Shown here piece after piece: positions 1-64,000 of a stretch of 64,000 nt of DNA (the first letter of the stretch is position 1; each line of letters begins with the position of its first letter). The stretch is from Pontiellaceae bacterium B1224 (lineage in GTDB: Bacteria; Verrucomicrobiota; Kiritimatiellia; Kiritimatiellales; Pontiellaceae): positions 62,001 through 126,000 of the forward strand of contig JAROBA010000006.1 in assembly GCA_029432815.1 (NCBI GenBank), given 5' to 3'. Below the pieces are notes generated by a model. That model saw only the letters and a list, made by a program, of their open reading frames with translations. It was not told the origin of the DNA and did no database searches. Made by a program: the position numbers and the translations under genes.

Positions 1-246
1 GCCCGCTTCAAATTCATCAACCGAACGGGCATCGACAAAGGTTGCCGGCTCTTCCAAGGATTGGAACTTTTGAAGTGCCACCGAAAGCGGAATCACTTTG
101 ATCCCGTTCTGCTTCGCTTTAGCTTCCACCTGATTCGACCAGCTCTGCACCCACGGAATTTTGCGCGGATGCACACTGTTGGCCAAAAAAGAAACCACCC
201 CGCTGATCAACAGGATGATCCCAATCTGCTTGAGGATGGTTTTCAT
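1..246 (-). CDS. Membrane-anchored rhodanese-like protein (N-terminal part, runs off window)
   Basis: This open frame starts at the ATG at 246 and is cut by the window edge, leaving 82 codons. Residues 5-24 (QIGIILLISGVVSFLANS) form a hydrophobic segment that is either an uncleaved signal anchor or a signal peptide. The last visible residues, TFVDARSVDEFEAG, match the first strand and DARxxxEFExG motif of rhodanese domains; the active-site loop lies outside the window. The protein is probably a periplasmic or membrane-tethered sulfurtransferase-like domain. One copy of the 15-bp dispersed palindrome lies in frame and encodes FQSLE just before the rhodanese domain. The rhodanese assignment rests only on this short stretch. 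Confidence 0.7.
   Translation of the reverse strand, partial: MKTILKQIGIILLISGVVSFLANSVHPRKIPWVQSWSNQVEAKAKQNGIKVIPLSVALQKFQSLEEPATFVDARSVDEFEAG
52..66. repeat. Dispersed palindrome
   Basis: TTCCAAGGATTGGAA, in frame in the rhodanese-like gene as FQSLE. Confidence 0.95.
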
Positions 247-266
247 AAAAAACTCATTTCGTCAAT

Positions 267-2252
267 TTACTTATTAAGTGCTGACGTATAAGCCTGTCGC
301 TCATGTGTTGGCGTTGTCGGAAAAGCTAACGCTAGCTTCCTCTCCTTTACCAAATCACGCAAATATTGCCCTCGAAGAGTTTCCGGCTCCCTGTTCACTA
401 ATCCCGCCAGGCTACGTAATGTTACGAATCGGCCCTCGCAAATTTTTAAAATCACCTGAATTAAAGTCTCTCTATTGAGTTTTTTCTTCTCCCGTGGTTC
501 ATCCGCCAAAGTCTCAAGGTGAGCTCGAAGCGTATCGGACAATTGCCCTAAGTCATCAATAACCGGAAGATTTAGATGCTCAGAAAGTAAACACCCATCT
601 TTATCACGCTTATCAGATGAATTCGGGGAGCTGTGGTCCAAATTCGGGGAGCTGTGGTCCAAATTCGGGGAGCTGTGGTCCAAATTCGGGAGGCTGTGAT
701 CTAAATTCGGGGAGGTGGTTCCAAACACATCTTCCGGCTTCGGAATCGCCTCTCCCTTTACATGATAGATTGCGCCCCGACCACCAGTTGATTCCAGCAT
801 CCCCATAGTTGTAAGATGTTGCAACATTTTCGAAAGGTCTACCGGATGCTCAGTCGTCACAGCTTTTAGTCGGGCATGATTGACAGTTCCTTCACTGGAA
901 GCCAATGCAAGCGCCACGCGCTCCACATATTCCAGTTGATCAAATGCTGCTGCTCCAAACTTATTACGGAGCCCTGCAAGGACCTGCTCTGGGAACAGAT
1001 CAATCATTCTTAGTTCCAATAAAGTTTGGTTATAGGGTTCTACCAACTCGTAAAGTTTCGGAGGGTTCCAGTGCTGTGACTGCCAACCATGAAGAATTTT
1101 TGGAATCCCAGTTCCTGCCTGCTCACCCACTCCAATAAAACGGAACATTTTATGTAACGTACGGTTCCTGCAATCTGGCTCGCCACCCAATAATGCGATC
1201 TCAACCGGAATACGCATCAATCCCGGGTTGCGGAATCCAAACATATCCGGGCGCTTCACAACAAATACTGAAGCCCGATCAGAATAGTCGGCATGTACAA
1301 TTACATTAGCCAGAGCTTCGCGTAATGCTTCATGAACTGGAGTTTCATCCTTTCGTTCACCCTTTTTTAGATTGAATGGCACTGGTAACTCAGCGGTTAG
1401 CTTCAAATATACTTTACGGTAGAAATCATAAAGATTCCCCGACCACTTACCATCCAAAGTAATCCGGTCAACCCAACGTTTTTCTGCCTTGGCCTCTTCC
1501 CGCTCCTGATAATCGACCATATAGTTAGGGAATTCGTCCTGAATTGATGCCATTTCCCCGAACATCAACAAACCAGCAACAGTAATGCCCGCAACCTTTG
1601 TTTCCCTGTCCTTTCGCCAACCACCAATCTGCCGAAGAAACGCTCGGTCTTCCAGCGAGTTCCACGGATGTGATGGTTCGCGGTTAGCAAAAACCTGCCG
1701 ATATGCTCGAAATGTTCCTATATCTAGGTCATCCCAATCATAGCCAGTCAGAATTCTGTCATCACGACTATCCTCCACCTGTTCGGCTAACATCCGCTTG
1801 ACTTCATCATCAGGAAGCCGACGATCTCCTTCATTTAGTCGCCGGTAGGTGTTTCCATCAAAAGGATTTCGCGTCAAATGTACTGGACGTTGCTTCCGCG
1901 TTGCTCGGGGAATATCCACCACAAGAATAATTTTCCCCTGCAACAAAACTTCCGAGACCATTGCATCAGTGACCAAGCAGGAACTTACTGTTTTCGGGTT
2001 ATTTGCCCCGTCAAACAACTCCTTGCGAACTTTTTCTGGATTTTCAATGCCCTCAATTGAAAAATGATTTTTTCTCTCTCGCACTCCCAACAGCACAACA
2101 CCACCGTTCGTATTTGCGAAGGAGCTATACGTTGGCCAGAAATCTTGAGGTAGTGCGCCCTGGCCATTTCGGCCAATGGCCAGTTTGCACTCTAAATCAA
2201 CAGACTCCCGAAGCAGTTCAATGTCATCGATCATATGAATATCGAAATTCAT
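267..2252 (-). CDS. AlbA_2/Schlafen-type ATP-binding regulator with internal heptapeptide repeat
   Basis: A 661-residue protein. Residues ~10-130 (ESVDLECKLAI..., FANTNGGVVLLGV) are typical of the AlbA_2 (divergent AAA-4/Schlafen-like) domain. Residues ~315-400 carry the matching GHKL-like ATPase part (HEALREALANVIVHADY, then GVGEQAGTGIPKI). A winged-helix-like region follows. Near residues 512-544 the heptapeptide SPNLDHS is repeated four to five times, encoded by a 21-bp DNA tandem repeat. Members of this family are usually annotated as putative transcriptional regulators or ATP-dependent DNA-binding proteins, and some sit in defence islands; no defence partner is seen here. It lies downstream of gyrA on the same strand. 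The function is unknown beyond the domain calls. Confidence 0.8.
   Translation of the reverse strand: MNFDIHMIDDIELLRESVDLECKLAIGRNGQGALPQDFWPTYSSFANTNGGVVLLGVRERKNHFSIEGIENPEKVRKELFDGANNPKTVSSCLVTDAMVSEVLLQGKIILVVDIPRATRKQRPVHLTRNPFDGNTYRRLNEGDRRLPDDEVKRMLAEQVEDSRDDRILTGYDWDDLDIGTFRAYRQVFANREPSHPWNSLEDRAFLRQIGGWRKDRETKVAGITVAGLLMFGEMASIQDEFPNYMVDYQEREEAKAEKRWVDRITLDGKWSGNLYDFYRKVYLKLTAELPVPFNLKKGERKDETPVHEALREALANVIVHADYSDRASVFVVKRPDMFGFRNPGLMRIPVEIALLGGEPDCRNRTLHKMFRFIGVGEQAGTGIPKILHGWQSQHWNPPKLYELVEPYNQTLLELRMIDLFPEQVLAGLRNKFGAAAFDQLEYVERVALALASSEGTVNHARLKAVTTEHPVDLSKMLQHLTTMGMLESTGGRGAIYHVKGEAIPKPEDVFGTTSPNLDHSLPNLDHSSPNLDHSSPNLDHSSPNSSDKRDKDGCLLSEHLNLPVIDDLGQLSDTLRAHLETLADEPREKKKLNRETLIQVILKICEGRFVTLRSLAGLVNREPETLRGQYLRDLVKERKLALAFPTTPTHERQAYTSALNK
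620..715 (-). repeat. 21-bp tandem repeat, about 4.5 copies, in frame inside the AlbA_2 gene
   Basis: Three identical 21-bp units occupy 620-640, 641-661 and 662-682. They are followed by a diverged unit at 683-703 and a partial one. Because 21 is a multiple of three, copy-number change would add or remove whole SPNLDHS heptads in a linker without breaking the frame. Confidence 0.95.
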
Positions 2253-2308
2253 TATACACCTTCGACCTGCTTCAGGACCATGGTCGTTTACTAATCTAAA
2301 ACCTGATT

Positions 2309-4843
2309 TTATTCTTCATCAGCAGGTGGCTTTTCAGAAGTTTCCGGTGCGGCTTCTGTTACAGGAGCTTCTCCTTCAACAACTTCACCTTCCACCACTT
2401 CAACTTCCGGTGCGTCCTCTTCCGGATCGAGCACGGCGGCGGAGACGAGTTTGTCGCCTTCCTTGAGGTTGAAGAGTCGAACGCCCTGCGTGTTACGGCC
2501 GATAACCCGAAGGTCGCTCGCGCCGATGCAGATCATTTGACCACCTTCGGAGATGAGCATCAGACGATGATCTTCCGTGACGGCGTGCGCACTCACGACC
2601 TTACCATTACGGTCGGAGGTCTGAATACTGATGATGCCTTTACCGCCACGACTCTGCGTACGGTATTCATCGAAGCTGGTTCGTTTACCGTATCCGTTTT
2701 CGGTGATGGCCATCATCGTTGATTCTTCATCCACGATTTCAATGGTCACGACTTCATCGTCGCCGGTCAGCGTTACCCCTTTCACACCACGCGAAACACG
2801 GCCAAGCGGACGTGCATCGGTTTCGTTGAAGCGAATGGCTTTACCGTTTTTCATGCTGAGAATAATCTGGTCATCCCCATTCGTCAGCTTAACGCCGATC
2901 AGCTCATCATCTTCATCAATATTGATGGCTTTCACTCCGGCCACACGAACATTTTTATAGGCCGCGAGGACGGTCTTTTTCACGATGCCGTTCTTGGTGG
3001 CCATGATCAGGTTATGATCGTGATCGTCGAGTTCGCGGACACACATGATGGCGGCGAGCTTTTCATCCTGACTCATCTGCAGCACGTTGGCCAACGAACG
3101 ACCGCGACTCTGACGCGAACCTTCCGGCACATAGTACGCCTTGAGCCAATACATGCGTCCGGCTTCGGTGAAGCAGAGCAGGTAGTCGTGCGTGGAGGCC
3201 GAGAAGATGTGTTCCACAAAGTCCTCATCCTTCGTGCTCATTCCAACCACCCCTTTACCACCACGACGCTGCTGACGATAGGTATCGGTTGGTACGCGCT
3301 TGATGTAGCCGGTGTTCGAAAGCGTGATCACACACGGCTCATCGGCGATGAGGTCTTCAATGTCGATTTCACCTTCGTCGATCGAAAGATCGGTCTTGCG
3401 GATGTCGCCATACTTCGCGCGAATCTGTTCGAGGTCTTCCTTGATGACGGCAAAGATTTTTTCCGGATGAGCCAGCAGATCTTCGAGATATTCGATCAGC
3501 TTCATCAGTTCCGCGTATTCCGCTTCAACCTTGTCGCGTTCCAGACCGGTCAGCTGATAGAGGCGCATATCGAGAATGTGTTTTGCCTGAATTTCGGTGA
3601 ACCCGAACTTGGCAATCAAACGCTCCTGCGCTTCTTCGCGGTTTTTCGAATCGCGAATGATCCGAACGACGTCGTCCATGTTGTCCATGGCGAGTAGGTA
3701 GCCTTCGAGAATGTGTGCGCGGGCTTTGGCTTTATCGAGATCGAACTGCGTGCGGCGGGTGATCACTTCAAAACGGTGATCGATGAAGCACTGCAGCACT
3801 TCCTTCAGGTTCATGACGCGGGGCTTGCCCTTGTCGATCGCCAGCATAATGCCGCCGAAGGTCTGTTCCATCTGCGTGTGTTTGAAGATGTTGTTGAGCA
3901 ACACATTCGGGACGGCGTTGCGCTTGAGCTCGATGACGAGGCGGATGCCTTCTTTGCCGGTCTCATCGCGAATGTCGGAAATGCCTTCGAGCTTTTTGTC
4001 GCGAACGAGGTGAACCATTTTCTGGATCAACAGGGTCTTGTTCAGCGCGTAAGGAATCTCGGTGATGATGATGCGGGCCTTGCCGTTGTCATCTTCTTCG
4101 ATATCGGCTTTACCACGTACTTTAATCTTACCGCGGCCGGTCGTGTAGAAATCACGTACCGCATTGAGGCCGTAAACGGTACCGCCTGTCGGGAAGTCGG
4201 GGCCTTTAACGAGCTCGTGCAGTTCGTCAATCGTGGCTTCGGGGTTATCGATCAGCAGAATGGTTCCATCAATCACTTCGCCGAGATTGTGCGGCGGAAT
4301 GTTGGTGGCCATACCCACGGCAATACCGGTTGAACCGTTCACCAGCAGGTTCGGAACACGGGCCGGAAGCACCGAAGGTTCCATGAGCGATTCGTCGAAG
4401 TTCGGGCGCATATCGACGGTGTTCTTGTCGATATCTGCGAGCATTTCTTCCGCCAGCGGGCGGAGACGACACTCGGTATATCGATAGGCAGCCGCGCGGT
4501 CACCGTCGATGGAACCGAAGTTACCCTGGCCATCGATGAGCATGCCGCGCATCGCGAAGTCCTGCGCCATACGCACCATGGTGTCGTAGACGGCGGTATC
4601 GCCGTGCGGATGGTAGTTACCGATTACTTCACCGACCACTTTAGCGCATTTCACATACGCTTTATTGTGTGTCCAGCCACGTTCTTTCATGGCGTAGAGA
4701 ATACGACGGTTGCCCGGCTTCATGCCGTCGCGCACGTCCGGCAGGGCGCGGCCGACAATTACCGACATCGAATAGTCGATGTAGGCGCGTTGCATTTCGT
4801 CTTCAATATTAATCAGGTCGATACGTTCGTTCGTAATGTCCAT
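2309..4843 (-). CDS. gyrA: DNA gyrase subunit A
   Basis: An 844-residue subunit that breaks and rejoins DNA in the A2B2 gyrase complex, which introduces negative supercoils. The catalytic tyrosine is Y122 in AAAYRYTE, at the same number as in E. coli. The quinolone-resistance region reads [10 protein letters not shown], so position 83 is threonine and 87 aspartate. The GyrA box QRRGGKG lies near residue 525 and marks a true gyrase with a DNA-wrapping C-terminal domain rather than topoisomerase IV. The last ~40 residues are strongly acidic (Glu/Val/Pro rich). It is the third gene of a gyrB - hicB-like - gyrA cluster. The ATG at 4843 gives the usual N-terminus. Identification is secure. Confidence 0.98.
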
Positions 4844-4882
4844 AATGTACTTTCGGGTTTTATAGCGTGTTTCGGATTAAGT

Positions 4883-5089
4883 TTAATCCTGATCTTTCAG
4901 ATGATGAATACACTCGGTAATTCTTTTCTCGATCTGTCGAATTTCCGATTGAGATTCGAGTTCAAATTCAACGACACCGGACAATTCTTCGAGCGCTTCG
5001 GTTTTTGTAAAACCAAAAGCAGTCAAATGCTTGTGTCCGGCCACCTGAGCGGTATATCCGTCTTTGTCTTTAGCGATCTCAATTTTCAC
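4883..5089 (-). CDS. Orphan HicB-like small protein between gyrB and gyrA
   Basis: A 68-residue protein that starts MKIEIAKDKDGYTAQV and continues with a GxTKTEALEEL-type helix, as in the HicB-like antitoxin fold (partial RNase H fold). HicB proteins normally neutralise a HicA mRNA interferase, but no HicA-like gene (short dsRBD-like protein with a GSH motif) lies beside it. Its neighbours are gyrB 25 bp upstream and gyrA 39 bp downstream, all on the minus strand, so it is probably co-transcribed with both gyrase subunits. It may be a domesticated or regulatory HicB-like protein rather than half of a toxin-antitoxin pair. The fold assignment is by sequence pattern only. Confidence 0.7.
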   Translation of the reverse strand: MKIEIAKDKDGYTAQVAGHKHLTAFGFTKTEALEELSGVVEFELESQSEIRQIEKRITECIHHLKDQD

Positions 5090-5114
5090 GTTTCAAGACT
5101 CCATCCTTAATCAA

Positions 5115-7718
<2,604 letters not shown>

Positions 7719-7893
7719 TCAGAATCCCAGAAACAGGAGCAACAAGAGAAGGAATCTAATTAGCACTTATTTTTCCGAAAATCCCTAAAAACGGACAAAA
7801 TCCACCTTTGAAGCGCAATCCGCTGAATTTCGGCAAAACAGTCATTTTGCACCACAATTTAAAATGATGGCGAAATACGGCGCTTAAATGAGT

Positions 7894-8559
7894 TCATCGG
7901 CGGACTGCATCCCATAGCGGCAGACCCAGAAATTGAGCCAGCTTGTCGGCATCTGCCCGGGCATGGTGCAGGTGCCCATGGTCGAATACATTCAGGCGGT
8001 CGCCCGACTTCAGCACCAGGTTGAGTTCATAGCTGAGATACGAGTTTTTATCGCTTCGGCAGAATTCCGAAATCAGCTGCAGCGCATGAATATTATCCAA
8101 CTCGGAAAAACACTTCAGTTCATCCCGGTTCATCACTTCCATCGGTGTTTGACGTCCTTTCCAGAAATAGCCACTTCGGCCATCAAAAACAACCGGACTG
8201 GAAAAATGACGGACCATGAATGCCCCGGCGGCGGAAAATACCGATCCGGTTAAAAACAACATAAATGCTGCCGGTATAGGAACTTCCGCACCGGATACAA
8301 TCATAAATACGCCGATGCCAATCGCTCCGATCCCCAAGATAAGGAATAGAATCCCGAACAGCATGGCTCCCATCGTCGGCCGGAATTCCATTCGGTCGAG
8401 ATCCATCTGCACCAAACGCCGGGTTCTGAAATTGGCCCCACCGCTTTTCAGCGGAGACCAGTCGATTCTTACCGCCAGGCTGTCATTAAATTTTGCAGGA
8501 TCGAACGAATCGTCCGATTCCATCGCAATCCCCATCAACTTGCTTATTTTACTCAGCAT
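7894..8559 (-). CDS. Hypothetical inner-membrane protein with two TM segments
   Basis: A 221-residue protein that I do not recognise. Two hydrophobic stretches at about residues 64-87 (MLFGILFLILGIGAIGIGVFM) and 95-115 form a helical hairpin. A soluble C-terminal half follows (YFWKGRQTPMEVMNRDELKCF..., then YELNLVLKSGDRLNVFDHG). The pattern resembles cytoplasmic proteins that test a value against a membrane state, but no named family is assigned. It lies 18 bp downstream of the gamma-carbonic anhydrase gene on the same strand, so the two may be co-transcribed. Confidence 0.75.
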   Translation of the reverse strand: MLSKISKLMGIAMESDDSFDPAKFNDSLAVRIDWSPLKSGGANFRTRRLVQMDLDRMEFRPTMGAMLFGILFLILGIGAIGIGVFMIVSGAEVPIPAAFMLFLTGSVFSAAGAFMVRHFSSPVVFDGRSGYFWKGRQTPMEVMNRDELKCFSELDNIHALQLISEFCRSDKNSYLSYELNLVLKSGDRLNVFDHGHLHHARADADKLAQFLGLPLWDAVRR

Positions 8560-8577
8560 CCCATGCCCCGATTTGGA

Positions 8578-9099
8578 CTAGATCGGCTTCATCGCCCCAT
8601 TTTGATATTGCTTCATTTTAACAATGTAACGCTCCGCATACATCCGAACATTGGAAATATCCGCCTCTGAAAGAGACCGGATCACCCGGGCCGGACTGCC
8701 GAGCGCCAGCGAGCCAGCGGGAATTTTACGGTTCTGCGCCACAATCGAACCGGCACCGATGATGCAGTTGTCGCCGACCTCGCACCCATCGAGCAAAATG
8801 GATCCCATCCCGATCAGGCAGTTATTCCCGATGGTGCAGCCGTGCAGCGTGACCTTGTGGCCAACCGTAACGTCTTCGCCTAGAATCGTTGGCGCGCCTT
8901 TACCGGTGTGGGCTACGGAATTGTCCTGAATGTTGGAACGGGCACCGACGATGATCGGCTCGATATCGCCACGCAACACCGCTCCAAACCAGATGCTGGA
9001 TTGTTCGCCTAAAATAACATCGCCGATAACAGTGGCATTATCGGCGACGTAGTATTCCTCCGGCAGGGAAGGTTCACGGTCATTAAATCGATAAATCAT
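8578..9099 (-). CDS. Gamma-class carbonic anhydrase family protein (left-handed beta-helix)
   Basis: A hexapeptide-repeat trimeric protein of the YrdA/PaaY/CaiE group, 173 residues from the chosen start. Conserved elements include SIWFGAVLRGD, NIQDNSVAHT, VGHKVTLHGC and LIGMGS. The histidines in VAHT, GHK and LHG correspond to the zinc ligands of gamma-carbonic anhydrases. The frame is open upstream to 9141, but those codons read through the double dispersed palindrome at 9119-9150. The family N-terminus begins MIYRFND, so the start is placed at the ATG at 9099. Function may be CO2 hydration or an unknown acyl-binding role, as for many members. Confidence 0.88.
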   Translation of the reverse strand: MIYRFNDREPSLPEEYYVADNATVIGDVILGEQSSIWFGAVLRGDIEPIIVGARSNIQDNSVAHTGKGAPTILGEDVTVGHKVTLHGCTIGNNCLIGMGSILLDGCEVGDNCIIGAGSIVAQNRKIPAGSLALGSPARVIRSLSEADISNVRMYAERYIVKMKQYQNGAMKPI

Positions 9100-9118
9100 G
9101 AGCGGAATATAACCGAGT

Positions 9119-9133
9119 TTCCAACCATTGGAA
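9119..9133. repeat. Dispersed palindrome (first of a pair)
   Basis: TTCCAACCATTGGAA, intergenic, 17 bp from the next copy, upstream of the gamma-carbonic anhydrase start. Confidence 0.95.
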
Positions 9134-9135
9134 AT

Positions 9136-9150
9136 TTCCAACCGTTGGAA
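9136..9150. repeat. Dispersed palindrome (second of a pair)
   Basis: TTCCAACCGTTGGAA, intergenic; the pair lies between two minus-strand genes. Confidence 0.95.
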
Positions 9151-9154
9151 GTTT

Positions 9155-9625
9155 TCAGGTTGAAGGAGTATTCACCAAGCCCAGCTCTAAGGTCGTTTTG
9201 CTGAGCTCGATCTGTTCGTGTTCTTCCATGACCAACAGGTTTTCAAACACCTCCCGGACTTTTTCCGTGTGTGCTTTTGCGGCAATCTCGCGGTAGAACT
9301 TAATCAGGCAGGCGTCGAAATGCATGGCGGCGGCCACTACATCCTCGACGGTCATATGTTCCTTAATTACAAACTCGTTGATCCCGCTGAGTTTGGACGC
9401 ATCAGACCCATACTGGAAATAGGAGTCCAACACGTTTTTATTCACATCCTGCTGAAATTCCTTCAGGCAGTCCTCCAGGTAGGTTTCGTGGCGGCTGAGG
9501 TAATCCAGCAGCGCGCGTGTCCGTTCTTTATCGGTGTTTTCCTTGAGATCATCATAGAATTCACTGAGCTTATGATGAAACTTGCGGGCCTGATTGAGTA
9601 CGTCTTTCGTTTGATCAAATGGCAT
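9155..9625 (-). CDS. Ferritin-like / rubrerythrin-like four-helix protein
   Basis: A 156-residue, all-helical protein. Repeated acidic and His residues at helix-compatible spacing (LSRHETYLEDCLKEF, AAMHFDACLIKFYREIA, VMEEHEQIELSK) suggest a ferritin-like four-helix bundle. Several of the E/H positions could form a diiron site, but the canonical ExxH pairs are not all clear. The first part (ARKFHHKLSEFYDDL) resembles DUF-type ferritin-like proteins found beside stress genes. It stands between the cupin and carbonic-anhydrase genes, all on the minus strand. The metal-binding role is inferred. Confidence 0.6.
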   Translation of the reverse strand: MPFDQTKDVLNQARKFHHKLSEFYDDLKENTDKERTRALLDYLSRHETYLEDCLKEFQQDVNKNVLDSYFQYGSDASKLSGINEFVIKEHMTVEDVVAAAMHFDACLIKFYREIAAKAHTEKVREVFENLLVMEEHEQIELSKTTLELGLVNTPST

Positions 9626-9711
9626 AAGATACTCCTTTCGCTTCTAAAAAGAATTTTAGGCCAATCAAAGATGCTGTCAAACCTTCCGCCGTCTAAATAA
9701 GGGGCCCGTAT

Positions 9712-10164
9712 TCAACGAGTCAGAAGCTTAATTAATTCATACTGATCCGGAAATGTTTCCAATAATTGGAAACGGGAGGGCAATTCAAACTCCGCGAAAT
9801 CGAATCCAGGCACCACATTGCAGCCCACGAGGGCATACCCTTTTCTCACCGTTGCACCGAACAAATTTCCGGCGCGGACCGTGTGCTGAAATGTGCCGGA
9901 TCCCAGCATTGTTCCGTGGTATTTCCCATCCGGATCAATTTCGTGAATCGTGATCGGCAATCCGGCATAAAAATGCCATTGCTCATCGGACTTCAGGCGA
10001 TGCAGCGCGGAGAAATCGGGCGCTTCAAGCAGATAATAAATCGAGGTCAGCAGCGGCCGCCCGTCTTCCTGCTTCAGGTCCGATTCATAAACGCGCCGAA
10101 ACCAGCCCCCTTCTGGATGCGGCTCCAGCTTCAGCTCTGTTTTCCAATGATCGGAACTTTTCAA
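9712..10164 (-). CDS. Cupin superfamily protein (DUF985 type)
   Basis: A 150-residue single-domain cupin. The family pattern is clear: LEPHPEGGWFRRVYES near the N-terminus, TSIYYLLEAPDFSALHRLKSDEQWHFYAG in the middle and FGATVRKGYALVGCNVVPGFDFAEFEL near the end. The biochemical role of DUF985 cupins is not established. The C-terminal part contains the dispersed palindrome in frame, giving FQLLE. The ATG overlaps the stop region of the CoA-binding protein gene (10161-10164), indicating translational coupling. Confidence 0.88.
   Translation of the reverse strand: MKSSDHWKTELKLEPHPEGGWFRRVYESDLKQEDGRPLLTSIYYLLEAPDFSALHRLKSDEQWHFYAGLPITIHEIDPDGKYHGTMLGSGTFQHTVRAGNLFGATVRKGYALVGCNVVPGFDFAEFELPSRFQLLETFPDQYELIKLLTR
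9757..9771. repeat. Dispersed palindrome
   Basis: TTCCAATAATTGGAA, in frame in the DUF985 cupin as FQLLE. Confidence 0.95.
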
Positions 10165-10541
10165 AACTGCCCCGAATTCAAAAGGACCAGTGTGCAGGCT
10201 TCTTCAAAGGAAATCCCCGCAGCTTCCAGCTCGCGATACAATGCCGCGTTTTCGGTGCCCGGATTAAAAATGACGCGCCCCGGCTTCAGCTGAATTATCT
10301 CCGCCATGATCGGCGTGGACAGCTTTTCTGAAACATAAACCGTCAGCGTATCGATCGGTTCCACAATTTTCGACAGGCTTTTACGGACGGGCAACCCCTC
10401 CACCATCTCAATGGCCGGATGCACCGGAACCACCTCATGACCATGTTCCAGCAAAAGTCGGATCGCCTTGTTCGAATAGCGTTCAGGTTTTGGGCTCGCC
10501 CCCAGAACCGCTACGGTGTGTTTATTCGTATTTTGATTCAT
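10161..10541 (-). CDS. CoA-binding domain protein (YccU-like)
   Basis: A 126-residue Rossmann-fold protein of the CoA_binding_2 family. It shows the nucleotide-binding start (TVAVLGASPKPERYSNKAIRLL), the middle VVPVHPAIEMVEGLPVRKSL, and KPGRVIFNPGTEN. Family members bind CoA, but their metabolic role is unknown. The gene overlaps the downstream DUF985 cupin gene by 4 bp, so the two form a two-gene operon. The start is at the ATG at 10541. Confidence 0.88.
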   Translation of the reverse strand: MNQNTNKHTVAVLGASPKPERYSNKAIRLLLEHGHEVVPVHPAIEMVEGLPVRKSLSKIVEPIDTLTVYVSEKLSTPIMAEIIQLKPGRVIFNPGTENAALYRELEAAGISFEEACTLVLLNSGQF

Positions 10542-10591
10542 GGTGCAAGACTAGCTGAGATCAACCGACTGTCAACAATCGGCTTTCAAGG

Positions 10592-13252
10592 CTAATCGGC
10601 TTCCTGCACCGTCACGCGGTAAAAACGGTATATGTTGGTGGCGGATTCAAAGCTGTTCACCTCAAACAGGCCGTTCGAACCCACGATACCTGAGACCATC
10701 GATTTCCAATCATTGGAAGCAAGCTCATCGCAGTATTCAATGGTGTAGATCCGGTTATCCAATCCCTGGAAAACCGGCAAGAAACCAGGCCCCATGCTGA
10801 GCTTCCAAACACTGGCAGCATTGGTTGGCACGGTCCCGCAGATATATTCTTTCCAGTTACTAAAGCCGTCGCCGTCCGGATCCAACTCCCCGTCATCAAT
10901 TTCCGGATCCAAACCATACTGAATTTCCCAGTCAGCCGGTATGCCATCGCCGTCGTCACCATTGCCTTCGGCCACCGTCAGGGTAAAGGCCGGGCCCTGC
11001 ATATGCTCAACCGCGTTTGTATCTGTCAGCACCGCCGCCAGCGTGTGCGTTCCCGCCGGCAGATTGGTCAGCAGTGCCGTATAATGAATCGGCTGCCCTT
11101 CCAGCTCCGGGTTCGTGACTTCCTGTGTACTGATTGAGTCGATCCAGACGCCGCCTCCGACGGTATAACCTCCCTCCGGATAATAATACTCCAGCCGAAT
11201 ATAGACTGCCTGGCCGGCATATGCAGACAGGTCTATCACGATATCGCCCCAGTCAACAGAACCCTGAACCGACCAGATTTCTGAAAAGGAGACGCGGTCC
11301 GTCGAAACCATAACGCGAAAGGATTCATCATAAACCGCCTTGTATTTCCCATGTATGAGCAAGCGGGTTGAAACCCCGGGAGTAATGGTTGACCACGATG
11401 TCAAATGATACCTTTGATTCGTATACCCGCCCGGTTCCTTATAGAAGCAGTTAGCAACTCCACTGTTTGTACTGACAATCCAATCCCTGTAACTGGAACT
11501 GGAAGTCGCCTCAAACACCGAAAAATCATCACAGTCATCCCAGAGTGTGGTCACTTCAGAAAACCGACGGGATTTCAGTGCAGTATCTTCCGCGAGCGTT
11601 TCCCAATCATACCAATCTCCGGAAGTAACGGCGATATCGTCGACGCGTATGCCCGCCCAGGAGCTGCTGTAAAACCCGCCGGACTCGGACAAAACAAAAC
11701 GGAGTTTCACCTGCTGTCCGGCATATGCGGCCAAAGAGATAGAAGAAGACTGCCAGCTATTATGATAAACATCGCTCGGTGTAGAAAAGAGAGCGGTATA
11801 GTTTTCTCCATGGTCTGTGGAAATCTCTACACTGAAAATCGAAACATATAATCGCGCCAAATACCAAAAAGAGAGCGAGCTGGAAGCATCCGGAACAAAG
11901 ACTTCGGGAAGCTCCAATACCGAACCGTTATTCGGTCCCGTAAACCAGCAATCTCCAGATCGCCCGGCTGAAACAACCTCCCACCCAGTATTCGGCACAG
12001 TAATCTCAGAAGCGTCCGACTGCCAATTCCCGCTCTGTTGCGTCAACTTCTTCAGCAGGAGCTCCGAAACCTCATTTTCGCGCCGTTTAGGGAGAATCCA
12101 GTTCAGCTCCGCCGAACCGCCTGCCGCGACGGAAATTGAGTTCGTTAATGGGAAAGCCATCAGCTTCGGCCTCAAAGAAGTAACCCCACCGTCCAGCGCC
12201 GCAGAACCGCCGCCGGTCGGAGCAGCATCTTTGGTATACCACCCATTATTTGAACCGCCCCATCCCAGATTAAAATGATATGTCGTGACTCCACCGTCAA
12301 CCAACAGCCCATCGGCAATAAAGGCGTGGCCGGGGAAGGTTACAATACAAGGGAAACCGGCGCGCAATTCGGCTTCCATCGGAGCAATTAAATCAGCCTG
12401 AGAATTGTGCGACTCAATCGGCTCAAAGAAGAAATAGTTGTTCAGACGCCCCCCCAGTCCGGAGGTCGACCCACTTGTTCCGGAAGCTTCATAGTTTACC
12501 TCCGCAGCAATCCCGAGTTCATACATCAGTTCCGCCACGGCATCCTGATTCGTCTGCGGATCGCCGGTTGAATGAGAAGCCTGCATAAGATCCCAATCAT
12601 ACCCATCGGTAAAATCCGCGCTGTGCGAACCGGTTACGCCTCCGGAACTGTCGGTATAAGACCTTGAACCGGTTCCATAACAGGGCCAGCGGTGATAATT
12701 CATCAACTGAGCATAGGTGGTCGGAACACAGCCAACGGGCGCACGTCCTTCATAACTTCCGCTCGTGCCCGCCGACGGACAAAGCAGGTTATATGGGCTG
12801 TTCTGGTTCCAGCTCGTTTCGAGGAAGGGGCCGTGCAGTTCATCCTCCGCAGTCGGCGCTGCCAGAGGCGATCCCATTGCGACGGGCGAACCCCAATTGG
12901 CCAGCGCGGCTACTTTCTGCTCACAATAATCGATCAGCATTGCGCGCAGGGCGTTCTGCGGATCATCGGTCAGGTCCACCTGCGATTCAGTGCTGAACGA
13001 AACCGCCAACGGCAGGCGGTTGTCGGAGTTCAGGATCAGAAAACCCTTTGGAGCGAGCTGCACAACGTAGACCGAATAACTTCCAGTGTCTGGAAAAACC
13101 GTTACCGATTCCACGGTCTGGCTCGCCTTCACCATTACCGGATTTTCATTCATCCAACTCAGCGCGCGTTCAAGCGCCACTTCCTGAGAGATGGTTGCTG
13201 CCGTGGCCTGCATCACCACCATGCCCAATACTGCCCATATCCACTTTTTCAT
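10592..13252 (-). CDS. Secreted C10-family (streptopain-like) cysteine peptidase
   Basis: An 886-residue secreted protein with a signal peptide (MKKWIWAVLGMVVMQATAA) and a strong AGGAAG-type ribosome site at the ATG at 13252. Residues ~20-120 resemble the inhibitory propeptide of streptopain and interpain. The catalytic cysteine is C175 in APVGCVPTTYAQ and the catalytic histidine H309 in FPGHAFIADG, with a downstream FNLGWGG motif. After the peptidase domain come two MAM/jelly-roll-like regions ending in VDDIAV and IDSIS-type strands, an Ig-like segment, and DGDGIPADWE...LDPDGDGFSNWKEY calcium-type repeats. The final module ends YTIE...FYRVTV and is shared with the beta-helix protein at 42.4-43.6 kb. 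It probably degrades extracellular protein. Confidence 0.88.
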   Translation of the reverse strand: MKKWIWAVLGMVVMQATAATISQEVALERALSWMNENPVMVKASQTVESVTVFPDTGSYSVYVVQLAPKGFLILNSDNRLPLAVSFSTESQVDLTDDPQNALRAMLIDYCEQKVAALANWGSPVAMGSPLAAPTAEDELHGPFLETSWNQNSPYNLLCPSAGTSGSYEGRAPVGCVPTTYAQLMNYHRWPCYGTGSRSYTDSSGGVTGSHSADFTDGYDWDLMQASHSTGDPQTNQDAVAELMYELGIAAEVNYEASGTSGSTSGLGGRLNNYFFFEPIESHNSQADLIAPMEAELRAGFPCIVTFPGHAFIADGLLVDGGVTTYHFNLGWGGSNNGWYTKDAAPTGGGSAALDGGVTSLRPKLMAFPLTNSISVAAGGSAELNWILPKRRENEVSELLLKKLTQQSGNWQSDASEITVPNTGWEVVSAGRSGDCWFTGPNNGSVLELPEVFVPDASSSLSFWYLARLYVSIFSVEISTDHGENYTALFSTPSDVYHNSWQSSSISLAAYAGQQVKLRFVLSESGGFYSSSWAGIRVDDIAVTSGDWYDWETLAEDTALKSRRFSEVTTLWDDCDDFSVFEATSSSSYRDWIVSTNSGVANCFYKEPGGYTNQRYHLTSWSTITPGVSTRLLIHGKYKAVYDESFRVMVSTDRVSFSEIWSVQGSVDWGDIVIDLSAYAGQAVYIRLEYYYPEGGYTVGGGVWIDSISTQEVTNPELEGQPIHYTALLTNLPAGTHTLAAVLTDTNAVEHMQGPAFTLTVAEGNGDDGDGIPADWEIQYGLDPEIDDGELDPDGDGFSNWKEYICGTVPTNAASVWKLSMGPGFLPVFQGLDNRIYTIEYCDELASNDWKSMVSGIVGSNGLFEVNSFESATNIYRFYRVTVQEAD
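10704..10718. repeat. Dispersed palindrome
   Basis: TTCCAATCATTGGAA, in the C10 peptidase as SNDWK. Confidence 0.95.
13081..13095. repeat. Dispersed palindrome
   Basis: TTCCAGTGTCTGGAA, in the C10 peptidase propeptide as FPDTG. Confidence 0.95.
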
Positions 13253-13392
13253 CGGCTTCCTTTATATGTATTTCCCAGCACGAATATTGCTGAGAACAAT
13301 AATACAAAGAAAGCGGCATGCCAAACTGCCGAATATTTTTTGAAAGAAAAATAAATCCCTCAACAGCATGAAGAATCAGTTGTATAGTTCTT

Positions 13393-14082
13393 TCACCCCA
13401 GTCCGACAGGTTCTGAGAGCCAGATCTCTTCGGGTGAAACCGTGGCCTGCCAGGCAAAAATTTCAACGCCGGATGCGGCAGCGATTTCCAATGATTGGGA
13501 ATATTCGGGATCGATTTCGTGCGCGGTGCGAAAATGCGATCCATCGGAACGCGGAATCACGAAAAGCATTGCGGCACGGTGGCCCGCCTTTACAACTTCA
13601 ATGAGCTCGTTCAGATGCTTGCGCCCACGTTCGGTGACGGCGTCGGGAAAAGCGTAGGTTCCATCATCTACCAGCAGCGTCACATTTTTGACTTCGACAT
13701 AGCAGAGCGCATCGCCCTTTTTAAGCAATAGATCAAACCGGCTATTGCCGAACTTCTGTTCGCGGACCACTTCTTCGTAGCCGGAAAGCTCCGGTATCCA
13801 ACCCTTGGAAACGGCTTCGAACGCCATTTCGTTGGCACGGCCGGTATTCACGCAGATCCAGCAAGTGCCGTTATGCACCAGCTCCCACGAATAGCGATAT
13901 TTCCGTTTCGGATTATTGCTGTCCGAAAGTGCAACACGCCAGCCCGGCTCCGCGCAGGTCGTCATTCTTCCAGTGTTTGGACAATGCGCCGTAATCACCG
14001 AACCGTCCTCCAGCTCCACATCCGCCAGAAACCGCTTATAGCGCTTAATCAACGTTCCAAAAATGACCGGAGGGAGGTTCAT
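13393..14082 (-). CDS. sfsA: Sugar fermentation stimulation protein A homologue
   Basis: A 229-residue protein with the SfsA signature: RYKRFLADVEL, the invariant HCPNTGRM, RKYRYSWELV, then FGNSRFDLLL, CYVEVKNVTL and FPDAVTERGRKHL. The last part is a PD-(D/E)XK-like nuclease core (D, then E-x-K), preceded by an OB-fold region. SfsA proteins are described as DNA binding; the exact role is unclear. Two degenerate palindrome copies (near 13486 and 13797) are in frame. The gene stands alone between the C10 peptidase and hslO on the minus strand. Confidence 0.93.
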   Translation of the reverse strand: MNLPPVIFGTLIKRYKRFLADVELEDGSVITAHCPNTGRMTTCAEPGWRVALSDSNNPKRKYRYSWELVHNGTCWICVNTGRANEMAFEAVSKGWIPELSGYEEVVREQKFGNSRFDLLLKKGDALCYVEVKNVTLLVDDGTYAFPDAVTERGRKHLNELIEVVKAGHRAAMLFVIPRSDGSHFRTAHEIDPEYSQSLEIAAASGVEIFAWQATVSPEEIWLSEPVGLG

Positions 14083-14173
14083 GAAGCGAACCGCAGATTA
14101 GTGAATAAGGAATTTCGAACTCCGAAGTAAACCCCCTTCATTATTCTGCCGTTCCTTGTTCGCTCTTCGATAT

Positions 14174-15064
14174 TCATCCCTTCGTATTCCAGGCGACGAT
14201 GCATTCGTCGATGCTCATTTCATAGCGGGTGTTGCAGAACTGGCAGCTGATGCCAACGGGTTCTTTGCGTTTCACAATTTCCATCCGTTCGGGAATCGGA
14301 ATACTTCGCAACACGGCGGACATCTTTTCCTTGCTGCAGGTGCACGCAAACTTAGGCGACGGGCAGGCTTCCACCTGAATGCCTTCATAGCCGGTCTCAT
14401 CGCCGATGAGTGCCTTTGCAATTTGCTCAAAATAATTTTCAGACGCGCTTTCGTGGCCAAGCAGCTCACGGAATCCGTTGTCGTCCATATGGCGGCGAAT
14501 GCGGTCGAACCGCTCCAGATCAGTACCCGGCAACGCCTGGATCATCCAGCCCTGGCACAATGCCACGGGCTTTTCGGGATCGGGATTAAAGCCGATCATC
14601 ACGTTCATGCCGGTTTCGACCTGATCTGAAATACAGTAGTGATACGCCAGATCGTTCACTGGATCGTGCAGCGAAATCGGCGTAGTGCCCGAATTGGCAA
14701 TGCTTCCGTTGTCCGAAACCACCACCTGCAGTTCGCCTATTTCGCCATAGAGGCTTTCGTGCGCATCGCCAAACTCGTTCAGCTGTGCCGGAGAAATAAA
14801 GGAACGAACGCTTCCATCCTGCCCGGCATCGACCACGATGGTTTTCAGGCCGCCCTGATATTTCCAGCAGGAATTCAGCCGCCGGCTCTCGGGCAGCAGC
14901 GCGGCGGCCAGCAATGTAGCGGTCGTGGCGCGACCCAGAATATGCGCGCCCGCCGGATCGCAATCGTGGCGCACCACCGTTTCATTCACCGCCGCTGTCG
15001 TAACAGCATACGTGAAAGCAATATCAAGCCCCTTAAAGTGGCCTTTATAAAGTAAATCGTTCAT
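14174..15064 (-). CDS. hslO: Hsp33-family redox-regulated chaperone
   Basis: A 296-residue protein from the chosen ATG at 15064, preceded by a GGAG site; an in-frame ATG at 15100 is also possible. The N-terminal domain has GRATTATLLAAALL and WKYQGGLKTIVVDAG..GSVRSF. The C-terminal zinc centre is complete: CxC (FACTCSKEKM) followed by CxxC (ISCQFCNTRYE). On oxidation, Hsp33 proteins lose zinc and unfold to become holdases that protect proteins from oxidative unfolding in the cytoplasm. It has its own transcription unit by appearance. Confidence 0.93.
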   Translation of the reverse strand: MNDLLYKGHFKGLDIAFTYAVTTAAVNETVVRHDCDPAGAHILGRATTATLLAAALLPESRRLNSCWKYQGGLKTIVVDAGQDGSVRSFISPAQLNEFGDAHESLYGEIGELQVVVSDNGSIANSGTTPISLHDPVNDLAYHYCISDQVETGMNVMIGFNPDPEKPVALCQGWMIQALPGTDLERFDRIRRHMDDNGFRELLGHESASENYFEQIAKALIGDETGYEGIQVEACPSPKFACTCSKEKMSAVLRSIPIPERMEIVKRKEPVGISCQFCNTRYEMSIDECIVAWNTKG

Positions 15065-15284
15065 GGCGCGGGATTCTCCAGAACCTCGCCAAGGATTCAA
15101 GTTTAATCCTAATCCGGCAGAACCGGAACCAACATTAAACTACGTTTTACAAAAAGCCGCAAAGATTGTGAGAAATGGAGGTCCTTCACTTTGCGACCTT
15201 GATATTAAAAATGCCTCACAAACATGATGGAACTTAAACAGACAGCAATTATATGGGAAAATCAGATTGCAAAACCTATAAGTA

Positions 15285-15337
15285 GTCATTAATGACGATA
15301 TATACCGTTTTATACTTACAATTCGTCATTTATTACG
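15285..15337 (+). promoter_or_regulatory. Two phased operator palindromes upstream of the hipB-like gene
   Basis: A perfect 12-bp palindrome GTCATTAATGAC lies at 15285-15296. A close copy, GTCATTTATTAC, lies at 15325-15336. Both are followed by GATAT, and they are exactly 40 bp apart, close to four helical turns. A -10-like TATACT at 15311-15316 sits between them. The arrangement fits autorepression by the XRE protein encoded directly downstream. Confidence 0.65.
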
Positions 15338-15369
15338 ATATTAAATCTGCATATGTAAAGGCGGTAGCG

Positions 15370-15717
15370 ATGAAGATCGAACGGGTAGTAAGTGATGAGG
15401 CGGTGCTGCAGGAGCTGGGCCGGCGGCTTACACAGCGCCGACTGGAACTGCAGTTGACGCAGGCGGATCTGGCGGAACAGGCCGGAGTGTCGAAGCGGAC
15501 GGTGGAGCGGATTGAGGCCGGAGCGACGTCCCAGTTGCTGACGATGATCCGAATTCTCCGAGTGCTCGAACTGCTGGATCGACTGGACCAGCTGATCCCT
15601 GAAACCGGGCCGCGACCGATGGACCTGATTAAACTGAAGGGCAAAGAACGCCAGCGGGCTCCCCGCAAAAAGAAGACTTCGGATGATCACTCCTGGAAGT
15701 GGGGTGACGAGTCATGA
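15370..15717 (+). CDS. XRE-family HTH antitoxin, HipB-like
   Basis: A 115-residue DNA-binding protein whose XRE helix-turn-helix is LTQADLAEQAGVSKRTVERIEAG. The ATG at 15370 is preferred over an upstream in-frame ATG at 15292, because the latter would translate through the operator region. The start follows AAAGG. The C-terminal tail is basic (KGKERQRAPRKKK). Its stop overlaps the hipA start by 4 bp (15714-15717), the typical arrangement of hipBA operons. It should bind and neutralise the HipA kinase and repress the operon. Confidence 0.87.
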   Translation: MKIERVVSDEAVLQELGRRLTQRRLELQLTQADLAEQAGVSKRTVERIEAGATSQLLTMIRILRVLELLDRLDQLIPETGPRPMDLIKLKGKERQRAPRKKKTSDDHSWKWGDES

Positions 15718-17021
15718 GCACGACGGCAAAGATCAATCTATGGGGAAGCAGCATCGGAGCGGTTGCGCTGGAGGATGGCGCATCCACAGCCTCTTTTGAA
15801 TATGACCCCGCTTTTGCGGGCAGCCGAGTTGAGCTGTCGCCGTTGATGATGCCGCTTTCCAACCGGTTGTATTCGTTCCCGAACCTGCGCATGGAAACCT
15901 TTCATGGTTTGCCGGGCCTTTTGGCGGATTCGCTACCGGACCGTTTCGGCAATGCGCTGATTGATACGTGGCTGGCCCGGCAGGGCCGGACGCCGGAATC
16001 GTTCAATGCGGTGGAGCGCCTTTGTTATACCGGTAACCGCGGCATGGGGGCGCTGGAGTTTGCTCCATCCAAGGGTCCGGCGGCACGGGGATCAGCACCC
16101 GTTGAGGTTCAGAAGCTGGTTGAGCTGGCGTCGGATGTGCTGACGCACCGCAACGATCTCAGCGCTTCGTGTCATGAGGAAAACAGGGAGACCGCGCTGA
16201 AGGATATTCTGCGGGTCGGCACCTCGGCCGGCGGGGCACGGGCCAAGGCGGTGATTGCCTGGAATCCGCAAACGAACGAAGTCCGGTCGGGCCGGGTTGC
16301 GGCGGGCCGGGGTTTTGAATACTGGTTGATGAAATTTGACGGAGTGAGCGGCAACAAGGACAAAGAAATGGAGGATCCAAAGGGATACGGAGCCATTGAG
16401 TATGCATATTACAGAATGGCAACGGACGCCGGGATTTCCATGAGCCCGTGCCGCCTGTTTGAGGAAAACGGGCGGCATCACTTTATGACCAAGCGGTTCG
16501 ATCGACTGGACGGCGGCGAAAAACTGCATATGCAATCGTTATGCGGAATGGCGCATTTTGACTTTAACGCCGCCGGAGCCTACGGCTATGAACAGGCCCT
16601 GCAGCTGATCCGTCAACTGGGGCTGCCCATGGCCGCGATCGAAGAGCAGTTCAGGCGAATGGTCTTCAACATCGTTGCCCGCAATCAGGATGATCATGTG
16701 AAAAACATTGCCTTTCTGATGGATAAATCTGGGGCGTGGTCTCTTTCGCCGGCGTTCGATATGACCTATAGCTATCAACCGAACGGCCAATGGACCTCCT
16801 CGCATCAAATGACCCTGAACGGCAAACAGGATGGTTTTACACTGGAGGATTTCAAGGCTTGCGCCAAAACCGCATCGATGAAGCGCGGGCGGGCTGAAAC
16901 CATTATTCATGAAGTCAGAACGATTGTTGCCCGGTGGCGGGACTATGCGGACGAGGCCCGCGTGCTGCCAGGGCACCGCGACAAAATCCAAGGAGCATTA
17001 AGATTAGCCCTCTTTGAGTGA
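15714..17021 (+). CDS. HipA-family serine/threonine kinase toxin
   Basis: A 435-residue HipA-like protein. An N-terminal 'couple' domain (LPGLLADSLPDRFGN) precedes the kinase core. The Gly/Ser-rich loop is RVGTSAGGARAKAV. The catalytic loop is RNQDDHVKN near residues 323-331 and the metal-binding motif is FDMTYSY near 347-353. These match the active residues of E. coli HipA, which phosphorylates glutamyl-tRNA synthetase; the target here is not known. It overlaps the HTH gene by 4 bp. The two genes are GC-rich compared with the AT-rich operator region, and both strands' neighbours are unrelated, consistent with a transferable cassette. Confidence 0.9.
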   Translation: MSTTAKINLWGSSIGAVALEDGASTASFEYDPAFAGSRVELSPLMMPLSNRLYSFPNLRMETFHGLPGLLADSLPDRFGNALIDTWLARQGRTPESFNAVERLCYTGNRGMGALEFAPSKGPAARGSAPVEVQKLVELASDVLTHRNDLSASCHEENRETALKDILRVGTSAGGARAKAVIAWNPQTNEVRSGRVAAGRGFEYWLMKFDGVSGNKDKEMEDPKGYGAIEYAYYRMATDAGISMSPCRLFEENGRHHFMTKRFDRLDGGEKLHMQSLCGMAHFDFNAAGAYGYEQALQLIRQLGLPMAAIEEQFRRMVFNIVARNQDDHVKNIAFLMDKSGAWSLSPAFDMTYSYQPNGQWTSSHQMTLNGKQDGFTLEDFKACAKTASMKRGRAETIIHEVRTIVARWRDYADEARVLPGHRDKIQGALRLALFE

Positions 17022-17061
17022 CACTTCGGAAACAATCGTTGCGCAATGTGCCGTGTATGCA

Positions 17062-17883
17062 TTACTTAATTTCAGAGAGCTGGTTGAGGTGCAGGTTCAA
17101 ATCCTGCCAGAGAGTGGAGCTGGCGAACTCGGCATATTCGCCGTTACTGTCGGCCATATCGAGCACGGTGACCCACTGCGAGCCTTCAATACGGAAGGCC
17201 TCGAGCCGGAATTCGCGCAGCGCGCTGCCGGAGGCGAGTTTCATGTGCCCGCAGCTGAAAATGGTCTGAATGACTTTCCGTTTAATGAAGCCGCCGGATT
17301 TAAGCCGAAGGTCGGCTTCGGTGATATAAGCAATTTCGCGCCCGTTTTCATCTTTCCAGACAACCTTTGAACGCTCGAGCTGCAGCAGCGTTTTTGCATT
17401 AATCACATACGGCGGGAATTTCGGTAGGGATTGATCGTTGCCCATCTGGGAGGGATTCAGTCCGAGCACCGCCCCCATTCGGCTGCCGATGCCGTTGAGG
17501 ACGAGCGGCTCCCAATTTCCTGTGGTTGGAATTCGGCGGAAGCGCATTTCCATGCCTTTGATGCGAAGTTCTTTAATGAAGGGCGTTTCTTTGGAGAGAA
17601 AAGAGAACCAGTTAAAGGACATTTTTACATCCGGCATTTCCACCCCCTGGAAAGCCAGGCCTTTAATCCGAAGCCCCATTAGAGGCGTCATTCCGCATTT
17701 TTCAATGGAAATCTGCTGCCGGGTTCCACTGGAAAGCTTATCGGCCACGAGCTGGCGGGAACCTTCCATCCGCGAAATGATATGAGCGCCGATGTAAAGG
17801 ATCACCACAAGAACCAGTGCTGTGATGATATTGCGTTTCCAGCGCTGCAAGCGGCTCTTTTTCGGTGCTGTTTTTTTTGCCAT
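17062..17883 (-). CDS. AsmA-like single-pass membrane protein
   Basis: A 273-residue protein with a basic N-terminus, one TM helix (residues ~20-38, ITALVLVVILYIGAHII) and a periplasmic part. The periplasmic part has VADKLSSGTRQQISIEKCGMTPLMGLRIKGLAF, similar to the start of AsmA/TamB-like proteins, which handle outer-membrane lipid or protein traffic. The assignment is by pattern only. The dispersed palindrome reads FQGVE near residue 80. The gene is 24 bp downstream of the unknown 600-residue gene and may belong to the SNF2 transcription unit. Its stop faces hipA convergently. Confidence 0.6.
   Translation of the reverse strand: MAKKTAPKKSRLQRWKRNIITALVLVVILYIGAHIISRMEGSRQLVADKLSSGTRQQISIEKCGMTPLMGLRIKGLAFQGVEMPDVKMSFNWFSFLSKETPFIKELRIKGMEMRFRRIPTTGNWEPLVLNGIGSRMGAVLGLNPSQMGNDQSLPKFPPYVINAKTLLQLERSKVVWKDENGREIAYITEADLRLKSGGFIKRKVIQTIFSCGHMKLASGSALREFRLEAFRIEGSQWVTVLDMADSNGEYAEFASSTLWQDLNLHLNQLSEIK
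17638..17652. repeat. Dispersed palindrome (C-rich centre)
   Basis: Perfect TTCCA/TGGAA arms around CCCCC, in the AsmA-like gene as FQGVE. Confidence 0.8.
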
Positions 17884-17907
17884 GGTTATCCTCGCGTACG
17901 TTAGTCC

Positions 17908-19710
17908 CTACTTCATGAGATAGCCCAATGCATTCAACCGCTTCGAAATGGCAACCACATCCGCTTTTTCAATGGCCACGCGCATACCTTCCACTTTTAA
18001 CGCTTTTTCGCTGAGAATTGGATCAGAAATAAAGAGACGTCGCAACTCGGGGTTGTCGGCCAGTTCATATACGGTATAGCGCGTTTTCGGGCGCAGCGCC
18101 CCGGCGGTTTCGATGGCGGAATCCAGAAAGTTGACCCAGAGATCGGGCAGGTTGTCCGATATCTGTGCTTTAAACTGTTCGACGCGTTTTGCGACATCTT
18201 TGGAAGTTGAACACCCCCGCAGGAGCGTTTGACGGGTCATGCGGTAGCACCCGTCGGATACCTTTTCCATAAATTCAAGCAACGACAGTTCGGTGATGGG
18301 ATCTATATTCCGGCAGATCGCGGTCAGCCGTTGCGGATTCAGCAGGATTTCGGGCCGAGCGTGTTGACTGACCTTCAGCTCCACCTCATCGGTTAAACCA
18401 AAGGCATAGGCCCCAAGCGGCGTTAGGCGAATTGCGGCACACCCGTCGTAGGGTGTTAGAAAAATTTCCGATTTTCGCGTCCATTTCGGATGTCTGGGCG
18501 GAGCGGAATAAGCGATTTCCGCCAACCCGAGGGCCGCCAGCATAAAAGACGTTCCTTTGAGAAGCGGTACGATGATCAGATCCCAGCCATTGGAACGGTC
18601 CACTTCGATTCTGCTATGGCGGTAGTAATCTTCCATATAGGGCTCAATATTCACGAAACACCGATGGCATGAAACCGGGTTGATATCCAGTTCGCGATAG
18701 TTGACGTAGCTCTCCAAGTTTTGCATGGAGATCCAGTGTTCGTCGGACAACCGGGAAAACAGTGCTTTCAAATATCCAACGGCCTCCTTGCCATGATACA
18801 CGCTACCTCCGCTTAAATGCGTGAGCACATATTCGAGGAACCATTCCGGATGACGAAACAAAGCGGAACAGAGCGGGCGCAGCAGCTTCTCCGGATCCGG
18901 CGGCTCCTCCAACATGGCCTCGCGCAAACTTTCTCCCGTGGAGGCAACAATATTGGCCAGCAACTCATGACGCAGCAGCGGCAGTTTAGTCGATGATTTT
19001 TCGCCGGGGAAAAACTCGCCGCCTTCCGTAAGTTTTTCCAATGCCCGGATACAGGGTTTTTTAATCGCCTCGGCCTTGGTGTATTCCAAATGCCCGCGAG
19101 AGATATAGTCGGATACAATGCGCAGATCCTCGGCCAGCGCATCATCGCATCGGTAGATTTTAAAGCCTTCCGGCGGCGAGGCCAGTGGCTCGAAGTCGTA
19201 GCCGTGCGGCCTGGGCATACACTCTTTAAAACGACTGCGTACCGCCGGTGGCAAACGCACAATCACCCGGCCATCTGATCGATAGGAATAAGAGGATTTC
19301 ACCTCCAGTGCCAGCCACCAATATCCGGGTTTCAGTGAAACATGAACAGTCTCGTGCTCATAATGATAACGAGGCTGTACCGTTTTTTTATTCGTAATTT
19401 CAAACCCGAGATCGGACTCCAGCGCTTCCACTTCCTGATCCCCTGCCCAAATCATATTGTTCAGAGCGGTGTACACCTCCTCCGGCATGGATTTTAAGAG
19501 GGTTTCCAAACTTTCGTCATTCGAAAGCACTTCGAGCAGGAGCTCAATCAGTATGGCTTTTTTCGGTTTCTTATCCGGTTGCGGTTCTTCCACCAACGGA
19601 TAGATCTGCTCACAGCAAATCTCCCAGAGTGTTGCGGCATTATAAAAATGTTCCAGCACTTCAGGGAGCGTTTTGAGGAATGCATTTCGATTGCTGTAGT
19701 GAAGTTCCAT
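17908..19710 (-). CDS. Protein of unknown function in an operon with the SNF2 helicase
   Basis: A 600-residue protein that I do not recognise. It begins MELHYSNRNAFLKTLPEVL, is largely alpha-helical and acidic, and has no signal peptide or membrane segment. Internal features include PDKKPKKAILIELLLEVL and VNYRELDINPVSCHRCF, and a C-terminal AIEKADVVAISKRLNALGYL motif. It follows the SNF2-family helicase gene with only 5 bp between them, so translation and function are probably linked. It could be a specificity or accessory subunit of the helicase. Confidence 0.75.
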   Translation of the reverse strand: MELHYSNRNAFLKTLPEVLEHFYNAATLWEICCEQIYPLVEEPQPDKKPKKAILIELLLEVLSNDESLETLLKSMPEEVYTALNNMIWAGDQEVEALESDLGFEITNKKTVQPRYHYEHETVHVSLKPGYWWLALEVKSSYSYRSDGRVIVRLPPAVRSRFKECMPRPHGYDFEPLASPPEGFKIYRCDDALAEDLRIVSDYISRGHLEYTKAEAIKKPCIRALEKLTEGGEFFPGEKSSTKLPLLRHELLANIVASTGESLREAMLEEPPDPEKLLRPLCSALFRHPEWFLEYVLTHLSGGSVYHGKEAVGYLKALFSRLSDEHWISMQNLESYVNYRELDINPVSCHRCFVNIEPYMEDYYRHSRIEVDRSNGWDLIIVPLLKGTSFMLAALGLAEIAYSAPPRHPKWTRKSEIFLTPYDGCAAIRLTPLGAYAFGLTDEVELKVSQHARPEILLNPQRLTAICRNIDPITELSLLEFMEKVSDGCYRMTRQTLLRGCSTSKDVAKRVEQFKAQISDNLPDLWVNFLDSAIETAGALRPKTRYTVYELADNPELRRLFISDPILSEKALKVEGMRVAIEKADVVAISKRLNALGYLMK

Positions 19711-19715
19711 TTCGA

Positions 19716-22523
19716 CTAAGCCCCCAGCAAGTGGTCAATATCTTCTTCGGAAAGACTTTTCAGCGCGGCGCCGTCGCTGGAAACCACCAGATCCACCAGA
19801 TCCTTTTTATGTTGCTGCAGTTTCATGATTTTTTCTTCGATGGAGTTTTCCGCAATCAGGCGATAGGTGAACACCGTCTTTTTCTGGCCGATGCGGTGCG
19901 TCCGGTCGATGGCCTGCGCCTCGGCGGAGGTGTTCCACCAGGGGTCGAGGATAAAGACGGTATCGGCCGCGGTGAGATTAAGCCCTACGCCGCCGGTTTT
20001 CAGCGTCATCACAAACACTTTCAACTGCGGGTCGTTCTGGAAACGCTCCACCAGCTGGGCCCGGTTTGCCGTGGCCCCGGTCATGGATACATGTTCAATC
20101 TCAAGTTCATTGAGCATGGTGCATACCTGCTCCACTCCCGCGAGAAAATTGGTAAAGACCAGGCATTTACAGTTGTTCTGCACCGCTTCCTGCAGGGCCC
20201 CTTCCAGCATTTCGCGCTTAGCGGAAACAATGGCTCCATCGCTCTTGGACTCCGGCACGGTGGCAATCTGGCGCAGCTCCAGCAGCGCCTCCAGCACCGC
20301 GAACCGACTTTGCGCCAGTCCTTTTCGCTGAATCTCGCCCTGAATCAACTCCTGATAGAAGCGGCGCCGCGTTTCATAAAATTTCCGTTGTGCAGCGCCC
20401 ATTTCAACCAGCAACACCTGCTCCACTTTGGGCGGCAGCTCTTTCAGAACATCGGCCTTCAGGCGGCGTAGAATGAACGGGTTGATTTTTCGGCGCAGTT
20501 CGTTTGCCGCCACTTTATCGCCGGTGCGCTGGATCGGGGCCACGTAATCGCGTTCGAACTCCCCCGCCGAACCGAACATGGACGGATTCAGAAAACGAAA
20601 CAGGGTATAGAGCTCGCCCAGATTATTTTCGATCGGCGTACCGGAAAGGCCCAAACGAAACGCGCAGCGCAATGCCAGCACCGCTTTGGCGGTCTGGGTT
20701 TTCAAATTTTTGATCGCCTGCGATTCATCGAGAATCACGGCATGAAATTCGACCGCGGAAAAAGCCTCAATATCGGAACGCAGGGTTCCGTAGGTGGTGA
20801 GCACCAGCTGATGCTTCAGGCCCTCGTCCAGATCGCGGTTAGTTGCATAATAGGTATAAACCGAAAGCTCGGGAGCAAAGGTTTCAAGCTCGCGCCGCCA
20901 GTTGAACAGCAGACTGCGGGGCATAACCAACAACGTCGTTTTCTTTTCCTTCGGATAGATCCGCGTCAGCAGTGCAATGGCCTGAATGGTTTTTCCCAGC
21001 CCCATGTCATCAGCCAGACAACCGCCCAGCTGATGCTCGTGCAGGTAGTCGAGCCACTTGACGCCGGCGGTCTGATAGGGTCGGAGCTTTCCGACAAAGC
21101 GCGGCAGCTGAAGCCGTTTTTTCTCCAGCGAGTTAAACCCGCGAAAGACCTCGCGCGAAGCCGGCAGTTGCGAACGCGCCGCGCCTTTCTCCATCAACTC
21201 CTCGATCAGCGGAAGGTCAAAGAAGGAGATACGAACGCCCTTTTTGTTTTTCTTAAACAACCGGGCAAGCCGATCCATATAGCGCTCGTCCAGCACGGCG
21301 TGCGTACCGTCGCTCAGCGCAATATACTTTTGTTTACGGTACTGCTGCAGCGCATCGAACAGCCCAAACTGTTCCCCCTCCAGGTCCAGCGTCGCATCGC
21401 CTTCCAGAAAATCAATCCCGTGCCCGAGGCTGACGTCCAACGAGGGCTCCACATGACGGACCTTATACGCCTTTAGTTTCTCCGCGCCGAAGAGATCGAA
21501 CTCCTTCATCACTTCCGCCAGATGCTCATGCAGAAAAACCGAGGCCAGCTCCGGCCCGAGGACCAGTCCCTCTTCATCGTCAATCAGATAGGCCTCGGAC
21601 GATCGAGTGGCTTTAGCAATTTTTTTCAGCCGACGCATCAGCGAGGCCCGTGCTGCCAGCACATCGCCATACAATACATCCCGCACCCGAATGATCCCCT
21701 CCATTTCGTCCACAAAGGCGACGCGTCCGAGATCGTAATCGCGCGCAAACTCAATGGAGAAACCGGGCACGGCCTGGACGATATCCAGATGCAGCGCCGA
21801 ATTTTCGTCCACCTGCTGAAATACCAATGTGGCCTGCGCCGGGATGGGCTCGCTCTCGCTGACGGAATACGTTCGGCAATCTAGCCGCACCGATGAAAAC
21901 GAAGAAAAAAACAGCGAGAGAAATTCGTTCAGCTGCACTTGCGCAACCGAATCCGAAAAGAGGGCCAGCGAGCGGTATCCCATTCCCAACGACTGGATGC
22001 GATACACCGTCTGCCCCGCCATAAGATGCGATTCCGAAATCAGTCGAAGCTCTTCCAACGAAATGATGGCGCCATCTGTACTGCGAAGCCTGAATCCGCC
22101 GCGGGCCCAATCCGCATCGACCAGGTCAAGCACCAGCTGCAGCTCCATGGCATTGGGATGAAAATTTAATGGCTTCAGCTCGCGATCCACCACGCGCCCC
22201 GAACGCTCCAGTAAACGAATCAAGTGGCTGTGCTCATGCAACAGAACGCCGGAGCCGTCAAACTCTGTCTCGTCCCACAGGCGTGTGGCATCCCAGGACC
22301 ACCGAACTTCGTCGTAGGCCTTGAGCAGGTCCCGCTCAACGCCATGGAACACGCGGTAATCCGCATCGACGGCGGCCCCTTTATGATCGACCACCTGAAA
22401 GGCAAATCCGGCATCCGTTTCACGTATCTGGAAAAAAATTTCCGAATTCGCTCCGGACTTTCCTCCTGCATGATGCGGGGCCGAACGTTTCAGCGCTTCA
22501 AACAAATTTTCCCGGTCAGCCAA
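19716..22523 (-). CDS. SNF2-family DEAD/DEAH-type helicase
   Basis: A 935-residue ATPase. The C-terminal half is a full SNF2 motor: LRPYQTAGVKWL (Q motif), Walker A ADDMGLGKTIQA near residue 508, motif II DESQ near 600, LSGTPIENN (motif III), then VFTNF, SMTGAT, MTLKTGGVGLNLTAAD and DRTHRIGQ (motif VI). The Walker B reads DESQ rather than DEAH. The N-terminal ~480 residues resemble the SWIM-less bacterial SNF2 N domain and probably bind nucleic acid. Such proteins remodel protein-DNA or RNA polymerase complexes. The gene is preceded by proC (5 bp) and followed by the unknown 600-residue gene. Confidence 0.92.
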   Translation of the reverse strand: MADRENLFEALKRSAPHHAGGKSGANSEIFFQIRETDAGFAFQVVDHKGAAVDADYRVFHGVERDLLKAYDEVRWSWDATRLWDETEFDGSGVLLHEHSHLIRLLERSGRVVDRELKPLNFHPNAMELQLVLDLVDADWARGGFRLRSTDGAIISLEELRLISESHLMAGQTVYRIQSLGMGYRSLALFSDSVAQVQLNEFLSLFFSSFSSVRLDCRTYSVSESEPIPAQATLVFQQVDENSALHLDIVQAVPGFSIEFARDYDLGRVAFVDEMEGIIRVRDVLYGDVLAARASLMRRLKKIAKATRSSEAYLIDDEEGLVLGPELASVFLHEHLAEVMKEFDLFGAEKLKAYKVRHVEPSLDVSLGHGIDFLEGDATLDLEGEQFGLFDALQQYRKQKYIALSDGTHAVLDERYMDRLARLFKKNKKGVRISFFDLPLIEELMEKGAARSQLPASREVFRGFNSLEKKRLQLPRFVGKLRPYQTAGVKWLDYLHEHQLGGCLADDMGLGKTIQAIALLTRIYPKEKKTTLLVMPRSLLFNWRRELETFAPELSVYTYYATNRDLDEGLKHQLVLTTYGTLRSDIEAFSAVEFHAVILDESQAIKNLKTQTAKAVLALRCAFRLGLSGTPIENNLGELYTLFRFLNPSMFGSAGEFERDYVAPIQRTGDKVAANELRRKINPFILRRLKADVLKELPPKVEQVLLVEMGAAQRKFYETRRRFYQELIQGEIQRKGLAQSRFAVLEALLELRQIATVPESKSDGAIVSAKREMLEGALQEAVQNNCKCLVFTNFLAGVEQVCTMLNELEIEHVSMTGATANRAQLVERFQNDPQLKVFVMTLKTGGVGLNLTAADTVFILDPWWNTSAEAQAIDRTHRIGQKKTVFTYRLIAENSIEEKIMKLQQHKKDLVDLVVSSDGAALKSLSEEDIDHLLGA

Positions 22524-22528
22524 AATGA

Positions 22529-23326
22529 TTATCCCTTTGCCAGCTCGATCGACCTTGCCTGAGCGGCTTTGAGGGCGGCGATGATGGAATCTTTCACGCC
22601 GTGCTCTTCCAAGGTTTGGATCGCCGCATGCGTGGTACCGCCTTTGGAGGTCACTTTTGCGCGCAGGTCGGAAGCATTTTCTCCGGTTTCTTTCATCAGT
22701 GTCGCCGCACCGATGACGGTGGCCAGCGCCAGCTCGCGGGAAACACCAGGCTGCAGGCCCATTTCGTCGGCGGCTTCGAGCATACTTTCGAGCAGATAAA
22801 AGACATAGGCCGGGCCGGATCCGCTGAGTGCGGTCACGGCATCAATCTCTTCTTCGTGAACGAAGACGGCTACGCCAACGGCTGCAAGCAGGCTGCCGGC
22901 AAGCTGCATATCCATTTCGGTGGCATGTTCGCCGGCGGCAATTCCGGCGGCCCCTTCGCCCACGAGCGAGGGTGTGTTGGGCATCACGCGAACGACGCGA
23001 ATCGGTTTGCCGCCCGAAATTTTCGACGACGGAACACCGGCCATAATGCTGATCACCAGCGCGTCGGGTTTGAGTGCCGCTTCAATTTCGGGCCAGACGG
23101 TTGGAAAAACCTGTGGCTTAACCGAGAGCACAACCACATCGGCATCCGCAACGGCCTCGGCATTGCTTTTGGTGGTTTTCATTCCGAATCCGGACTCAAA
23201 GTGCTCCAACCGCTCTTCAGAAATATCGCTGACGCAGACATCGTCAACCGTAACAATTTCGTGACCAACAATCCCCGCAATAATGGCTTCCGCCATATTG
23301 CCCGCACCAATAAATGTAATTTTCAT
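22529..23326 (-). CDS. proC: Pyrroline-5-carboxylate reductase
   Basis: A 265-residue enzyme that reduces 1-pyrroline-5-carboxylate to proline with NAD(P)H. The dinucleotide-binding start is MKITFIGAGNMAEAIIAG. The family signatures VVLSVKPQ, VRVMPNTPSLVGEGAAGI and the C-terminal ALSGSGPAYVF...TSKGGTTHAAI are all present. A degenerate palindrome encodes IQTLE near the end. It is upstream of the SNF2 gene on the same strand with a 5-bp gap. Confidence 0.97.
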   Translation of the reverse strand: MKITFIGAGNMAEAIIAGIVGHEIVTVDDVCVSDISEERLEHFESGFGMKTTKSNAEAVADADVVVLSVKPQVFPTVWPEIEAALKPDALVISIMAGVPSSKISGGKPIRVVRVMPNTPSLVGEGAAGIAAGEHATEMDMQLAGSLLAAVGVAVFVHEEEIDAVTALSGSGPAYVFYLLESMLEAADEMGLQPGVSRELALATVIGAATLMKETGENASDLRAKVTSKGGTTHAAIQTLEEHGVKDSIIAALKAAQARSIELAKG

Positions 23327-23415
23327 AATAGTCAGTTTTAAGTTTTAGGTGGTTAAGTTTTAAGAATCAGCTGAGACCTTACACTCCCGAATGCCTCATG
23401 CCCATTGCCTGATGC

Positions 23416-24090
23416 CTATCTTTTTCCAAACAGATCCGTTCCGATACGCACCCAGGTGCTACCCTCTTCAATCGCCACTTCGAGGTCGTGCGACATGCCC
23501 ATGGAAAGCTCGGGCAGCGGCGTGCCCGTTTCCTCCTGCAGCTGATCGCGTAGTTTCCGAAGGTTGGAAAAGTGGACGCGCGTTTTTTCGGGATCGGGCG
23601 AAAACGGAGGAATAACCATCAAGCCATGCACTTCGCACTTGCTCATCTGGTTGGCGGCTTCAATCACTCCGGCAACTTCTTCGGGCTTCATACCGTATTT
23701 CCCCCCTTCGCCGGCAATGTTGACCTGTAGCAGCACGGGCAGGGTTGTATTGGCATGATTTTCCAATGCCTGGAGAATTTTCAGCGAGTCGACCGTATGA
23801 ATCATTTGAAAAAGGTTGGCGGCAAGCTTCGCTTTGTTGGATTGCAGGTGGCCAATCAAATGCCACTCAAGGCCGGTCGGACACATGGACACTTTTGACT
23901 GCGCTTCCTGCACTTTATTTTCGCCGAAAAGCCGAAGGCCGCAATCGACCGCTTCGCGCACCGCTTCAGGCGGCTTGGTTTTTGAGACGGCCAACAGGGT
24001 TATATCTTCGCGTTCACGCCCGGCATTTTCACAGGCCGAAGCGATTCGCTGCTCCACGGCTTCCAATCGTTCTGAAAAGTTTTCGCTCAT
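23416..24090 (-). CDS. YggS-family PLP homeostasis protein
   Basis: A 224-residue PLP-binding TIM-barrel protein. The cofactor lysine is K37 in LLAVSKTKP. Other family blocks are FGENKVQE, WHLIGHLQSNK, VDSLK, VNIAGEGGKYGM and LSMGMSHDLEVAIEEGSTWVRIGT. YggS/PLPBP proteins buffer free pyridoxal phosphate and have no known catalytic activity. It often sits beside proC, as here (90 bp upstream of it). Palindrome variants encode LQALE and SNLRK. Confidence 0.95.
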   Translation of the reverse strand: MSENFSERLEAVEQRIASACENAGREREDITLLAVSKTKPPEAVREAVDCGLRLFGENKVQEAQSKVSMCPTGLEWHLIGHLQSNKAKLAANLFQMIHTVDSLKILQALENHANTTLPVLLQVNIAGEGGKYGMKPEEVAGVIEAANQMSKCEVHGLMVIPPFSPDPEKTRVHFSNLRKLRDQLQEETGTPLPELSMGMSHDLEVAIEEGSTWVRIGTDLFGKR

Positions 24091-24291
24091 GGTGTATTCA
24101 TTCTTCTCTTGTTAATGTTTGGTCAGTAGGCATACCTGCATTCCATTAGAGGATAAAGAATGAAAGCGTCAAAACTGTCTGGTTCGCTCTTCTGCAAGCG
24201 GTCGTTTTTACACGCTATATTATTAAATCAGATCATTCAGATTTCGTTAAAAATCTCCCCTAAACCCCTATTTTCTTCCCTCAATTTTGAG

Positions 24292-24320
24292 TTGTCATGC
24301 TTTTAAATAGTACCTACAGT
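24292..24320 (+). promoter_or_regulatory. Sigma-70-like promoter for the first surface-repeat gene
   Basis: TTGTCA at 24292-24297 and TACAGT at 24315-24320 are separated by 17 bp. They lie 45 bp before the ATG at 24365, which has a good AAGGAG ribosome site. There is no other gene between this site and the start. Confidence 0.5.
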
Positions 24321-24364
24321 GTCTCACATAGTTCATTGCACATTATAACCAAGGAGAAGAGTGT

Positions 24365-24919
24365 ATGAAAAAATTGATGATTGCCGCATTAGTTGCAGCC
24401 ACTGCAGTAGGATCTTATGCTAAAGACGCAGGTTTCCAGCTTTCGCTGACTCCGGATATTGCCATTCAGGATCGTGATACGAATATCAAAGGCGTCTCCA
24501 TTGGTGTGTGGAATGAAAACCCAGGCTCCCAATGGCAGATCGGTTTTGTCAATGGTACCACTGGCGATGCCTCTGGTTTGCAGGGACTCTTCATCTATCC
24601 GCTCTACAGCTACGCTGAAAACTACACCGGTGCTCAAATTTCATTGGTCAACTATGCATCCGGTGAATTCGTCGGTCTGCAGTGGGGCGCGGTAAACATT
24701 GCCAACAACCTGACCGGTGCGCAGCTCGGTATCGTAAACTATGCCGGAACAGTTGACGGTGGTTTTCAGTGGGGCCTCGTGAACTATGCCGAAACGACTC
24801 ACAACCTGTTCCAGCTCGGACTGGCCAACATCATGGTCGACAACAACTGGTTCACTGACTTCCCGAATGACCTGGCTAAAGGATTCGTATTTGTCAACTG
24901 GAGCTTCGGCGACAAATAA
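24365..24919 (+). CDS. Secreted surface-repeat protein, copy 1 (LA_2272-like)
   Basis: A 184-residue protein with a signal peptide cut near SYA-KDA. The mature part is made of ~20-residue repeats of the form GAQ(L/I)G-x-VNYA (ENYTGAQISLVNYA, NNLTGAQLGIVNYA, GGFQWGLVNYA), as in the LA_2272-type surface repeat. It ends with DNNWFTDFPNDLAKGFVFVNWSFG, suggesting a beta-rich outer-membrane or surface location. A nearly full-length paralogue follows at 25020. The gene has its own promoter-like site and terminator. The function is unknown. Confidence 0.85.
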   Translation: MKKLMIAALVAATAVGSYAKDAGFQLSLTPDIAIQDRDTNIKGVSIGVWNENPGSQWQIGFVNGTTGDASGLQGLFIYPLYSYAENYTGAQISLVNYASGEFVGLQWGAVNIANNLTGAQLGIVNYAGTVDGGFQWGLVNYAETTHNLFQLGLANIMVDNNWFTDFPNDLAKGFVFVNWSFGDK

Positions 24920-24941
24920 GCTGAACCGCACCAGTTAGTTA

Positions 24942-24970
24942 AAAGCCGCGGTTCAAACCGCGGCTTTTTA
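24942..24970 (+). terminator. Rho-independent terminator after surface-repeat gene 1
   Basis: A 10-bp GC-rich stem (AAAGCCGCGG paired with CCGCGGCTTT) closes a short loop and is followed by a T run. It lies 22 bp past the stop. Confidence 0.9.
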
Positions 24971-25019
24971 TATTTGGAAAGATCTAGACTGCCATATCGA
25001 TATTCCACGGAGATTAGAG

Positions 25020-25586
25020 ATGAAGAAATTAGCAATCGTATTAACAGGTTGTGTGTTGGCTGCAGGATCATTTGCAGAAGAAGCAGGTTTTCAATTTTCA
25101 CTGGTTCCGGACATCGCACTTCAGGATCGTGACACCACAATAAAAGGCGTTTCACTTGGTGTATGGAATGAAAATCCAGGTACGCAATGGCAGATCGGTC
25201 TTGTGAACGGCGGCGTTGAAGACAGTGCCGGATTACAGTCGTTCATCCCGTTTTTATTTTTCCCAGCCATTTTCAACTATGCGGATTCCTACACCGGTGC
25301 CCAGCTCGGTATTGTCAACTGGACCTCAGAAGAGTTTACAGGTGCCCAGCTCGGTTTTGTGAACGGTGCCGGCGATCTGACCGGCCTGCAATGGGGCGCG
25401 GTCAACTATTCTCAGAACATGACTGCCGGCGTACAGCTCGGCTGGATCAACTATACAGAAACGGTGACTGAGTGGGCATTACAGCTTGGCTTCGTGAACA
25501 TTATTGCGGACAACAATTGGTTCACAGATTTCCCGGCGGATCTCGCTAAAGGGTTCGTATTTGTCAACTGGAGTTTTGGCCGATAG
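25020..25586 (+). CDS. Secreted surface-repeat protein, copy 2 (LA_2272-like)
   Basis: A 188-residue paralogue of the preceding gene, with the same order of segments: signal peptide (to about residue 19, SFA-EEA), PDIALQDRDTTIKGVSLGVWNENPGTQWQIG, several GAQLG-x-VN repeats, and the C-terminal NNWFTDFPADLAKGFVFVNWSFG block. It differs by a longer hydrophobic loop (FIPFLFFPAIFNYAD). The ribosome site is GGAGATTAGAG before ATG. It has a separate terminator, so the pair looks like a tandem duplication with independent expression. Confidence 0.85.
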   Translation: MKKLAIVLTGCVLAAGSFAEEAGFQFSLVPDIALQDRDTTIKGVSLGVWNENPGTQWQIGLVNGGVEDSAGLQSFIPFLFFPAIFNYADSYTGAQLGIVNWTSEEFTGAQLGFVNGAGDLTGLQWGAVNYSQNMTAGVQLGWINYTETVTEWALQLGFVNIIADNNWFTDFPADLAKGFVFVNWSFGR

Positions 25587-25608
25587 TCACATCGTCCAAA
25601 GGTGCATT

Positions 25609-25635
25609 AAAGCCGCAGTGCAGACTGCGGCTTTT
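25609..25635 (+). terminator. Rho-independent terminator after surface-repeat gene 2
   Basis: Stem AAAGCCGCAGT / ACTGCGGCTTT with a 4-nt loop, followed by a T run. It also faces the end of holA, so it may act in both directions. Confidence 0.88.
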
Positions 25636-25638
25636 TGT

Positions 25639-25653
25639 TTCCAGACCTTGGAA
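25639..25653. repeat. Dispersed palindrome
   Basis: TTCCAGACCTTGGAA, intergenic, between the terminator and the holA stop. Confidence 0.95.
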
Positions 25654-25656
25654 AAA

Positions 25657-26751
25657 TCAGCGCCGCCGGGCCGGAGCACACAGCTTGGCCAGCAGGGTTT
25701 CGAACATTAGATCATGCGGAATGGAACCGCCGGAAAGCATACGTTCGTGCGTGTCCACCACCAGCCGTTTGCTAGCCGCCAACCGGGCAACGGAATAGGG
25801 CGCGGCCTGATTGGCAAACTTTCCCGCACGGAACCAGTGCATCTTGCGCGGATCATCCGACATCGCGGCAAAGTAGTCGTCGATCTCCTGTTCCGAACTC
25901 CACTGAATTCGGTTGCCGTTCATCCTCAGCCAGCCCGCTTCCATATATTCCCGGAAACGCAGCAGATTCTGGAACAGGCTTTCGATCTGGATAATCAGCC
26001 CGATCGCTGTCTGTTTCTGAAAAAGCAACTGCCGGAAAATTCGGATGGCATCAGCCAGCCTTCGCTCCGCAATCGCATCCGTGAAATCCCAGGCAACGGC
26101 TTCGCCGGATGCTGACGTCATCAGCTGCACATCCGCAAGGTGGATTTTTTTATCGTCACCCTTGTAGAGCACCATTTTTTCAACTTCATTCATGATCTGG
26201 CGCGTTTCAAATCCCGCACGATCGATGAACAAATCTGCGGCATCGGAATCGATGGAATAACCCTCGCGTTTGAAAAGCGAAAGGGCCCGCTTCAGTGCCA
26301 CGGGCCGAGCTTCATAGTCGCGCTCGGGAATATCATACTCCTGAATTTCGACGACATCCTTCAGCGATTTATAGAAAGCGGAACGCTTATCGATGCCCGG
26401 TGCTGAAAGAATCAGAATCTGATCTTCCGCCAACCCGGCTTTCAGATCTTTAGAAAGCTCACCCAGCAGCCGTTTTACATCGGCATTCTTCATGATGACG
26501 GCATTTTTTAAGAAGGCCACATCGCGGAACCAGACGACCTTTTTTCCGCCAAAAAGGCCCATAGTGCGAAAGCCGGCCACGCACTGATCAATCGCCGACA
26601 CGGCCTCTTCAATCTTAGAAGCGCTGCCATCAATAATTTCGAGCGACAGCGCCTGCTCCGCCTCCGGACACACCTGATCCACTTTTTTACGGGCATTCAG
26701 CCCCACCAGGTATTCATCATTCCCACAATAAAAATATACGTTGTCTGCCAT
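25657..26751 (-). CDS. holA: DNA polymerase III subunit delta
   Basis: A 364-residue AAA+ clamp-loader subunit that opens the beta clamp. The pattern of HolA is seen: VYFYCGNDEYLV at the start, then KKVVWFRDVAFL and ILSAPGIDKRSAFYKSL, a GFETRQIMNEVEKMVLY helical region, and AIAERRLADAIRIFRQLLFQ plus LLRFREYMEAG in domain III. As in other delta subunits the AAA+ nucleotide-binding motifs are degenerate. Dispersed palindromes lie just outside both ends (25639 and 26765). Confidence 0.88.
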   Translation of the reverse strand: MADNVYFYCGNDEYLVGLNARKKVDQVCPEAEQALSLEIIDGSASKIEEAVSAIDQCVAGFRTMGLFGGKKVVWFRDVAFLKNAVIMKNADVKRLLGELSKDLKAGLAEDQILILSAPGIDKRSAFYKSLKDVVEIQEYDIPERDYEARPVALKRALSLFKREGYSIDSDAADLFIDRAGFETRQIMNEVEKMVLYKGDDKKIHLADVQLMTSASGEAVAWDFTDAIAERRLADAIRIFRQLLFQKQTAIGLIIQIESLFQNLLRFREYMEAGWLRMNGNRIQWSSEQEIDDYFAAMSDDPRKMHWFRAGKFANQAAPYSVARLAASKRLVVDTHERMLSGGSIPHDLMFETLLAKLCAPARRR

Positions 26752-26764
26752 GCACTCATTCCTT

Positions 26765-26779
26765 TTCCAATCCTTGGAA
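26765..26779. repeat. Dispersed palindrome
   Basis: TTCCAATCCTTGGAA, intergenic, upstream of holA. Confidence 0.95.
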
Positions 26780-26930
26780 GATATGATTTAATCCCCGCGT
26801 TTGAAAAGAGCATTCAACAGAAGAGCGCAAAATCCTTCAGTAAAACTGCACAAACCAGACTCAAATAAAAACTTGAAAAACTATCGGGTCTTATACATTG
26901 TACTTCTATGCATAGAGCATGGAGGTTATA

Positions 26931-27272
26931 ATGCACTTATCAAAAGAACTCGTGGCCGCCAGCGCCACACCACTGGTTTTATCCGTCCTTTCGCAGGGGG
27001 ATAGCTATGGGTACGCAATTATCAAGCGCGTATCCGAACTCACCGAAGGGGAAGTGCAATGGAGCGATGGCATGCTCTACCCCGTTTTACATCGGCTTGA
27101 AAAGCAGGGCCATATTGTTTCCGAATGGAAGAAAGCGGAAACAGGTAGAAGGCGGAAATACTATCGGTTGGAACCCGGAGGACTCGCCACCCTGAAAGAA
27201 GAGAAAAAAAAATGGACCGTTCTGAATAATGCCCTATCAACACTCTGGGAGGAAAAACCATGTTTGATCTAG
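26931..27272 (+). CDS. PadR-family transcriptional regulator
   Basis: A 113-residue winged-helix regulator from the ATG at 26931, placed five bases after a GGAGG site; an in-frame ATG at 26919 lies upstream of that site. Family motifs are LVLSVLSQGDSYGYAI, VQWSDGMLYPVLHRLEKQGHI and GRRRKYYRL. PadR repressors usually control an adjacent membrane protein gene. Here the next gene overlaps by 13 bp and encodes a HAAS-type membrane protein, so the pair is a typical PadR cassette. Confidence 0.92.
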   Translation: MHLSKELVAASATPLVLSVLSQGDSYGYAIIKRVSELTEGEVQWSDGMLYPVLHRLEKQGHIVSEWKKAETGRRRKYYRLEPGGLATLKEEKKKWTVLNNALSTLWEEKPCLI

Positions 27273-27952
27273 CAAATGCAATTACGAACTGGAAAAGCCA
27301 GCTGAACATAAACCACACCCTCAAGAACGAAGATATCGCCGAGCTGGAATCACATTTGGTGGATGAAATTGATGCCCTGCAAATCAAAGGGCTCTCTTCT
27401 GAAGAATCTTTTCTGATCGCTACCAAACGACTGGGCACCAACGAAGTGCTCGCTGAAGAATTTGGTAAGAATAACCTTCCGTCCTTATGGGTTCATCGTA
27501 TTACCTGGATGTTTTTAGGAACCTTAATGTGGGGTATGGCAACGGGCCTTTTTGGATTCATTCATCGCGGCACGCTAATAGCACTTCAACATACCTCTTT
27601 ATCCAAGGCGTGGATAATCAGCATCTGCTCTGTAGCCATGATTGCGTTCGTAGCGGGCATAGGCTTCCTCGTCAGAGGAATAATTCACGGGTCCGCACTA
27701 AACCAACGAATCTCATCGCTGAAAAGGTGGGGTATTTTTGCACTGCTCTTAATCATCCCACAACTGATTGGCGTAACAAACGGGATAATGATACGTCCGT
27801 TGCAGAAAGTAATCATAAATGATCCGAGCATCCTATCTGCCTTTTCGTTTACAACGTTCATCCACTCGGCAATCAGCTTAATCATCAAAATAGCGATGAT
27901 TTACTTTGTCGCGTGGCACTTCAGTAAAAACAGAAAAACCATTGCGGTATAA
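27260..27952 (+). CDS. HAAS-domain membrane protein linked to PadR
   Basis: A 230-residue protein with an N-terminal ~75-residue helical domain (NEDIAELESHLVDEIDALQIKGLSSEESF) of the HAAS/permease-prefix type. Four to five TM segments follow (ITWMFLGTLMWGMATGLFG, SICSVAMIAFVAGIGFLV, WGIFALLLIIPQLIGV, SAISLIIKIAMIYFVAW). The N-terminal domain is known as a partner of PadR regulators in membrane-stress and transport loci. The start overlaps the PadR gene by 13 bp. Confidence 0.8.
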   Translation: MFDLANAITNWKSQLNINHTLKNEDIAELESHLVDEIDALQIKGLSSEESFLIATKRLGTNEVLAEEFGKNNLPSLWVHRITWMFLGTLMWGMATGLFGFIHRGTLIALQHTSLSKAWIISICSVAMIAFVAGIGFLVRGIIHGSALNQRISSLKRWGIFALLLIIPQLIGVTNGIMIRPLQKVIINDPSILSAFSFTTFIHSAISLIIKIAMIYFVAWHFSKNRKTIAV

Positions 27953-27960
27953 AAACCCGT

Positions 27961-27983
27961 GAGGCCGGTGCGCAGCCGGCCTC
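27961..27983 (+). other. Hairpin after the PadR/HAAS operon
   Basis: GAGGCCGG and CCGGCCTC form an 8-bp stem with a 7-nt loop. No T run follows on the plus strand, so termination is uncertain. Confidence 0.45.
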
Positions 27984-28076
27984 TAGCTGTCTGCCGAAGT
28001 ACCGCCAACGTCTTTTCAACTTGCTCCTCATTCCTTAAAAACGCACCATCCTGCGAAACCCTAAGGAGCCTCTACT

Positions 28077-28568
28077 ATGAGCAAAACGATCTGGGCGCCG
28101 TGGCGCATTGAATATATTCTGAGCAACAAAGAGGGCGGCTGCTTTCTCTGCAAAATGTTTGGCGAGAACAACGACCGCGAGAACCTCATCCTGAAACGGG
28201 GCAAAACCTGCGCCGTCGTCATGAACCGCTACCCGTATACGGGCGGCCACCTGATGGTTACGCCCTACCGCCATCTGGAAAATATGGCGGATATGACTCC
28301 GGAAGAGCGCGCCGAACTGATGGACCTCTCCATCGAAGCGGTTGATATTCTAAAGGCCGAACTCAACACCGATGGCCTGAACCTTGGCTTTAATCTCGGC
28401 GGGGCAGCCGGGGCCGGACTCAAAGACCACATCCACCAGCACATTGTCCCGCGCTGGGTCGGCGACACCAACTTTATGCCCGTCCTCTCCGACACCCGCG
28501 TCATGCCGCAAGCCCTCGAAGAACAGTACGACGTCCTCTATCCCCTTTTTAATCCTTCCCAGCCCTAA
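28077..28568 (+). CDS. HIT-family nucleotide hydrolase/transferase
   Basis: A 163-residue protein with the histidine triad DHIHQHIVPRW; the three histidines are 118, 120 and 122. An N-terminal CxxC (GCFLCKMFG) and the WAPWRIEYI start place it in the Ap4A-phosphorylase-like HIT group. Such enzymes cleave dinucleoside polyphosphates or adenylyl conjugates. The start ATG at 28077 follows AAGGAG. It is a single-gene unit by spacing. Confidence 0.9.
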   Translation: MSKTIWAPWRIEYILSNKEGGCFLCKMFGENNDRENLILKRGKTCAVVMNRYPYTGGHLMVTPYRHLENMADMTPEERAELMDLSIEAVDILKAELNTDGLNLGFNLGGAAGAGLKDHIHQHIVPRWVGDTNFMPVLSDTRVMPQALEEQYDVLYPLFNPSQP

Positions 28569-28697
28569 ACCAGCCCCAATTATCATGGTAATTAATCCGG
28601 GTAAAACCAACCAAACTAGCATAAACTGCGTTATAAATCGTGTAGCGCAACATGATGCATCCTCGCAATTTTATGGCTGCTATACTTTGGAGAACGT

Positions 28698-29891
28698 ATG
28701 AGTGAACTAGCCCATCGAATGCTGTTTGTCGAACCGAATAAAGAGCTCTGGCCCATTTTCACAGCGGTTCTTAAACCGCTGGAAAATAACTGGAAACTGG
28801 CCTTTGCAGCATCGGCTCTGGACGCGCTGAGCATGGGAGAATCTTACGATTTCATGATCACAGCCAATAGCCTGCCAGATGGAAATGGGCTGGGCCTGTG
28901 TGACCTGTTCAAGGAAGAAGCTCCCGAAACGATTCGATATCTCCTGATCGAGCCGGAAGAAGCCAGAATGTTTCGAAGTCTGGTTAGTTCCGCGCAGCAG
29001 GTCCTGATTAAACCGCTGGATCTCAAAACCTTTAAGGCACAGCTTCAACGCTCGACTGCTTTACGAAGTATTGTCCAGAATCAGGATATACGAAAATTGC
29101 TGGGCAGTGGAGATTCGCTGCCGCCTCTACCGCGTATTTTTGAAGAGCTCTCCCGAAAACTGAGCGATCCGAATGCTCCGCTTTCAGAAATCTCCGAACT
29201 TATAGCGAAGGATGTTACCCTCAGTTCCAAGGTTTTAAGACTGGCAAATTCAGCATTTTTCAACCTGCGCATGCCGGCAAACACCATCGCGCAAGCCACC
29301 TCCCTGCTCGGAAGCAACACCATCAGCAGTCTGGTCTTTAGCCAAAGTGTATCGAAAAGCTTTATGTCCGAATTCGTCTCTGAACATTTTATTGAAGAGC
29401 TCAACCAGCATTCAATTGAAGTGGCCAGTCTGGCCTCCGATATTCTGGAAACCTGGGGCGCCAGTTCGGCTGTAGTTGAAAAAGTCCTGCTCTGCGGGAT
29501 TGCCCACGATCTGGGCAAAATCGTGCTGGCAAAATATGCGCCTGAAAAATGGCAGGAAGCACAAGCGGAAATTCAAACAAGCGAACGCTCTGACGCAGAG
29601 ATTGAGCGGGAAATCATCGGGTTGGGCCATCCGGAATTGGCCGCCTACCTTTTAGCAATTTGGGGATTCTCGACCGACCAGATCATGGCAATTATCTTCC
29701 ACCATGAACCCTCCCGGGCGAATGAGACCGAATTTGGATTGCTCTGCGCATTGCATGTGGCAGAACACTGCTGCGAAAAAGAACTGCCAAATCAACATTT
29801 TGACTGGAACTATCTCGAAGGATTCCGCATCACGGAAACTGAAGTTGATGGCTTCAAAGCGATGCTTGAAGAGAAGAGATCACAGCACTGA
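28698..29891 (+). CDS. Pseudo-receiver HDOD signalling protein, copy 1
   Basis: A 397-residue protein. Residues 1-125 have the layout of a response-regulator receiver (MLFVEPNKE..., FMITANSLPDGNGLGLCD, then a conserved Lys in LIKPLD). The usual phospho-acceptor Asp before the LPDG loop is replaced (MITAN), so phosphorylation is unlikely. Residues ~135-340 are an HDOD domain (LPPLPRIFEELSRKL, LRLANSAFFN, LLCGIAHDLGKIVLAKY). It keeps an HD pair, unlike many HDOD proteins. It is one of two close paralogues flanking a Nudix gene; the stop overlaps the Nudix start by 1 bp. Confidence 0.85.
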   Translation: MSELAHRMLFVEPNKELWPIFTAVLKPLENNWKLAFAASALDALSMGESYDFMITANSLPDGNGLGLCDLFKEEAPETIRYLLIEPEEARMFRSLVSSAQQVLIKPLDLKTFKAQLQRSTALRSIVQNQDIRKLLGSGDSLPPLPRIFEELSRKLSDPNAPLSEISELIAKDVTLSSKVLRLANSAFFNLRMPANTIAQATSLLGSNTISSLVFSQSVSKSFMSEFVSEHFIEELNQHSIEVASLASDILETWGASSAVVEKVLLCGIAHDLGKIVLAKYAPEKWQEAQAEIQTSERSDAEIEREIIGLGHPELAAYLLAIWGFSTDQIMAIIFHHEPSRANETEFGLLCALHVAEHCCEKELPNQHFDWNYLEGFRITETEVDGFKAMLEEKRSQH

Positions 29892-30439
29892 TGCATCGAA
29901 ACAACCTACTACAAAAACTCCACGCCTACCGTACCCAATGCCCCCATGAAACCGAGGCGGCAGACCGCCTGATCGCATTCGTGGAATCCAATCCCGACTG
30001 CTTCGAGCGCTCGCTGGAAATCGGCCACATCACCGGCTCGGCCTGGGTCGTCAACAAAGCAGGAACCCACGTATTGCTCACCCACCACAAAAAACTCAAT
30101 ATGTGGTTGCAGCTTGGTGGGCACGCCGATGGCAACTGCGATATTCTCGATGCCGCCCTCCGCGAAGCCATCGAAGAATCCGGTTTCCAATCCTTGGAAA
30201 CGGTCAGCACCGAAATCTTCGATATCGACATCCACCTGATCCCCAAGCGCAAAACCGAACCGGCCCACTACCACCACGATGTCCGCTTTATTTTCCAATG
30301 TCTGGAAAACGAAGACTATGTCGTCAGCGATGAATCGCACGATCTCGCCTGGGTTGAGATTCAGGCATTGGAAGATTATACGAATGAAGAATCGATGCTT
30401 CGTATGGCGAAAAAATGGTTGAATAGATATTCGGTATAA
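29891..30439 (+). CDS. Nudix hydrolase
   Basis: A 182-residue protein. The Nudix box is GGHADGNCD...LREAIEESGF, with the catalytic REAIEES core; the first glutamate of the classic pattern is not at its usual place, as in the GGHxDGD subgroup. It probably hydrolyses a nucleoside diphosphate derivative. Two dispersed palindromes are in frame: FQSLE directly after the Nudix box and FQCLE 36 codons later. The start overlaps the TGA of the upstream HDOD gene, so translation is coupled. Confidence 0.88.
   Translation: MHRNNLLQKLHAYRTQCPHETEAADRLIAFVESNPDCFERSLEIGHITGSAWVVNKAGTHVLLTHHKKLNMWLQLGGHADGNCDILDAALREAIEESGFQSLETVSTEIFDIDIHLIPKRKTEPAHYHHDVRFIFQCLENEDYVVSDESHDLAWVEIQALEDYTNEESMLRMAKKWLNRYSV
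30185..30199. repeat. Dispersed palindrome
   Basis: TTCCAATCCTTGGAA, in the Nudix gene as FQSLE, directly after the Nudix box. Confidence 0.95.
30293..30307. repeat. Dispersed palindrome
   Basis: TTCCAATGTCTGGAA, in the Nudix gene as FQCLE. Confidence 0.95.
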
Positions 30440-30573
30440 ATCCGCCCGCGCCGGCGGCGCATGAATCACTCCGAAGAGGAGTGCTAATCCTGCAAATAGT
30501 AAAACTGGTTTTCTGAGCCGAATGCGGTACCATGCTACTTATATTTGAGGGTAAAACATAATCTGGAGTGTAA

Positions 30574-31779
30574 ATGGCTAAGCCTGTACCAACAATTTTA
30601 TTTATTGAACCCGACAAATATCAACAACAGATTTTTGCCGAAATGCTGAAATCGGATCCGAAAGAATGGAAGCTGACCATTGCTGAAAGCTCATTTGAAG
30701 CATTGAGCATGGTCGAAAATCAGTTCGATTTCATGATGACCGTCAATAAGCTGCCCGATGGAAATGGGCAGGACCTGTGTGACCGGTTTAAAGCCGTTGC
30801 GCCTGAGACCGTTCGCTATTTGCTGATTGATCCGGAAGAAAGGAAACTATTCAGAAGCTTAATCAGTTCCGCTCAACAAATCATCACCAAACCGCTCGAT
30901 CTAGAAACGTTTAAAATCCAGCTGATGCGCTCCACGGCTTTGCGCGATATCATCGAAAACAAAGCCATTCGTAAACTGCTGGGCCATGCGGACTCGTTCC
31001 CACCGCTTCCCCGGGTTTTTGCAGAACTTTCGCAAAAGCTGAACAATCTGGATACCCCGCTTCTGGAGATTTCAGATCTGATTTCAAAGGATATTACCAT
31101 CAGCACAAAGGTGCTTCAGCTGGCGAATTCAGCGTTGTTCAACCAACATATACCAGCAAATACTCTCTCCCATGCCACCTCTCTGCTGGGTAGTAAAATC
31201 ATCAGCAGTCTGGTTTTCAGTCAAAGCATCAGCGACATGTTCAAATCTGCACTGATCTCAGAACAATTTCTAGAAACACTCAACCAGCACAGTCTGGAAG
31301 TAGCCGGCCTTGCGGCCGATATTCTGCAAACCTGGCACGCTGGCCCCAGTGTCATCGAAAAAGTATTGCTCTGCGGCATTGCGCACGATCTCGGTCAGTT
31401 AATCCTTGCAAAATATGCTCCCGAAAAGTGGCTATGCGCTCAGAATGAACTTCGCAAGAACGAACGCTCAATTGTCGAAACCGAAAGAGAAATCATCGGA
31501 GTGGCTCATCCCGAATTGGCAGCCTATCTCTTAGCGATCTGGGGATTTCCCTCCGACCAGGTCATGGCCATTGCCCACCACCACGAACCTTCGAAAACGA
31601 AAGATGTCAGTTTGGGATTACTCTGCGCGCTACACATTGCCGAGAACTGCTGCCAGACCGCACAAGATAAAGAACAGTTTGACTGGCCCTATTTGGAGAA
31701 GTGCCATATTACCCATATGGAGATCACTAATTTCAAATTGATACTGGAAGCAAAACGAAGCAACCGCTATGCCCTCTGA
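30574..31779 (+). CDS. Pseudo-receiver HDOD signalling protein, copy 2
   Basis: A 401-residue paralogue of the gene at 28698, similar along its whole length. The receiver-like part again lacks the Asp acceptor (FMMTVNKLPDGNG) but keeps TKPLD. The HDOD part has LPRVFAELSQKL, LQLANSALFN and LLCGIAHDLGQLI. The duplicated pair probably arose locally, with the Nudix gene left between them. HDOD proteins act in motility, stress and c-di-GMP-linked signalling, but the output here is unknown. Confidence 0.85.
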   Translation: MAKPVPTILFIEPDKYQQQIFAEMLKSDPKEWKLTIAESSFEALSMVENQFDFMMTVNKLPDGNGQDLCDRFKAVAPETVRYLLIDPEERKLFRSLISSAQQIITKPLDLETFKIQLMRSTALRDIIENKAIRKLLGHADSFPPLPRVFAELSQKLNNLDTPLLEISDLISKDITISTKVLQLANSALFNQHIPANTLSHATSLLGSKIISSLVFSQSISDMFKSALISEQFLETLNQHSLEVAGLAADILQTWHAGPSVIEKVLLCGIAHDLGQLILAKYAPEKWLCAQNELRKNERSIVETEREIIGVAHPELAAYLLAIWGFPSDQVMAIAHHHEPSKTKDVSLGLLCALHIAENCCQTAQDKEQFDWPYLEKCHITHMEITNFKLILEAKRSNRYAL

Positions 31780-31887
31780 TTCACTGGTGAGCCTCTTGAA
31801 ATCGGCTTACCGGAACCGGACGATCCCTAAAATAAATCCACAACGGCTCGATTCTCTTCATCCCGGAACGGCTGAAAAGACCCATTC

Positions 31888-32901
31888 ATGAACAAACATT
31901 TCAAAGAAATCACACTCAATGCTACCGGCGCATCGGCCCTCAGCGAATCCGAGGTGATTCAGAGTTTATGGAGCGGATACGGAAAAATCGTGCGCGTTGG
32001 GTTGGAGTATGAAATGGAGGGACAGCGTCCTCGCTGTCCGCAAACGCCGGAGACGGCATCCCTCCAGAGCGTCGTCGTGAAACACGTGCACTGGCCGACC
32101 TCCAAAAACCATCCGCGCGGATGGAATACGGGGCGATCGCACGAACGCAAGGTGAAATCCTATCAGGTGGAAACGGCATTTTATGCCGACTTTGCCGAGC
32201 GGTGCGACGATTCCTTCCGCGTTCCAAAATGCCTCGCCCTGGAAACACACGGCGATGAAGTGTTTATGGTGCTGGAAGATCTCGATGCTTCGGGTTTTGA
32301 CGAACGTAGAAGTTATGTTTCGGATGCCGACATCAAAGCCTGTCTTTCGTGGCTCGCCAATTTTCACGCTGAATTCATGAATGTCGAACCTTCCAACCTT
32401 TGGAAAATCGGCACGTATTGGCATCTGGAAACGCGGCCCGATGAATTGTGCGAAATGGACGATCCGGCTTTGAAAGCCGCGGCGGGCGCGATTGATCGAA
32501 CGCTGAACGAAAGTCCGTTTCAAACGCTGGTGCACGGCGATGCCAAACTGGCGAACTTCTGCTTTAGCGATGACGGACGCGTCGCTGCGGTCGATTTTCA
32601 ATATGTCGGCGGCGGATGCGGCATGAAAGACGTTGCCTATTTTATCAGCAGTTGTTTGAGCGAAGATGAATGCGAACGGCAGGAAACCGCCCTGCTCGAT
32701 TTTTATTTCCAAACACTGGAAACCGCGTTGAAGACGCACGGAAAATCCGTAGACTTCCAATCATTGGAAGTTAATTGGCGGGAATTATACCCTGTAGCAT
32801 GGACCGATTTTTTCCGGTTCCTGCAGGGCTGGAGCCCCGGGCACTGGAAAATCCATGCTTACAGCGAACGCCTCGCCCGTGAAGTACTGGAGAGTTTATG
32901 A
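31888..32901 (+). CDS. APH/choline-kinase-like small-molecule kinase with a structured insertion
   Basis: A 337-residue protein of the aminoglycoside-phosphotransferase/EcKinase group. Catalytic-type motifs are [12 protein letters not shown] (the HGD..N loop) and [19 protein letters not shown]. The substrate is unknown. Near residues 43-60 the sequence [17 protein letters not shown] is encoded by a 52-nt self-complementary element that interrupts the N-lobe between strands. Three dispersed palindromes are also in frame (SNLWK, FQTLE, FQSLE). It overlaps the IMPase-like gene by 4 bp, so the two are translationally coupled. Confidence 0.8.
32015..32066 (+). repeat. 52-nt three-way-junction-like structured element inside a coding gene
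   Basis: The ends TGGAGGGA (32015-32022) and TCCCTCCA (32059-32066) are inverted repeats. Inside lie two hairpins: GGACAGCG-TCCT-CGCTGTCC (32020-32039) and GCCG-GAGA-CGGC (32046-32057, a GNRA-type loop). The outer stem and first hairpin overlap slightly, so they may compete. Confidence 0.75.
32391..32405. repeat. Dispersed palindrome
   Basis: TTCCAACCTTTGGAA, in the kinase gene as SNLWK. Confidence 0.95.
32707..32721. repeat. Dispersed palindrome
   Basis: TTCCAAACACTGGAA, in the kinase gene as FQTLE. Confidence 0.95.
32755..32769. repeat. Dispersed palindrome
   Basis: TTCCAATCATTGGAA, in the kinase gene as FQSLE, 48 bp after the previous copy. Confidence 0.95.
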
Positions 32902-33737
32902 AACTGACACAGGAAAATCTGAAACAGCTGGCTGATGTTGCGATTGAGGCAGCCGTTTCGACCGGGAAATATATTGCTGAAACACGGCCGATGAATGTGG
33001 AGCATAAAGGAAACGGCGGTTCTCTTGCCACGGAAGTGGTGACGGAAGTGGACCGCGCGAGTCAGGAAAAAATTCTCCAAACCTTGGAACCGACCTTTGC
33101 GGAGTTCGATCTCGGTCTTTTAACCGAAGAGAGCCCGGACGACGGCAGCCGATTAACCAAGGATTATTTCTGGTGCATCGACCCGATCGACGGAACGCTT
33201 CCGTTTATCGAAGGCATTCCGGGCTACGCGGTTTCGATTGCGCTGATTTCCCGCGAAGGCATTCCTTTTATCGGGGTCGTTTATGATCCGATTACGGCGA
33301 CGCTGTATCATGCAATCCGCGACAGCGGCGCCTTCCGGAATTCCAATCTCTGGAAACCGGACCTCAGTAATACGGAATCGAAACTGACGATTTTTACGGA
33401 TCGAAGCGAAGCTGATAACCCGGGTTTTCAGGAGGCAGCCCATGCGCTCGGAGCAGATTGGGGAACCTATGGCGGCGGCGTGATGAATGCGATCTGGTGT
33501 CTGGAACACCCACCTGCATGCTATTTTAAGTTTCCAAAGGCTGGAACCGGCGGCGGTTGCTTTTGGGATTTTGCGGCGACGGCCTGTATTTTTCGCGAGC
33601 TGGGTGCCTGGGCCACGGACCTCAGCGGAACTGCGTTTGATTTGAACCGGAAAGACACGATTTATCTCAGCCACTGCGGCGTGCTGTTTGCCACTCACCC
33701 CGAAATTGCGGAACAATTTTTGAAACTGAAGGCGTAA
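32898..33737 (+). CDS. Inositol-monophosphatase-family phosphatase
   Basis: A 279-residue protein of the IMPase/FBPase fold. Metal-site motifs are [33 protein letters not shown] (the DPIDGT signature) and [19 protein letters not shown]. Substrates in this family include inositol phosphate, PAP and sugar phosphates; the true substrate is not evident. Palindromes give LQTLE, SNLWK and FPKAG. The start overlaps the kinase stop by 4 bp, so kinase and phosphatase may act on related small molecules. Confidence 0.88.
33341..33355. repeat. Dispersed palindrome
   Basis: TTCCAATCTCTGGAA, in the IMPase-like gene as SNLWK. Confidence 0.95.
33532..33546. repeat. Dispersed palindrome
   Basis: TTCCAAAGGCTGGAA, in the IMPase-like gene as FPKAG. 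Confidence 0.95.
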
Positions 33738-33745
33738 TATATTCC

Positions 33746-35815
33746 ATGTTTAAACAAATTATACCGGTATTGCTTATGACAACGTTAATGACGCACGCGC
33801 AGGAAGATTCATTCCAATGGCTGGAAGAAGTGGATGGAGAAAAAGCGCTGGAGTGGGTGAATCAGCAGAATGTTGCGACCACCAATATTTTGACCCAGCT
33901 GCCGGAATATCAGCGGATTTATGAAAACACCCTGAAGATTCTGAATTCGAAGGAGCGGATTGCTTATCCCGGCATACGCGGCAATTTTGCATATAATTTC
34001 TGGCAGGATGAAACCCATCCACGCGGCGTCTGGCGCAGAACAGAGCTGAAGCAATATTTGGCAGGAAAGCAGGAATGGGAGGACCTGATTGATGTCAGCA
34101 AACTCTCGGAGCAGGAGGGTGAAAACTGGTCGTTCAAAGGCGTTGATGTTCTGGAACCCGATTTTGATATCTGCCTGGTGAAGCTCTCCCGCGGCGGCGG
34201 CGATGCGGTGGTGATTCGGGAATTCGATATTGAAAAAAAGGCCTTTATTGCAGATGGCTTTAAACTTCCCGAGGCCAAAACCCGCGTCGCCTGGCTCGAC
34301 CGGAACACCCTGCTGGTCGGCACCGATTTTGGAGAGGGCTCTATGACATCCTCCGGTTATCCCCGGATTGTGAAAAAGTGGAAGCGCGGGACACCGCTCA
34401 GCGATGCCGAATTGATCTATGAAGGTAAAAAAGACGATGTGAGCGTCGGCGCCTATGTGCAGGTTACGCCCGAACGCAAGTATGTGATGATCTCGCGCGG
34501 CATCACCTTCTATGAAACCGAATACCACGCACTGGAAGATGATAAACTGATTCAACTCGAAATCCCCGTAGATGCGGACGTCAGCGGTATCTTTAAAAAT
34601 CATCTGCTCGTGCAACCGAAAAAGGAGTGGGCGTTTTCGGGTCAAAGCATCCCCGCCGGTTCGTTGGTGGCTCTGAAGTACGATGCCCTGCTGCAGGGAA
34701 AACATGAGGTTGAAATCCTTTTCCAACCTTCGGAACGCGACAGCCTCGGCTCAGTTTCTTCTACCGAAAATCAAATCCTGGTCAATGTGTTCAAGGGTGG
34801 GCGCTATGACGAACTTTTCAGCCACACCTTTGAAAAGGATCACTGGAAAAAAGAACTGGTTCACACGCCGGAGCAGGGAACCCTTTCGATGATCAGTGCC
34901 GATGACTATTCCGACCGCTTTTTCCTGACCTATGAAAGTATGCTCTCCCCGCGAACGCTCTATTTTTCGCCTGCGCTCCATTCGCCGCTGACCAAAGGGA
35001 AGAGCCTGCCGGAATTTTTCGATGCGTCGAAATATCAGGTTGAGTTTCATGAAGCGGTTTCCAAAGACGGAACTAAAATTCCCTATACCGTGGTACAGCC
35101 GAAAACGGCCAAACTGGACGGGACCAATCCAACCCTGCTCTATGGCTACGGCGGATTTGAGATCTCTATGCAACCGCATTATTCCCCGGTGATGGGAACC
35201 TGCTGGCTGGCCGAGGGTGGAATCTTTGTGGAGGCCAGTATTCGCGGCGGCGGCGAATTCGGCCCGAAATGGCATCAGGCCGCACAGAAAGAAAACAAGC
35301 AGCGCTCCTACGATGATTTTATTGCGGTTTCGGAGGACCTGATCGAACGCGGCTACTGCACGAATAAAACACTCGGCATTCAGGGCGGCAGCAACGGCGG
35401 CCTGTTGGTAGGCGCTGTGACCATGCAGCGGCCCGATCTTTATGAAGCAGTCGTTTGCGCCGTCCCGCTTCTGGATATGAAGCGGTTCAACAAACTGCTG
35501 GCGGGTGCGAGCTGGATGGGTGAATACGGCAACCCGGATATTCCGGAAGAGTGGGCCTATATCAGCAAATATTCGCCGTATCAGAACCTGAAACCGGATG
35601 GAAACTATCCTAAGATTTTCTTCAAAACCTCCACGCGCGACGACCGGGTGCATCCGGGCCACGCGCGTAAAATGGCGGCGAAGATGGAATCGTACGACCA
35701 ACCGTTTTTCTATTTCGAAAACACAGAAGGCGGCCATGGAGCCGGCGTGACTAACGAACAGCGTGCGATGATGGACAGCCTAGGCTATGCGTATTTGCTG
35801 ATGATGCTGAAGTGA
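33746..35815 (+). CDS. Prolyl-oligopeptidase-family serine peptidase (S9A)
   Basis: A 689-residue protein with a short signal peptide (to about MTHAQ). A beta-propeller of seven blades (residues ~60-420) precedes an alpha/beta hydrolase. The nucleophile is the Ser in IQGGSNGGLLVGA near residue 549, with Asp in TSTRDDRVHP near 632 and His in TEGGHGAG near 664. It should cleave short proline-containing peptides in the periplasm or outside the cell. It begins 8 bp after the phosphatase gene, so it may share its transcript. Confidence 0.92.
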   Translation: MFKQIIPVLLMTTLMTHAQEDSFQWLEEVDGEKALEWVNQQNVATTNILTQLPEYQRIYENTLKILNSKERIAYPGIRGNFAYNFWQDETHPRGVWRRTELKQYLAGKQEWEDLIDVSKLSEQEGENWSFKGVDVLEPDFDICLVKLSRGGGDAVVIREFDIEKKAFIADGFKLPEAKTRVAWLDRNTLLVGTDFGEGSMTSSGYPRIVKKWKRGTPLSDAELIYEGKKDDVSVGAYVQVTPERKYVMISRGITFYETEYHALEDDKLIQLEIPVDADVSGIFKNHLLVQPKKEWAFSGQSIPAGSLVALKYDALLQGKHEVEILFQPSERDSLGSVSSTENQILVNVFKGGRYDELFSHTFEKDHWKKELVHTPEQGTLSMISADDYSDRFFLTYESMLSPRTLYFSPALHSPLTKGKSLPEFFDASKYQVEFHEAVSKDGTKIPYTVVQPKTAKLDGTNPTLLYGYGGFEISMQPHYSPVMGTCWLAEGGIFVEASIRGGGEFGPKWHQAAQKENKQRSYDDFIAVSEDLIERGYCTNKTLGIQGGSNGGLLVGAVTMQRPDLYEAVVCAVPLLDMKRFNKLLAGASWMGEYGNPDIPEEWAYISKYSPYQNLKPDGNYPKIFFKTSTRDDRVHPGHARKMAAKMESYDQPFFYFENTEGGHGAGVTNEQRAMMDSLGYAYLLMMLK

Positions 35816-35829
35816 ACGAGGAAAAATCC

Positions 35830-36108
35830 TTAGTCGTCTGATGGTCGCAGTTCGAGCGAAATTACGATGGCAGTCGGGTCAACTTTAGGTTCTTCTTCAA
35901 TAATCTCACCGCTCGCAGAGGTGGTGCAGGTGGAACAGGTGGAGCAGGCACCGTTGCATTTTGAGAGTGCATAACGAATACGACCATCTGAATCGAGCTG
36001 CTTGAGCTGCGGGTGCAGTTCTTCCGGTTCCATTTCAAACTGCAGCGCAAGATTGCCGACAGTCATCATCCGCCGCGGCGTTAAGACTTCCATGATCTGA
36101 TCTAACAT
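35830..36108 (-). CDS. FeoC-like HTH protein with cysteine cluster
   Basis: A 92-residue protein from the ATG at 36108, which follows a strong GAGGAAAT site; longer upstream frames cross the structured intergenic repeat and are rejected. The winged-helix start is MLDQIMEVLTPRRMMTVGNLALQFEM. The cluster CNGACSTCSTC resembles the Fe-S or metal-binding loop of FeoC. FeoC normally accompanies the FeoAB ferrous-iron transporter, which is not nearby. It faces the prolyl oligopeptidase gene convergently, 15 bp apart. Confidence 0.75.
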   Translation of the reverse strand: MLDQIMEVLTPRRMMTVGNLALQFEMEPEELHPQLKQLDSDGRIRYALSKCNGACSTCSTCTTSASGEIIEEEPKVDPTAIVISLELRPSDD

Positions 36109-36144
36109 TTTATTTCCTCGGTTGTACTCTCCTCCAACCATTGG

Positions 36145-36289
36145 CCGATTAGTAGCCGCATTTGCAGCAGGGGGCGAGCGCTTTCGTTCAGAAATATGGC
36201 GCAGACTTCCCGGCCTGTTCTCTACGGAACGGGCTCTGCTCGCGCGGGCAGGCCGGAAAACCTGCCCACATTTTGCAGCAACTGATCGG
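36145..36289. repeat. 145-nt structured intergenic element
   Basis: CCGATTAGT and ACTGATCGG enclose the region in a 9-bp stem (one wobble pair). TTTGCAGCA occurs just inside both ends. Internal hairpins include GGGCAGG/CCTGCCC (36246-36267) and CCTGTTC with GGAACGGG. It looks like a BIME/REP-type or RNA-structured repeat; no coding sense is apparent. Confidence 0.5.
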
Positions 36290-36372
36290 GCTCCGGAAAA
36301 TAGACTGAACTTCATTCTTCTAAAAGATGATGCAAGCATGAAAATATACGGGAAACGAAACCGAGGTATCAC

Positions 36373-37524
36373 ATGCATCACAGATTCGAAAAAATTCATC
36401 CCATCTCTGCCAGGATTTGGCTGAATGTCCTAATTTATACATTTCTGTACACGGGGTTATGCAAAGCAGCTTCTTCTCATCAACCGAATGATATTGAGGC
36501 GGTTAACCCGATTTCCGCACAGCACCTATCTTTAGAAGACGGTTCTGCGGCCATTTATGCCCAAACCATCGCCCAATCAACGAATGTTCCGCCGGATGAA
36601 AAAACATGCCTGTTTATCAACACCAAATCCGGCGACCCTCTCATCCCCGTTATGGGCGGCGAGAGCAACTCCGGAAAATCGGGCAAACTGGGCTGTGATA
36701 TTCACGAACTGAAAAGAAATCCTAACTGCTGGCTTCAATCCGACGACTTATCCGCACTTTCCGTTTATCAGGATGGCTGGAACGGGACCTGTAGGAGGGC
36801 GGTGTTAATCTCCCCTCGTCATGTGATTATGTCCGCTCACTTTATCCCCGACCAAGGCGGACCGGGAGGCCCTTTTTCAAAACCGAAGCAGTACATACAC
36901 AACATCACGAATTCTCCGTCGATCTTCTGGATCTCCAGCGATAACAAGGTGGTTCAAGCCGAGCTTGCCGCTGTGATCAGAAATCCGTACCGTTCCGACA
37001 TTGAATCTTCCGGTGCGACCCCCGAATCACTTTCCCTGTGGAAGAACGCAGGCTATTTATCGGATCTCGCGATCGGCATATTAGACGAGGATATCGACAC
37101 CAACCTGATCTCAGTCGTCAAATGGCTTCCGGAGAACGACCTCCCGACAGACGAACCATTCATCGGCGTGGCCACGTCCCGATATTTGAAAATTTTCCCG
37201 GAAACAAACTGGGGCCTGCAGAGCGCGCGCTCCTTTTCAACCGGCGTTCAAGCTACAGCAGACCCCGCTTTGCTGAACTGGTCGAGATATGCAAAACCCT
37301 ATAAGCAGGACGGCGACTCCTCCAGCCCCAACCTGCTCTATGACGGAATGAACCTGTTTCTGATCGGCGTGAATTCGTCTGGCGGTAAAAACAGGGTGGG
37401 CGGACACACCCTCATGCGGACGGAGGAACAACAGGTGATTCAAAACGCCATGGACGTTCTCGACCTGCAAATGAAACGCCTGCCACATTATAAACTAGCA
37501 ATAATTGATCACCCGGAAAAGTGA
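36373..37524 (+). CDS. Secreted trypsin-like serine peptidase (divergent)
   Basis: A 383-residue protein. The start ATG at 36373 follows a GAGG site. Residues ~14-32 form an export signal (ARIWLNVLIYTFLYTGL). The three regions of a chymotrypsin-fold triad can be seen: H156 in VIMSAHF, D231 in LSDLAIGIL and S316 in QDGDSSSPNL, corresponding to TAAHC, DIAL and GDSGSP. The rest shows little similarity to known peptidases, so activity is an inference. It stands alone between the FeoC-like gene and the convergent mqo gene. Confidence 0.65.
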   Translation: MHHRFEKIHPISARIWLNVLIYTFLYTGLCKAASSHQPNDIEAVNPISAQHLSLEDGSAAIYAQTIAQSTNVPPDEKTCLFINTKSGDPLIPVMGGESNSGKSGKLGCDIHELKRNPNCWLQSDDLSALSVYQDGWNGTCRRAVLISPRHVIMSAHFIPDQGGPGGPFSKPKQYIHNITNSPSIFWISSDNKVVQAELAAVIRNPYRSDIESSGATPESLSLWKNAGYLSDLAIGILDEDIDTNLISVVKWLPENDLPTDEPFIGVATSRYLKIFPETNWGLQSARSFSTGVQATADPALLNWSRYAKPYKQDGDSSSPNLLYDGMNLFLIGVNSSGGKNRVGGHTLMRTEEQQVIQNAMDVLDLQMKRLPHYKLAIIDHPEK

Positions 37525-37530
37525 TCAAAA

Positions 37531-39015
37531 TCAGATTTGCAGCAACTTCTTCGACTTTTCGCCAAACTGCGCATAGGCGGCGGTGTCTTCGGCCAGATTG
37601 ATTCCGTAGGCCGGGACCATTTCGGCGAGGCGACTTTTCCAATGGTTGGAAGCCAGTTCTTTCGGGAAGCATTTTTCCAATACCTGGAGAATGATAGAAA
37701 CGGCGGTGGAAGCGCCGGGCGATGCCCCGAGTACCGTGGATAGGGAGCCATCGGCGGAGGCCACCACTTCGGTGCCAAACTGAAGTGTTCCGGTTCGCTC
37801 GGCATCTTTCTTAATGATCTGGACGCGCTGGCCGGCATGAATCAGCTTCCACTCTTCGTCTTTTGCGGCGGGGAAAAATCCACGAAGCATATCGCAGCGT
37901 TCGGTGTGGCTTTTGCGGCATTCATTGATCAGATATTTTGTGAGCGGCATATTATCGCGCCCGGCGGCGAGCATCGGCCCGAGGTTATCGGGTTTAACCG
38001 ATTTGAAAAGATCGAGGTTCGAACCGCTTTTAAGATATTTGGGAGAGAATCCGGCGTAAGGACCGAACAGCAGCGATTTATGGCCACCGATGATCCGGGT
38101 GTCGAGATGCGGTACCGACATCGGCGGAGCGCCGACTGCCGCCTTGCCATAGACTTTGGCACCGTGCTGCTCGACGATTTTCTGATTATTGCAGACGAGG
38201 AACTGTCCGCTCACCGGGAATCCGCCAAAACCTTTCCCTTCCGGAATGCCGGATTTCTGCAACAGGGGCAGCGCGCCCCCGCCGGCGCCAATGAACACGA
38301 ACCCGGCCTGAATGGTTTTCCCGCCAGCCAGGCTAATACTCCAGCCGCCGTCTTTCTGCGTCAGATTGGTTATTTTGGTTTCGAGCGCCAACTCAACATT
38401 TCCGAGCGATTTCAGATGATTAATCAGCTGCGTTGTAAGCAATCCGTAGTTCACATCAGTTCCATTCGGCTCTCGCGTGGCGGCAATCGGCTCGGTTGAA
38501 GTCCGGCCTTCCAGCAGCAGCGGGGCCCATTTTCCAATGGTTGGAAGATCCGTGGAAAATTCCATAGATTGGAAAAAATGGCTTTGGCTCATCGCCGCGT
38601 GGCGTTTGCGCAGAAATTCGACGTTTTCTTCGCCCCAGACAAAGCTCATATGCGGGCAGGAACGGATGAAACTTTGCGGATCGGCTATAATCCCCTGCTC
38701 CACCAGCCAGCCCCAGAAGTGTTTGGACGTCTCAAACTGTTCGTTAATTTTAGCCGCTTTAGAAATATCGACGGAGCCATCGGCCGCCTGGGCCGTATAG
38801 TTCAGTTCGCAGAGGGCCGCGTGACCGGTTCCGGCATTGTTCCAGGCATTGGAACTTTCCAGCGCCACCCGCGGCAGCCCTTCAATAATCTGAATCGTGA
38901 GCTCCGGATTGAGGCGGCGCAGCATAATTCCGAGCGTTGCACTCATAATACCACCGCCGATCAATACCACATCGGGGTTATCCAGAATAGTCTGTGAAAC
39001 ATGATCGGTTTTCAT
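37531..39015 (-). CDS. mqo: Malate:quinone oxidoreductase
   Basis: A 494-residue FAD enzyme that oxidises malate to oxaloacetate and passes electrons to the quinone pool at the membrane. The start is DVVLIGGGIMSATLG, followed by SSNAWNNAGTGHAALCELNYT, and later IGAGGGALPLLQKSGIPEGKGFGGFPVSGQFLVC and LFGPYAGFSPKYLK. These are diagnostic of Mqo. Palindromes are in frame three times (FQSME, LPTIG, SNHWK) plus a degenerate LQVLE, all in surface-type positions. It is a monocistronic unit. Confidence 0.95.
   Translation of the reverse strand: MKTDHVSQTILDNPDVVLIGGGIMSATLGIMLRRLNPELTIQIIEGLPRVALESSNAWNNAGTGHAALCELNYTAQAADGSVDISKAAKINEQFETSKHFWGWLVEQGIIADPQSFIRSCPHMSFVWGEENVEFLRKRHAAMSQSHFFQSMEFSTDLPTIGKWAPLLLEGRTSTEPIAATREPNGTDVNYGLLTTQLINHLKSLGNVELALETKITNLTQKDGGWSISLAGGKTIQAGFVFIGAGGGALPLLQKSGIPEGKGFGGFPVSGQFLVCNNQKIVEQHGAKVYGKAAVGAPPMSVPHLDTRIIGGHKSLLFGPYAGFSPKYLKSGSNLDLFKSVKPDNLGPMLAAGRDNMPLTKYLINECRKSHTERCDMLRGFFPAAKDEEWKLIHAGQRVQIIKKDAERTGTLQFGTEVVASADGSLSTVLGASPGASTAVSIILQVLEKCFPKELASNHWKSRLAEMVPAYGINLAEDTAAYAQFGEKSKKLLQI
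37637..37651. repeat. Dispersed palindrome
   Basis: TTCCAATGGTTGGAA, in mqo as SNHWK. Confidence 0.95.
38532..38546. repeat. Dispersed palindrome
   Basis: TTCCAATGGTTGGAA, in mqo as LPTIG. Confidence 0.95.
38560..38574. repeat. Dispersed palindrome
   Basis: TTCCATAGATTGGAA, in mqo as FQSME, 28 bp from the previous copy. Confidence 0.9.
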
Positions 39016-39064
39016 GGGTTTATGAATAGGCGATCTTCCGACTGCAAGTCAATCTCATCGAACC

Positions 39065-39240
39065 AAAACAATGAAAAATGGGTGTGGCATGGGCATCCTG
39101 CCCATAATCCGCGCTCGGGGTTCCGTACTGCTGCAACGGGCAAGAATGCCCGGATACCGTACCGCCTGAACTCAGCCACAGAGTGGCGTGGGTCTGGCGA
39201 AAAAGAAGCCGGGCCTATGGGGCAATTGCTTCTCAATTGG
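39065..39240. repeat. Structured intergenic region with hairpin repeats
   Basis: The gap between mqo and the PrsW-like gene contains ATGGGCATCCTGCCCAT and CGGGCAAGAATGCCCG, two strong hairpins about 60 bp apart. GC-rich sequence lies around them, including GTGGC copies at both ends. The pattern resembles REP-like intergenic repeats. Confidence 0.45.
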
Positions 39241-39273
39241 GCCCTGAGTCCAGGCTCTACTTAAAGCAAAAAA

Positions 39274-40866
39274 TTACCGAATGGTTTCGGGAATCTCGCG
39301 GTAGAAGAGCACGAGGAGGATGGCAATACTGATGACCTCGCTGATCACCGCCTGAATGGCGGGAATGGGCCCGGCGTCCCAGGCATAGAGTATGAAGGTG
39401 AGCCCAGTGACAATAATGATGCCGTAGGTGAAGGTGGCGGTGATGCTGAAGGGGTCGTTCCATTCTTCGCGCAGATGGCGGAGCCATCCGAAATACTGAA
39501 AGCCCATCAGCACAAAGACGGTATAGGTCAGCCAGGAATAGTCCATGAGCGCCGGCACCATGATAAAGGCGTCGTAGAATCCGTGGATCGCAACGGCGAG
39601 CACAAATGTGATGAAGGCGTTCTGAATATCCTCGCCCCGATGCAAAAAGGCCCTTGCTAATGTGAGTCCGCACATGGCGGTGAGGGCAATATGCAGAAAA
39701 TTGGCGGTTGCAAAGCGGGCGACGGCAGCGAGACCGGCGGAGGCTTCGAAATAGTTAATGTTTTCTTCCAGTGCAAAACCGAGCCCCACCAAACCCGCCA
39801 CGGTCAGGATTTCCAGATCGCTCCGCTTCCGGAGAAATGGAATGAGCGGAACGAAAAGCAGCAGTTTCATGCCTTCTTCGCGCAGGCCGATGCCGAGGCA
39901 GTAGACGAGCTGCTGATAGACATTATTGCTCCAATCCATGCCGAACTGCCCTTCGAGCCAGAAAATACAGAGCAGCGTGGCGTGCGCGGAAAGGGCACCG
40001 AGAATCAAGGCGGGCACCAGAAATTTCCAGACTCTGGAAAAAGTGCCGTTGAACCGGATCAGCAGATAGGCCCAGACCAACCCTGAAAGCAGGGCCAGAA
40101 TCGCCATCGCGGGTTTCGTTTCCTGGTAGGCGGAGGCAAAGTGATATTTCACAATACGCGGCCAGTCCATTTGGTCGATCGCTATATCCTGCAGAATATA
40201 GGGCGTGATGTATTCGTCATACTTGGGATCCCGAGCCAGCGCTTCCAGGGCGTCGTATTTATTCAGGGTGAGATAGGCCCCGACCAGCCGTTCGCGGGCA
40301 TATGAACTGTCGTGAAGATCAATCTCCCGGTTCAGCGCCGTTATGGCGGCGAGATTTTCCGCCCGGTTATCATAAGCCAACGCCAGCGCAAAGTTGGCAT
40401 CGGGGGGCGGTTGATCCGCCATTGCGATGTTTTCCAAGGTCTGGAGAGCGGCCTTATTTTCCAGATCGGCACAGGCGATAATCAAAGCGGAGGCAATTTC
40501 GGTCTGTTCCCCGGAAAGCGTTCCAGACATTGGAACTTCGAGCGTCTGTTCCGGCCTGAAGTGGTAGAGCACGCGCGCGATGCTCTCCAGCTTTTCATAA
40601 AACGGCATTTCTCCCACAAGGCTTTCCACCAATGCATTCGCGATACGATTAGAATCGGTGCCCTGCCCCCGAAAATTTTCCAGCTCTTCCTGAAATTCAT
40701 CCATCCTTTGCGGAGTGGCAAACAGGGCCTGATAGGAATCCATGCGGTTCGTATTAAAAAAACTGAGGCAGATGCCCAGTAACAGCATGATGAGAATGAG
40801 CACGGCACCGCTTTGCCAGATGAACGACGTCTGCCGTGTTAGATTGAACCACTTTTTATTATTCAT
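39274..40866 (-). CDS. PrsW-like intramembrane metalloprotease with N-terminal soluble domain
   Basis: A 530-residue membrane protein. One N-terminal TM helix and a ~220-residue helical, TPR-like extracytoplasmic part (ALALAYDNRAENLAAITALNRE) come first. A polytopic domain follows with the PrsW motifs: REEGMKLLLF (EExxK), LGFALEENINYF and AIHGFYDAF (HxxxD). PrsW-type proteases cut anti-sigma factors in some bacteria; the target here is unknown. Palindromes give SRVWK, VPMSG and LQTLE. Its start overlaps the alkyltransferase-like gene by 8 bp. Confidence 0.82.
   Translation of the reverse strand: MNNKKWFNLTRQTSFIWQSGAVLILIMLLLGICLSFFNTNRMDSYQALFATPQRMDEFQEELENFRGQGTDSNRIANALVESLVGEMPFYEKLESIARVLYHFRPEQTLEVPMSGTLSGEQTEIASALIIACADLENKAALQTLENIAMADQPPPDANFALALAYDNRAENLAAITALNREIDLHDSSYARERLVGAYLTLNKYDALEALARDPKYDEYITPYILQDIAIDQMDWPRIVKYHFASAYQETKPAMAILALLSGLVWAYLLIRFNGTFSRVWKFLVPALILGALSAHATLLCIFWLEGQFGMDWSNNVYQQLVYCLGIGLREEGMKLLLFVPLIPFLRKRSDLEILTVAGLVGLGFALEENINYFEASAGLAAVARFATANFLHIALTAMCGLTLARAFLHRGEDIQNAFITFVLAVAIHGFYDAFIMVPALMDYSWLTYTVFVLMGFQYFGWLRHLREEWNDPFSITATFTYGIIIVTGLTFILYAWDAGPIPAIQAVISEVISIAILLVLFYREIPETIR
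40025..40039. repeat. Dispersed palindrome
   Basis: TTCCAGACTCTGGAA, in the PrsW-like gene as SRVWK. Confidence 0.95.
40521..40535. repeat. Dispersed palindrome
   Basis: TTCCAGACATTGGAA, in the PrsW-like gene as VPMSG. Confidence 0.95.
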
Positions 40867-41182
40867 CGATCCCTACATTCCAACGTGTTTTATCAAGGTT
40901 CACCCGCCCGGCTTCGTCTACCAGAATGCCTTCAGCTCGAAGCAGATCTTCCTGCTCTTCATAGCCGAAACCCGGCTTTAAGGAAATACATCCTTCCCGA
41001 TTGATGACCCGCCACCAGGGCAGCTCCTCCGTTTCCGAACAGGTATGCAGCACCCGCACCACCTGCCGCGCCGCGCGCGGACTCCCGGCCCGCGCTGCAA
41101 CCCCGCCATAGGTCATCACTTTACCACGCGGAATATCGCGTATAATCTCAATGACTTCTTCAGTAAACGAGGTTCGAGGCAT
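40859..41182 (-). CDS. Alkyltransferase-like DNA-repair protein (MGMT-related)
   Basis: A 107-residue protein from MPRTSF (an upstream ATG at 41212 is possible). It matches the DNA-binding domain of O6-alkylguanine transferases: IRDIPRGKVMTYGGVAARAGSPRAARQVVRVL. The active-site PCHRV is replaced by PWWRVI, as in Atl proteins. Atl proteins bind O6-alkylguanine without repairing it and recruit nucleotide excision repair. It overlaps the PrsW-like gene by 8 bp. Confidence 0.88.
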   Translation of the reverse strand: MPRTSFTEEVIEIIRDIPRGKVMTYGGVAARAGSPRAARQVVRVLHTCSETEELPWWRVINREGCISLKPGFGYEEQEDLLRAEGILVDEAGRVNLDKTRWNVGIDE

Positions 41183-41227
41183 AGCGCAAAGGTGTTCATC
41201 CGGCCCCGACATGTCAAGCCGCCCTGC

Positions 41228-41242
41228 TTCCAATCATTGGAA
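41228..41242. repeat. Dispersed palindrome
   Basis: TTCCAATCATTGGAA, intergenic, upstream of the alkyltransferase-like gene. Confidence 0.95.
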
Positions 41243-41349
41243 GCCTTCATCGAGAATCGCCTGCACTCAGTTCAGGCTGGGATTTTAACTTTAAATTTTC
41301 CACTTTATATCGTACACTCTTACATAAAATTTTCTAAGGGTATGAAAGC

Positions 41350-42300
41350 ATGAAGGCATTACTAGTCGCAGCATGGACGCTTATTCTAACGGCGCGGGTT
41401 TTCGCGGCGGAAACCAACGCGGTTCTCTATGTTTCCCCCGGCGGATCCTCCGTCGCACCCTATGATTCCCTCGCGACCGCCGCGACCAATATTCAGACCG
41501 CCGTCGACGCAGCAGCTGAAGGTGATATTGTGCAGGTCGACGCGGGCACCTATATGACCGGTGCTGAAATCGTGATTGATAAGGCGATCACGCTCGAGAG
41601 CATCCATGGAGCGGCTTCTACGGTTTTAGACGGACAAAATGAACACCGCGTTCTCTATCTTCGGAACGGTTACATGACGGGCTTCACCATCCGGAATGGC
41701 AACTATTTTGAGCCTGGAGGCGGCGTCTACTGCTACCGTGCCATCGTTGAGAACTGTATTATAACAAATAATTATTCAAGCAATGCGGGTGGCGGAGTAA
41801 AATGCGCTAGCAGCACCTTGCGTAACTGTTTGATTGTAAGAAATTCCGCGGCATTGGGAGGAGGAATAAGCTACGGCAGTGGCAGCGCTTTGGAGAATTG
41901 CGTCATTGCAGAGAATAGTGCGGATTCAGTTGGCGGTGGGCTAATTGCTGACCTCGACGGATTCGTGCGGAACACGATTATCTGGAACAACACGGCACCG
42001 AGCGACGCCAACTGGCATCTCTCCGGCATTAGCTGGTAAGGGGTCTGGTATCCTTCGACCCTCAGCTTCTCCCATGTTTGCTCCTCACCCGTCTTTGGTG
42101 AAAATGGGTTCGCCGAAGATCCTCTATTTGATGATTCCGGGACATTTCGAATCACCCCATCTTCACCCTGTATCAACGCGGGGAGTAACGAAGCATGGAT
42201 GGAGAATGCCACGGACTTAGCTGGCAACCCGCGGATTCGCGGTCCCCTCGTCGATGTCGGCGCCTATGAGATGGAATCGATCGATTCATGCGTTCCTTGA
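41350..42300 (+). pseudogene. Right-handed beta-helix secreted protein, 5' part with an in-frame stop
   Basis: The frame starts with a signal peptide (MKALLVAAWTLILTARVFA) and a pectate-lyase-like fold (LYVSPGGSS..., ITLESIHGAAS, LDGQNEHRVLY), with repeats of the form NC(I/L)I..N and GGG. A TAA at 42037 ends the first 229 codons. The same frame then continues with family-like sequence (FSHVCSSPVFGE..., SPCINAGSNE, VDVGAYEME) to a TGA at 42298. The TAA lies within what looks like a 12-bp insertion flanked by CTGGTA copies. Such proteins bind or cut polysaccharides; this copy is probably broken. Confidence 0.7.
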
Positions 42301-42390
42301 GATTCTGAACACGAATGAAACCGTTTGGGGTGAGGCAGACTCCTACATGGTTACGGGAACCAATAACGCGCTGACGATTGGAGACCTCTG

Positions 42391-43611
42391 GTGGACCAAC
42401 AAGGCCAATCAGGCGCATGGTGCCTTGCCTGTCTCGGGAACCACGTTCGAGATTCCCGGCATGGGGGTGATTCCTCCGTCCATTATGTTTCTCCAAGCGG
42501 CTCCCATCGTTGGCCTTTTGAGACGCTCGTGACTGCCGCGACTAATGTTCAAGACGCCATCGACGTTTCTGTTGAGGGCGATACTGTGCGAGTGGATGCG
42601 GGAACCTATTATCCGGGTGCGGAAATCAGGATCGAAAAATCCATCACACTCGAGAGTATGCGTGGTGCGGGCATCACGGTTCTTGATGGACAAGGCGAAC
42701 ACCGCCTCCTGTATATTTTTGGGTCTACTGTAGATGGCTTTACCATCCGAAACGGCTTTGCGGACAACGGAGGTGGAATCCGTTGTTTCGAAAGGTCCCT
42801 TGTTAAAAACTGCATCGTTTCCTTTAATACTACGGAAGGTAGTGGCGGAGGAATTGTCTGTGATACCGATGATGAGAACATCACCGTGCGGAACTGCATC
42901 ATTGTCGATAATTTAGCGGAGCGAGGAGGGGGGCTGGCTGGCTTTGGAGAAGCTACCGTGGAAAACTGTGTGATAGCGGAAAACACCGCGACAAGCTTCG
43001 CCGGTGGCCTATATTTTATATTTGGCAGCTTTAATGTGCGCAACTGCATCATTTGGAATAATACGGCACCGGAGTACGACAATTGGCGCGGCTCCAGCAG
43101 CATCTTCCTCAATGTCTGCACTATACCCACCGTCGGTGAGAATTGCGTGACCAACGATCCGATGCTGGATGCCGAGGGGCGATTGCTGGCTGGGTCGCCC
43201 TGCATTGACGCGGGCATGGAGATTGCCGGTTTAACAAGCGATATCGAGGGGACGCCGCGGCCGTTGGATGGCGACGCGGATGGAATCGCCCAGTCCGACA
43301 TCGGCGCGTATGAGTTTGTGAATCCCTTGGCCGATTCGGATGGGGACTCGGTCATCGATCCCTCAGAAATCGTGGCCGGCACCGATCCGACCAATTCCAA
43401 CGACTGGTTCCATATTACCGCTCAGGACGGCAGCACCATTTGGTTCCCGTCTGTGTTAGACCGCCTTTACACGCTGGAGGCCAGCACCAACTTGGTTCTG
43501 GGTGGATGGTATGGGATCACCAACCAGGTCGGCAGTGGCGCGGAAATCCAACTCACCGATCCCAACACGAACGCCGCAGCTTTCTATCGCGTGCGCGTGG
43601 AGCTTTTTTAG
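42391..43611 (+). pseudogene. Right-handed beta-helix protein, 3' part (no signal peptide)
   Basis: From about 42478 the protein reads VHYVSPSGSHRWPFETLVTAATN, a second copy of the same beta-helix domain. It continues with NCI repeats and GAYEF, then DSDGDSVIDPSEIVAGTDPTNSNDW calcium-type repeats and a C-terminal module ending LYTLEASTN...FYRVRVELF. The first codons (MDQQGQS...) are out of frame with the family. The upstream piece in another frame (ETVWGEADSYMVTG, ending at a run of five G at 42463-42467) joins it if one base is lost or gained. The two parts therefore look like one ancestral secreted gene. Confidence 0.7.
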
Positions 43612-43695
43612 AGGGATAAATTCCTCCAAACATTGGAAGACGATTCTTTGCAAGGTTTTGACGCTTACACCGAACCCATAGAAACAAGGGATGGT

Positions 43696-44388
43696 ATGAG
43701 CGTAGAAGAAATAGAAATAACGAATTCAGGAATACCCCTCTGCGAGGTAACCGATGTGTATAAATTGTTTGGAAAAGCAACGGTTTTAAACGGGGTCTCC
43801 ATGGAAATACAGCCGGGCGAACGGGTAGCACTGATGGGCCCTTCCGGCTCCGGAAAAAGTACCCTGCTGAACTGCATTTCCGGGATCGAGCGGCCGGATG
43901 CGGGGCAGATACGCATCGGTCAGGTGGATCTGGCCACGGCATCGGCTACTGAAATGGCCGCCTTGCGTCGTAATGAGGTGAGTACCGTTTTTCAATTTTT
44001 TCATCTGCTTCCCACGCTGACGGCCTTTGAAAATATCGAACTGAGCCTTCAACTCACCGGTATTAAAAAAGCGGATCGGCAAGAGCGGGTGAAAGAATTG
44101 CTCGAAGCGGTTCAACTGTCCTCGCACAAAACGGCCTACCCCGAAACGCTGAGCGGCGGAGAACGACAGCGCATTGCGATTGCACGCGCATTGGCCCATC
44201 GGCCGCGCCTCCTGCTTGCGGACGAACCAACCGGAAGTCTGGATACGAAGGCCGGAAACGCGATACTGGACCTGCTCGAGAAACTTACCGAACAGTTCAG
44301 GATTTCAATGCTACTCGTCACCCACAGCAACGATGCCACCCGCATCTGCCAGCGTACCATTCACATGCGCGATGGGAAAATTGGCTGA
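43696..44388 (+). CDS. ABC transporter ATPase (LolD/MacB type)
   Basis: A 230-residue ATPase from the ATG at 43696. Walker A is GPSGSGKST, the Q-loop [11 protein letters not shown], the signature [15 protein letters not shown], Walker [10 protein letters not shown] and the H-loop THSNDA. It belongs to the LolD/MacB/FtsE group, which couples to FtsX-like permeases to move lipoproteins or small molecules across the periplasm. The permease gene starts 4 bp after its stop. A degenerate palindrome lies in the leader. Confidence 0.93.
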
Positions 44389-44392
44389 ACCA

Positions 44393-46330
44393 ATGGTTAA
44401 CAAGCAGAACTATTTCAACCTTTTACTCGTACATCTTCAGCGTTTCAGTTGGCGGCATGTGCGCCGGGCGCCATGGACCAGTGGTTCGCTGCTTGCGATT
44501 GTTGCGCTGGGTGTTGCCGTATTTTTTTCGGTTCGACTTTCGAACCTCGCGGCCGTTGCCGGGTTTCAGCTTTTCACCCAATCGATCAGTGGAGGAAGCG
44601 ATTTTGTGGTGACCGGCGCAGCCGGCACCTTGCCGGTTGAGCAGTTACCCGATCTCCGTGAACAGCTGAATCCCCTACCCGTCCTGCTGCTTCCGATCGT
44701 GGAAGGTACGGCATCGCTTCCCGGAACCGGGAACGATGCGGATGATTTTGATGCCGCTCAGGTTCCAATCATTGGAATGGACCTGCTGGCGGCAAGAAAT
44801 CTGGCCTATGCCCGAAAAAATATTGGATACCGACCCTTTGAAGAACGTGAAGAAAACGGATTTGTGCTGGGACGACCCGATATGGTCTTTGCAACGGACG
44901 CGCTTGCCCAACGAATGGACCTCAAATCGGGCGCTCAATTGATAGCCATTATCGGGGATCGACCGCACTCGATGCGGCTGGAAGCCATCATGGTACCCGA
45001 TGCGTTTCAGGCTGGTAAGGCCGAGGAACTGTTAATTATGGATTTACCGGCTTTGCAAAGCTTGCTGGGCCAACCCGATCAGGTCGACCGAGTTGAGATC
45101 GTTGTTCCGGAAGGCAACAGTGCCGCAGCCATTCGGAAAAAAACTGCTGAACGGCTGAAACAATTACCCCCTGAAATTTGGTCCTGGTCCACCACGCAAG
45201 CCAGCCAGAATTCAGCCCAAACCATGACGGCCGCTTTTCGACTGAATCTCACGATTCTTTCCGCGCTGTCACTGCTGGTTGGAGTTTATCTGATCATGCA
45301 GGCGATGGAAGCGGCGGTGGTTCGGCGCAGAACCGAGATTGGCATTCTGCTCTCTATGGGCTGTGAACCGCGGTGGATCCGTCGGGCCTGGCTCGCTGAA
45401 TCGCTCATTCTCGGTGTCATCGGCAGTGCGCTGGGCTTAGCCTTCGGCTGGATACTGGCGCAGGCGAGCGTTCGGGCGGTGGCTCAGACGGTGAATGCGC
45501 TTTATGTCAGTACAACCGCTGATGCGGCGGCCTGGAATACGGGTGAAGCAGCGGTTGCTTTCGGATTGGGCGTGCTGGCAACGGTACTTGCTGGATCCCT
45601 GCCCGCGCGCGATGCCGCCGCCACCCTGCCCGTTCAGGTGATGCGCCGGGAGAGCCGAAGCGATGGAATCCGCCTGCTGGATGCTCCATGGATTGGAATC
45701 ATTCTGCTCGTTGCCGGTGGACTGGCTTCGCTCGTGGGGCCGCTTAACCTGGGCCCCGGAAACCATTTCCCGCTGGGCGGCTATCTGGCCGCAACATGCT
45801 GGTTGCTCGGAGCCGCCATTCTTTCGGGAAACCTCATACAAATTATTCCCGGACTCGCGCAACCCCTTGCAGAAAAAAGTCCGATCTGGCGCATGGCAGC
45901 CAGTCAATTCCGCCGGCCATCGGGCCGGCAAAAGCTAACTATCGCGGGCCTCGTGGTGGCTGTGGGCATGGCTTCGGGGATGGAAATTCTCACTCATTCG
46001 TTCGAGCGCACGGTGTCGGTGTGGATTAACCGATCGCTTAAAGCCGACCTCTTCGTTGCCGTGAAAGGCATCGAAAATGCCTCAAACCGTAATAAAATAA
46101 GCGAAACAGTATGGCAGGCACTGATGAATGATCCGGTGGTTAAGAAAGTAGACGTCGGGCATTTTTTCCAGATTATGTTTCGCGATGCGCCTACGATGTT
46201 AATGGGGATTCGAAGCAATCAGCCTTGGTCGGACGAGCATTTAATCTGGGCGGAAAAGCCCAGAGAGCCGGTTCGTTTAGATGCCCCCCCTGCCCGCCCT
46301 GATCAGCGAAAGTTTCTCTACCCGATATGA
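44393..46330 (+). CDS. FtsX-type permease, N-terminal part before a frameshift
   Basis: 645 codons from the ATG at 44393, starting NKQNYFNLLLVHLQRFSW and a first TM helix (GSLLAIVALGVAVFFSV). A large periplasmic MacB-like region and TM helices around AFRLNLTILSALSLLVGVYLIMQAMEAAVVRRRTEIG follow, characteristic of FtsX. The frame ends soon after a run of seven C at 46284-46290. The rest of the permease is in another frame (46281-47012). It is the membrane part of an AttEFGH-like exporter. Palindrome VPIIG is in frame at 44763. Confidence 0.85.
   Translation: MVNKQNYFNLLLVHLQRFSWRHVRRAPWTSGSLLAIVALGVAVFFSVRLSNLAAVAGFQLFTQSISGGSDFVVTGAAGTLPVEQLPDLREQLNPLPVLLLPIVEGTASLPGTGNDADDFDAAQVPIIGMDLLAARNLAYARKNIGYRPFEEREENGFVLGRPDMVFATDALAQRMDLKSGAQLIAIIGDRPHSMRLEAIMVPDAFQAGKAEELLIMDLPALQSLLGQPDQVDRVEIVVPEGNSAAAIRKKTAERLKQLPPEIWSWSTTQASQNSAQTMTAAFRLNLTILSALSLLVGVYLIMQAMEAAVVRRRTEIGILLSMGCEPRWIRRAWLAESLILGVIGSALGLAFGWILAQASVRAVAQTVNALYVSTTADAAAWNTGEAAVAFGLGVLATVLAGSLPARDAAATLPVQVMRRESRSDGIRLLDAPWIGIILLVAGGLASLVGPLNLGPGNHFPLGGYLAATCWLLGAAILSGNLIQIIPGLAQPLAEKSPIWRMAASQFRRPSGRQKLTIAGLVVAVGMASGMEILTHSFERTVSVWINRSLKADLFVAVKGIENASNRNKISETVWQALMNDPVVKKVDVGHFFQIMFRDAPTMLMGIRSNQPWSDEHLIWAEKPREPVRLDAPPARPDQRKFLYPI
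44763..44777. repeat. Dispersed palindrome
   Basis: TTCCAATCATTGGAA, in the FtsX-type permease as VPIIG. Confidence 0.95.
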
Positions 46331-47012
46331 CATTGCGCGCGGAGATGAAATGAAGCTTCCGACCCCCTCAGGCGTGCAGTCCGTTCAGGTACTGGGCATT
46401 TTTGCCGACTATGGAAACGAGCGCGGGGCCGTTTTGATGGACGGTCAACGGCTCAGCTCCTGGTTTGGCGATGAGCGCGCGGTTAATCTTGCGGCCACGT
46501 TGCAGCCGAGAATTGACCCGAATCAGGTTCGGGAGCGCTGGACGGCGGAATACCCGGGTCTCGCCATCCGCACCAACCGGGCCTTGCGGGAAGAAGTCTT
46601 CACCATTTTCCACCAAACCTTTTCGGTGACGCACGTACTTAAAACCATTGGAATTGCTGTGGCGATCTGCGGACTTGCACTGGCCTTATTCAGTCTGCTG
46701 ACAGACCGAAAGGAAGAGCTCGTCACCCTGCGCGAACTGGGGTTTGAGCGGCGAGCCATTGCGGCGGCCGTGGCGATTGAAGGAACCCTGATGAGTTTAA
46801 TCGGACTGGCCGGAGGACTGCTGCTGAGTCTGGCGCTGGGTTATCTGCTTATTTTTGTAATCAACAAACAATCCTTCGGCTGGACGCTTTCTTATGCGGT
46901 TTCAGCGACCGGCCCGATTCTGTTGGCAGGCGGTGTATTGCTTGCGGCGCTGGTGACGAGTCTCGGCGTGGGACACTGGGCCAGCCGGCTCAAAGGGGAA
47001 ATAAACGAATGA
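46281..47012 (+). CDS. FtsX-type permease, C-terminal part after a frameshift
   Basis: 243 codons that supply the missing second FtsX domain: FAD..RGAVLMDGQRLS in the periplasmic part, then TM helices VLKTIGIAVAICGLALALFSLL, EGTLMSLIGLAGGLLLSLALGYLLIF and ATGPILLAGGVLLAALVTS. Its start codon lies inside the frame of the N-terminal part, and the ribosome site is poor. The two parts therefore once formed one ~870-residue permease. A one-base change in the seven-C run restores it. Confidence 0.8.
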   Translation: MPPLPALISESFSTRYDIARGDEMKLPTPSGVQSVQVLGIFADYGNERGAVLMDGQRLSSWFGDERAVNLAATLQPRIDPNQVRERWTAEYPGLAIRTNRALREEVFTIFHQTFSVTHVLKTIGIAVAICGLALALFSLLTDRKEELVTLRELGFERRAIAAAVAIEGTLMSLIGLAGGLLLSLALGYLLIFVINKQSFGWTLSYAVSATGPILLAGGVLLAALVTSLGVGHWASRLKGEINE

Positions 47013-48121
47013 AAATGCGTATTTTAACCAGTTGGCTGATACTCGCAACGGTACAATCCAGTCATGCAGAAAAGGAGCCGAGAATGGCCGAAGGGTTTCG
47101 AATTCCAACTGAAAATCCGGCTTTCACGTTTCCCCGCGACTATGGCAGCCACCCCGAATTTAAAATCGAATGGTGGTACATTACCGGTCATCTGCGCGAT
47201 GCTGCAGAACGGCGTTTCGGTTTTCAGGCCACCTTTTTCCGATATGCGCATCAAGCCGGTGCAGTTGAGGTTGCTACGCCGTTCGGCACCAACCAACTGT
47301 TTATGGCTCATATGGCGGTTTCCGATATAGAGGAAGAACGCTTCTTTCATGAAGAGCGCCTGAACCGCGACGGCTGGGATGCTTCGGCCGCCATCGATGA
47401 TCTGAACCTGAAAAATGGTAACTGGTCGCTGGTACGATTATCGGATGGATCCATGGAGCTACAGGCCGGAATCGGGTCGGATGTGCAACTTCAGTTTAAT
47501 CTGGAACCGGTTCAACCGCTGGTTTTTTTCGGAAAAGAGGGCCTTTCGAAAAAAGGATCCGAGCCTTCGGCCTGCAGCTGGTATCTGACCTATCCCCGGT
47601 TGCGTACCACCGGAACGTTGGAGCTGGATGGAAAAAAACTCGAAGTGAGTGGTGAAAGCTGGATGGACCATGAAATCAGCAGCAGCCAGCTGGGCCGTGA
47701 ACAGGTCGGCTGGGATTGGTTGAGTGTTCGATTCGACGATGGCGAAGCAATGATGATTTATATTCTAAGGGATGCAAACGGAATTCCGGATCCCCACTCA
47801 ACCCTCGCCTGGATTGAGCGCGACCATACACTGCATCATGTCGGGCCCGATCAATTCCGATGGACTTCTTCCAATGTCTGGAAAAGTCAAGAAACCGGTT
47901 CCACCTATCCCATTGATGTGCTGGTTGAAGGAATGCGCCCCGACGGGCGGCCGTTCAGCTTTACGGTAAAACCATTAATGCGTAATCAGGAACTGGTCGG
48001 TGAGCTGGGAGGAATTTCCTATTGGGAAGGTGCCTGTGATGTATTCGAAGGAAACCGCAAGGTCGGCGAAGCCTACATGGAACTCACCGGATACGGAAAA
48101 TCCCTGAAGGAATCACTTTAA
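47009..48121 (+). CDS. AttH/CrtC-type lipocalin-like secreted protein
   Basis: A 370-residue protein with a signal peptide (MKMRILTSWLILATVQSSHA). The family motifs are FPRDYGSHPEFKIEWWYITGHL, FGFQATFFRYA, GESWMDHEISSSQLGREQVGWDWLSVRFDDG and MIYILRD. This is the AttH/carotenoid 1,2-hydratase-like two-domain lipocalin fold. AttH proteins are periplasmic partners of AttEFG ABC exporters, and this gene overlaps the permease gene by 4 bp. One palindrome encodes SNVWK. Confidence 0.9.
   Translation: MKMRILTSWLILATVQSSHAEKEPRMAEGFRIPTENPAFTFPRDYGSHPEFKIEWWYITGHLRDAAERRFGFQATFFRYAHQAGAVEVATPFGTNQLFMAHMAVSDIEEERFFHEERLNRDGWDASAAIDDLNLKNGNWSLVRLSDGSMELQAGIGSDVQLQFNLEPVQPLVFFGKEGLSKKGSEPSACSWYLTYPRLRTTGTLELDGKKLEVSGESWMDHEISSSQLGREQVGWDWLSVRFDDGEAMMIYILRDANGIPDPHSTLAWIERDHTLHHVGPDQFRWTSSNVWKSQETGSTYPIDVLVEGMRPDGRPFSFTVKPLMRNQELVGELGGISYWEGACDVFEGNRKVGEAYMELTGYGKSLKESL
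47869..47883. repeat. Dispersed palindrome
   Basis: TTCCAATGTCTGGAA, in the AttH-like gene as SNVWK. Confidence 0.95.
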
Positions 48122-48152
48122 GCAACAGCGCGTTTCCCCTCATTCACACGAT

Positions 48153-48596
48153 CTATTTTCTGTCGTCCAGATTCCCGCCGATTACCAGCGCCGCAGAAAT
48201 GATGATGATATTTTTAACGATATACTGTCCCTCCAGGGTCGGCAGAAATGGGATGCCGTTTTCCTGAAAGGTAATCTCCGGAAGGATAAACAGCGGCATA
48301 AAGGTGCCGACCATCTGTAGGAATAGCAAGCCGATGGCCAGGCGCGTTGTCTTTCTGAAAAGAAAGGATATCCCGATGATCATCTCCCACCAGCCAATTA
48401 CATGAAGCCACTGTCGCGCCGACAGCAACGGCATCCAATCAACGGTTTTCAAAACGAGTGGTTCGGCAGCAGATACGCCCAACGGCTTTAAAATTCCAAA
48501 CCAGAAAAAAATGATGAAGAGTGAAATTCGCGCGGCGGGCTCTCCAAACCGCTTCATTTTTTCGAGAATGATCTGATCTAATTTGTCGATAGACAT
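48153..48596 (-). CDS. DoxX-like membrane protein
   Basis: A 147-residue protein with four TM segments (ARISLFIIFFWFGILKP, WLHVIGWWEMIIGISFL, RLAIGLLFLQMVGTF, YIVKNIIIISAALVIGG). The FWFGxLK and GWWE motifs are typical of the DoxX/DoxD superfamily. The role is unknown; members bind quinones or act in redox stress. It faces the AttH gene convergently. Confidence 0.8.
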   Translation of the reverse strand: MSIDKLDQIILEKMKRFGEPAARISLFIIFFWFGILKPLGVSAAEPLVLKTVDWMPLLSARQWLHVIGWWEMIIGISFLFRKTTRLAIGLLFLQMVGTFMPLFILPEITFQENGIPFLPTLEGQYIVKNIIIISAALVIGGNLDDRK

Positions 48597-48732
48597 CGTA
48601 ATCTCCTTACGTTATTCGATGGATTACTAGCGATTCGTGGTACAACCTGAAAGCGCGGATCCACTCCCTTTCTCACTGCTTTGAACAGAATGCCCCACCC
48701 TGACTAATTCGTTGGCACATAAAAGGCCCGAA

Positions 48733-48749
48733 ATTATCGCTTCGATAAT
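48733..48749. promoter_or_regulatory. Perfect inverted repeat, possible operator
   Basis: ATTATCG and CGATAAT with a 3-nt spacer lie about 140 bp upstream of the DoxX-like gene start. No T run follows, so a protein-binding site is likelier than a terminator. Confidence 0.4.
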
Positions 48750-48881
48750 GAGGACATCTGTCTGCTTATTTTTTTCCATATTGATAAACTGATTGGTATT
48801 TCATCAGGGATTCGTGCGAGAGAACGGATGCTTACAAACTATTCCGATGCATCGCAACCGTGGTCACCGGGTTCCTAAAAC

Positions 48882-48916
48882 AAAAAACCCTGAACGGTAC
48901 GACTGTTCAGGGCTTT
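48882..48916 (-). terminator. Rho-independent terminator of the Spy-like gene
   Basis: On the minus strand CCCTGAAC and GTTCAGGG form an 8-bp stem with a 9-nt loop, followed by a run of six T. It lies 20 bp past the stop. Confidence 0.88.
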
Positions 48917-48936
48917 CCGGAAAACTCTTTGAAACA

Positions 48937-49530
48937 TTACGGAGTCGGTGGTATTGATGCCGGAACCGGAGGTTCTTTTGAATGCTTATCTGGTAAAGGC
49001 GGGAGTTCCGGCTTCTGTGGCATTCCTGATCCACCGCGTCGACCGTGTTCTTTCCATTTGTTGCGCGCACTGTCCATGAAGAGCTTATATTTTTCTTTTC
49101 CGAGGATTTTTTCCATCTGCATGCGATTCCGGGCCAGAATTTTCATCTGTTCGGCCTGGGCATCGGAAACCTCGTCAATGGCCGCATAGATTTTTTCTTC
49201 AGTGGCACCTGACTTTTCGAGTTCTGAAAGATTTTTTTTCTTTGCTTCAATGTTTTGATAGGACGTGCGCATCTGTTCTTTGAGATTTTTCTGGATATCG
49301 ATGATTTTTACTTTTTGCTCTTCAGTTACGCCGATTTCTTTCAGTGTTTTTTCCAGAATCTGAAGACGGCGCTCATCCATCGCCGCTTTTTCTTCGGCCG
49401 ACCATTCTCGGCGTTGTTTATTACTCCGCTCTTTTTTATCGGTTTTGGACTGATTTAATTCATTGGTTTGCTGGGCCCATACCGGAAAGGTCAGAACAAC
49501 GACAACCAGCGTGATCAGATGTATTTTCAT
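48937..49530 (-). CDS. Periplasmic Spy/CpxP-like helical protein
   Basis: A 197-residue protein with a signal peptide (MKIHLITLVVVVLTFPVWA). The mature part is helical and highly charged: EWSAEEKAAMDERRLQILEKTLKEIGVTEEQKVKI, then EEKIYAAIDEVSDAQAEQMKILARNRMQMEKIL. This has the length and LTxxQ-like periodicity of the Spy/CpxP family of periplasmic chaperones and metal sensors. The C-terminus is rich in Pro and Gly. It has its own terminator. Confidence 0.75.
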   Translation of the reverse strand: MKIHLITLVVVVLTFPVWAQQTNELNQSKTDKKERSNKQRREWSAEEKAAMDERRLQILEKTLKEIGVTEEQKVKIIDIQKNLKEQMRTSYQNIEAKKKNLSELEKSGATEEKIYAAIDEVSDAQAEQMKILARNRMQMEKILGKEKYKLFMDSARNKWKEHGRRGGSGMPQKPELPPLPDKHSKEPPVPASIPPTP

Positions 49531-49592
49531 ATGCAGTACCCTCGCGAACTTGTGTTCGGTCTGTATAACGCAAGCTACCAGTCCGGTATTGC

Positions 49593-50720
49593 CTACAAAA
49601 GCTCAAACTTTTTAGGGCATGCTGCCAAGAAACGGAATCCACTTTGCGTGACCACTACTGTGTCTTCGATGCGAACGCCGCCGAGGCCAGGATAATAGAG
49701 ACCCGGCTCGATGGTGATGACATTTCCGGCTTCGAGTATTTCGCCGCTTCTTCCAACCCTTGGACGTTCGTGGATATCGAGCCCCACCCCGTGACCGGTT
49801 CCATGGATGAAGCCCACGTGCCTCCCCTCTTTTTCCAGAGTCTGGAAACCGCGCTTTTCGAAAATGTCCTGACAAAGACGATGAATATCATCGGCGCAAA
49901 TACCCGGTTTTACTTCTTTCAGCGCGGCGGCCTGAGCGGCTTTTACGGCATTGTAGAGTTTTTTCAGTTCAGGATTGGCCGGACCGCGGCAGACCGTTCG
50001 GGTGATGTCGCCCCAGTAGCCGGTTTTTTCTGAGCGCGGAAAAATGTCCATAATAATGGATTGGCCTGCATATAGAGGTCCATGACCGCGTTCGTGCGGA
50101 TCGGTTCCCTGGTCGCCACCGGCTACGATGGTTTCGACCCCGGCGCAATCGTGATCAATGAGCGTTTTATGAATTAAATGCCGGACGATTTCAGAGGTCA
50201 GTTTTTCTTTCCCTATATAGAGGCAACTTTGAGCCCCTGTTTTTGAAGATGCAATCAGGTCAATTCCGGCCTTCATGGCCATCACAGCGGCCCGCTGGCT
50301 TTTCCGAAGTTTGGAAATCTCGTCAGCCGTTTTTATCTTCCGTTCGGGACAGGCCTCATTTTTTTCGACGGAGATTCTGATGCCCTTCTTTTTCAGAGTT
50401 TGGAAAAGTCCGACCGGAAAATCGGATGAAACCAGCAGCCGACGAATAGAGGCCCGCTCCATTAAAACCCGAATCTGCTCCACGCGGTTCCATGCTTTTT
50501 TTCCTTTCAGACCTAAATCTTCCGGTGTGTAAACCTGCGTGCCGGGTGTTGATTGTTTTTCCGCCCGCCCTTTTTCCATGGATGAAACCAACAGATAGCC
50601 ACCGGTTGTCGTTTTAAGATATAAAAAGGGGTCCGGAGCTGTAAATCCACTGAGATAATGGATATTCGTGGTGCTTGGTGATGATCCAGAGAGTAAAATA
50701 TGACCTGTTAATTGATTCAT
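49593..50720 (-). CDS. M24-family Xaa-Pro aminopeptidase
   Basis: A 375-residue protein with an N-terminal creatinase-like domain (GSSPSTTNIHYLSGF) and a C-terminal pita-bread domain. Metal ligands are visible in IIMDIFP, GDITRTVC, HGTGHGVGLDIHE, TIEPGLYY and VRIEDTVVV. It removes N-terminal residues preceding proline. A GGAGGTTGTG site precedes the ATG at 50720. Palindromes give FQTLE (perfect) and SKLRK (degenerate). Confidence 0.93.
   Translation of the reverse strand: MNQLTGHILLSGSSPSTTNIHYLSGFTAPDPFLYLKTTTGGYLLVSSMEKGRAEKQSTPGTQVYTPEDLGLKGKKAWNRVEQIRVLMERASIRRLLVSSDFPVGLFQTLKKKGIRISVEKNEACPERKIKTADEISKLRKSQRAAVMAMKAGIDLIASSKTGAQSCLYIGKEKLTSEIVRHLIHKTLIDHDCAGVETIVAGGDQGTDPHERGHGPLYAGQSIIMDIFPRSEKTGYWGDITRTVCRGPANPELKKLYNAVKAAQAAALKEVKPGICADDIHRLCQDIFEKRGFQTLEKEGRHVGFIHGTGHGVGLDIHERPRVGRSGEILEAGNVITIEPGLYYPGLGGVRIEDTVVVTQSGFRFLAACPKKFELL
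49833..49847. repeat. Dispersed palindrome
   Basis: TTCCAGAGTCTGGAA, in the M24 peptidase as FQTLE. Confidence 0.95.
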
Positions 50721-51012
50721 TTGGGCACAACCTCCTAAATTTCGGATATTTACAAGAGTTCAAATTCTCATTAGTACAATTTTGTTTTAACGTTTTTCCA
50801 ACATAGGGGAGCCTATATTGTGTTCCTTTATGTGTCGGCAACTATATTTAGTGGTATTGATTTTTTTATGCTCAAAATATTTCTCTAACCTTGAGCATGC
50901 TATCGGCATTCTTTACCTTTCAACCTCGCAATACAGAAGGGGAAGTTACTAGCTGTTAATAACTTGTCAATAAACTAGGGAGACCTGTTAAGGGGAACGA
51001 ATTAAAGAAAAA

Positions 51013-52395
51013 ATGGACAAGGATTGCTCAAATATCTGGAATCAGGCCTGCAAACAACTGAAGGGGATTCTTTCCGGCGATATCTATGATCGCTGGATTG
51101 CTGTCATTCAGTGTTTGGATATCTCCGGCAGCACGATGCGTCTTGCTGTGGCCAACGATTTCTATAAGGACTGGCTCGAAGAAAATTATTTTCCGATGAT
51201 CCGCAAGGCGGTCATGGTTGTAAGCGGTAAAGAAATGGATATTTCGCTGGAGGTGGATTCCAGCTGTTTTGACGTCGTTAAGGAAGAACGTGAGCCGGAG
51301 AGTCATTCGCCAATCTCGCTTCCGACGCTGACACTGGGGAATAAAAAGCCGAGCCATAATCTTAATCCGAATTATACATTCGATTCTTATGTGGTTGGTC
51401 CGGCGAATCAGTTTGCTCATGCTGCGGCAATGGCAGCAGCAAACTCCCCTTCCCGTACCTATAATCCGCTATTTATTTATGGTGGTGTCGGACTGGGTAA
51501 AACCCACTTGATGCAGGCGATCGGGAACCATATTTCTCATAAAAAGCCGCGTTCAAAAATCTGCTATATCACGTGTGAAACCTTCACAAATGAATACATT
51601 GATGCGCTTCAAAATAACAACGTTTCGAATTTCCGAAAGAAATACCGGAAAATCGACATGCTGATGATTGATGATATTCAGTTTCTGGATGGAAAACAGC
51701 GTTTGCAGGAAGAATTTTTCCACACCTTTAATACGCTTTTCGAAAGCCATAAACAGATTGTACTGACTTCGGACCGTACGCCCAGCGAAATGGCTGGTCT
51801 GGCACCTCGCCTTATTTCAAGATTTGAATGGGGATTGGTTACCGAGCTTGGAAAACCGGATGTGGAAACCCGTTCGGCTATCCTCCGTAAAAAAGCGGAA
51901 CTTCTAAATCTTAATATTGGAAATGATCTACTCGACTATCTTGCCGAACGTGTTTCTTCCAATGTTCGGAGTCTTGAGGGTGCTTTAATTCGTGTGGCCA
52001 CCTTTATGTCGCTCACCAATCAGAAGGTCGATGTTCAGAAAGTTGAAGAGTTGCTGCACGATCTACTCGATAAAGAGTCTAAGGCAGCCATCAGTGTAGA
52101 TATTATCCAACGTACCGTTGCAGAGCACTTTGATCTTCGGCCGGCTGATTTAACCGGTAAAAAACGTACAAAAGATATCGCCTGGCCCCGACAGATTGCG
52201 ATGCACTTATCGCGAACCATGACGCCACAGTCATTCCCTGTGATTGGTGAACAGTTCTGCCGAAACCATGCAACCATCCTTTATGCCCATGAGCAAGTGA
52301 CCACAAAAGCACAGGATGACCGCGGTCTGCAGCAGACTATTGCGATCCTTAAGGACAAGGTGAATAAAAACGCAGCTAAAGTAATGTCTTCATAG
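51013..52395 (+). CDS. dnaA: Chromosomal replication initiator DnaA
   Basis: A 460-residue AAA+ initiator that opens the replication origin. The N-terminal DnaB-interacting domain (WNQACKQLKGILSGDIYDRWI) precedes Walker A GGVGLGKTHL near residue 158, Walker B MLMIDDIQFL, sensor SDRTPSEM, and RLISRFEWGL. The C-terminal duplex-DNA-binding domain ends MHLSRTMTPQSFPVIGEQF-CRNHATILYA. The signature lacks the usual Asp of GRDHT, a small deviation. It is a single gene before the candidate origin; two boxes resembling TTATTAACA lie upstream (50954-50973). Confidence 0.97.
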   Translation: MDKDCSNIWNQACKQLKGILSGDIYDRWIAVIQCLDISGSTMRLAVANDFYKDWLEENYFPMIRKAVMVVSGKEMDISLEVDSSCFDVVKEEREPESHSPISLPTLTLGNKKPSHNLNPNYTFDSYVVGPANQFAHAAAMAAANSPSRTYNPLFIYGGVGLGKTHLMQAIGNHISHKKPRSKICYITCETFTNEYIDALQNNNVSNFRKKYRKIDMLMIDDIQFLDGKQRLQEEFFHTFNTLFESHKQIVLTSDRTPSEMAGLAPRLISRFEWGLVTELGKPDVETRSAILRKKAELLNLNIGNDLLDYLAERVSSNVRSLEGALIRVATFMSLTNQKVDVQKVEELLHDLLDKESKAAISVDIIQRTVAEHFDLRPADLTGKKRTKDIAWPRQIAMHLSRTMTPQSFPVIGEQFCRNHATILYAHEQVTTKAQDDRGLQQTIAILKDKVNKNAAKVMSS

Positions 52396-52414
52396 TTTCT
52401 TCTTTTAAACTGAT

Positions 52415-52443
52415 AACCGTCTCTTTTCGGAGGCGGTTTTTTT
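52415..52443 (+). terminator. Rho-independent terminator of dnaA
   Basis: ACCGTCTC pairs with GAGGCGGT (one G-T pair) around a short loop, followed by a T run of seven or more. It starts 20 bp after the dnaA stop. Confidence 0.85.
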
Positions 52444-52970
52444 ATGGCTGTAACACTTGTAGTGGTTCTGTCTTTTGGTTTATTTCATTTTTAGATTTAA
52501 GCAACGAGGATTGAGCTTTATGCCGGTGCAATACCATTTCGACAGGAGACATTGAATCTTCAATACATATACCGCGATACAGTGGAATGAGTCCTTTTTA
52601 GATTAAGCTGCTGACCACAAAAAATAATGCTCGTTTTTGTATCCAATGTTTTGAATTTATTTTTTAGTAAGGCATAATTCTATGCATTGTTTGGTGTGTG
52701 TCAGGATTCCGTTCGCGGCCCATTATTCAGGGAATGCCTGTTCATGAATATTTAATAACCTGTGCAGTTTCTGATGATTAAATTAACAACTACCGGTTGT
52801 TCACAGTTCGTCGTTTTTTTACGCGACTTATCAACAGGGTTATTATTTTTTTCAAGCTTTTACAGGTGACTGAGTTACGGGAAATAAGTACGTTTAAAAG
52901 CGGTTGTACACAGACTATAATAATAGTGATTTTATAAATAAACTATATCTATATAACAGGAGGCTTGTTA
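52444..52970. other. Candidate replication origin between dnaA and dnaN
   Basis: A gene-free, AT-rich stretch. It contains DnaA-box-like sites TTGTTCACA (52797-52805), TTATCAACA (52828-52836) and TTGTACACA (52904-52912), and long T/A runs. TATAAT at 52916-52921 would serve as the -10 of dnaN, so one box overlaps the promoter. The position next to dnaA and the box-like sites support an origin or DnaA-regulated region, but the boxes are not the strict consensus. Confidence 0.5.
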
Positions 52971-54065
52971 ATGAAGTTCAGCATTGAAAAGGATCAGATT
53001 CTGGAAGCACTGCAAAAAGTGCAGTCAATCGTAGGTCAGCGAACGACCCTGCCGATTCTTTCCAATGTATTGCTTGAAGCAAGTAACGGAAAGTTGACCC
53101 TCACCACCACGGATATGGAAGTGAGTGTCCGAACCAGCATTGAGGCGGAAATTGACGAAGATGGCAGCACTACCCTGCCCGCGCGCCGGTTCTTCAGCAT
53201 TTGCCGTGATCTACCAAGTCATCAGGTGGATATCGGAGTCAGCAATGAGGATGTCGCAACCATCATTTCCGGTTCATATAATTGTAAACTTGAAGGGCTT
53301 TCAAAGGAGGACTTTCCTCCTATGCCCACATTCGAAGAGAGTTACTCCTATACGCTCAATCAGGGTACTTTTAAGGATATCCTTCAGAAAACTTTCTACG
53401 CGGCCTCTACGGATGAATCTCGTGCCATTTTGAATGGTTCTCTCATGGCATTCCGCGACAATAAACTAACCACGGTTTGTACTGATGGACGTCGACTGGC
53501 GCTGGTGGAACAGGAAATTGATATTCCGGAAGATGCGGAGGTTGATATTGTTGTACCTAGCAAGACGGTGAGTGAGCTGATTAAAACACTTGATGGAGAA
53601 GGTGAAGCTGTCATTAAAACTTCAGCGACCCAGGTAGCTTTTGAGTTTGGTAACATTTTCATCATTTCAAAGCTCATTGACGGAACATATCCGAACTATC
53701 GCCAGGTGATTCCTTCTCAGTGTGAAGAGCGCATTGCGATTGATCGTGAAATGCTGCAAAGCGCAGTTCGCCGGGTTTCTTTGATGCTGGATGATCAGGC
53801 CGCTTCGGTAAAAGTTCAGATCACGGAGAACCGAATGGAACTGCTGACTTCTTCTCCGGAAGTGGGAGAATCACGCGAAGCTGTTCCTGTGAAATATTCC
53901 GGTAAAGATATCACGATTGCTTTTAACCCAGCTTTTCTGATGGCACCGCTTAAACATCTCGACAGTGATGAAATCTATCTGGAACTCTCTGATGAATTAA
54001 GTCCGGGAGTAATTAAAACGAATGTCCCATTCCTATATGTAATCATGCCGATTCGTGTCAGCTAA
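52971..54065 (+). CDS. dnaN: DNA polymerase III beta sliding clamp
   Basis: A 364-residue protein of three repeated clamp domains. The start is MKFSIEKDQILEALQKVQSIVGQRTTLPILSNVLLEA, and the end PVKYSGKDITIAFNPAFL..LSDELSPGVIKT..LYVIMPIRV. The ATG at 52971 follows AGGAGG by seven bases, so the upstream TTG is rejected. It tethers the polymerase to DNA. recF, the usual next gene, is absent; a tRNA and a small unknown gene follow. Confidence 0.98.
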   Translation: MKFSIEKDQILEALQKVQSIVGQRTTLPILSNVLLEASNGKLTLTTTDMEVSVRTSIEAEIDEDGSTTLPARRFFSICRDLPSHQVDIGVSNEDVATIISGSYNCKLEGLSKEDFPPMPTFEESYSYTLNQGTFKDILQKTFYAASTDESRAILNGSLMAFRDNKLTTVCTDGRRLALVEQEIDIPEDAEVDIVVPSKTVSELIKTLDGEGEAVIKTSATQVAFEFGNIFIISKLIDGTYPNYRQVIPSQCEERIAIDREMLQSAVRRVSLMLDDQAASVKVQITENRMELLTSSPEVGESREAVPVKYSGKDITIAFNPAFLMAPLKHLDSDEIYLELSDELSPGVIKTNVPFLYVIMPIRVS

Positions 54066-54152
54066 GAGAATAAACAAAAGCGTTTTTGGGGAATTAAGAG
54101 GATCTTTTCCGGCAATGCAGAAGTTGTTCGAATCAGTAATCCAGTGAGGAAA

Positions 54153-54227
54153 TGGTTGCCGAACAAGGACTCGAACCTTGACTAAGCGAGTCAGAGTCGC
54201 TTGTGCTGCCAATTACACCATTCGGCA
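54153..54227 (-). tRNA. tRNA-Gln (CTG anticodon), CCA encoded
   Basis: Read on the minus strand: acceptor TGCCGAA pairs with TTCGGCA, D-arm stem GTGT/GCAC, anticodon stem AGCGA/TCGCT with loop CTCTGAC (anticodon CTG), T-arm CAAGG-TTCGAGT-CCTTG, discriminator A and an encoded CCA. All stems are complete, total 75 nt. It sits between dnaN and a small gene on the opposite strand. Confidence 0.92.
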
Positions 54228-54288
54228 ATGAATGAGCGCAGAAAATAGCTATTTCACTGAATTGGATCAAGCAGGTTATTAAAAAAAA

Positions 54289-54528
54289 ATGCCGCGAGCT
54301 AATCAAAAGAGAATTATCCGGTTGTTAGGCGTTGGTTTTGATTCCGAAGATGGGCATGTGCGGATCACTAAAGGTGATCGCTATGATGTGCTGATGGGAT
54401 CTGATGAAAGCCATGAATATATTCAAAAGCTGATCGCTAGAATCGAAGAAGAAATGAAGGCCCGTGGGGTAACTTTGGATGATTTTAGCCCGGAAGAGTT
54501 TAGCGATTTTGTTCAATCGGTCCTCTGA
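54289..54528 (+). CDS. Small conserved-looking protein of unknown function
   Basis: A 79-residue protein starting MPRANQKRIIRLLGVGFDSEDGHVRITKGD, with a charged helix (YIQKLIARIEEEMKARG) and an acidic end. I do not recognise a family. It has a plausible length and codon use for a gene, and no overlapping gene. A perfect palindrome begins 2 bp after the stop. Confidence 0.65.
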   Translation: MPRANQKRIIRLLGVGFDSEDGHVRITKGDRYDVLMGSDESHEYIQKLIARIEEEMKARGVTLDDFSPEEFSDFVQSVL

Positions 54529-54530
54529 TG

Positions 54531-54545
54531 TTCCAATGATTGGAA
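54531..54545. repeat. Dispersed palindrome
   Basis: TTCCAATGATTGGAA, in the 18-bp gap between two convergent genes. Confidence 0.95.
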
Positions 54546-54546
54546 G

Positions 54547-55518
54547 TTAGTTCCATATCCCGGGAATCATCCTGCCGCATTCCGGACAGTTTCCATTGTT
54601 AAGATTATGGAATATTACTCGGTAGCCGTTCCTTAGAATTAATACATTATCGCAATCAGGACAGGATGTGGATTCCCCTGCTCCATCACTCATATTTCCT
54701 GTGTAAACAAATTTAAGTCCGCATTCGAGTGCTATTCTTCGGGCACGAAGAATGGTTTTTAAAGGAGTTGCTGGTAAATGCCTGAGTTTATTTTGTGGAA
54801 AGAATCTCGAAAAGTGCAATGGAGTCTCTTCTCCAAGATTATCTAAAATCCAATTGCACATTTTTTGTGTCTCATCTTCAGAATCATTAAGCGTTGGTAT
54901 GATGAGATTTGTTATTTCAATAAATATACCGGCCTCTTTCATAATTTTAAGCGCAGTCAGCACCGGTTCGAGATGGGCATTGCATACATCTTGATAAAAT
55001 TTCTCAGAAAATGATTTTAGATCAACATTAACAGCATCGACATAAGTACATAGGTGTCGTAACGGATCCGGGTTTATATAGGCAGCCGTCACTAGAATAT
55101 TCTTAAGATCAACCCTTGCTACTGACTTGCAGCAAGCCAAAGTGTATTCATAAGAAACGAGGGGTTCAGCATAGGTATAGGCTACAGATGGAATGGAATT
55201 TATTTTTGCCAGATCAGCAATACTTTGCGGAGTGTAGATAGATGTCCCTATTTTTGCATGCTGGGATAAGGGTTCATTCTGACATTGCATGCAGTGCAGA
55301 TTACAACCGGCGGTTCCGATTGAAAGAACGGGCGTTCCTGGAAGAACATGATAGAGCGGTTTTTTTTCAATCGGATCTACGTTCAGTGCGGCCGGTTGAT
55401 CATACGTAATGCAGCTGATTTTATGATCAATATTCTTACGGACCCCGCAGTCTCCGATCTCCCCGAGGCCGAGTTTACAACCTGTCGGGCAAAGGGTGCA
55501 TTTGATGTCAGTTTTCAT
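54547..55518 (-). CDS. amrS: AmmeMemoRadiSam-system radical SAM enzyme
   Basis: A 323-residue radical SAM protein from the ATG at 55518, which overlaps the HNH gene by 11 bp. The CxxxCxxC cluster motif is AGCNLHCMQCQN. The N-terminal MKTDIKCTLCPTGCKLG and the C-terminal cysteine pairs (CPDC, CPECGRM) are typical of AmrS/PflA-like proteins. AmrS normally works with an Amr methyltransferase-like (AMMECR1) and a Memo domain protein; neither is nearby. The substrate modification is unknown. Confidence 0.88.
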   Translation of the reverse strand: MKTDIKCTLCPTGCKLGLGEIGDCGVRKNIDHKISCITYDQPAALNVDPIEKKPLYHVLPGTPVLSIGTAGCNLHCMQCQNEPLSQHAKIGTSIYTPQSIADLAKINSIPSVAYTYAEPLVSYEYTLACCKSVARVDLKNILVTAAYINPDPLRHLCTYVDAVNVDLKSFSEKFYQDVCNAHLEPVLTALKIMKEAGIFIEITNLIIPTLNDSEDETQKMCNWILDNLGEETPLHFSRFFPQNKLRHLPATPLKTILRARRIALECGLKFVYTGNMSDGAGESTSCPDCDNVLILRNGYRVIFHNLNNGNCPECGRMIPGIWN

Positions 55519-55864
55519 CCTTTCCAATGTCTGGAAGTAAGGAATCCAGCCCCTCAAAAGCACTGAATCCCTCACTTTTGAAAGTCTCTTCAACTGCACT
55601 GCCAAAGCCTTTCATTTTGTGCTTCTCATGCTCATTGTCATGGCAATAAAGACATAATAATTCCCAGTTGCTTCCATCTGGAGGATTGTTATCGTGATTA
55701 TGATCCTTATGCTGAACTGTCAGCTCTTTCAGTTTGGTTCCTGAGAATTCGCGGCTACAACTACCGCAAATGTGTGGAAACATTTTTAGGGCTTTCGCTC
55801 GATAGCCCTTTTCTTTTTCAGAGATCTGTTGATGGATCCGCTGTAGGTCGCCGCTTCTTTTCAT
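55508..55864 (-). CDS. YajD-family HNH endonuclease-like protein
   Basis: A 118-residue protein. The HNH zinc-type core is CGSCSREF...LTVQHKDHNHDNNPPDGSNWELLCLYCHDNEH, with CxxC pairs and the HKDHNHDN loop. YajD-like proteins are small putative nucleases of unknown target. The C-terminal LPDIG is encoded by a dispersed palindrome that also lies just before the amrS start. It overlaps the epimerase gene by 4 bp and amrS by 11 bp, so all three are one operon. Confidence 0.88.
   Translation of the reverse strand: MKRSGDLQRIHQQISEKEKGYRAKALKMFPHICGSCSREFSGTKLKELTVQHKDHNHDNNPPDGSNWELLCLYCHDNEHEKHKMKGFGSAVEETFKSEGFSAFEGLDSLLPDIGKDEN
55522..55536. repeat. Dispersed palindrome
   Basis: TTCCAATGTCTGGAA, in the HNH gene as LPDIG and just upstream of the amrS start. 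Confidence 0.95.
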
Positions 55865-56709
55865 TCAAGAATATCCTTCAAGGCTGATGCGATATCAGCA
55901 TGTTTAAATTTATACCCGTTTTCAAGTAACTTTACGGGCTCCACGCGTGTACTGGAAAGTAAAAGTGCATCTGCCATTTCGCCAAACAGTATTCTGGCTG
56001 CAAATGAGGGTAGAGGTATTACGGTCGGCCTATGCAGTGCAGTACCTAACTCTTTCGTAAATTTATAATTTATTACTGCTTTCGGGCTGACCAGATTCAC
56101 AGGGCCTTTAATATTTGGATTCGAGATAATGAAAAGGATGGCATTCACCATATCCGCAAGGCTTATCCAGCTCATGTATTGTTTTCCATTTCCAAGTATT
56201 CCGCCTCCACCCATTTTAAATGGGGGAAGCATCTTGTGCAGTGCACCACCCTTTGCATCCAATACAATGCCAGTTCGGATGTGTACGACCCGTACGTTTG
56301 CCTTTATTGCAGGGTTTGTGGCTTCTTCCCATTTTTTGCACACATCAGGAAGAAATCCCTGTCCTGGTGCGCTTGATTCAGAAAGCTTTTCATCAGCTCG
56401 ATCTCCATAGAAACCAATTGCCGAAGCCGATATAAAAACAGCAGGTTTTACAGTTGCACTTGAAATTCGTGTAGCGAGTGTCTGGGTCCCCCCTACCCTG
56501 CTGTTTTCGATACGTTTTTTCTTAGCTGAACTCCATCGACCTTCTGCAATACTTTCTCCTGCAAGGTGAATAACAGCATCGGTTTCAGTAAAGTTATCAA
56601 CCTCATCAAAAGTCCGGGAAATCCTGATCACTTCATGCTGTTCTGTTTTGAGTCTGTTAACCAATGCGCTGCCAACCAATCCATGCGAACCTGAGATGTA
56701 AACTTTCAT
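55861..56709 (-). CDS. TIGR01777/YfcH-type NAD-dependent epimerase
   Basis: A 282-residue Rossmann protein from the ATG at 56709. The start MKVYISGSHGLVGSALVNRL is the NAD-binding motif; later motifs are AVIHLAGESIAEGRWSSAKK, SRVGGTQTL, SASAIGFYGDR and WISLADMVNAI. The substrate of this family is unknown. It heads the epimerase - HNH - amrS operon on the minus strand. A perfect 15-bp-class hairpin (56740-56777) lies in its leader next to the inverted-repeat element. Confidence 0.9.
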   Translation of the reverse strand: MKVYISGSHGLVGSALVNRLKTEQHEVIRISRTFDEVDNFTETDAVIHLAGESIAEGRWSSAKKKRIENSRVGGTQTLATRISSATVKPAVFISASAIGFYGDRADEKLSESSAPGQGFLPDVCKKWEEATNPAIKANVRVVHIRTGIVLDAKGGALHKMLPPFKMGGGGILGNGKQYMSWISLADMVNAILFIISNPNIKGPVNLVSPKAVINYKFTKELGTALHRPTVIPLPSFAARILFGEMADALLLSSTRVEPVKLLENGYKFKHADIASALKDILE

Positions 56710-56739
56710 TTTAATAGTTCCTTTTAACATTCAGACAAA

Positions 56740-56777
56740 TTCCGATTAGGGCACCTGTCCGGTGCCCGTAATCGGAA
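56740..56777. repeat. Strong hairpin flanking the inverted-repeat element
   Basis: TTCCGATTA pairs with TAATCGGAA and GGGCACC with GGTGCCC, one G bulged, around a 5-nt loop. The right arm overlaps the first four bases of the left terminal inverted repeat. It may be the target site of the insertion. Confidence 0.6.
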
Positions 56778-56820
56778 ATAAGGGCAGGTGTGCTGCACGG
56801 GGTGGATGTCCTCCCGTTGG
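56774..56820 (+). repeat. Left terminal inverted repeat
   Basis: 47 bp, one mismatch to the reverse complement of 58557-58603. It contains GTGGATGTCCT (56802-56812), which is complementary to the leader just before the first gene. Confidence 0.9.
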
Positions 56821-56856
56821 TCCCGCATAATGCGGGTGCAAAAAACCAACAAAGAA

Positions 56857-56867
56857 AGGACATCCAC
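56857..56867 (+). promoter_or_regulatory. Leader segment sequestering the ribosome site of the first DUF1670 gene
   Basis: AGGACATCCAC (56857-56867) ends directly at the ATG at 56868 and overlaps the AAAGGA ribosome site. It is the perfect complement of 56802-56812 in the left repeat. Pairing would hide the start in transcripts that read through from outside. Confidence 0.6.
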
Positions 56868-57905
56868 ATGATCAAACGTACGGATAAACCGAAGGCGGAG
56901 CAAGCCCGTCGATTAAGATTGAAAACCCAGGAACAGCAGCTGGCCAGGCTGGCAGTCGATGGCGCGGGGCTGAGTCCGTGGGAGGCCATAGAGCTCGTAA
57001 AAATGGTTTCGGAAGTTTATTTCGCGGAGCCGCAGGACAACCCGCTTCGAAGCGGTCAGATGTTTTATGAGTGTGCGGCGGCATCTGAAGGGGCCGGAAA
57101 ACCGTTGCGCGAATGTGCTTTGGCCCGTGTGGTGCTTACGATCCACGATCCCGAAGACATTGAAATCCATAACAAAGACGGGGCCGACGAGCTGCGCCGC
57201 CACTGCATCCTGCGGATGACGGAGGAGGCCCGGGAGCAGGACGGCTTGCTGACGCAGGAGGATCTCGCCCGCCTGCTGCACTGCAATGTGCGCACCATCC
57301 GGCGTGATGTGAGGGTTTTCCGGGAGCAGGGGATCGTGGTGGCCACGCGCGGCACGATGAAAGATATCGGGCCGGGCGTATCGCACCGGGGCGTGGCCAT
57401 CGGCCACTGGATCAACGGCGACGACACGCCGGAGGTCGCGCGCAAAATCAACCATTCGCTGGCAGCGGTCGAACGCTATATCGACACCTTTGCCCGCGTG
57501 GTCTTTCTCGAACAGAAGCAGTTCGACTGTTTTGCAACGGCACTGACGATGCGGATCTCTGTGGCCGGTGCGAAAACCTTCCTGGGTATACTTGAAGAGC
57601 ACCGGCACCGACCGGAGTTTAAGCGGCGGCTACAGGAGCTTGAAATTATCGGCGGGAGGTTCTTCGAAGCGGAGGACTTCGAAAAAGGGGATCTACGCAC
57701 CACGCGAATGCGAAAAACGCATGGAGGCTGCCGTGAAAAAGAAAGAGACCCATCTTCAGGCCACCTACAACCCCATGATGTTCAAAACCTTCGTCGGCGC
57801 GCTCGAGGCGTTCTTTGCCGACGAATGCCCGCAGCTCGGCGGCATGCGTACCCGTCAGGTGCTCGTACAGGCCGTACTCGGCATGGTCAACGAGTTCTTC
57901 CCTGA
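56868..57905 (+). CDS. DUF1670-like HTH protein, first copy
   Basis: A 345-residue protein. Middle blocks are VSEVYFAEPQ..PLRSGQMFYE, a helix-turn-helix LLTQEDLARLLHCNVRTIRRDVRVFREQG, RGTMKDIGPGVSHRG and HSLAAVERYIDTFARVVFLEQK. The order is typical of DUF1670. No catalytic residues are established for that family. It is paralogous to the second gene over nearly the whole length. The C-terminal ~55 residues overlap the start of the second gene and have unusual Arg-rich composition, so they may be noise. The function is unknown; a DNA-binding or recombination role is suggested only by the flanking inverted repeats. Confidence 0.75.
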   Translation: MIKRTDKPKAEQARRLRLKTQEQQLARLAVDGAGLSPWEAIELVKMVSEVYFAEPQDNPLRSGQMFYECAAASEGAGKPLRECALARVVLTIHDPEDIEIHNKDGADELRRHCILRMTEEAREQDGLLTQEDLARLLHCNVRTIRRDVRVFREQGIVVATRGTMKDIGPGVSHRGVAIGHWINGDDTPEVARKINHSLAAVERYIDTFARVVFLEQKQFDCFATALTMRISVAGAKTFLGILEEHRHRPEFKRRLQELEIIGGRFFEAEDFEKGDLRTTRMRKTHGGCREKERDPSSGHLQPHDVQNLRRRARGVLCRRMPAARRHAYPSGARTGRTRHGQRVLP

Positions 57906-58545
57906 AACCAGCCACCTGCGCCAGGGACAGATCCAATGGGTCACGGTGGACAAGGACGAGACCGCCTCCTATGGCAAAAGCATGCGCAACACCCGCCTCA
58001 AGAGCGTCGTGCTCGACCTCGTCCGAACCGAGGACATTGCCGAACGCGCTGAGGGCAAGCGGCTGCGCGAGATTAAAAAAGAAGCCGCCGTACGGTTGTT
58101 CGAACAGGCCGATGACCAGGGCGGCTGCATGACCCATGCCGAGGTCGCCATCCTGCTCAAGATCTCGCCGGCCACCGTCGGACGCTACATCCATGAACAC
58201 GAGTTCGAAACCGACGGGCTGGTTCCCCGGCGCGGCACGATCCACGACATGGGCCCGACACTCACCCATAAAAAGCCCATCATCCGCAAACTGTTCCTCG
58301 ACGGTAAAACCGTCAGCCAGGTCAGCCGCGAAACCCGGCACAGCCCCGAGGCGATCCACCGCTACATCCGCAACTTCCGGCAGGTGCTGCTCTGCCGCCA
58401 GAAAGGACTCGATGTAAAGGAAACCGCATTCGCCGTAAAAATCAGCGAACGCCTCGTGCTCGAATACCACGCGCTCATCGACAAGTTCGCCGAAGAAAAC
58501 GTCGTCCTCGAAAGCATCTTGCAATATGTCGGGAAGGAACTATAA
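57733..58545 (+). CDS. DUF1670-like HTH protein, second copy
   Basis: A 270-residue protein, most likely from the GTG at 57733, since GGAGG stands five bases before it. It parallels the first copy: VNEFFPETSHLRQGQIQWVTV, a HTH CMTHAEVAILLKISPATVGRYIHEHE, RRGTIHDMGPTLTHKK, HSPEAIHRYIRNFRQVLLCRQKGLD and VLEYHALI. It lies in a different frame that overlaps the end of the first gene by 173 bp, suggesting translational coupling. It lacks any DDE, serine or tyrosine recombinase motif. The stop is 11 bp before the right inverted repeat. Confidence 0.8.
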   Translation: MKKKETHLQATYNPMMFKTFVGALEAFFADECPQLGGMRTRQVLVQAVLGMVNEFFPETSHLRQGQIQWVTVDKDETASYGKSMRNTRLKSVVLDLVRTEDIAERAEGKRLREIKKEAAVRLFEQADDQGGCMTHAEVAILLKISPATVGRYIHEHEFETDGLVPRRGTIHDMGPTLTHKKPIIRKLFLDGKTVSQVSRETRHSPEAIHRYIRNFRQVLLCRQKGLDVKETAFAVKISERLVLEYHALIDKFAEENVVLESILQYVGKEL

Positions 58546-58556
58546 CTCATGAACCT

Positions 58557-58603
58557 CCAACGGGAGGACATCCACCCCGTGCAGGACACCTGCCCTTATT
58601 TCC
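58557..58603 (-). repeat. Right terminal inverted repeat
   Basis: Reverse complement matches the left repeat at 46 of 47 positions. It ends 11 bp after the second gene's stop. Confidence 0.9.
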
Positions 58604-58668
58604 TATGTAAATACTGTCTAAATCAGTATTCGAATTGATAAAGGTTTACTTACAATAAACCTGAAAAT

Positions 58669-58677
58669 TGTTGATAA
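58669..58677 (-). promoter_or_regulatory. DnaA-box-like site upstream of mnmG
   Basis: TTATCAACA on the minus strand, identical to the site at 52828. The region 58604-58786 is AT-rich and otherwise empty; a second candidate for origin-type sequence. Confidence 0.35.
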
Positions 58678-58786
58678 CCATCGAAAATTTAATTTCACAG
58701 AATTTTATTTTCTGCAACTGCTTGTTGACCAAATCATTGACGAGTGCAACTATCCTCGCCCTTACCAGTTACAGGATACTAATCAT

Positions 58787-60691
58787 ATGAATAATACATC
58801 GTATAAAGTTATAGTTGTTGGCGGTGGTCATGCCGGCTATGAAGCTGCTTTAGCATCATCACGAATGGGTGTTAAAACATTGTTAATTACTTTAAATAAA
58901 CAACTTATAGGTAGATTGCCTTGTAATCCTGCTGTTGGAGGTATTGCGAAATCCCATCTCGTATCTGAATTGGATGCGCTTGGTGGTGAGTTAGGTCGAA
59001 ACTCCGATTATACGGGAATTCAGTATCGTATGCTAAACACCCGGAAAGGACCGGCAGTTCAGTCAAATCGTATTCAATGTGATAAGGATTTATTTCCTGT
59101 TCGTATTCAGGCGGTATTAGGGATGCAGGAAAATCTGGATATTCATGATGACATTGTGACTGCAATACGAACGAAGGGATCAAAGATTTGTGGAGTAACA
59201 ACGCGCGGTAGTGGTGATATAGATGCAGCTTCTGTTGTTATATGCACCGGTACTTTTCTTAGAGGTCGTGTTTTGATTGGTATGAAAAGTATTAAGGAAG
59301 GACGGATGGGAGAAGAATCTGCTGAGGATTTATCTGCTTCATTTGACCGATTTGGTTTTACTCTTGGGAGATTGAAAACAGGAACGCCGCCTCGTATTCA
59401 TCGTGATTCGGTGGATTATTCAAGGATGGAGATTCAGCCTGGTGAAGATCCCCCACCCTTTTTTTCTCGGATGGCACGAAAGGAATGGAAAATGTTCCAC
59501 GTGGAACATGAGCGGAAAGATCAAACCTTAATGAATCGCATGTTCCATGTGGAACATCAGGGATTGCATCCTTGGACACCGGGAACTGAGCAGATTCCTT
59601 GCTGGTTGACACATACTAATGAGCGAACGCATCAGATTATTGCTGATAATCTGACAAAAAGCGCAATGTATGGCGGGGTGGTTGAAGGAACTGGGGTTCG
59701 CTATTGCCCTTCAATTGAAGATAAAATTATTAAATTTGCTGACAGAACCTCCCATCATGTCTTTGTTGAGCCAGAGGGACGAAATAATATACGACTCTAT
59801 CCTAACGGTACTTCAAATAGTCTTCCAGAGGAGGTTCAGGAAGAAATGATTCATTCTATCCAGGGATTGGAAAAAGCTGAAATTATTCGTCCCGGCTATG
59901 CAATAGAATATGATTATGCGGATCCAACCCAGCTTTTTCATACGCTGGAAACAAAACGCGTGGAGAGTCTATATTTTGCAGGGCAACTGAACGGAACTAC
60001 TGGGTATGAAGAAGCAGCTGGCCAGGGGTTTGTTGCCGGAGCCAATGCTGCACTGAAGTCAATAGGTATAGATCCGCTTGTATTGAGTCGAAATGAGAGT
60101 TATATAGGAGTCCTTATTGATGATTTGGTAACGAAAGGGACAGATGAACCTTATAGAATGTTTACATCCAGATCTGAACATCGTCTAACCTTACGTCAGG
60201 ATAATGCGTATTTCCGCCTGTTGGAAAAAACAAAACAGATCGCGATTGTTGATTCTTCTGAAATTGGTGATATTGAAAAACAACGTATTATAATCGATCG
60301 TGAATCAAATCGTCTAGAAAAAGTATTTCATGAAGGAAAGTCGCTTGCTCAGATTCTCCGGCAACCGGAGATATCCTATAAAGATCTTCCCCAGGATTCA
60401 GGCTCTTTAGATGAAGAGGTGATTAAGCAGGTTGAAATTGAGGTTAAGTACGCTGGATATATTAAGCGGGAGAGAGATCGCATTGAGATTTCAAGAAAAC
60501 AGGAAAAGCAGCATATTCCAATTAATTTTGATTATGATTCAGTACAGAGTCTCCGCTATGAAGCGCGGGAAAAGTTAAAAAATATACGTCCGGAAAATCT
60601 GGGGCAGGCTGGTAGGATATCCGGCGTAAACCCATCTGATATATCCATTCTGGCAATGTGGTTTAAAAAAGGAACGGTCTCCTCAAAATAG
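58787..60691 (+). CDS. mnmG: tRNA uridine-5-carboxymethylaminomethyl modification enzyme MnmG, with parS-bearing insertion
   Basis: A 634-residue FAD protein that, with MnmE, modifies the wobble uridine of several tRNAs. The FAD motif is [19 protein letters not shown] at residues ~11-29; then [47 protein letters not shown] and [16 protein letters not shown]. Around residues 232-262 an insertion carries FHVEH twice ([18 protein letters not shown]), encoded by two parS-like palindromes. The codon use of this gene is more AT-rich than the element before it. It is immediately downstream of the inverted-repeat element. Confidence 0.96.
59493..59508. promoter_or_regulatory. parS-like centromere site 1 inside mnmG
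   Basis: TGTTCCACGTGGAACA, a perfect 16-bp palindrome that differs from the canonical parS by one symmetrical base pair (TTTCACGTGAAA to TTCCACGTGGAA) and matches Pseudomonas-type parS. Its position beside an origin region fits chromosome segregation by ParB. Confidence 0.85.
59541..59556. promoter_or_regulatory. parS-like centromere site 2 inside mnmG
   Basis: TGTTCCATGTGGAACA, one base off palindrome symmetry in the centre, 48 bp after site 1. Together they form a tandem ParB-binding cluster. Confidence 0.75.
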
Positions 60692-60710
60692 TTTTCCCAG
60701 CGTTGAGTTT

Positions 60711-60730
60711 ACAGCTTAGGCTGTTTTTTT
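60711..60730 (+). terminator. Terminator of mnmG
   Basis: A short stem ACAGC/GCTGT around TTAG, followed by seven T. It lies 20 bp past the stop. Confidence 0.6.
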
Positions 60731-61013
60731 ATTTTATTTAAAATTTCTACCTGATACCCGGTTAAATTTTATTACATCCTTTGATCTCTGGTAGGCGATA
60801 CATATCGAAGTTGTTCGAAACCTGAGCATGTATATTTAAATAATTATAATATTCAAACAATATAATTAATAACATATAAATTGATGTAAGTTATATTTCG
60901 TATAAATATATCGATACAAATAGAGAGAACTTGCTGATATTAATTATCCAAGTATAATATTTAGTGGACTTTACGTATTCAATTTGTGCTAACCGCTAAA
61001 TAGGGGACGAAAG
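60731..61013. other. AT-rich intergenic region before the hydrogenase-type operon
   Basis: About 280 bp of mostly A/T sequence without credible genes. It probably holds the promoter of the NuoE-like gene; no consensus is convincing. The ribosome site GGGGACGAAAG is at the right end. Confidence 0.5.
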
Positions 61014-61553
61014 ATGATTGATGATGCAATATCTATTAGTTGTACCTGTGAAGAAACTTATGACTCTAATACTCAATTTATTAAATTAGATGAAATTTTA
61101 GCAGAGTACAAATATAAGGACGGAGGCTTAATACCGGTTCTGCAGATCGCACAAGGCCTTTTTGGTTATCTTCCCGACGAAGTATTGCGCCATATTGCAA
61201 AAAATATGGATAAGCCTTATAGCGAGGTAGCCGGTGTAGTGAGTTTTTATTCATTTTTTTCAACCCAGCCACGAGGTAAATATGTCATAAAAGTTTGCCT
61301 AGGAACAGCATGTTATGTACGAGGGGGTAAACAAGTCCTAGATGCCATTAAGAAGGAACTGGCTGTTGATGTTGGTGAAACTACCACCGATAAACTTTTT
61401 TCACTTGAAGTAGCCCGTTGCTTCGGTGCCTGTGGATTGGCTCCGGCAATCATGATTAACGATGATGTTCACCAACGTGTGAAACCTACCCGTATCAAAC
61501 AGATTCTATCTTCCTATTATAAATTTGAAGAGGAGGGTCTGGATCATGCTTAA
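61014..61553 (+). CDS. NuoE/HydC-like [2Fe-2S] subunit
   Basis: A 179-residue thioredoxin-like ferredoxin subunit. The [2Fe-2S] ligands are in CLGTACYVRG and CFGACGLAP. The LIPVLQIAQGLFGYLPDEVLRHIA and VVSFYSFFSTQPRGKYVIKVC blocks are typical of NuoE/HoxE/HydC. It would take electrons from the NuoF-type FMN site. It overlaps the next gene by 8 bp, so the two are subunits of one NADH-linked complex, such as an electron-bifurcating [FeFe] hydrogenase; the catalytic subunit lies outside the window. Confidence 0.9.
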   Translation: MIDDAISISCTCEETYDSNTQFIKLDEILAEYKYKDGGLIPVLQIAQGLFGYLPDEVLRHIAKNMDKPYSEVAGVVSFYSFFSTQPRGKYVIKVCLGTACYVRGGKQVLDAIKKELAVDVGETTTDKLFSLEVARCFGACGLAPAIMINDDVHQRVKPTRIKQILSSYYKFEEEGLDHA

Positions 61554-64000
61554 TAAACTGAACACCGTTTTCGATTTAGAAAAACTCCAGACATTGGAAG
61601 CTCAGCAGCTTACTAATCGGATAAAACTTCTATCAACTAAACTGCATGAGACAACGAAACGAGAAATTCTGGTATGTGTGGGAGGGGGATGCCTTGCATC
61701 AGGTGCGTTGGCCATTTGTTCTGAGTTTAACAAAGAACTTAAAGAAAATAAGCTGGAGTTTAAAGCAACGGTTGTAGAAACCGGATGTATGGGACCGTGC
61801 GCTGCAGGTCCGGTGGCTAAAATTATGCCTGATAATGTATTTTATCAGGGAATAACGATAGAAGATGTGAAAACCATTGTTGAGCAACATATAATGAGAG
61901 GCGTGGTGGTAAGTGATCTTCTTCATAAAGATGCGGCCAGTGGAAAACCTGTTTCAGACCTCGATGAAATAGAATATTTTAAAAGGCAGCATAAAATAGT
62001 TTTACGGAACTGTGGAAATATTGATCCCCTAAAAATAAATGAATACATAGCAACAAAGGGTTATCGCGCTTTTGCCAAATGTATAACTGAACTGAGTTCG
62101 GAAGATGTAGTGAACCAGGTCCTTCAATCCGGATTAAGAGGGCGGGGTGGGGGAGGCTTTCCGACCGGGCTTAAGTGGAAATTTACACGGGAAGCAATGT
62201 CCGATCAGAAAAGTATTGTCTGCAATGCCGATGAAGGTGATCCAGGCGCATTCATGGACCGGAGTGTTTTGGAAGGCGATCCCCACAGTGTGATTGAAGG
62301 AATGGCCATTGCCGGTTTTTCCGTTGGGGCACAGCGGGGGTATGTCTATTGCCGCGCTGAATATCCTGTGGCGATTGAACGATTGCAGAAAGCAATCAAT
62401 CAAGCTCGCGAAATAGGGTTGTTGGGCGAACATATTCTAGGAACTGATTTTTCATTTGATGTTGAAATTCGAATGGGCTCCGGTGCATTTGTTTGCGGTG
62501 AAGAAACTGCTCTGATGACTTCTATTGAGGGAAATCGCGGTGAACCGCGTCCTCGTCCACCGTTTCCGGCGATTAAAGGTTTATGGGGAAAACCGACCTT
62601 GCTGAACAATGTCGAAACCTTCGCCAGTATCCCTGTGATTATTATGGATGGTCCCGATAGGTACGCTGAACTGGGAACGGAAAAGAGTAAAGGAACAAAA
62701 GTTTTTGCTCTAGCCGGTGCCGTTAATAATACGGGGCTGGTGGAGGTGCCGATCGGTATTTCGTTAGGTGAACTTCTTTATGATATCGGAGGTGGAATTG
62801 TTGATGGAAAACCATTTAAAGCTGCGCAGCTTGGTGGGCCTTCCGGCGGGTGTATTCCGAAGGAACACCTGAATGTGCCGTTGGATTATGAGTCGCTTAA
62901 TGAGCTGGGCGCCATCATGGGGTCCGGCGGCTTGATTGTTATGGATGAAGATAGCTGCATGGTTGATGTGGCCCGATTCTTCCTCGAATTTGTGCAGGAG
63001 GAATCATGTGGTAAATGTACACCTTGTCGCGTTGGAACGAAACGCTTGTTGGAAATCCTTGAACGGATTTGTGATGGCAAAGGAAAAGAGGGTGATATTG
63101 AACGACTCATAACGCTGGGAGAGCAAATTAAAGAAACCGCGTTATGTGGACTTGGAAAAACAGCTGCTAATCCGGTTCTTTCAACTATCCGTCATTTCCG
63201 CATCGAATATGAAGAGCACATCCGGGAGCACAAATGCCGAGCTGGCGTTTGTGCCGGATTAGTTCGTGCACCTTGTCAAAGTGCCTGCCCGGCTTCAGTC
63301 GATATTCCAGGCTTTGTTTCGCTGGTGGGAGAAAAACGTTATGCCGATGCATTGAAACTGCATCGGGAACGGAATCCTTTTGCAGCGGCCTGCGCGCGTA
63401 TCTGCTTCCACACCTGCGAAGAACATTGCCGCCGTTCAACCTTGGACAGTCCACTTGCAATTCGCGGAGTGAAACGCTTTATGGTTGAGCAGGAAATGAT
63501 TATCCAGGTTCCGGAATGTAAGGAAAATAAAAATAATGCTGCGAAGAAAATAGCGATCATCGGTGCGGGGCCCGCCGGTCTGACCTGTGCCTATTTTCTC
63601 GCCCGTCTGGGGTATAAACCGCAGGTTTTTGAATCGGCCTCACGACCTGGAGGAATGATGGCCCAAACCATCCCATCATACAGACTGCCGAGAGAAATTC
63701 TGGCAAGGGAAGTTCGTATGATCGAACGTCTTGGTGTGGACATTCAGTGTGACCATACGCTCGGTAAGGATTTCACCCTTGATAGCCTGAAAAAGGATGG
63801 CTATGACGCAGTCTTCCTGGCAGTGGGGGCACCTGATGGATTAAAACTCGGTTTGCCCGGAGAAGATGCAGAAGGTGTTTATGAAGCCATGACCTTCCTG
63901 CGCGATTATAACATTAGGGGTTCTGTACCGGTTGGAGAGCACGTTGTAATCATCGGCGGTGGAAATGCTGCCATTGATGCCGCGCGCACGGCCACCCGTC
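61546..64000 (+). CDS. NuoF/HydB-like subunit fused to a GltD-like FAD oxidoreductase (runs off window)
   Basis: The frame starts at the ATG at 61546 after GGAGGG and stays open to the window edge (818 codons). Domains in order: a thioredoxin-like [2Fe-2S] part (CVGGGC, TGCMGPCAAGP) to ~residue 110; the NuoF FMN/NADH domain with GRGGGGFPTGLKW near 200; the 4Fe-4S site SCGKCTPCRVGTKRL near 487; then a GltD-like part with CQSACPASVDIPGF near 576, CARICFHTCEEHC, FAD motif IIGAGPAGLTCAYFLA near 671 and a second dinucleotide motif IIGGGNAAIDAART near 803. The fused enzyme could link NADH and NADPH or ferredoxin pools. A degenerate palindrome encodes LQTLE near the start. Confidence 0.88.
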   Translation, partial: MLNKLNTVFDLEKLQTLEAQQLTNRIKLLSTKLHETTKREILVCVGGGCLASGALAICSEFNKELKENKLEFKATVVETGCMGPCAAGPVAKIMPDNVFYQGITIEDVKTIVEQHIMRGVVVSDLLHKDAASGKPVSDLDEIEYFKRQHKIVLRNCGNIDPLKINEYIATKGYRAFAKCITELSSEDVVNQVLQSGLRGRGGGGFPTGLKWKFTREAMSDQKSIVCNADEGDPGAFMDRSVLEGDPHSVIEGMAIAGFSVGAQRGYVYCRAEYPVAIERLQKAINQAREIGLLGEHILGTDFSFDVEIRMGSGAFVCGEETALMTSIEGNRGEPRPRPPFPAIKGLWGKPTLLNNVETFASIPVIIMDGPDRYAELGTEKSKGTKVFALAGAVNNTGLVEVPIGISLGELLYDIGGGIVDGKPFKAAQLGGPSGGCIPKEHLNVPLDYESLNELGAIMGSGGLIVMDEDSCMVDVARFFLEFVQEESCGKCTPCRVGTKRLLEILERICDGKGKEGDIERLITLGEQIKETALCGLGKTAANPVLSTIRHFRIEYEEHIREHKCRAGVCAGLVRAPCQSACPASVDIPGFVSLVGEKRYADALKLHRERNPFAAACARICFHTCEEHCRRSTLDSPLAIRGVKRFMVEQEMIIQVPECKENKNNAAKKIAIIGAGPAGLTCAYFLARLGYKPQVFESASRPGGMMAQTIPSYRLPREILAREVRMIERLGVDIQCDHTLGKDFTLDSLKKDGYDAVFLAVGAPDGLKLGLPGEDAEGVYEAMTFLRDYNIRGSVPVGEHVVIIGGGNAAIDAARTATR

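What the first reader, a model, noticed from the sequence alone, without database searches (positions are those of the whole stretch)
56774..58603. Inverted-repeat-bounded element carrying two paralogous DUF1670-like genes and no known transposase
The 47-bp ends match at 46 positions, the GC-rich interior contrasts with AT-rich flanks, and two HTH proteins homologous to each other fill it. DUF1670 proteins have no assigned function. If they mobilise this unit, it is a new transposon class or a new recombinase fold. An alternative is a phage-like or regulatory cassette moved by another enzyme.
Basis: partly seen in the sequence, partly recalled or inferred. Interest (0 to 1): 0.9.

Follow-up and report, generated by a model that had tools for sequence, protein, structure and literature searches.

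The report
Insertion element without known transposase
This stretch is one copy of a small jumping DNA element, found in many Verrucomicrobiota-type bacteria, that carries only two related DNA-binding proteins of unknown function (DUF1670) and no recognisable DNA-moving enzyme, so those proteins may be a new kind of transposase.

Summary
The unit is a mobile, insertion-sequence-like element, here 56740-58601 (1862 bp). Another genome carries 9 copies of one relative (eight full-length at 97-100%, one rearranged) and 4 of a second (99.5-99.7%), each at a different site. Exact empty sites exist: one 100% identical copy of a target gene without the insert in the same genome, and one 92% identical in a congener. 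Insertion adds the element next to a single TT, without a longer target duplication. The targets (TnATTTnnnAT) resemble the element's own right-left joint. The only genes are two DUF1670 paralogues. In ten intact relatives they lie in a -1 overlap at an A7-A9 or A5G5 run, so a frameshift fusion is likely. A covarying hairpin hides the ORF1 start. Termini co-vary with DUF1670 sequence (Mantel r 0.83-0.86). No known recombinase, nuclease or transposase catalytic domain was found in Pfam, NCBIfam, PHROGs or PDB. Mobility is shown; DUF1670 as the enzyme is inferred. No paper in the held library mentions DUF1670. ISfinder could not be checked.

The parts
56740..58601 (+). Whole element (1862 bp), left tip TTCCGATT to right tip TTATTT
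   Evidence: Termini match those fixed by 13 copies in another genome and by relatives; absent between the same two genes in at least 9 congeners
56740..56762 (+). Left end: tip TTCCGATT, then AGGGCACCTGTCC, family-wide left-end motif
56740..56777 (.). 38-bp near-perfect palindrome (left tip, inverted left tip); folds at -25.9 kcal/mol, z -7.0; lineage-specific
   Evidence: also in Pontiella L006, on the other side of the genes in L008
56761..56791 (-). Inverted right-left joint (reads ACACCTGCCCTTATTTCCGATTACGGGCACC on the - strand), same form as the predicted circle joint
   Evidence: same joint on the right side of L008/L053 and in G130 and G294
56774..56820 (+).
56802..56812 (+). 5' arm of the hairpin that pairs with the ORF1 ribosome-binding site
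   Evidence: window hairpin z -4.0
56857..56867 (+). 3' arm of the same hairpin, contains the Shine-Dalgarno AGGA and abuts the ORF1 ATG
56868..57905 (+). ORF1, DUF1670 protein (345 aa; residues 1-274 conserved, the rest a frame-shifted tail in this copy)
57682..57690 (+). Slip-site position: A5G4 here (A5G5 in L006 and L007; A7-A9 in eight other elements); ORF2 lies in the -1 frame in ten relatives but +1 in this copy
57721..58545 (+). ORF2, second DUF1670 protein (274 aa)
58557..58603 (-). Right arm of the 47-bp inverted repeat
58584..58601 (+). Right end GGACACCTGCCCTTATTT; family motif GGACAnnTGCCCTTATTT, tip TTATTT

Best explanation
This is an autonomous insertion-sequence-like element (1.8-1.9 kb) of a family that carries only two paralogous DUF1670 proteins. 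Shown: it is mobile, with many near-identical copies, exact empty sites, and fixed asymmetric ends (left TT[CA]CGATTAGGGCAnnTGTCC, right GGACAnnTGCCCTTATTT). It lands next to a single TT inside targets resembling TnATTTnnnAT. Inferred: the two DUF1670 proteins, made separately by ATGA coupling and as a -1 frameshift fusion, bind the two 13-16 bp arms with their several HTHs. They bring left and right ends together into a joint (TGCCCTTAT-TTCCG-ATTAGGGCA), probably on a circle, and exchange strands at the shared TT with a target that looks like this joint. That is conservative, site-specific-recombination-like transposition without a longer target duplication. Synthesis is damped by a hairpin over the ORF1 start. 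The catalytic residues are unknown; candidates are the R, D, H, H, Y positions invariant in both paralogues (ORF1 R116, D166, H173, H196, Y204; ORF2 R125, D176, H183, H207, Y215).
For: Mobility: 4 copies of one relative at 99.5-99.7% and 9 of another (eight full-length at 97-100%, one rearranged) in G318, all flanks different. Empty sites: joined flanks of one copy with a single TT match another copy of the gene in the same genome at 100% over 322 nt and a congener at 92%. The window's own site is empty in at least 9 congeners. Patchy distribution: 20 of 388 genomes of the phylum. Ends conserved across elements whose proteins are 34-85% identical. Target resembles the joint: TTAT match 60/108 against 32 by chance, largest of 20,000 draws 51; W at -2 in 27/27 and at +5 in 44/45. 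The two DUF1670 genes fill the element. Ends co-vary with protein identity, Mantel r 0.86, or 0.83 with p 0.0008 after dropping a near-duplicate. ORF2 is in the -1 frame at A7-A9 (8) or A5G5 (2) in 10/10 intact relatives. Between L050 and L052 the ORF2 frame upstream of its ATG has 0 second-position and 7 third-position changes. Hairpin over the start with 82/88 pairs formed, shuffled partners at most 72. Natural right-left joints of the predicted form exist.
Against: No catalytic domain is recognised; all family matches are HTH. The best model (mean pLDDT 66) resembles only HTH proteins, with no hit below E 0.06; the ORF1 model is unusable (47). No circle was observed directly. The window copy has one G fewer at the slip site, so it could not make the -1 fusion. 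The co-variation of ends and proteins could reflect shared descent alone. The frame-conservation test rests mainly on one pair.
Confidence: 0.6

Rival explanations
1. The DUF1670 proteins are accessory DNA-binding proteins that assemble the ends, and a host recombinase (Xer-type, other tyrosine or serine, or a replication/repair nuclease) performs the strand exchange, as in elements that exploit host Xer.
For: Only HTH domains are recognised; the joint has two inverted arms around a short core, as in sites of tyrosine and serine recombinases.
Against: Targets are scattered and weakly specified, not dif-like. The ends differ with DUF1670 clade within one phylum, more than a common host enzyme would suggest. 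Frameshift and start-hairpin control are typical of transposase genes.
Confidence: 0.2
2. The unit is non-autonomous and is moved in trans by the transposase of an unrelated element with the same ends; the DUF1670 genes are passengers or regulators.
For: End motifs occur without DUF1670, for example 47-bp units with two right ends in G079 and G180.
Against: In every completely assembled element bounded by both ends the interior was the DUF1670 pair. The end-only units look like derivatives. No second gene set with these ends was seen. Ends and proteins co-vary.
Confidence: 0.1
3. DUF1670 is a highly diverged tyrosine-recombinase-like enzyme: the spacing of the invariant residues H-(23/24)-H-(8)-Y resembles the C-terminal catalytic part of XerD, recalled from memory as H-26-H-9-Y.
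For: H and Y are invariant in both paralogues with near-identical spacing; the joint has the arm-core-arm form of tyrosine-recombinase sites.
Against: No match to phage-integrase models at E 0.1 among the families listed. The segment scores as an HTH and is modelled as one. The second catalytic Arg of HxxR is absent. The left tip always keeps its own three bases beside TT, unlike heteroduplex-forming integrases.
Confidence: 0.07
4. A fixed regulatory or phage-derived cassette that does not move by itself.
For: HTH proteins and an inverted repeat at a single full copy in the window's own genome.
Against: Copies at different sites and exact empty sites.
Confidence: 0.03

Closest known systems
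IS1111 / IS110 family (DEDD transposase with bridge RNA / seekRNA; PMC11208160, PMC11187229)
   Same: Small element, subterminal inverted repeats with unequal outer tips as in IS1111, a short shared core instead of a longer target duplication, circular joint inferred here.
   Different: No DEDD/RuvC-like match, only short non-coding regions, no RNA family match. Copies of one element share only a weak TnATTTnnnAT target rather than one long guided target.
IS3 family and other frameshifting insertion sequences (IS1, IS911; PMC5009743 for frameshifting in general)
   Same: Two overlapping ORFs, ORF2 in the -1 frame at an A-rich slippery run, HTH in the first protein, probable fusion protein.
   Different: No DDE catalytic domain; no 3-4 bp target duplication; ORF2 is a paralogue of ORF1 rather than a nuclease.
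IS607, Tn4451/TnpX and other serine-recombinase elements (from my own knowledge)
   Same: Two-base identity between element ends and target, one copy in the empty site and in the joint.
   Different: No resolvase catalytic domain; only the HTH of resolvases shows a weak match (HTH_7, E about 1e-3). The TT is not at the centre of the inverted arms.
IS200, IS10 and ISPpu9 (translational control of transposase; PMC8450116)
   Same: A hairpin over the ribosome-binding site of the first gene.
   Different: Only the control principle is shared; the proteins and ends are unrelated.
Pfam DUF1670 (PF07900)
   Same: Both proteins are members by curated cut-off (166 and 192 bits against 25).
   Different: The family has no assigned function; no paper in the held library names it. 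The link to a mobile element is new as far as I could check.

Membership tests
Insertion sequence (general definition) | Short element with fixed termini present at several sites, with precise insertion | tested here: met
Insertion sequence (general definition) | Encodes its own transposase | tested here: inconclusive
   Only DUF1670 genes inside; enzyme activity not testable
DDE transposase IS families (IS3, IS21, IS630, IS481 and others) | DDE catalytic domain | tested here: not met
   For the window proteins only HTH segments of IS21/IS630/IS3 models match, 13-17 bits against cut-offs of 100-160
DDE transposase IS families | Target duplication of 3 bp or more | tested here: not met
   Empty sites L060 and L061 fit a single shared TT
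IS110 / IS1111 | DEDD RuvC-like plus Tnp_20 domain | tested here: not met
   No such match listed at E 0.1 in 24 proteins
IS110 / IS1111 | Structured bridge/seek RNA from a long non-coding region | tested here: not met
   ORFs fill the element; about 130 bp left and 56 bp right remain; no Rfam match. The left hairpin lies over the ORF1 start and is not a demonstrated guide
Serine recombinase elements (IS607, TnpX) | Resolvase catalytic domain | tested here: not met
   only an HTH_7 match
Tyrosine recombinase elements | Phage_integrase domain with R, HxxR, H/W, Y | tested here: not met
   No match listed; HxxR absent in alignments
IS200/IS605 and IS91 (HUH enzymes) | HUH motif with catalytic tyrosine | tested here: not met
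   No Y1_Tnp/Rep match listed; no invariant HUH in the alignments
DUF1670 (PF07900) | Score above the curated cut-off | tested here: met
ISfinder unclassified groups (ISNCY) | Sequence relationship to a registered element | not testable with these tools
   ISfinder is not available here; papers searched by name gave nothing on DUF1670

The most novel reading that the evidence does not exclude
DUF1670 is a transposase/recombinase with a catalytic centre unlike DDE, DEDD, HUH, tyrosine or serine enzymes. A pair of paralogous multi-HTH proteins (and their frameshift fusion) moves its element by conservative exchange at a TT shared by joint and target.
Probability: 0.4. Interest if true: 0.93.

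Novelty: new variant of a known kind. Interest (0 to 1): 0.8.

Why it matters
Every well-studied small prokaryotic transposon uses one of five enzyme types. Here is a family that is demonstrably mobile, with defined ends, target and empty sites, whose only proteins belong to a domain family of unknown function. It gives DUF1670 a testable role, supplies everything needed for an in vitro or plasmid-hop assay, and may add a new enzyme class for precise insertion without target duplication. It also allows DUF1670 genes in bacterial and archaeal genomes to be annotated as likely mobile elements.

Tried and rejected
Plasmid and phage records: no DUF1670 match. IMG/VR: one partial relative, L100, with a right-end-like GGTCATTTGCCACTATTT after the gene; the ORF1 profile found none. 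PDB by sequence and profile: nothing significant. Foldseek of the ORF2 model: best E 0.067, TFIIB/MntR-like HTH; the ORF1 model (pLDDT 47) was not searched. Rfam: none. PADLOC and PHROGs: only weak HTH matches. A target duplication longer than TT was looked for and not found. Tn916-type coupling sequences were considered and rejected, because the three bases after TT at the left tip are constant within a family (in all copies with a left end, 8 and 4). Xer/dif elements were considered: joint arms read TTAT-core-ATTA, opposite to dif as I recall it, and targets are scattered. The shuffle test of single start hairpins was weak for several elements; the cross-pairing test was decisive. A chance AGGGCAATTGTCC at 537-549 (-) has no tips.

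Full report
Observation. The inverted repeat at 56774-56820 / 58557-58603 exists (50-nt arms at 96% from 56771), the interior is GC-rich, and two proteins of the DUF1670 family fill it (32% identical to each other). The window's genome is a 5.4-Mb assembly of 204 contigs. A same-genus genome (G405, L102) carries the same element with the same left flank as Pontiella sulfatireligans contig L006. The element in L006 is 81% identical over its whole length, ends included.

It is mobile. In 388 genomes of the phylum only 20 hold DUF1670. G318 holds at least 13 copies: four of one relative (99.5-99.7%) and nine of another, eight of them full-length at 97-100% and one rearranged, all in different surroundings. 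Joining the flanks of one copy (L041) with a single TT gives a sequence that occurs uninterrupted in the same genome at 100% identity over 322 nt (L060, 18 kb away) and in a congener at 92% (L061). For the window itself, the neighbours (a TIGR01777-like epimerase, named from its sequence, and mnmG) lie 150-230 bp apart in at least nine congeners. Here they are 2056 bp apart, which is 194 bp plus the 1862-bp element. The window's genome also keeps a 68-bp relic of a right end on another contig. In several other assemblies copies sit at contig ends, as expected of repeats.

Ends and target. The copies fix the boundaries at TT[CA]CGAT... and ...CCTTATTT. These are found in relatives with proteins 34-85% identical. 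The shared inverted repeat is AGGGCAnnTGTCC, preceded by unequal tips (TTCCGATT left, AAATA on the inverted right end). In one divergent clade (G318 family A, L051) it is replaced by a GGGCGTATACCC-type repeat. The target is T-N-W-W-TT-N-N-N-A-W: W at -2 in 27/27, T or A at +5 in 44/45, TTAT match 60/108 against 32 expected. It resembles the element's own right-left joint TTAT-TT-CCG-AT. The empty site, each junction and the joint can each be read with one TT. I read this as exchange at TT. The step order and the circle are inference; right-left joints of exactly this form occur in compound ends (L008, G130, G294, and inverted in the window at 56761-56791).

In the window, L006 and L008, a right-end-like copy is also present on the left and a 38-bp palindrome made of two left tips (56740-56777 in the window, z -7.0) is joined to one side. 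In L008 the palindrome is on the other side, so the gene block is flipped relative to the tips. The whole still has one left and one right tip. The 47-bp repeat is therefore a lineage-specific compound, not the family's terminus.

Gene expression. In all ten intact pairs with the ends, ORF2 lies in the -1 frame of ORF1 at A7-A9 (eight) or A5G5 (two), usually with ATGA coupling at the ORF2 start. Between L050 and L052 the ORF2 frame between the slip site and its ATG has 3/0/7 changes at codon positions 1/2/3, with 5 synonymous and 3 non-synonymous codons. The ORF1 frame has 2 and 6. Conservation there implies translation through a frameshift. The window copy has G4 instead of G5, so its ORF2 is in the +1 frame and ORF1 runs on to 57905; this copy may be impaired. 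A hairpin with its 3' arm flush with the ORF1 ATG is present in nearly all elements with different sequences. 82 of 88 pairs form, against a mean of 46 and a maximum of 72 when partners are shuffled.

Proteins. Both paralogues share an N-terminal domain with a GQ motif, an HTH, a loop RGxxxDxGPxxxH[RK], and a second HTH with HS...Y. All meaningful library hits are HTH. The AlphaFold2 models are limited by shallow alignments (pLDDT 66 and 47), and the PDB fold search found nothing significant. End sequence and protein identity co-vary (r 0.86, or 0.83 without a near-duplicate). This fits recognition of the ends by DUF1670 but could also reflect common descent.

Verdict. Mobility, borders, target and expression control are well supported. 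DUF1670 as the transposase is the most economical reading, because nothing else is in the element. It is not shown. A host enzyme or a trans-acting enzyme remains possible. No text in the held library mentions DUF1670 or PF07900, and ISfinder could not be searched, so novelty is stated with that limit.

Noticed in passing
59493-59508 and 59541-59556: Two palindromes TGTTCCACGTGGAACA / TGTTCCATGTGGAACA inside mnmG, encoding MFHVEH repeats; they look like ParB-binding parS sites (expected 0.01 by chance).
   Followed up: partly
G079:C49:132268-132314, 228302-228348; G180:C11:32006-32052 (L151, L152, L154): 47-bp units made of two inverted right ends (AAATAAGGGCAtnTG...CAnATGCCCTTATTT) without DUF1670 nearby; possible miniature derivatives or terminators.
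   Followed up: partly
L158 (G130:C23), about position 2325-2351: A 27-bp relic TTCCGATTAGGACACCTGCCCTTATTT in which left and right ends are fused, apparently after internal deletion.
   Followed up: no
L100 (IMG/VR 3300009502_000203), 1-620: A distant DUF1670 gene at the end of a viral-labelled contig, followed by a right-end-like GGTCATTTGCCACTATTT.
   Followed up: partly
G294:C36, C130, C259, C267 contig ends (L206-L209): At least ten copies of a right end, four with a right-left joint, at contig borders of an assembly where no DUF1670 gene was found; its interior is probably unassembled.
   Followed up: no
57682-57690: The window copy has A5G4 where relatives L006 and L007 have A5G5, changing the relative frame of ORF1 and ORF2.
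   Followed up: yes
L055, L057 (G295, G151): Divergent DUF1670 genes without the usual ends (in L055 a pair with ORF2 in the +1 frame); possibly a different element type.
   Followed up: no
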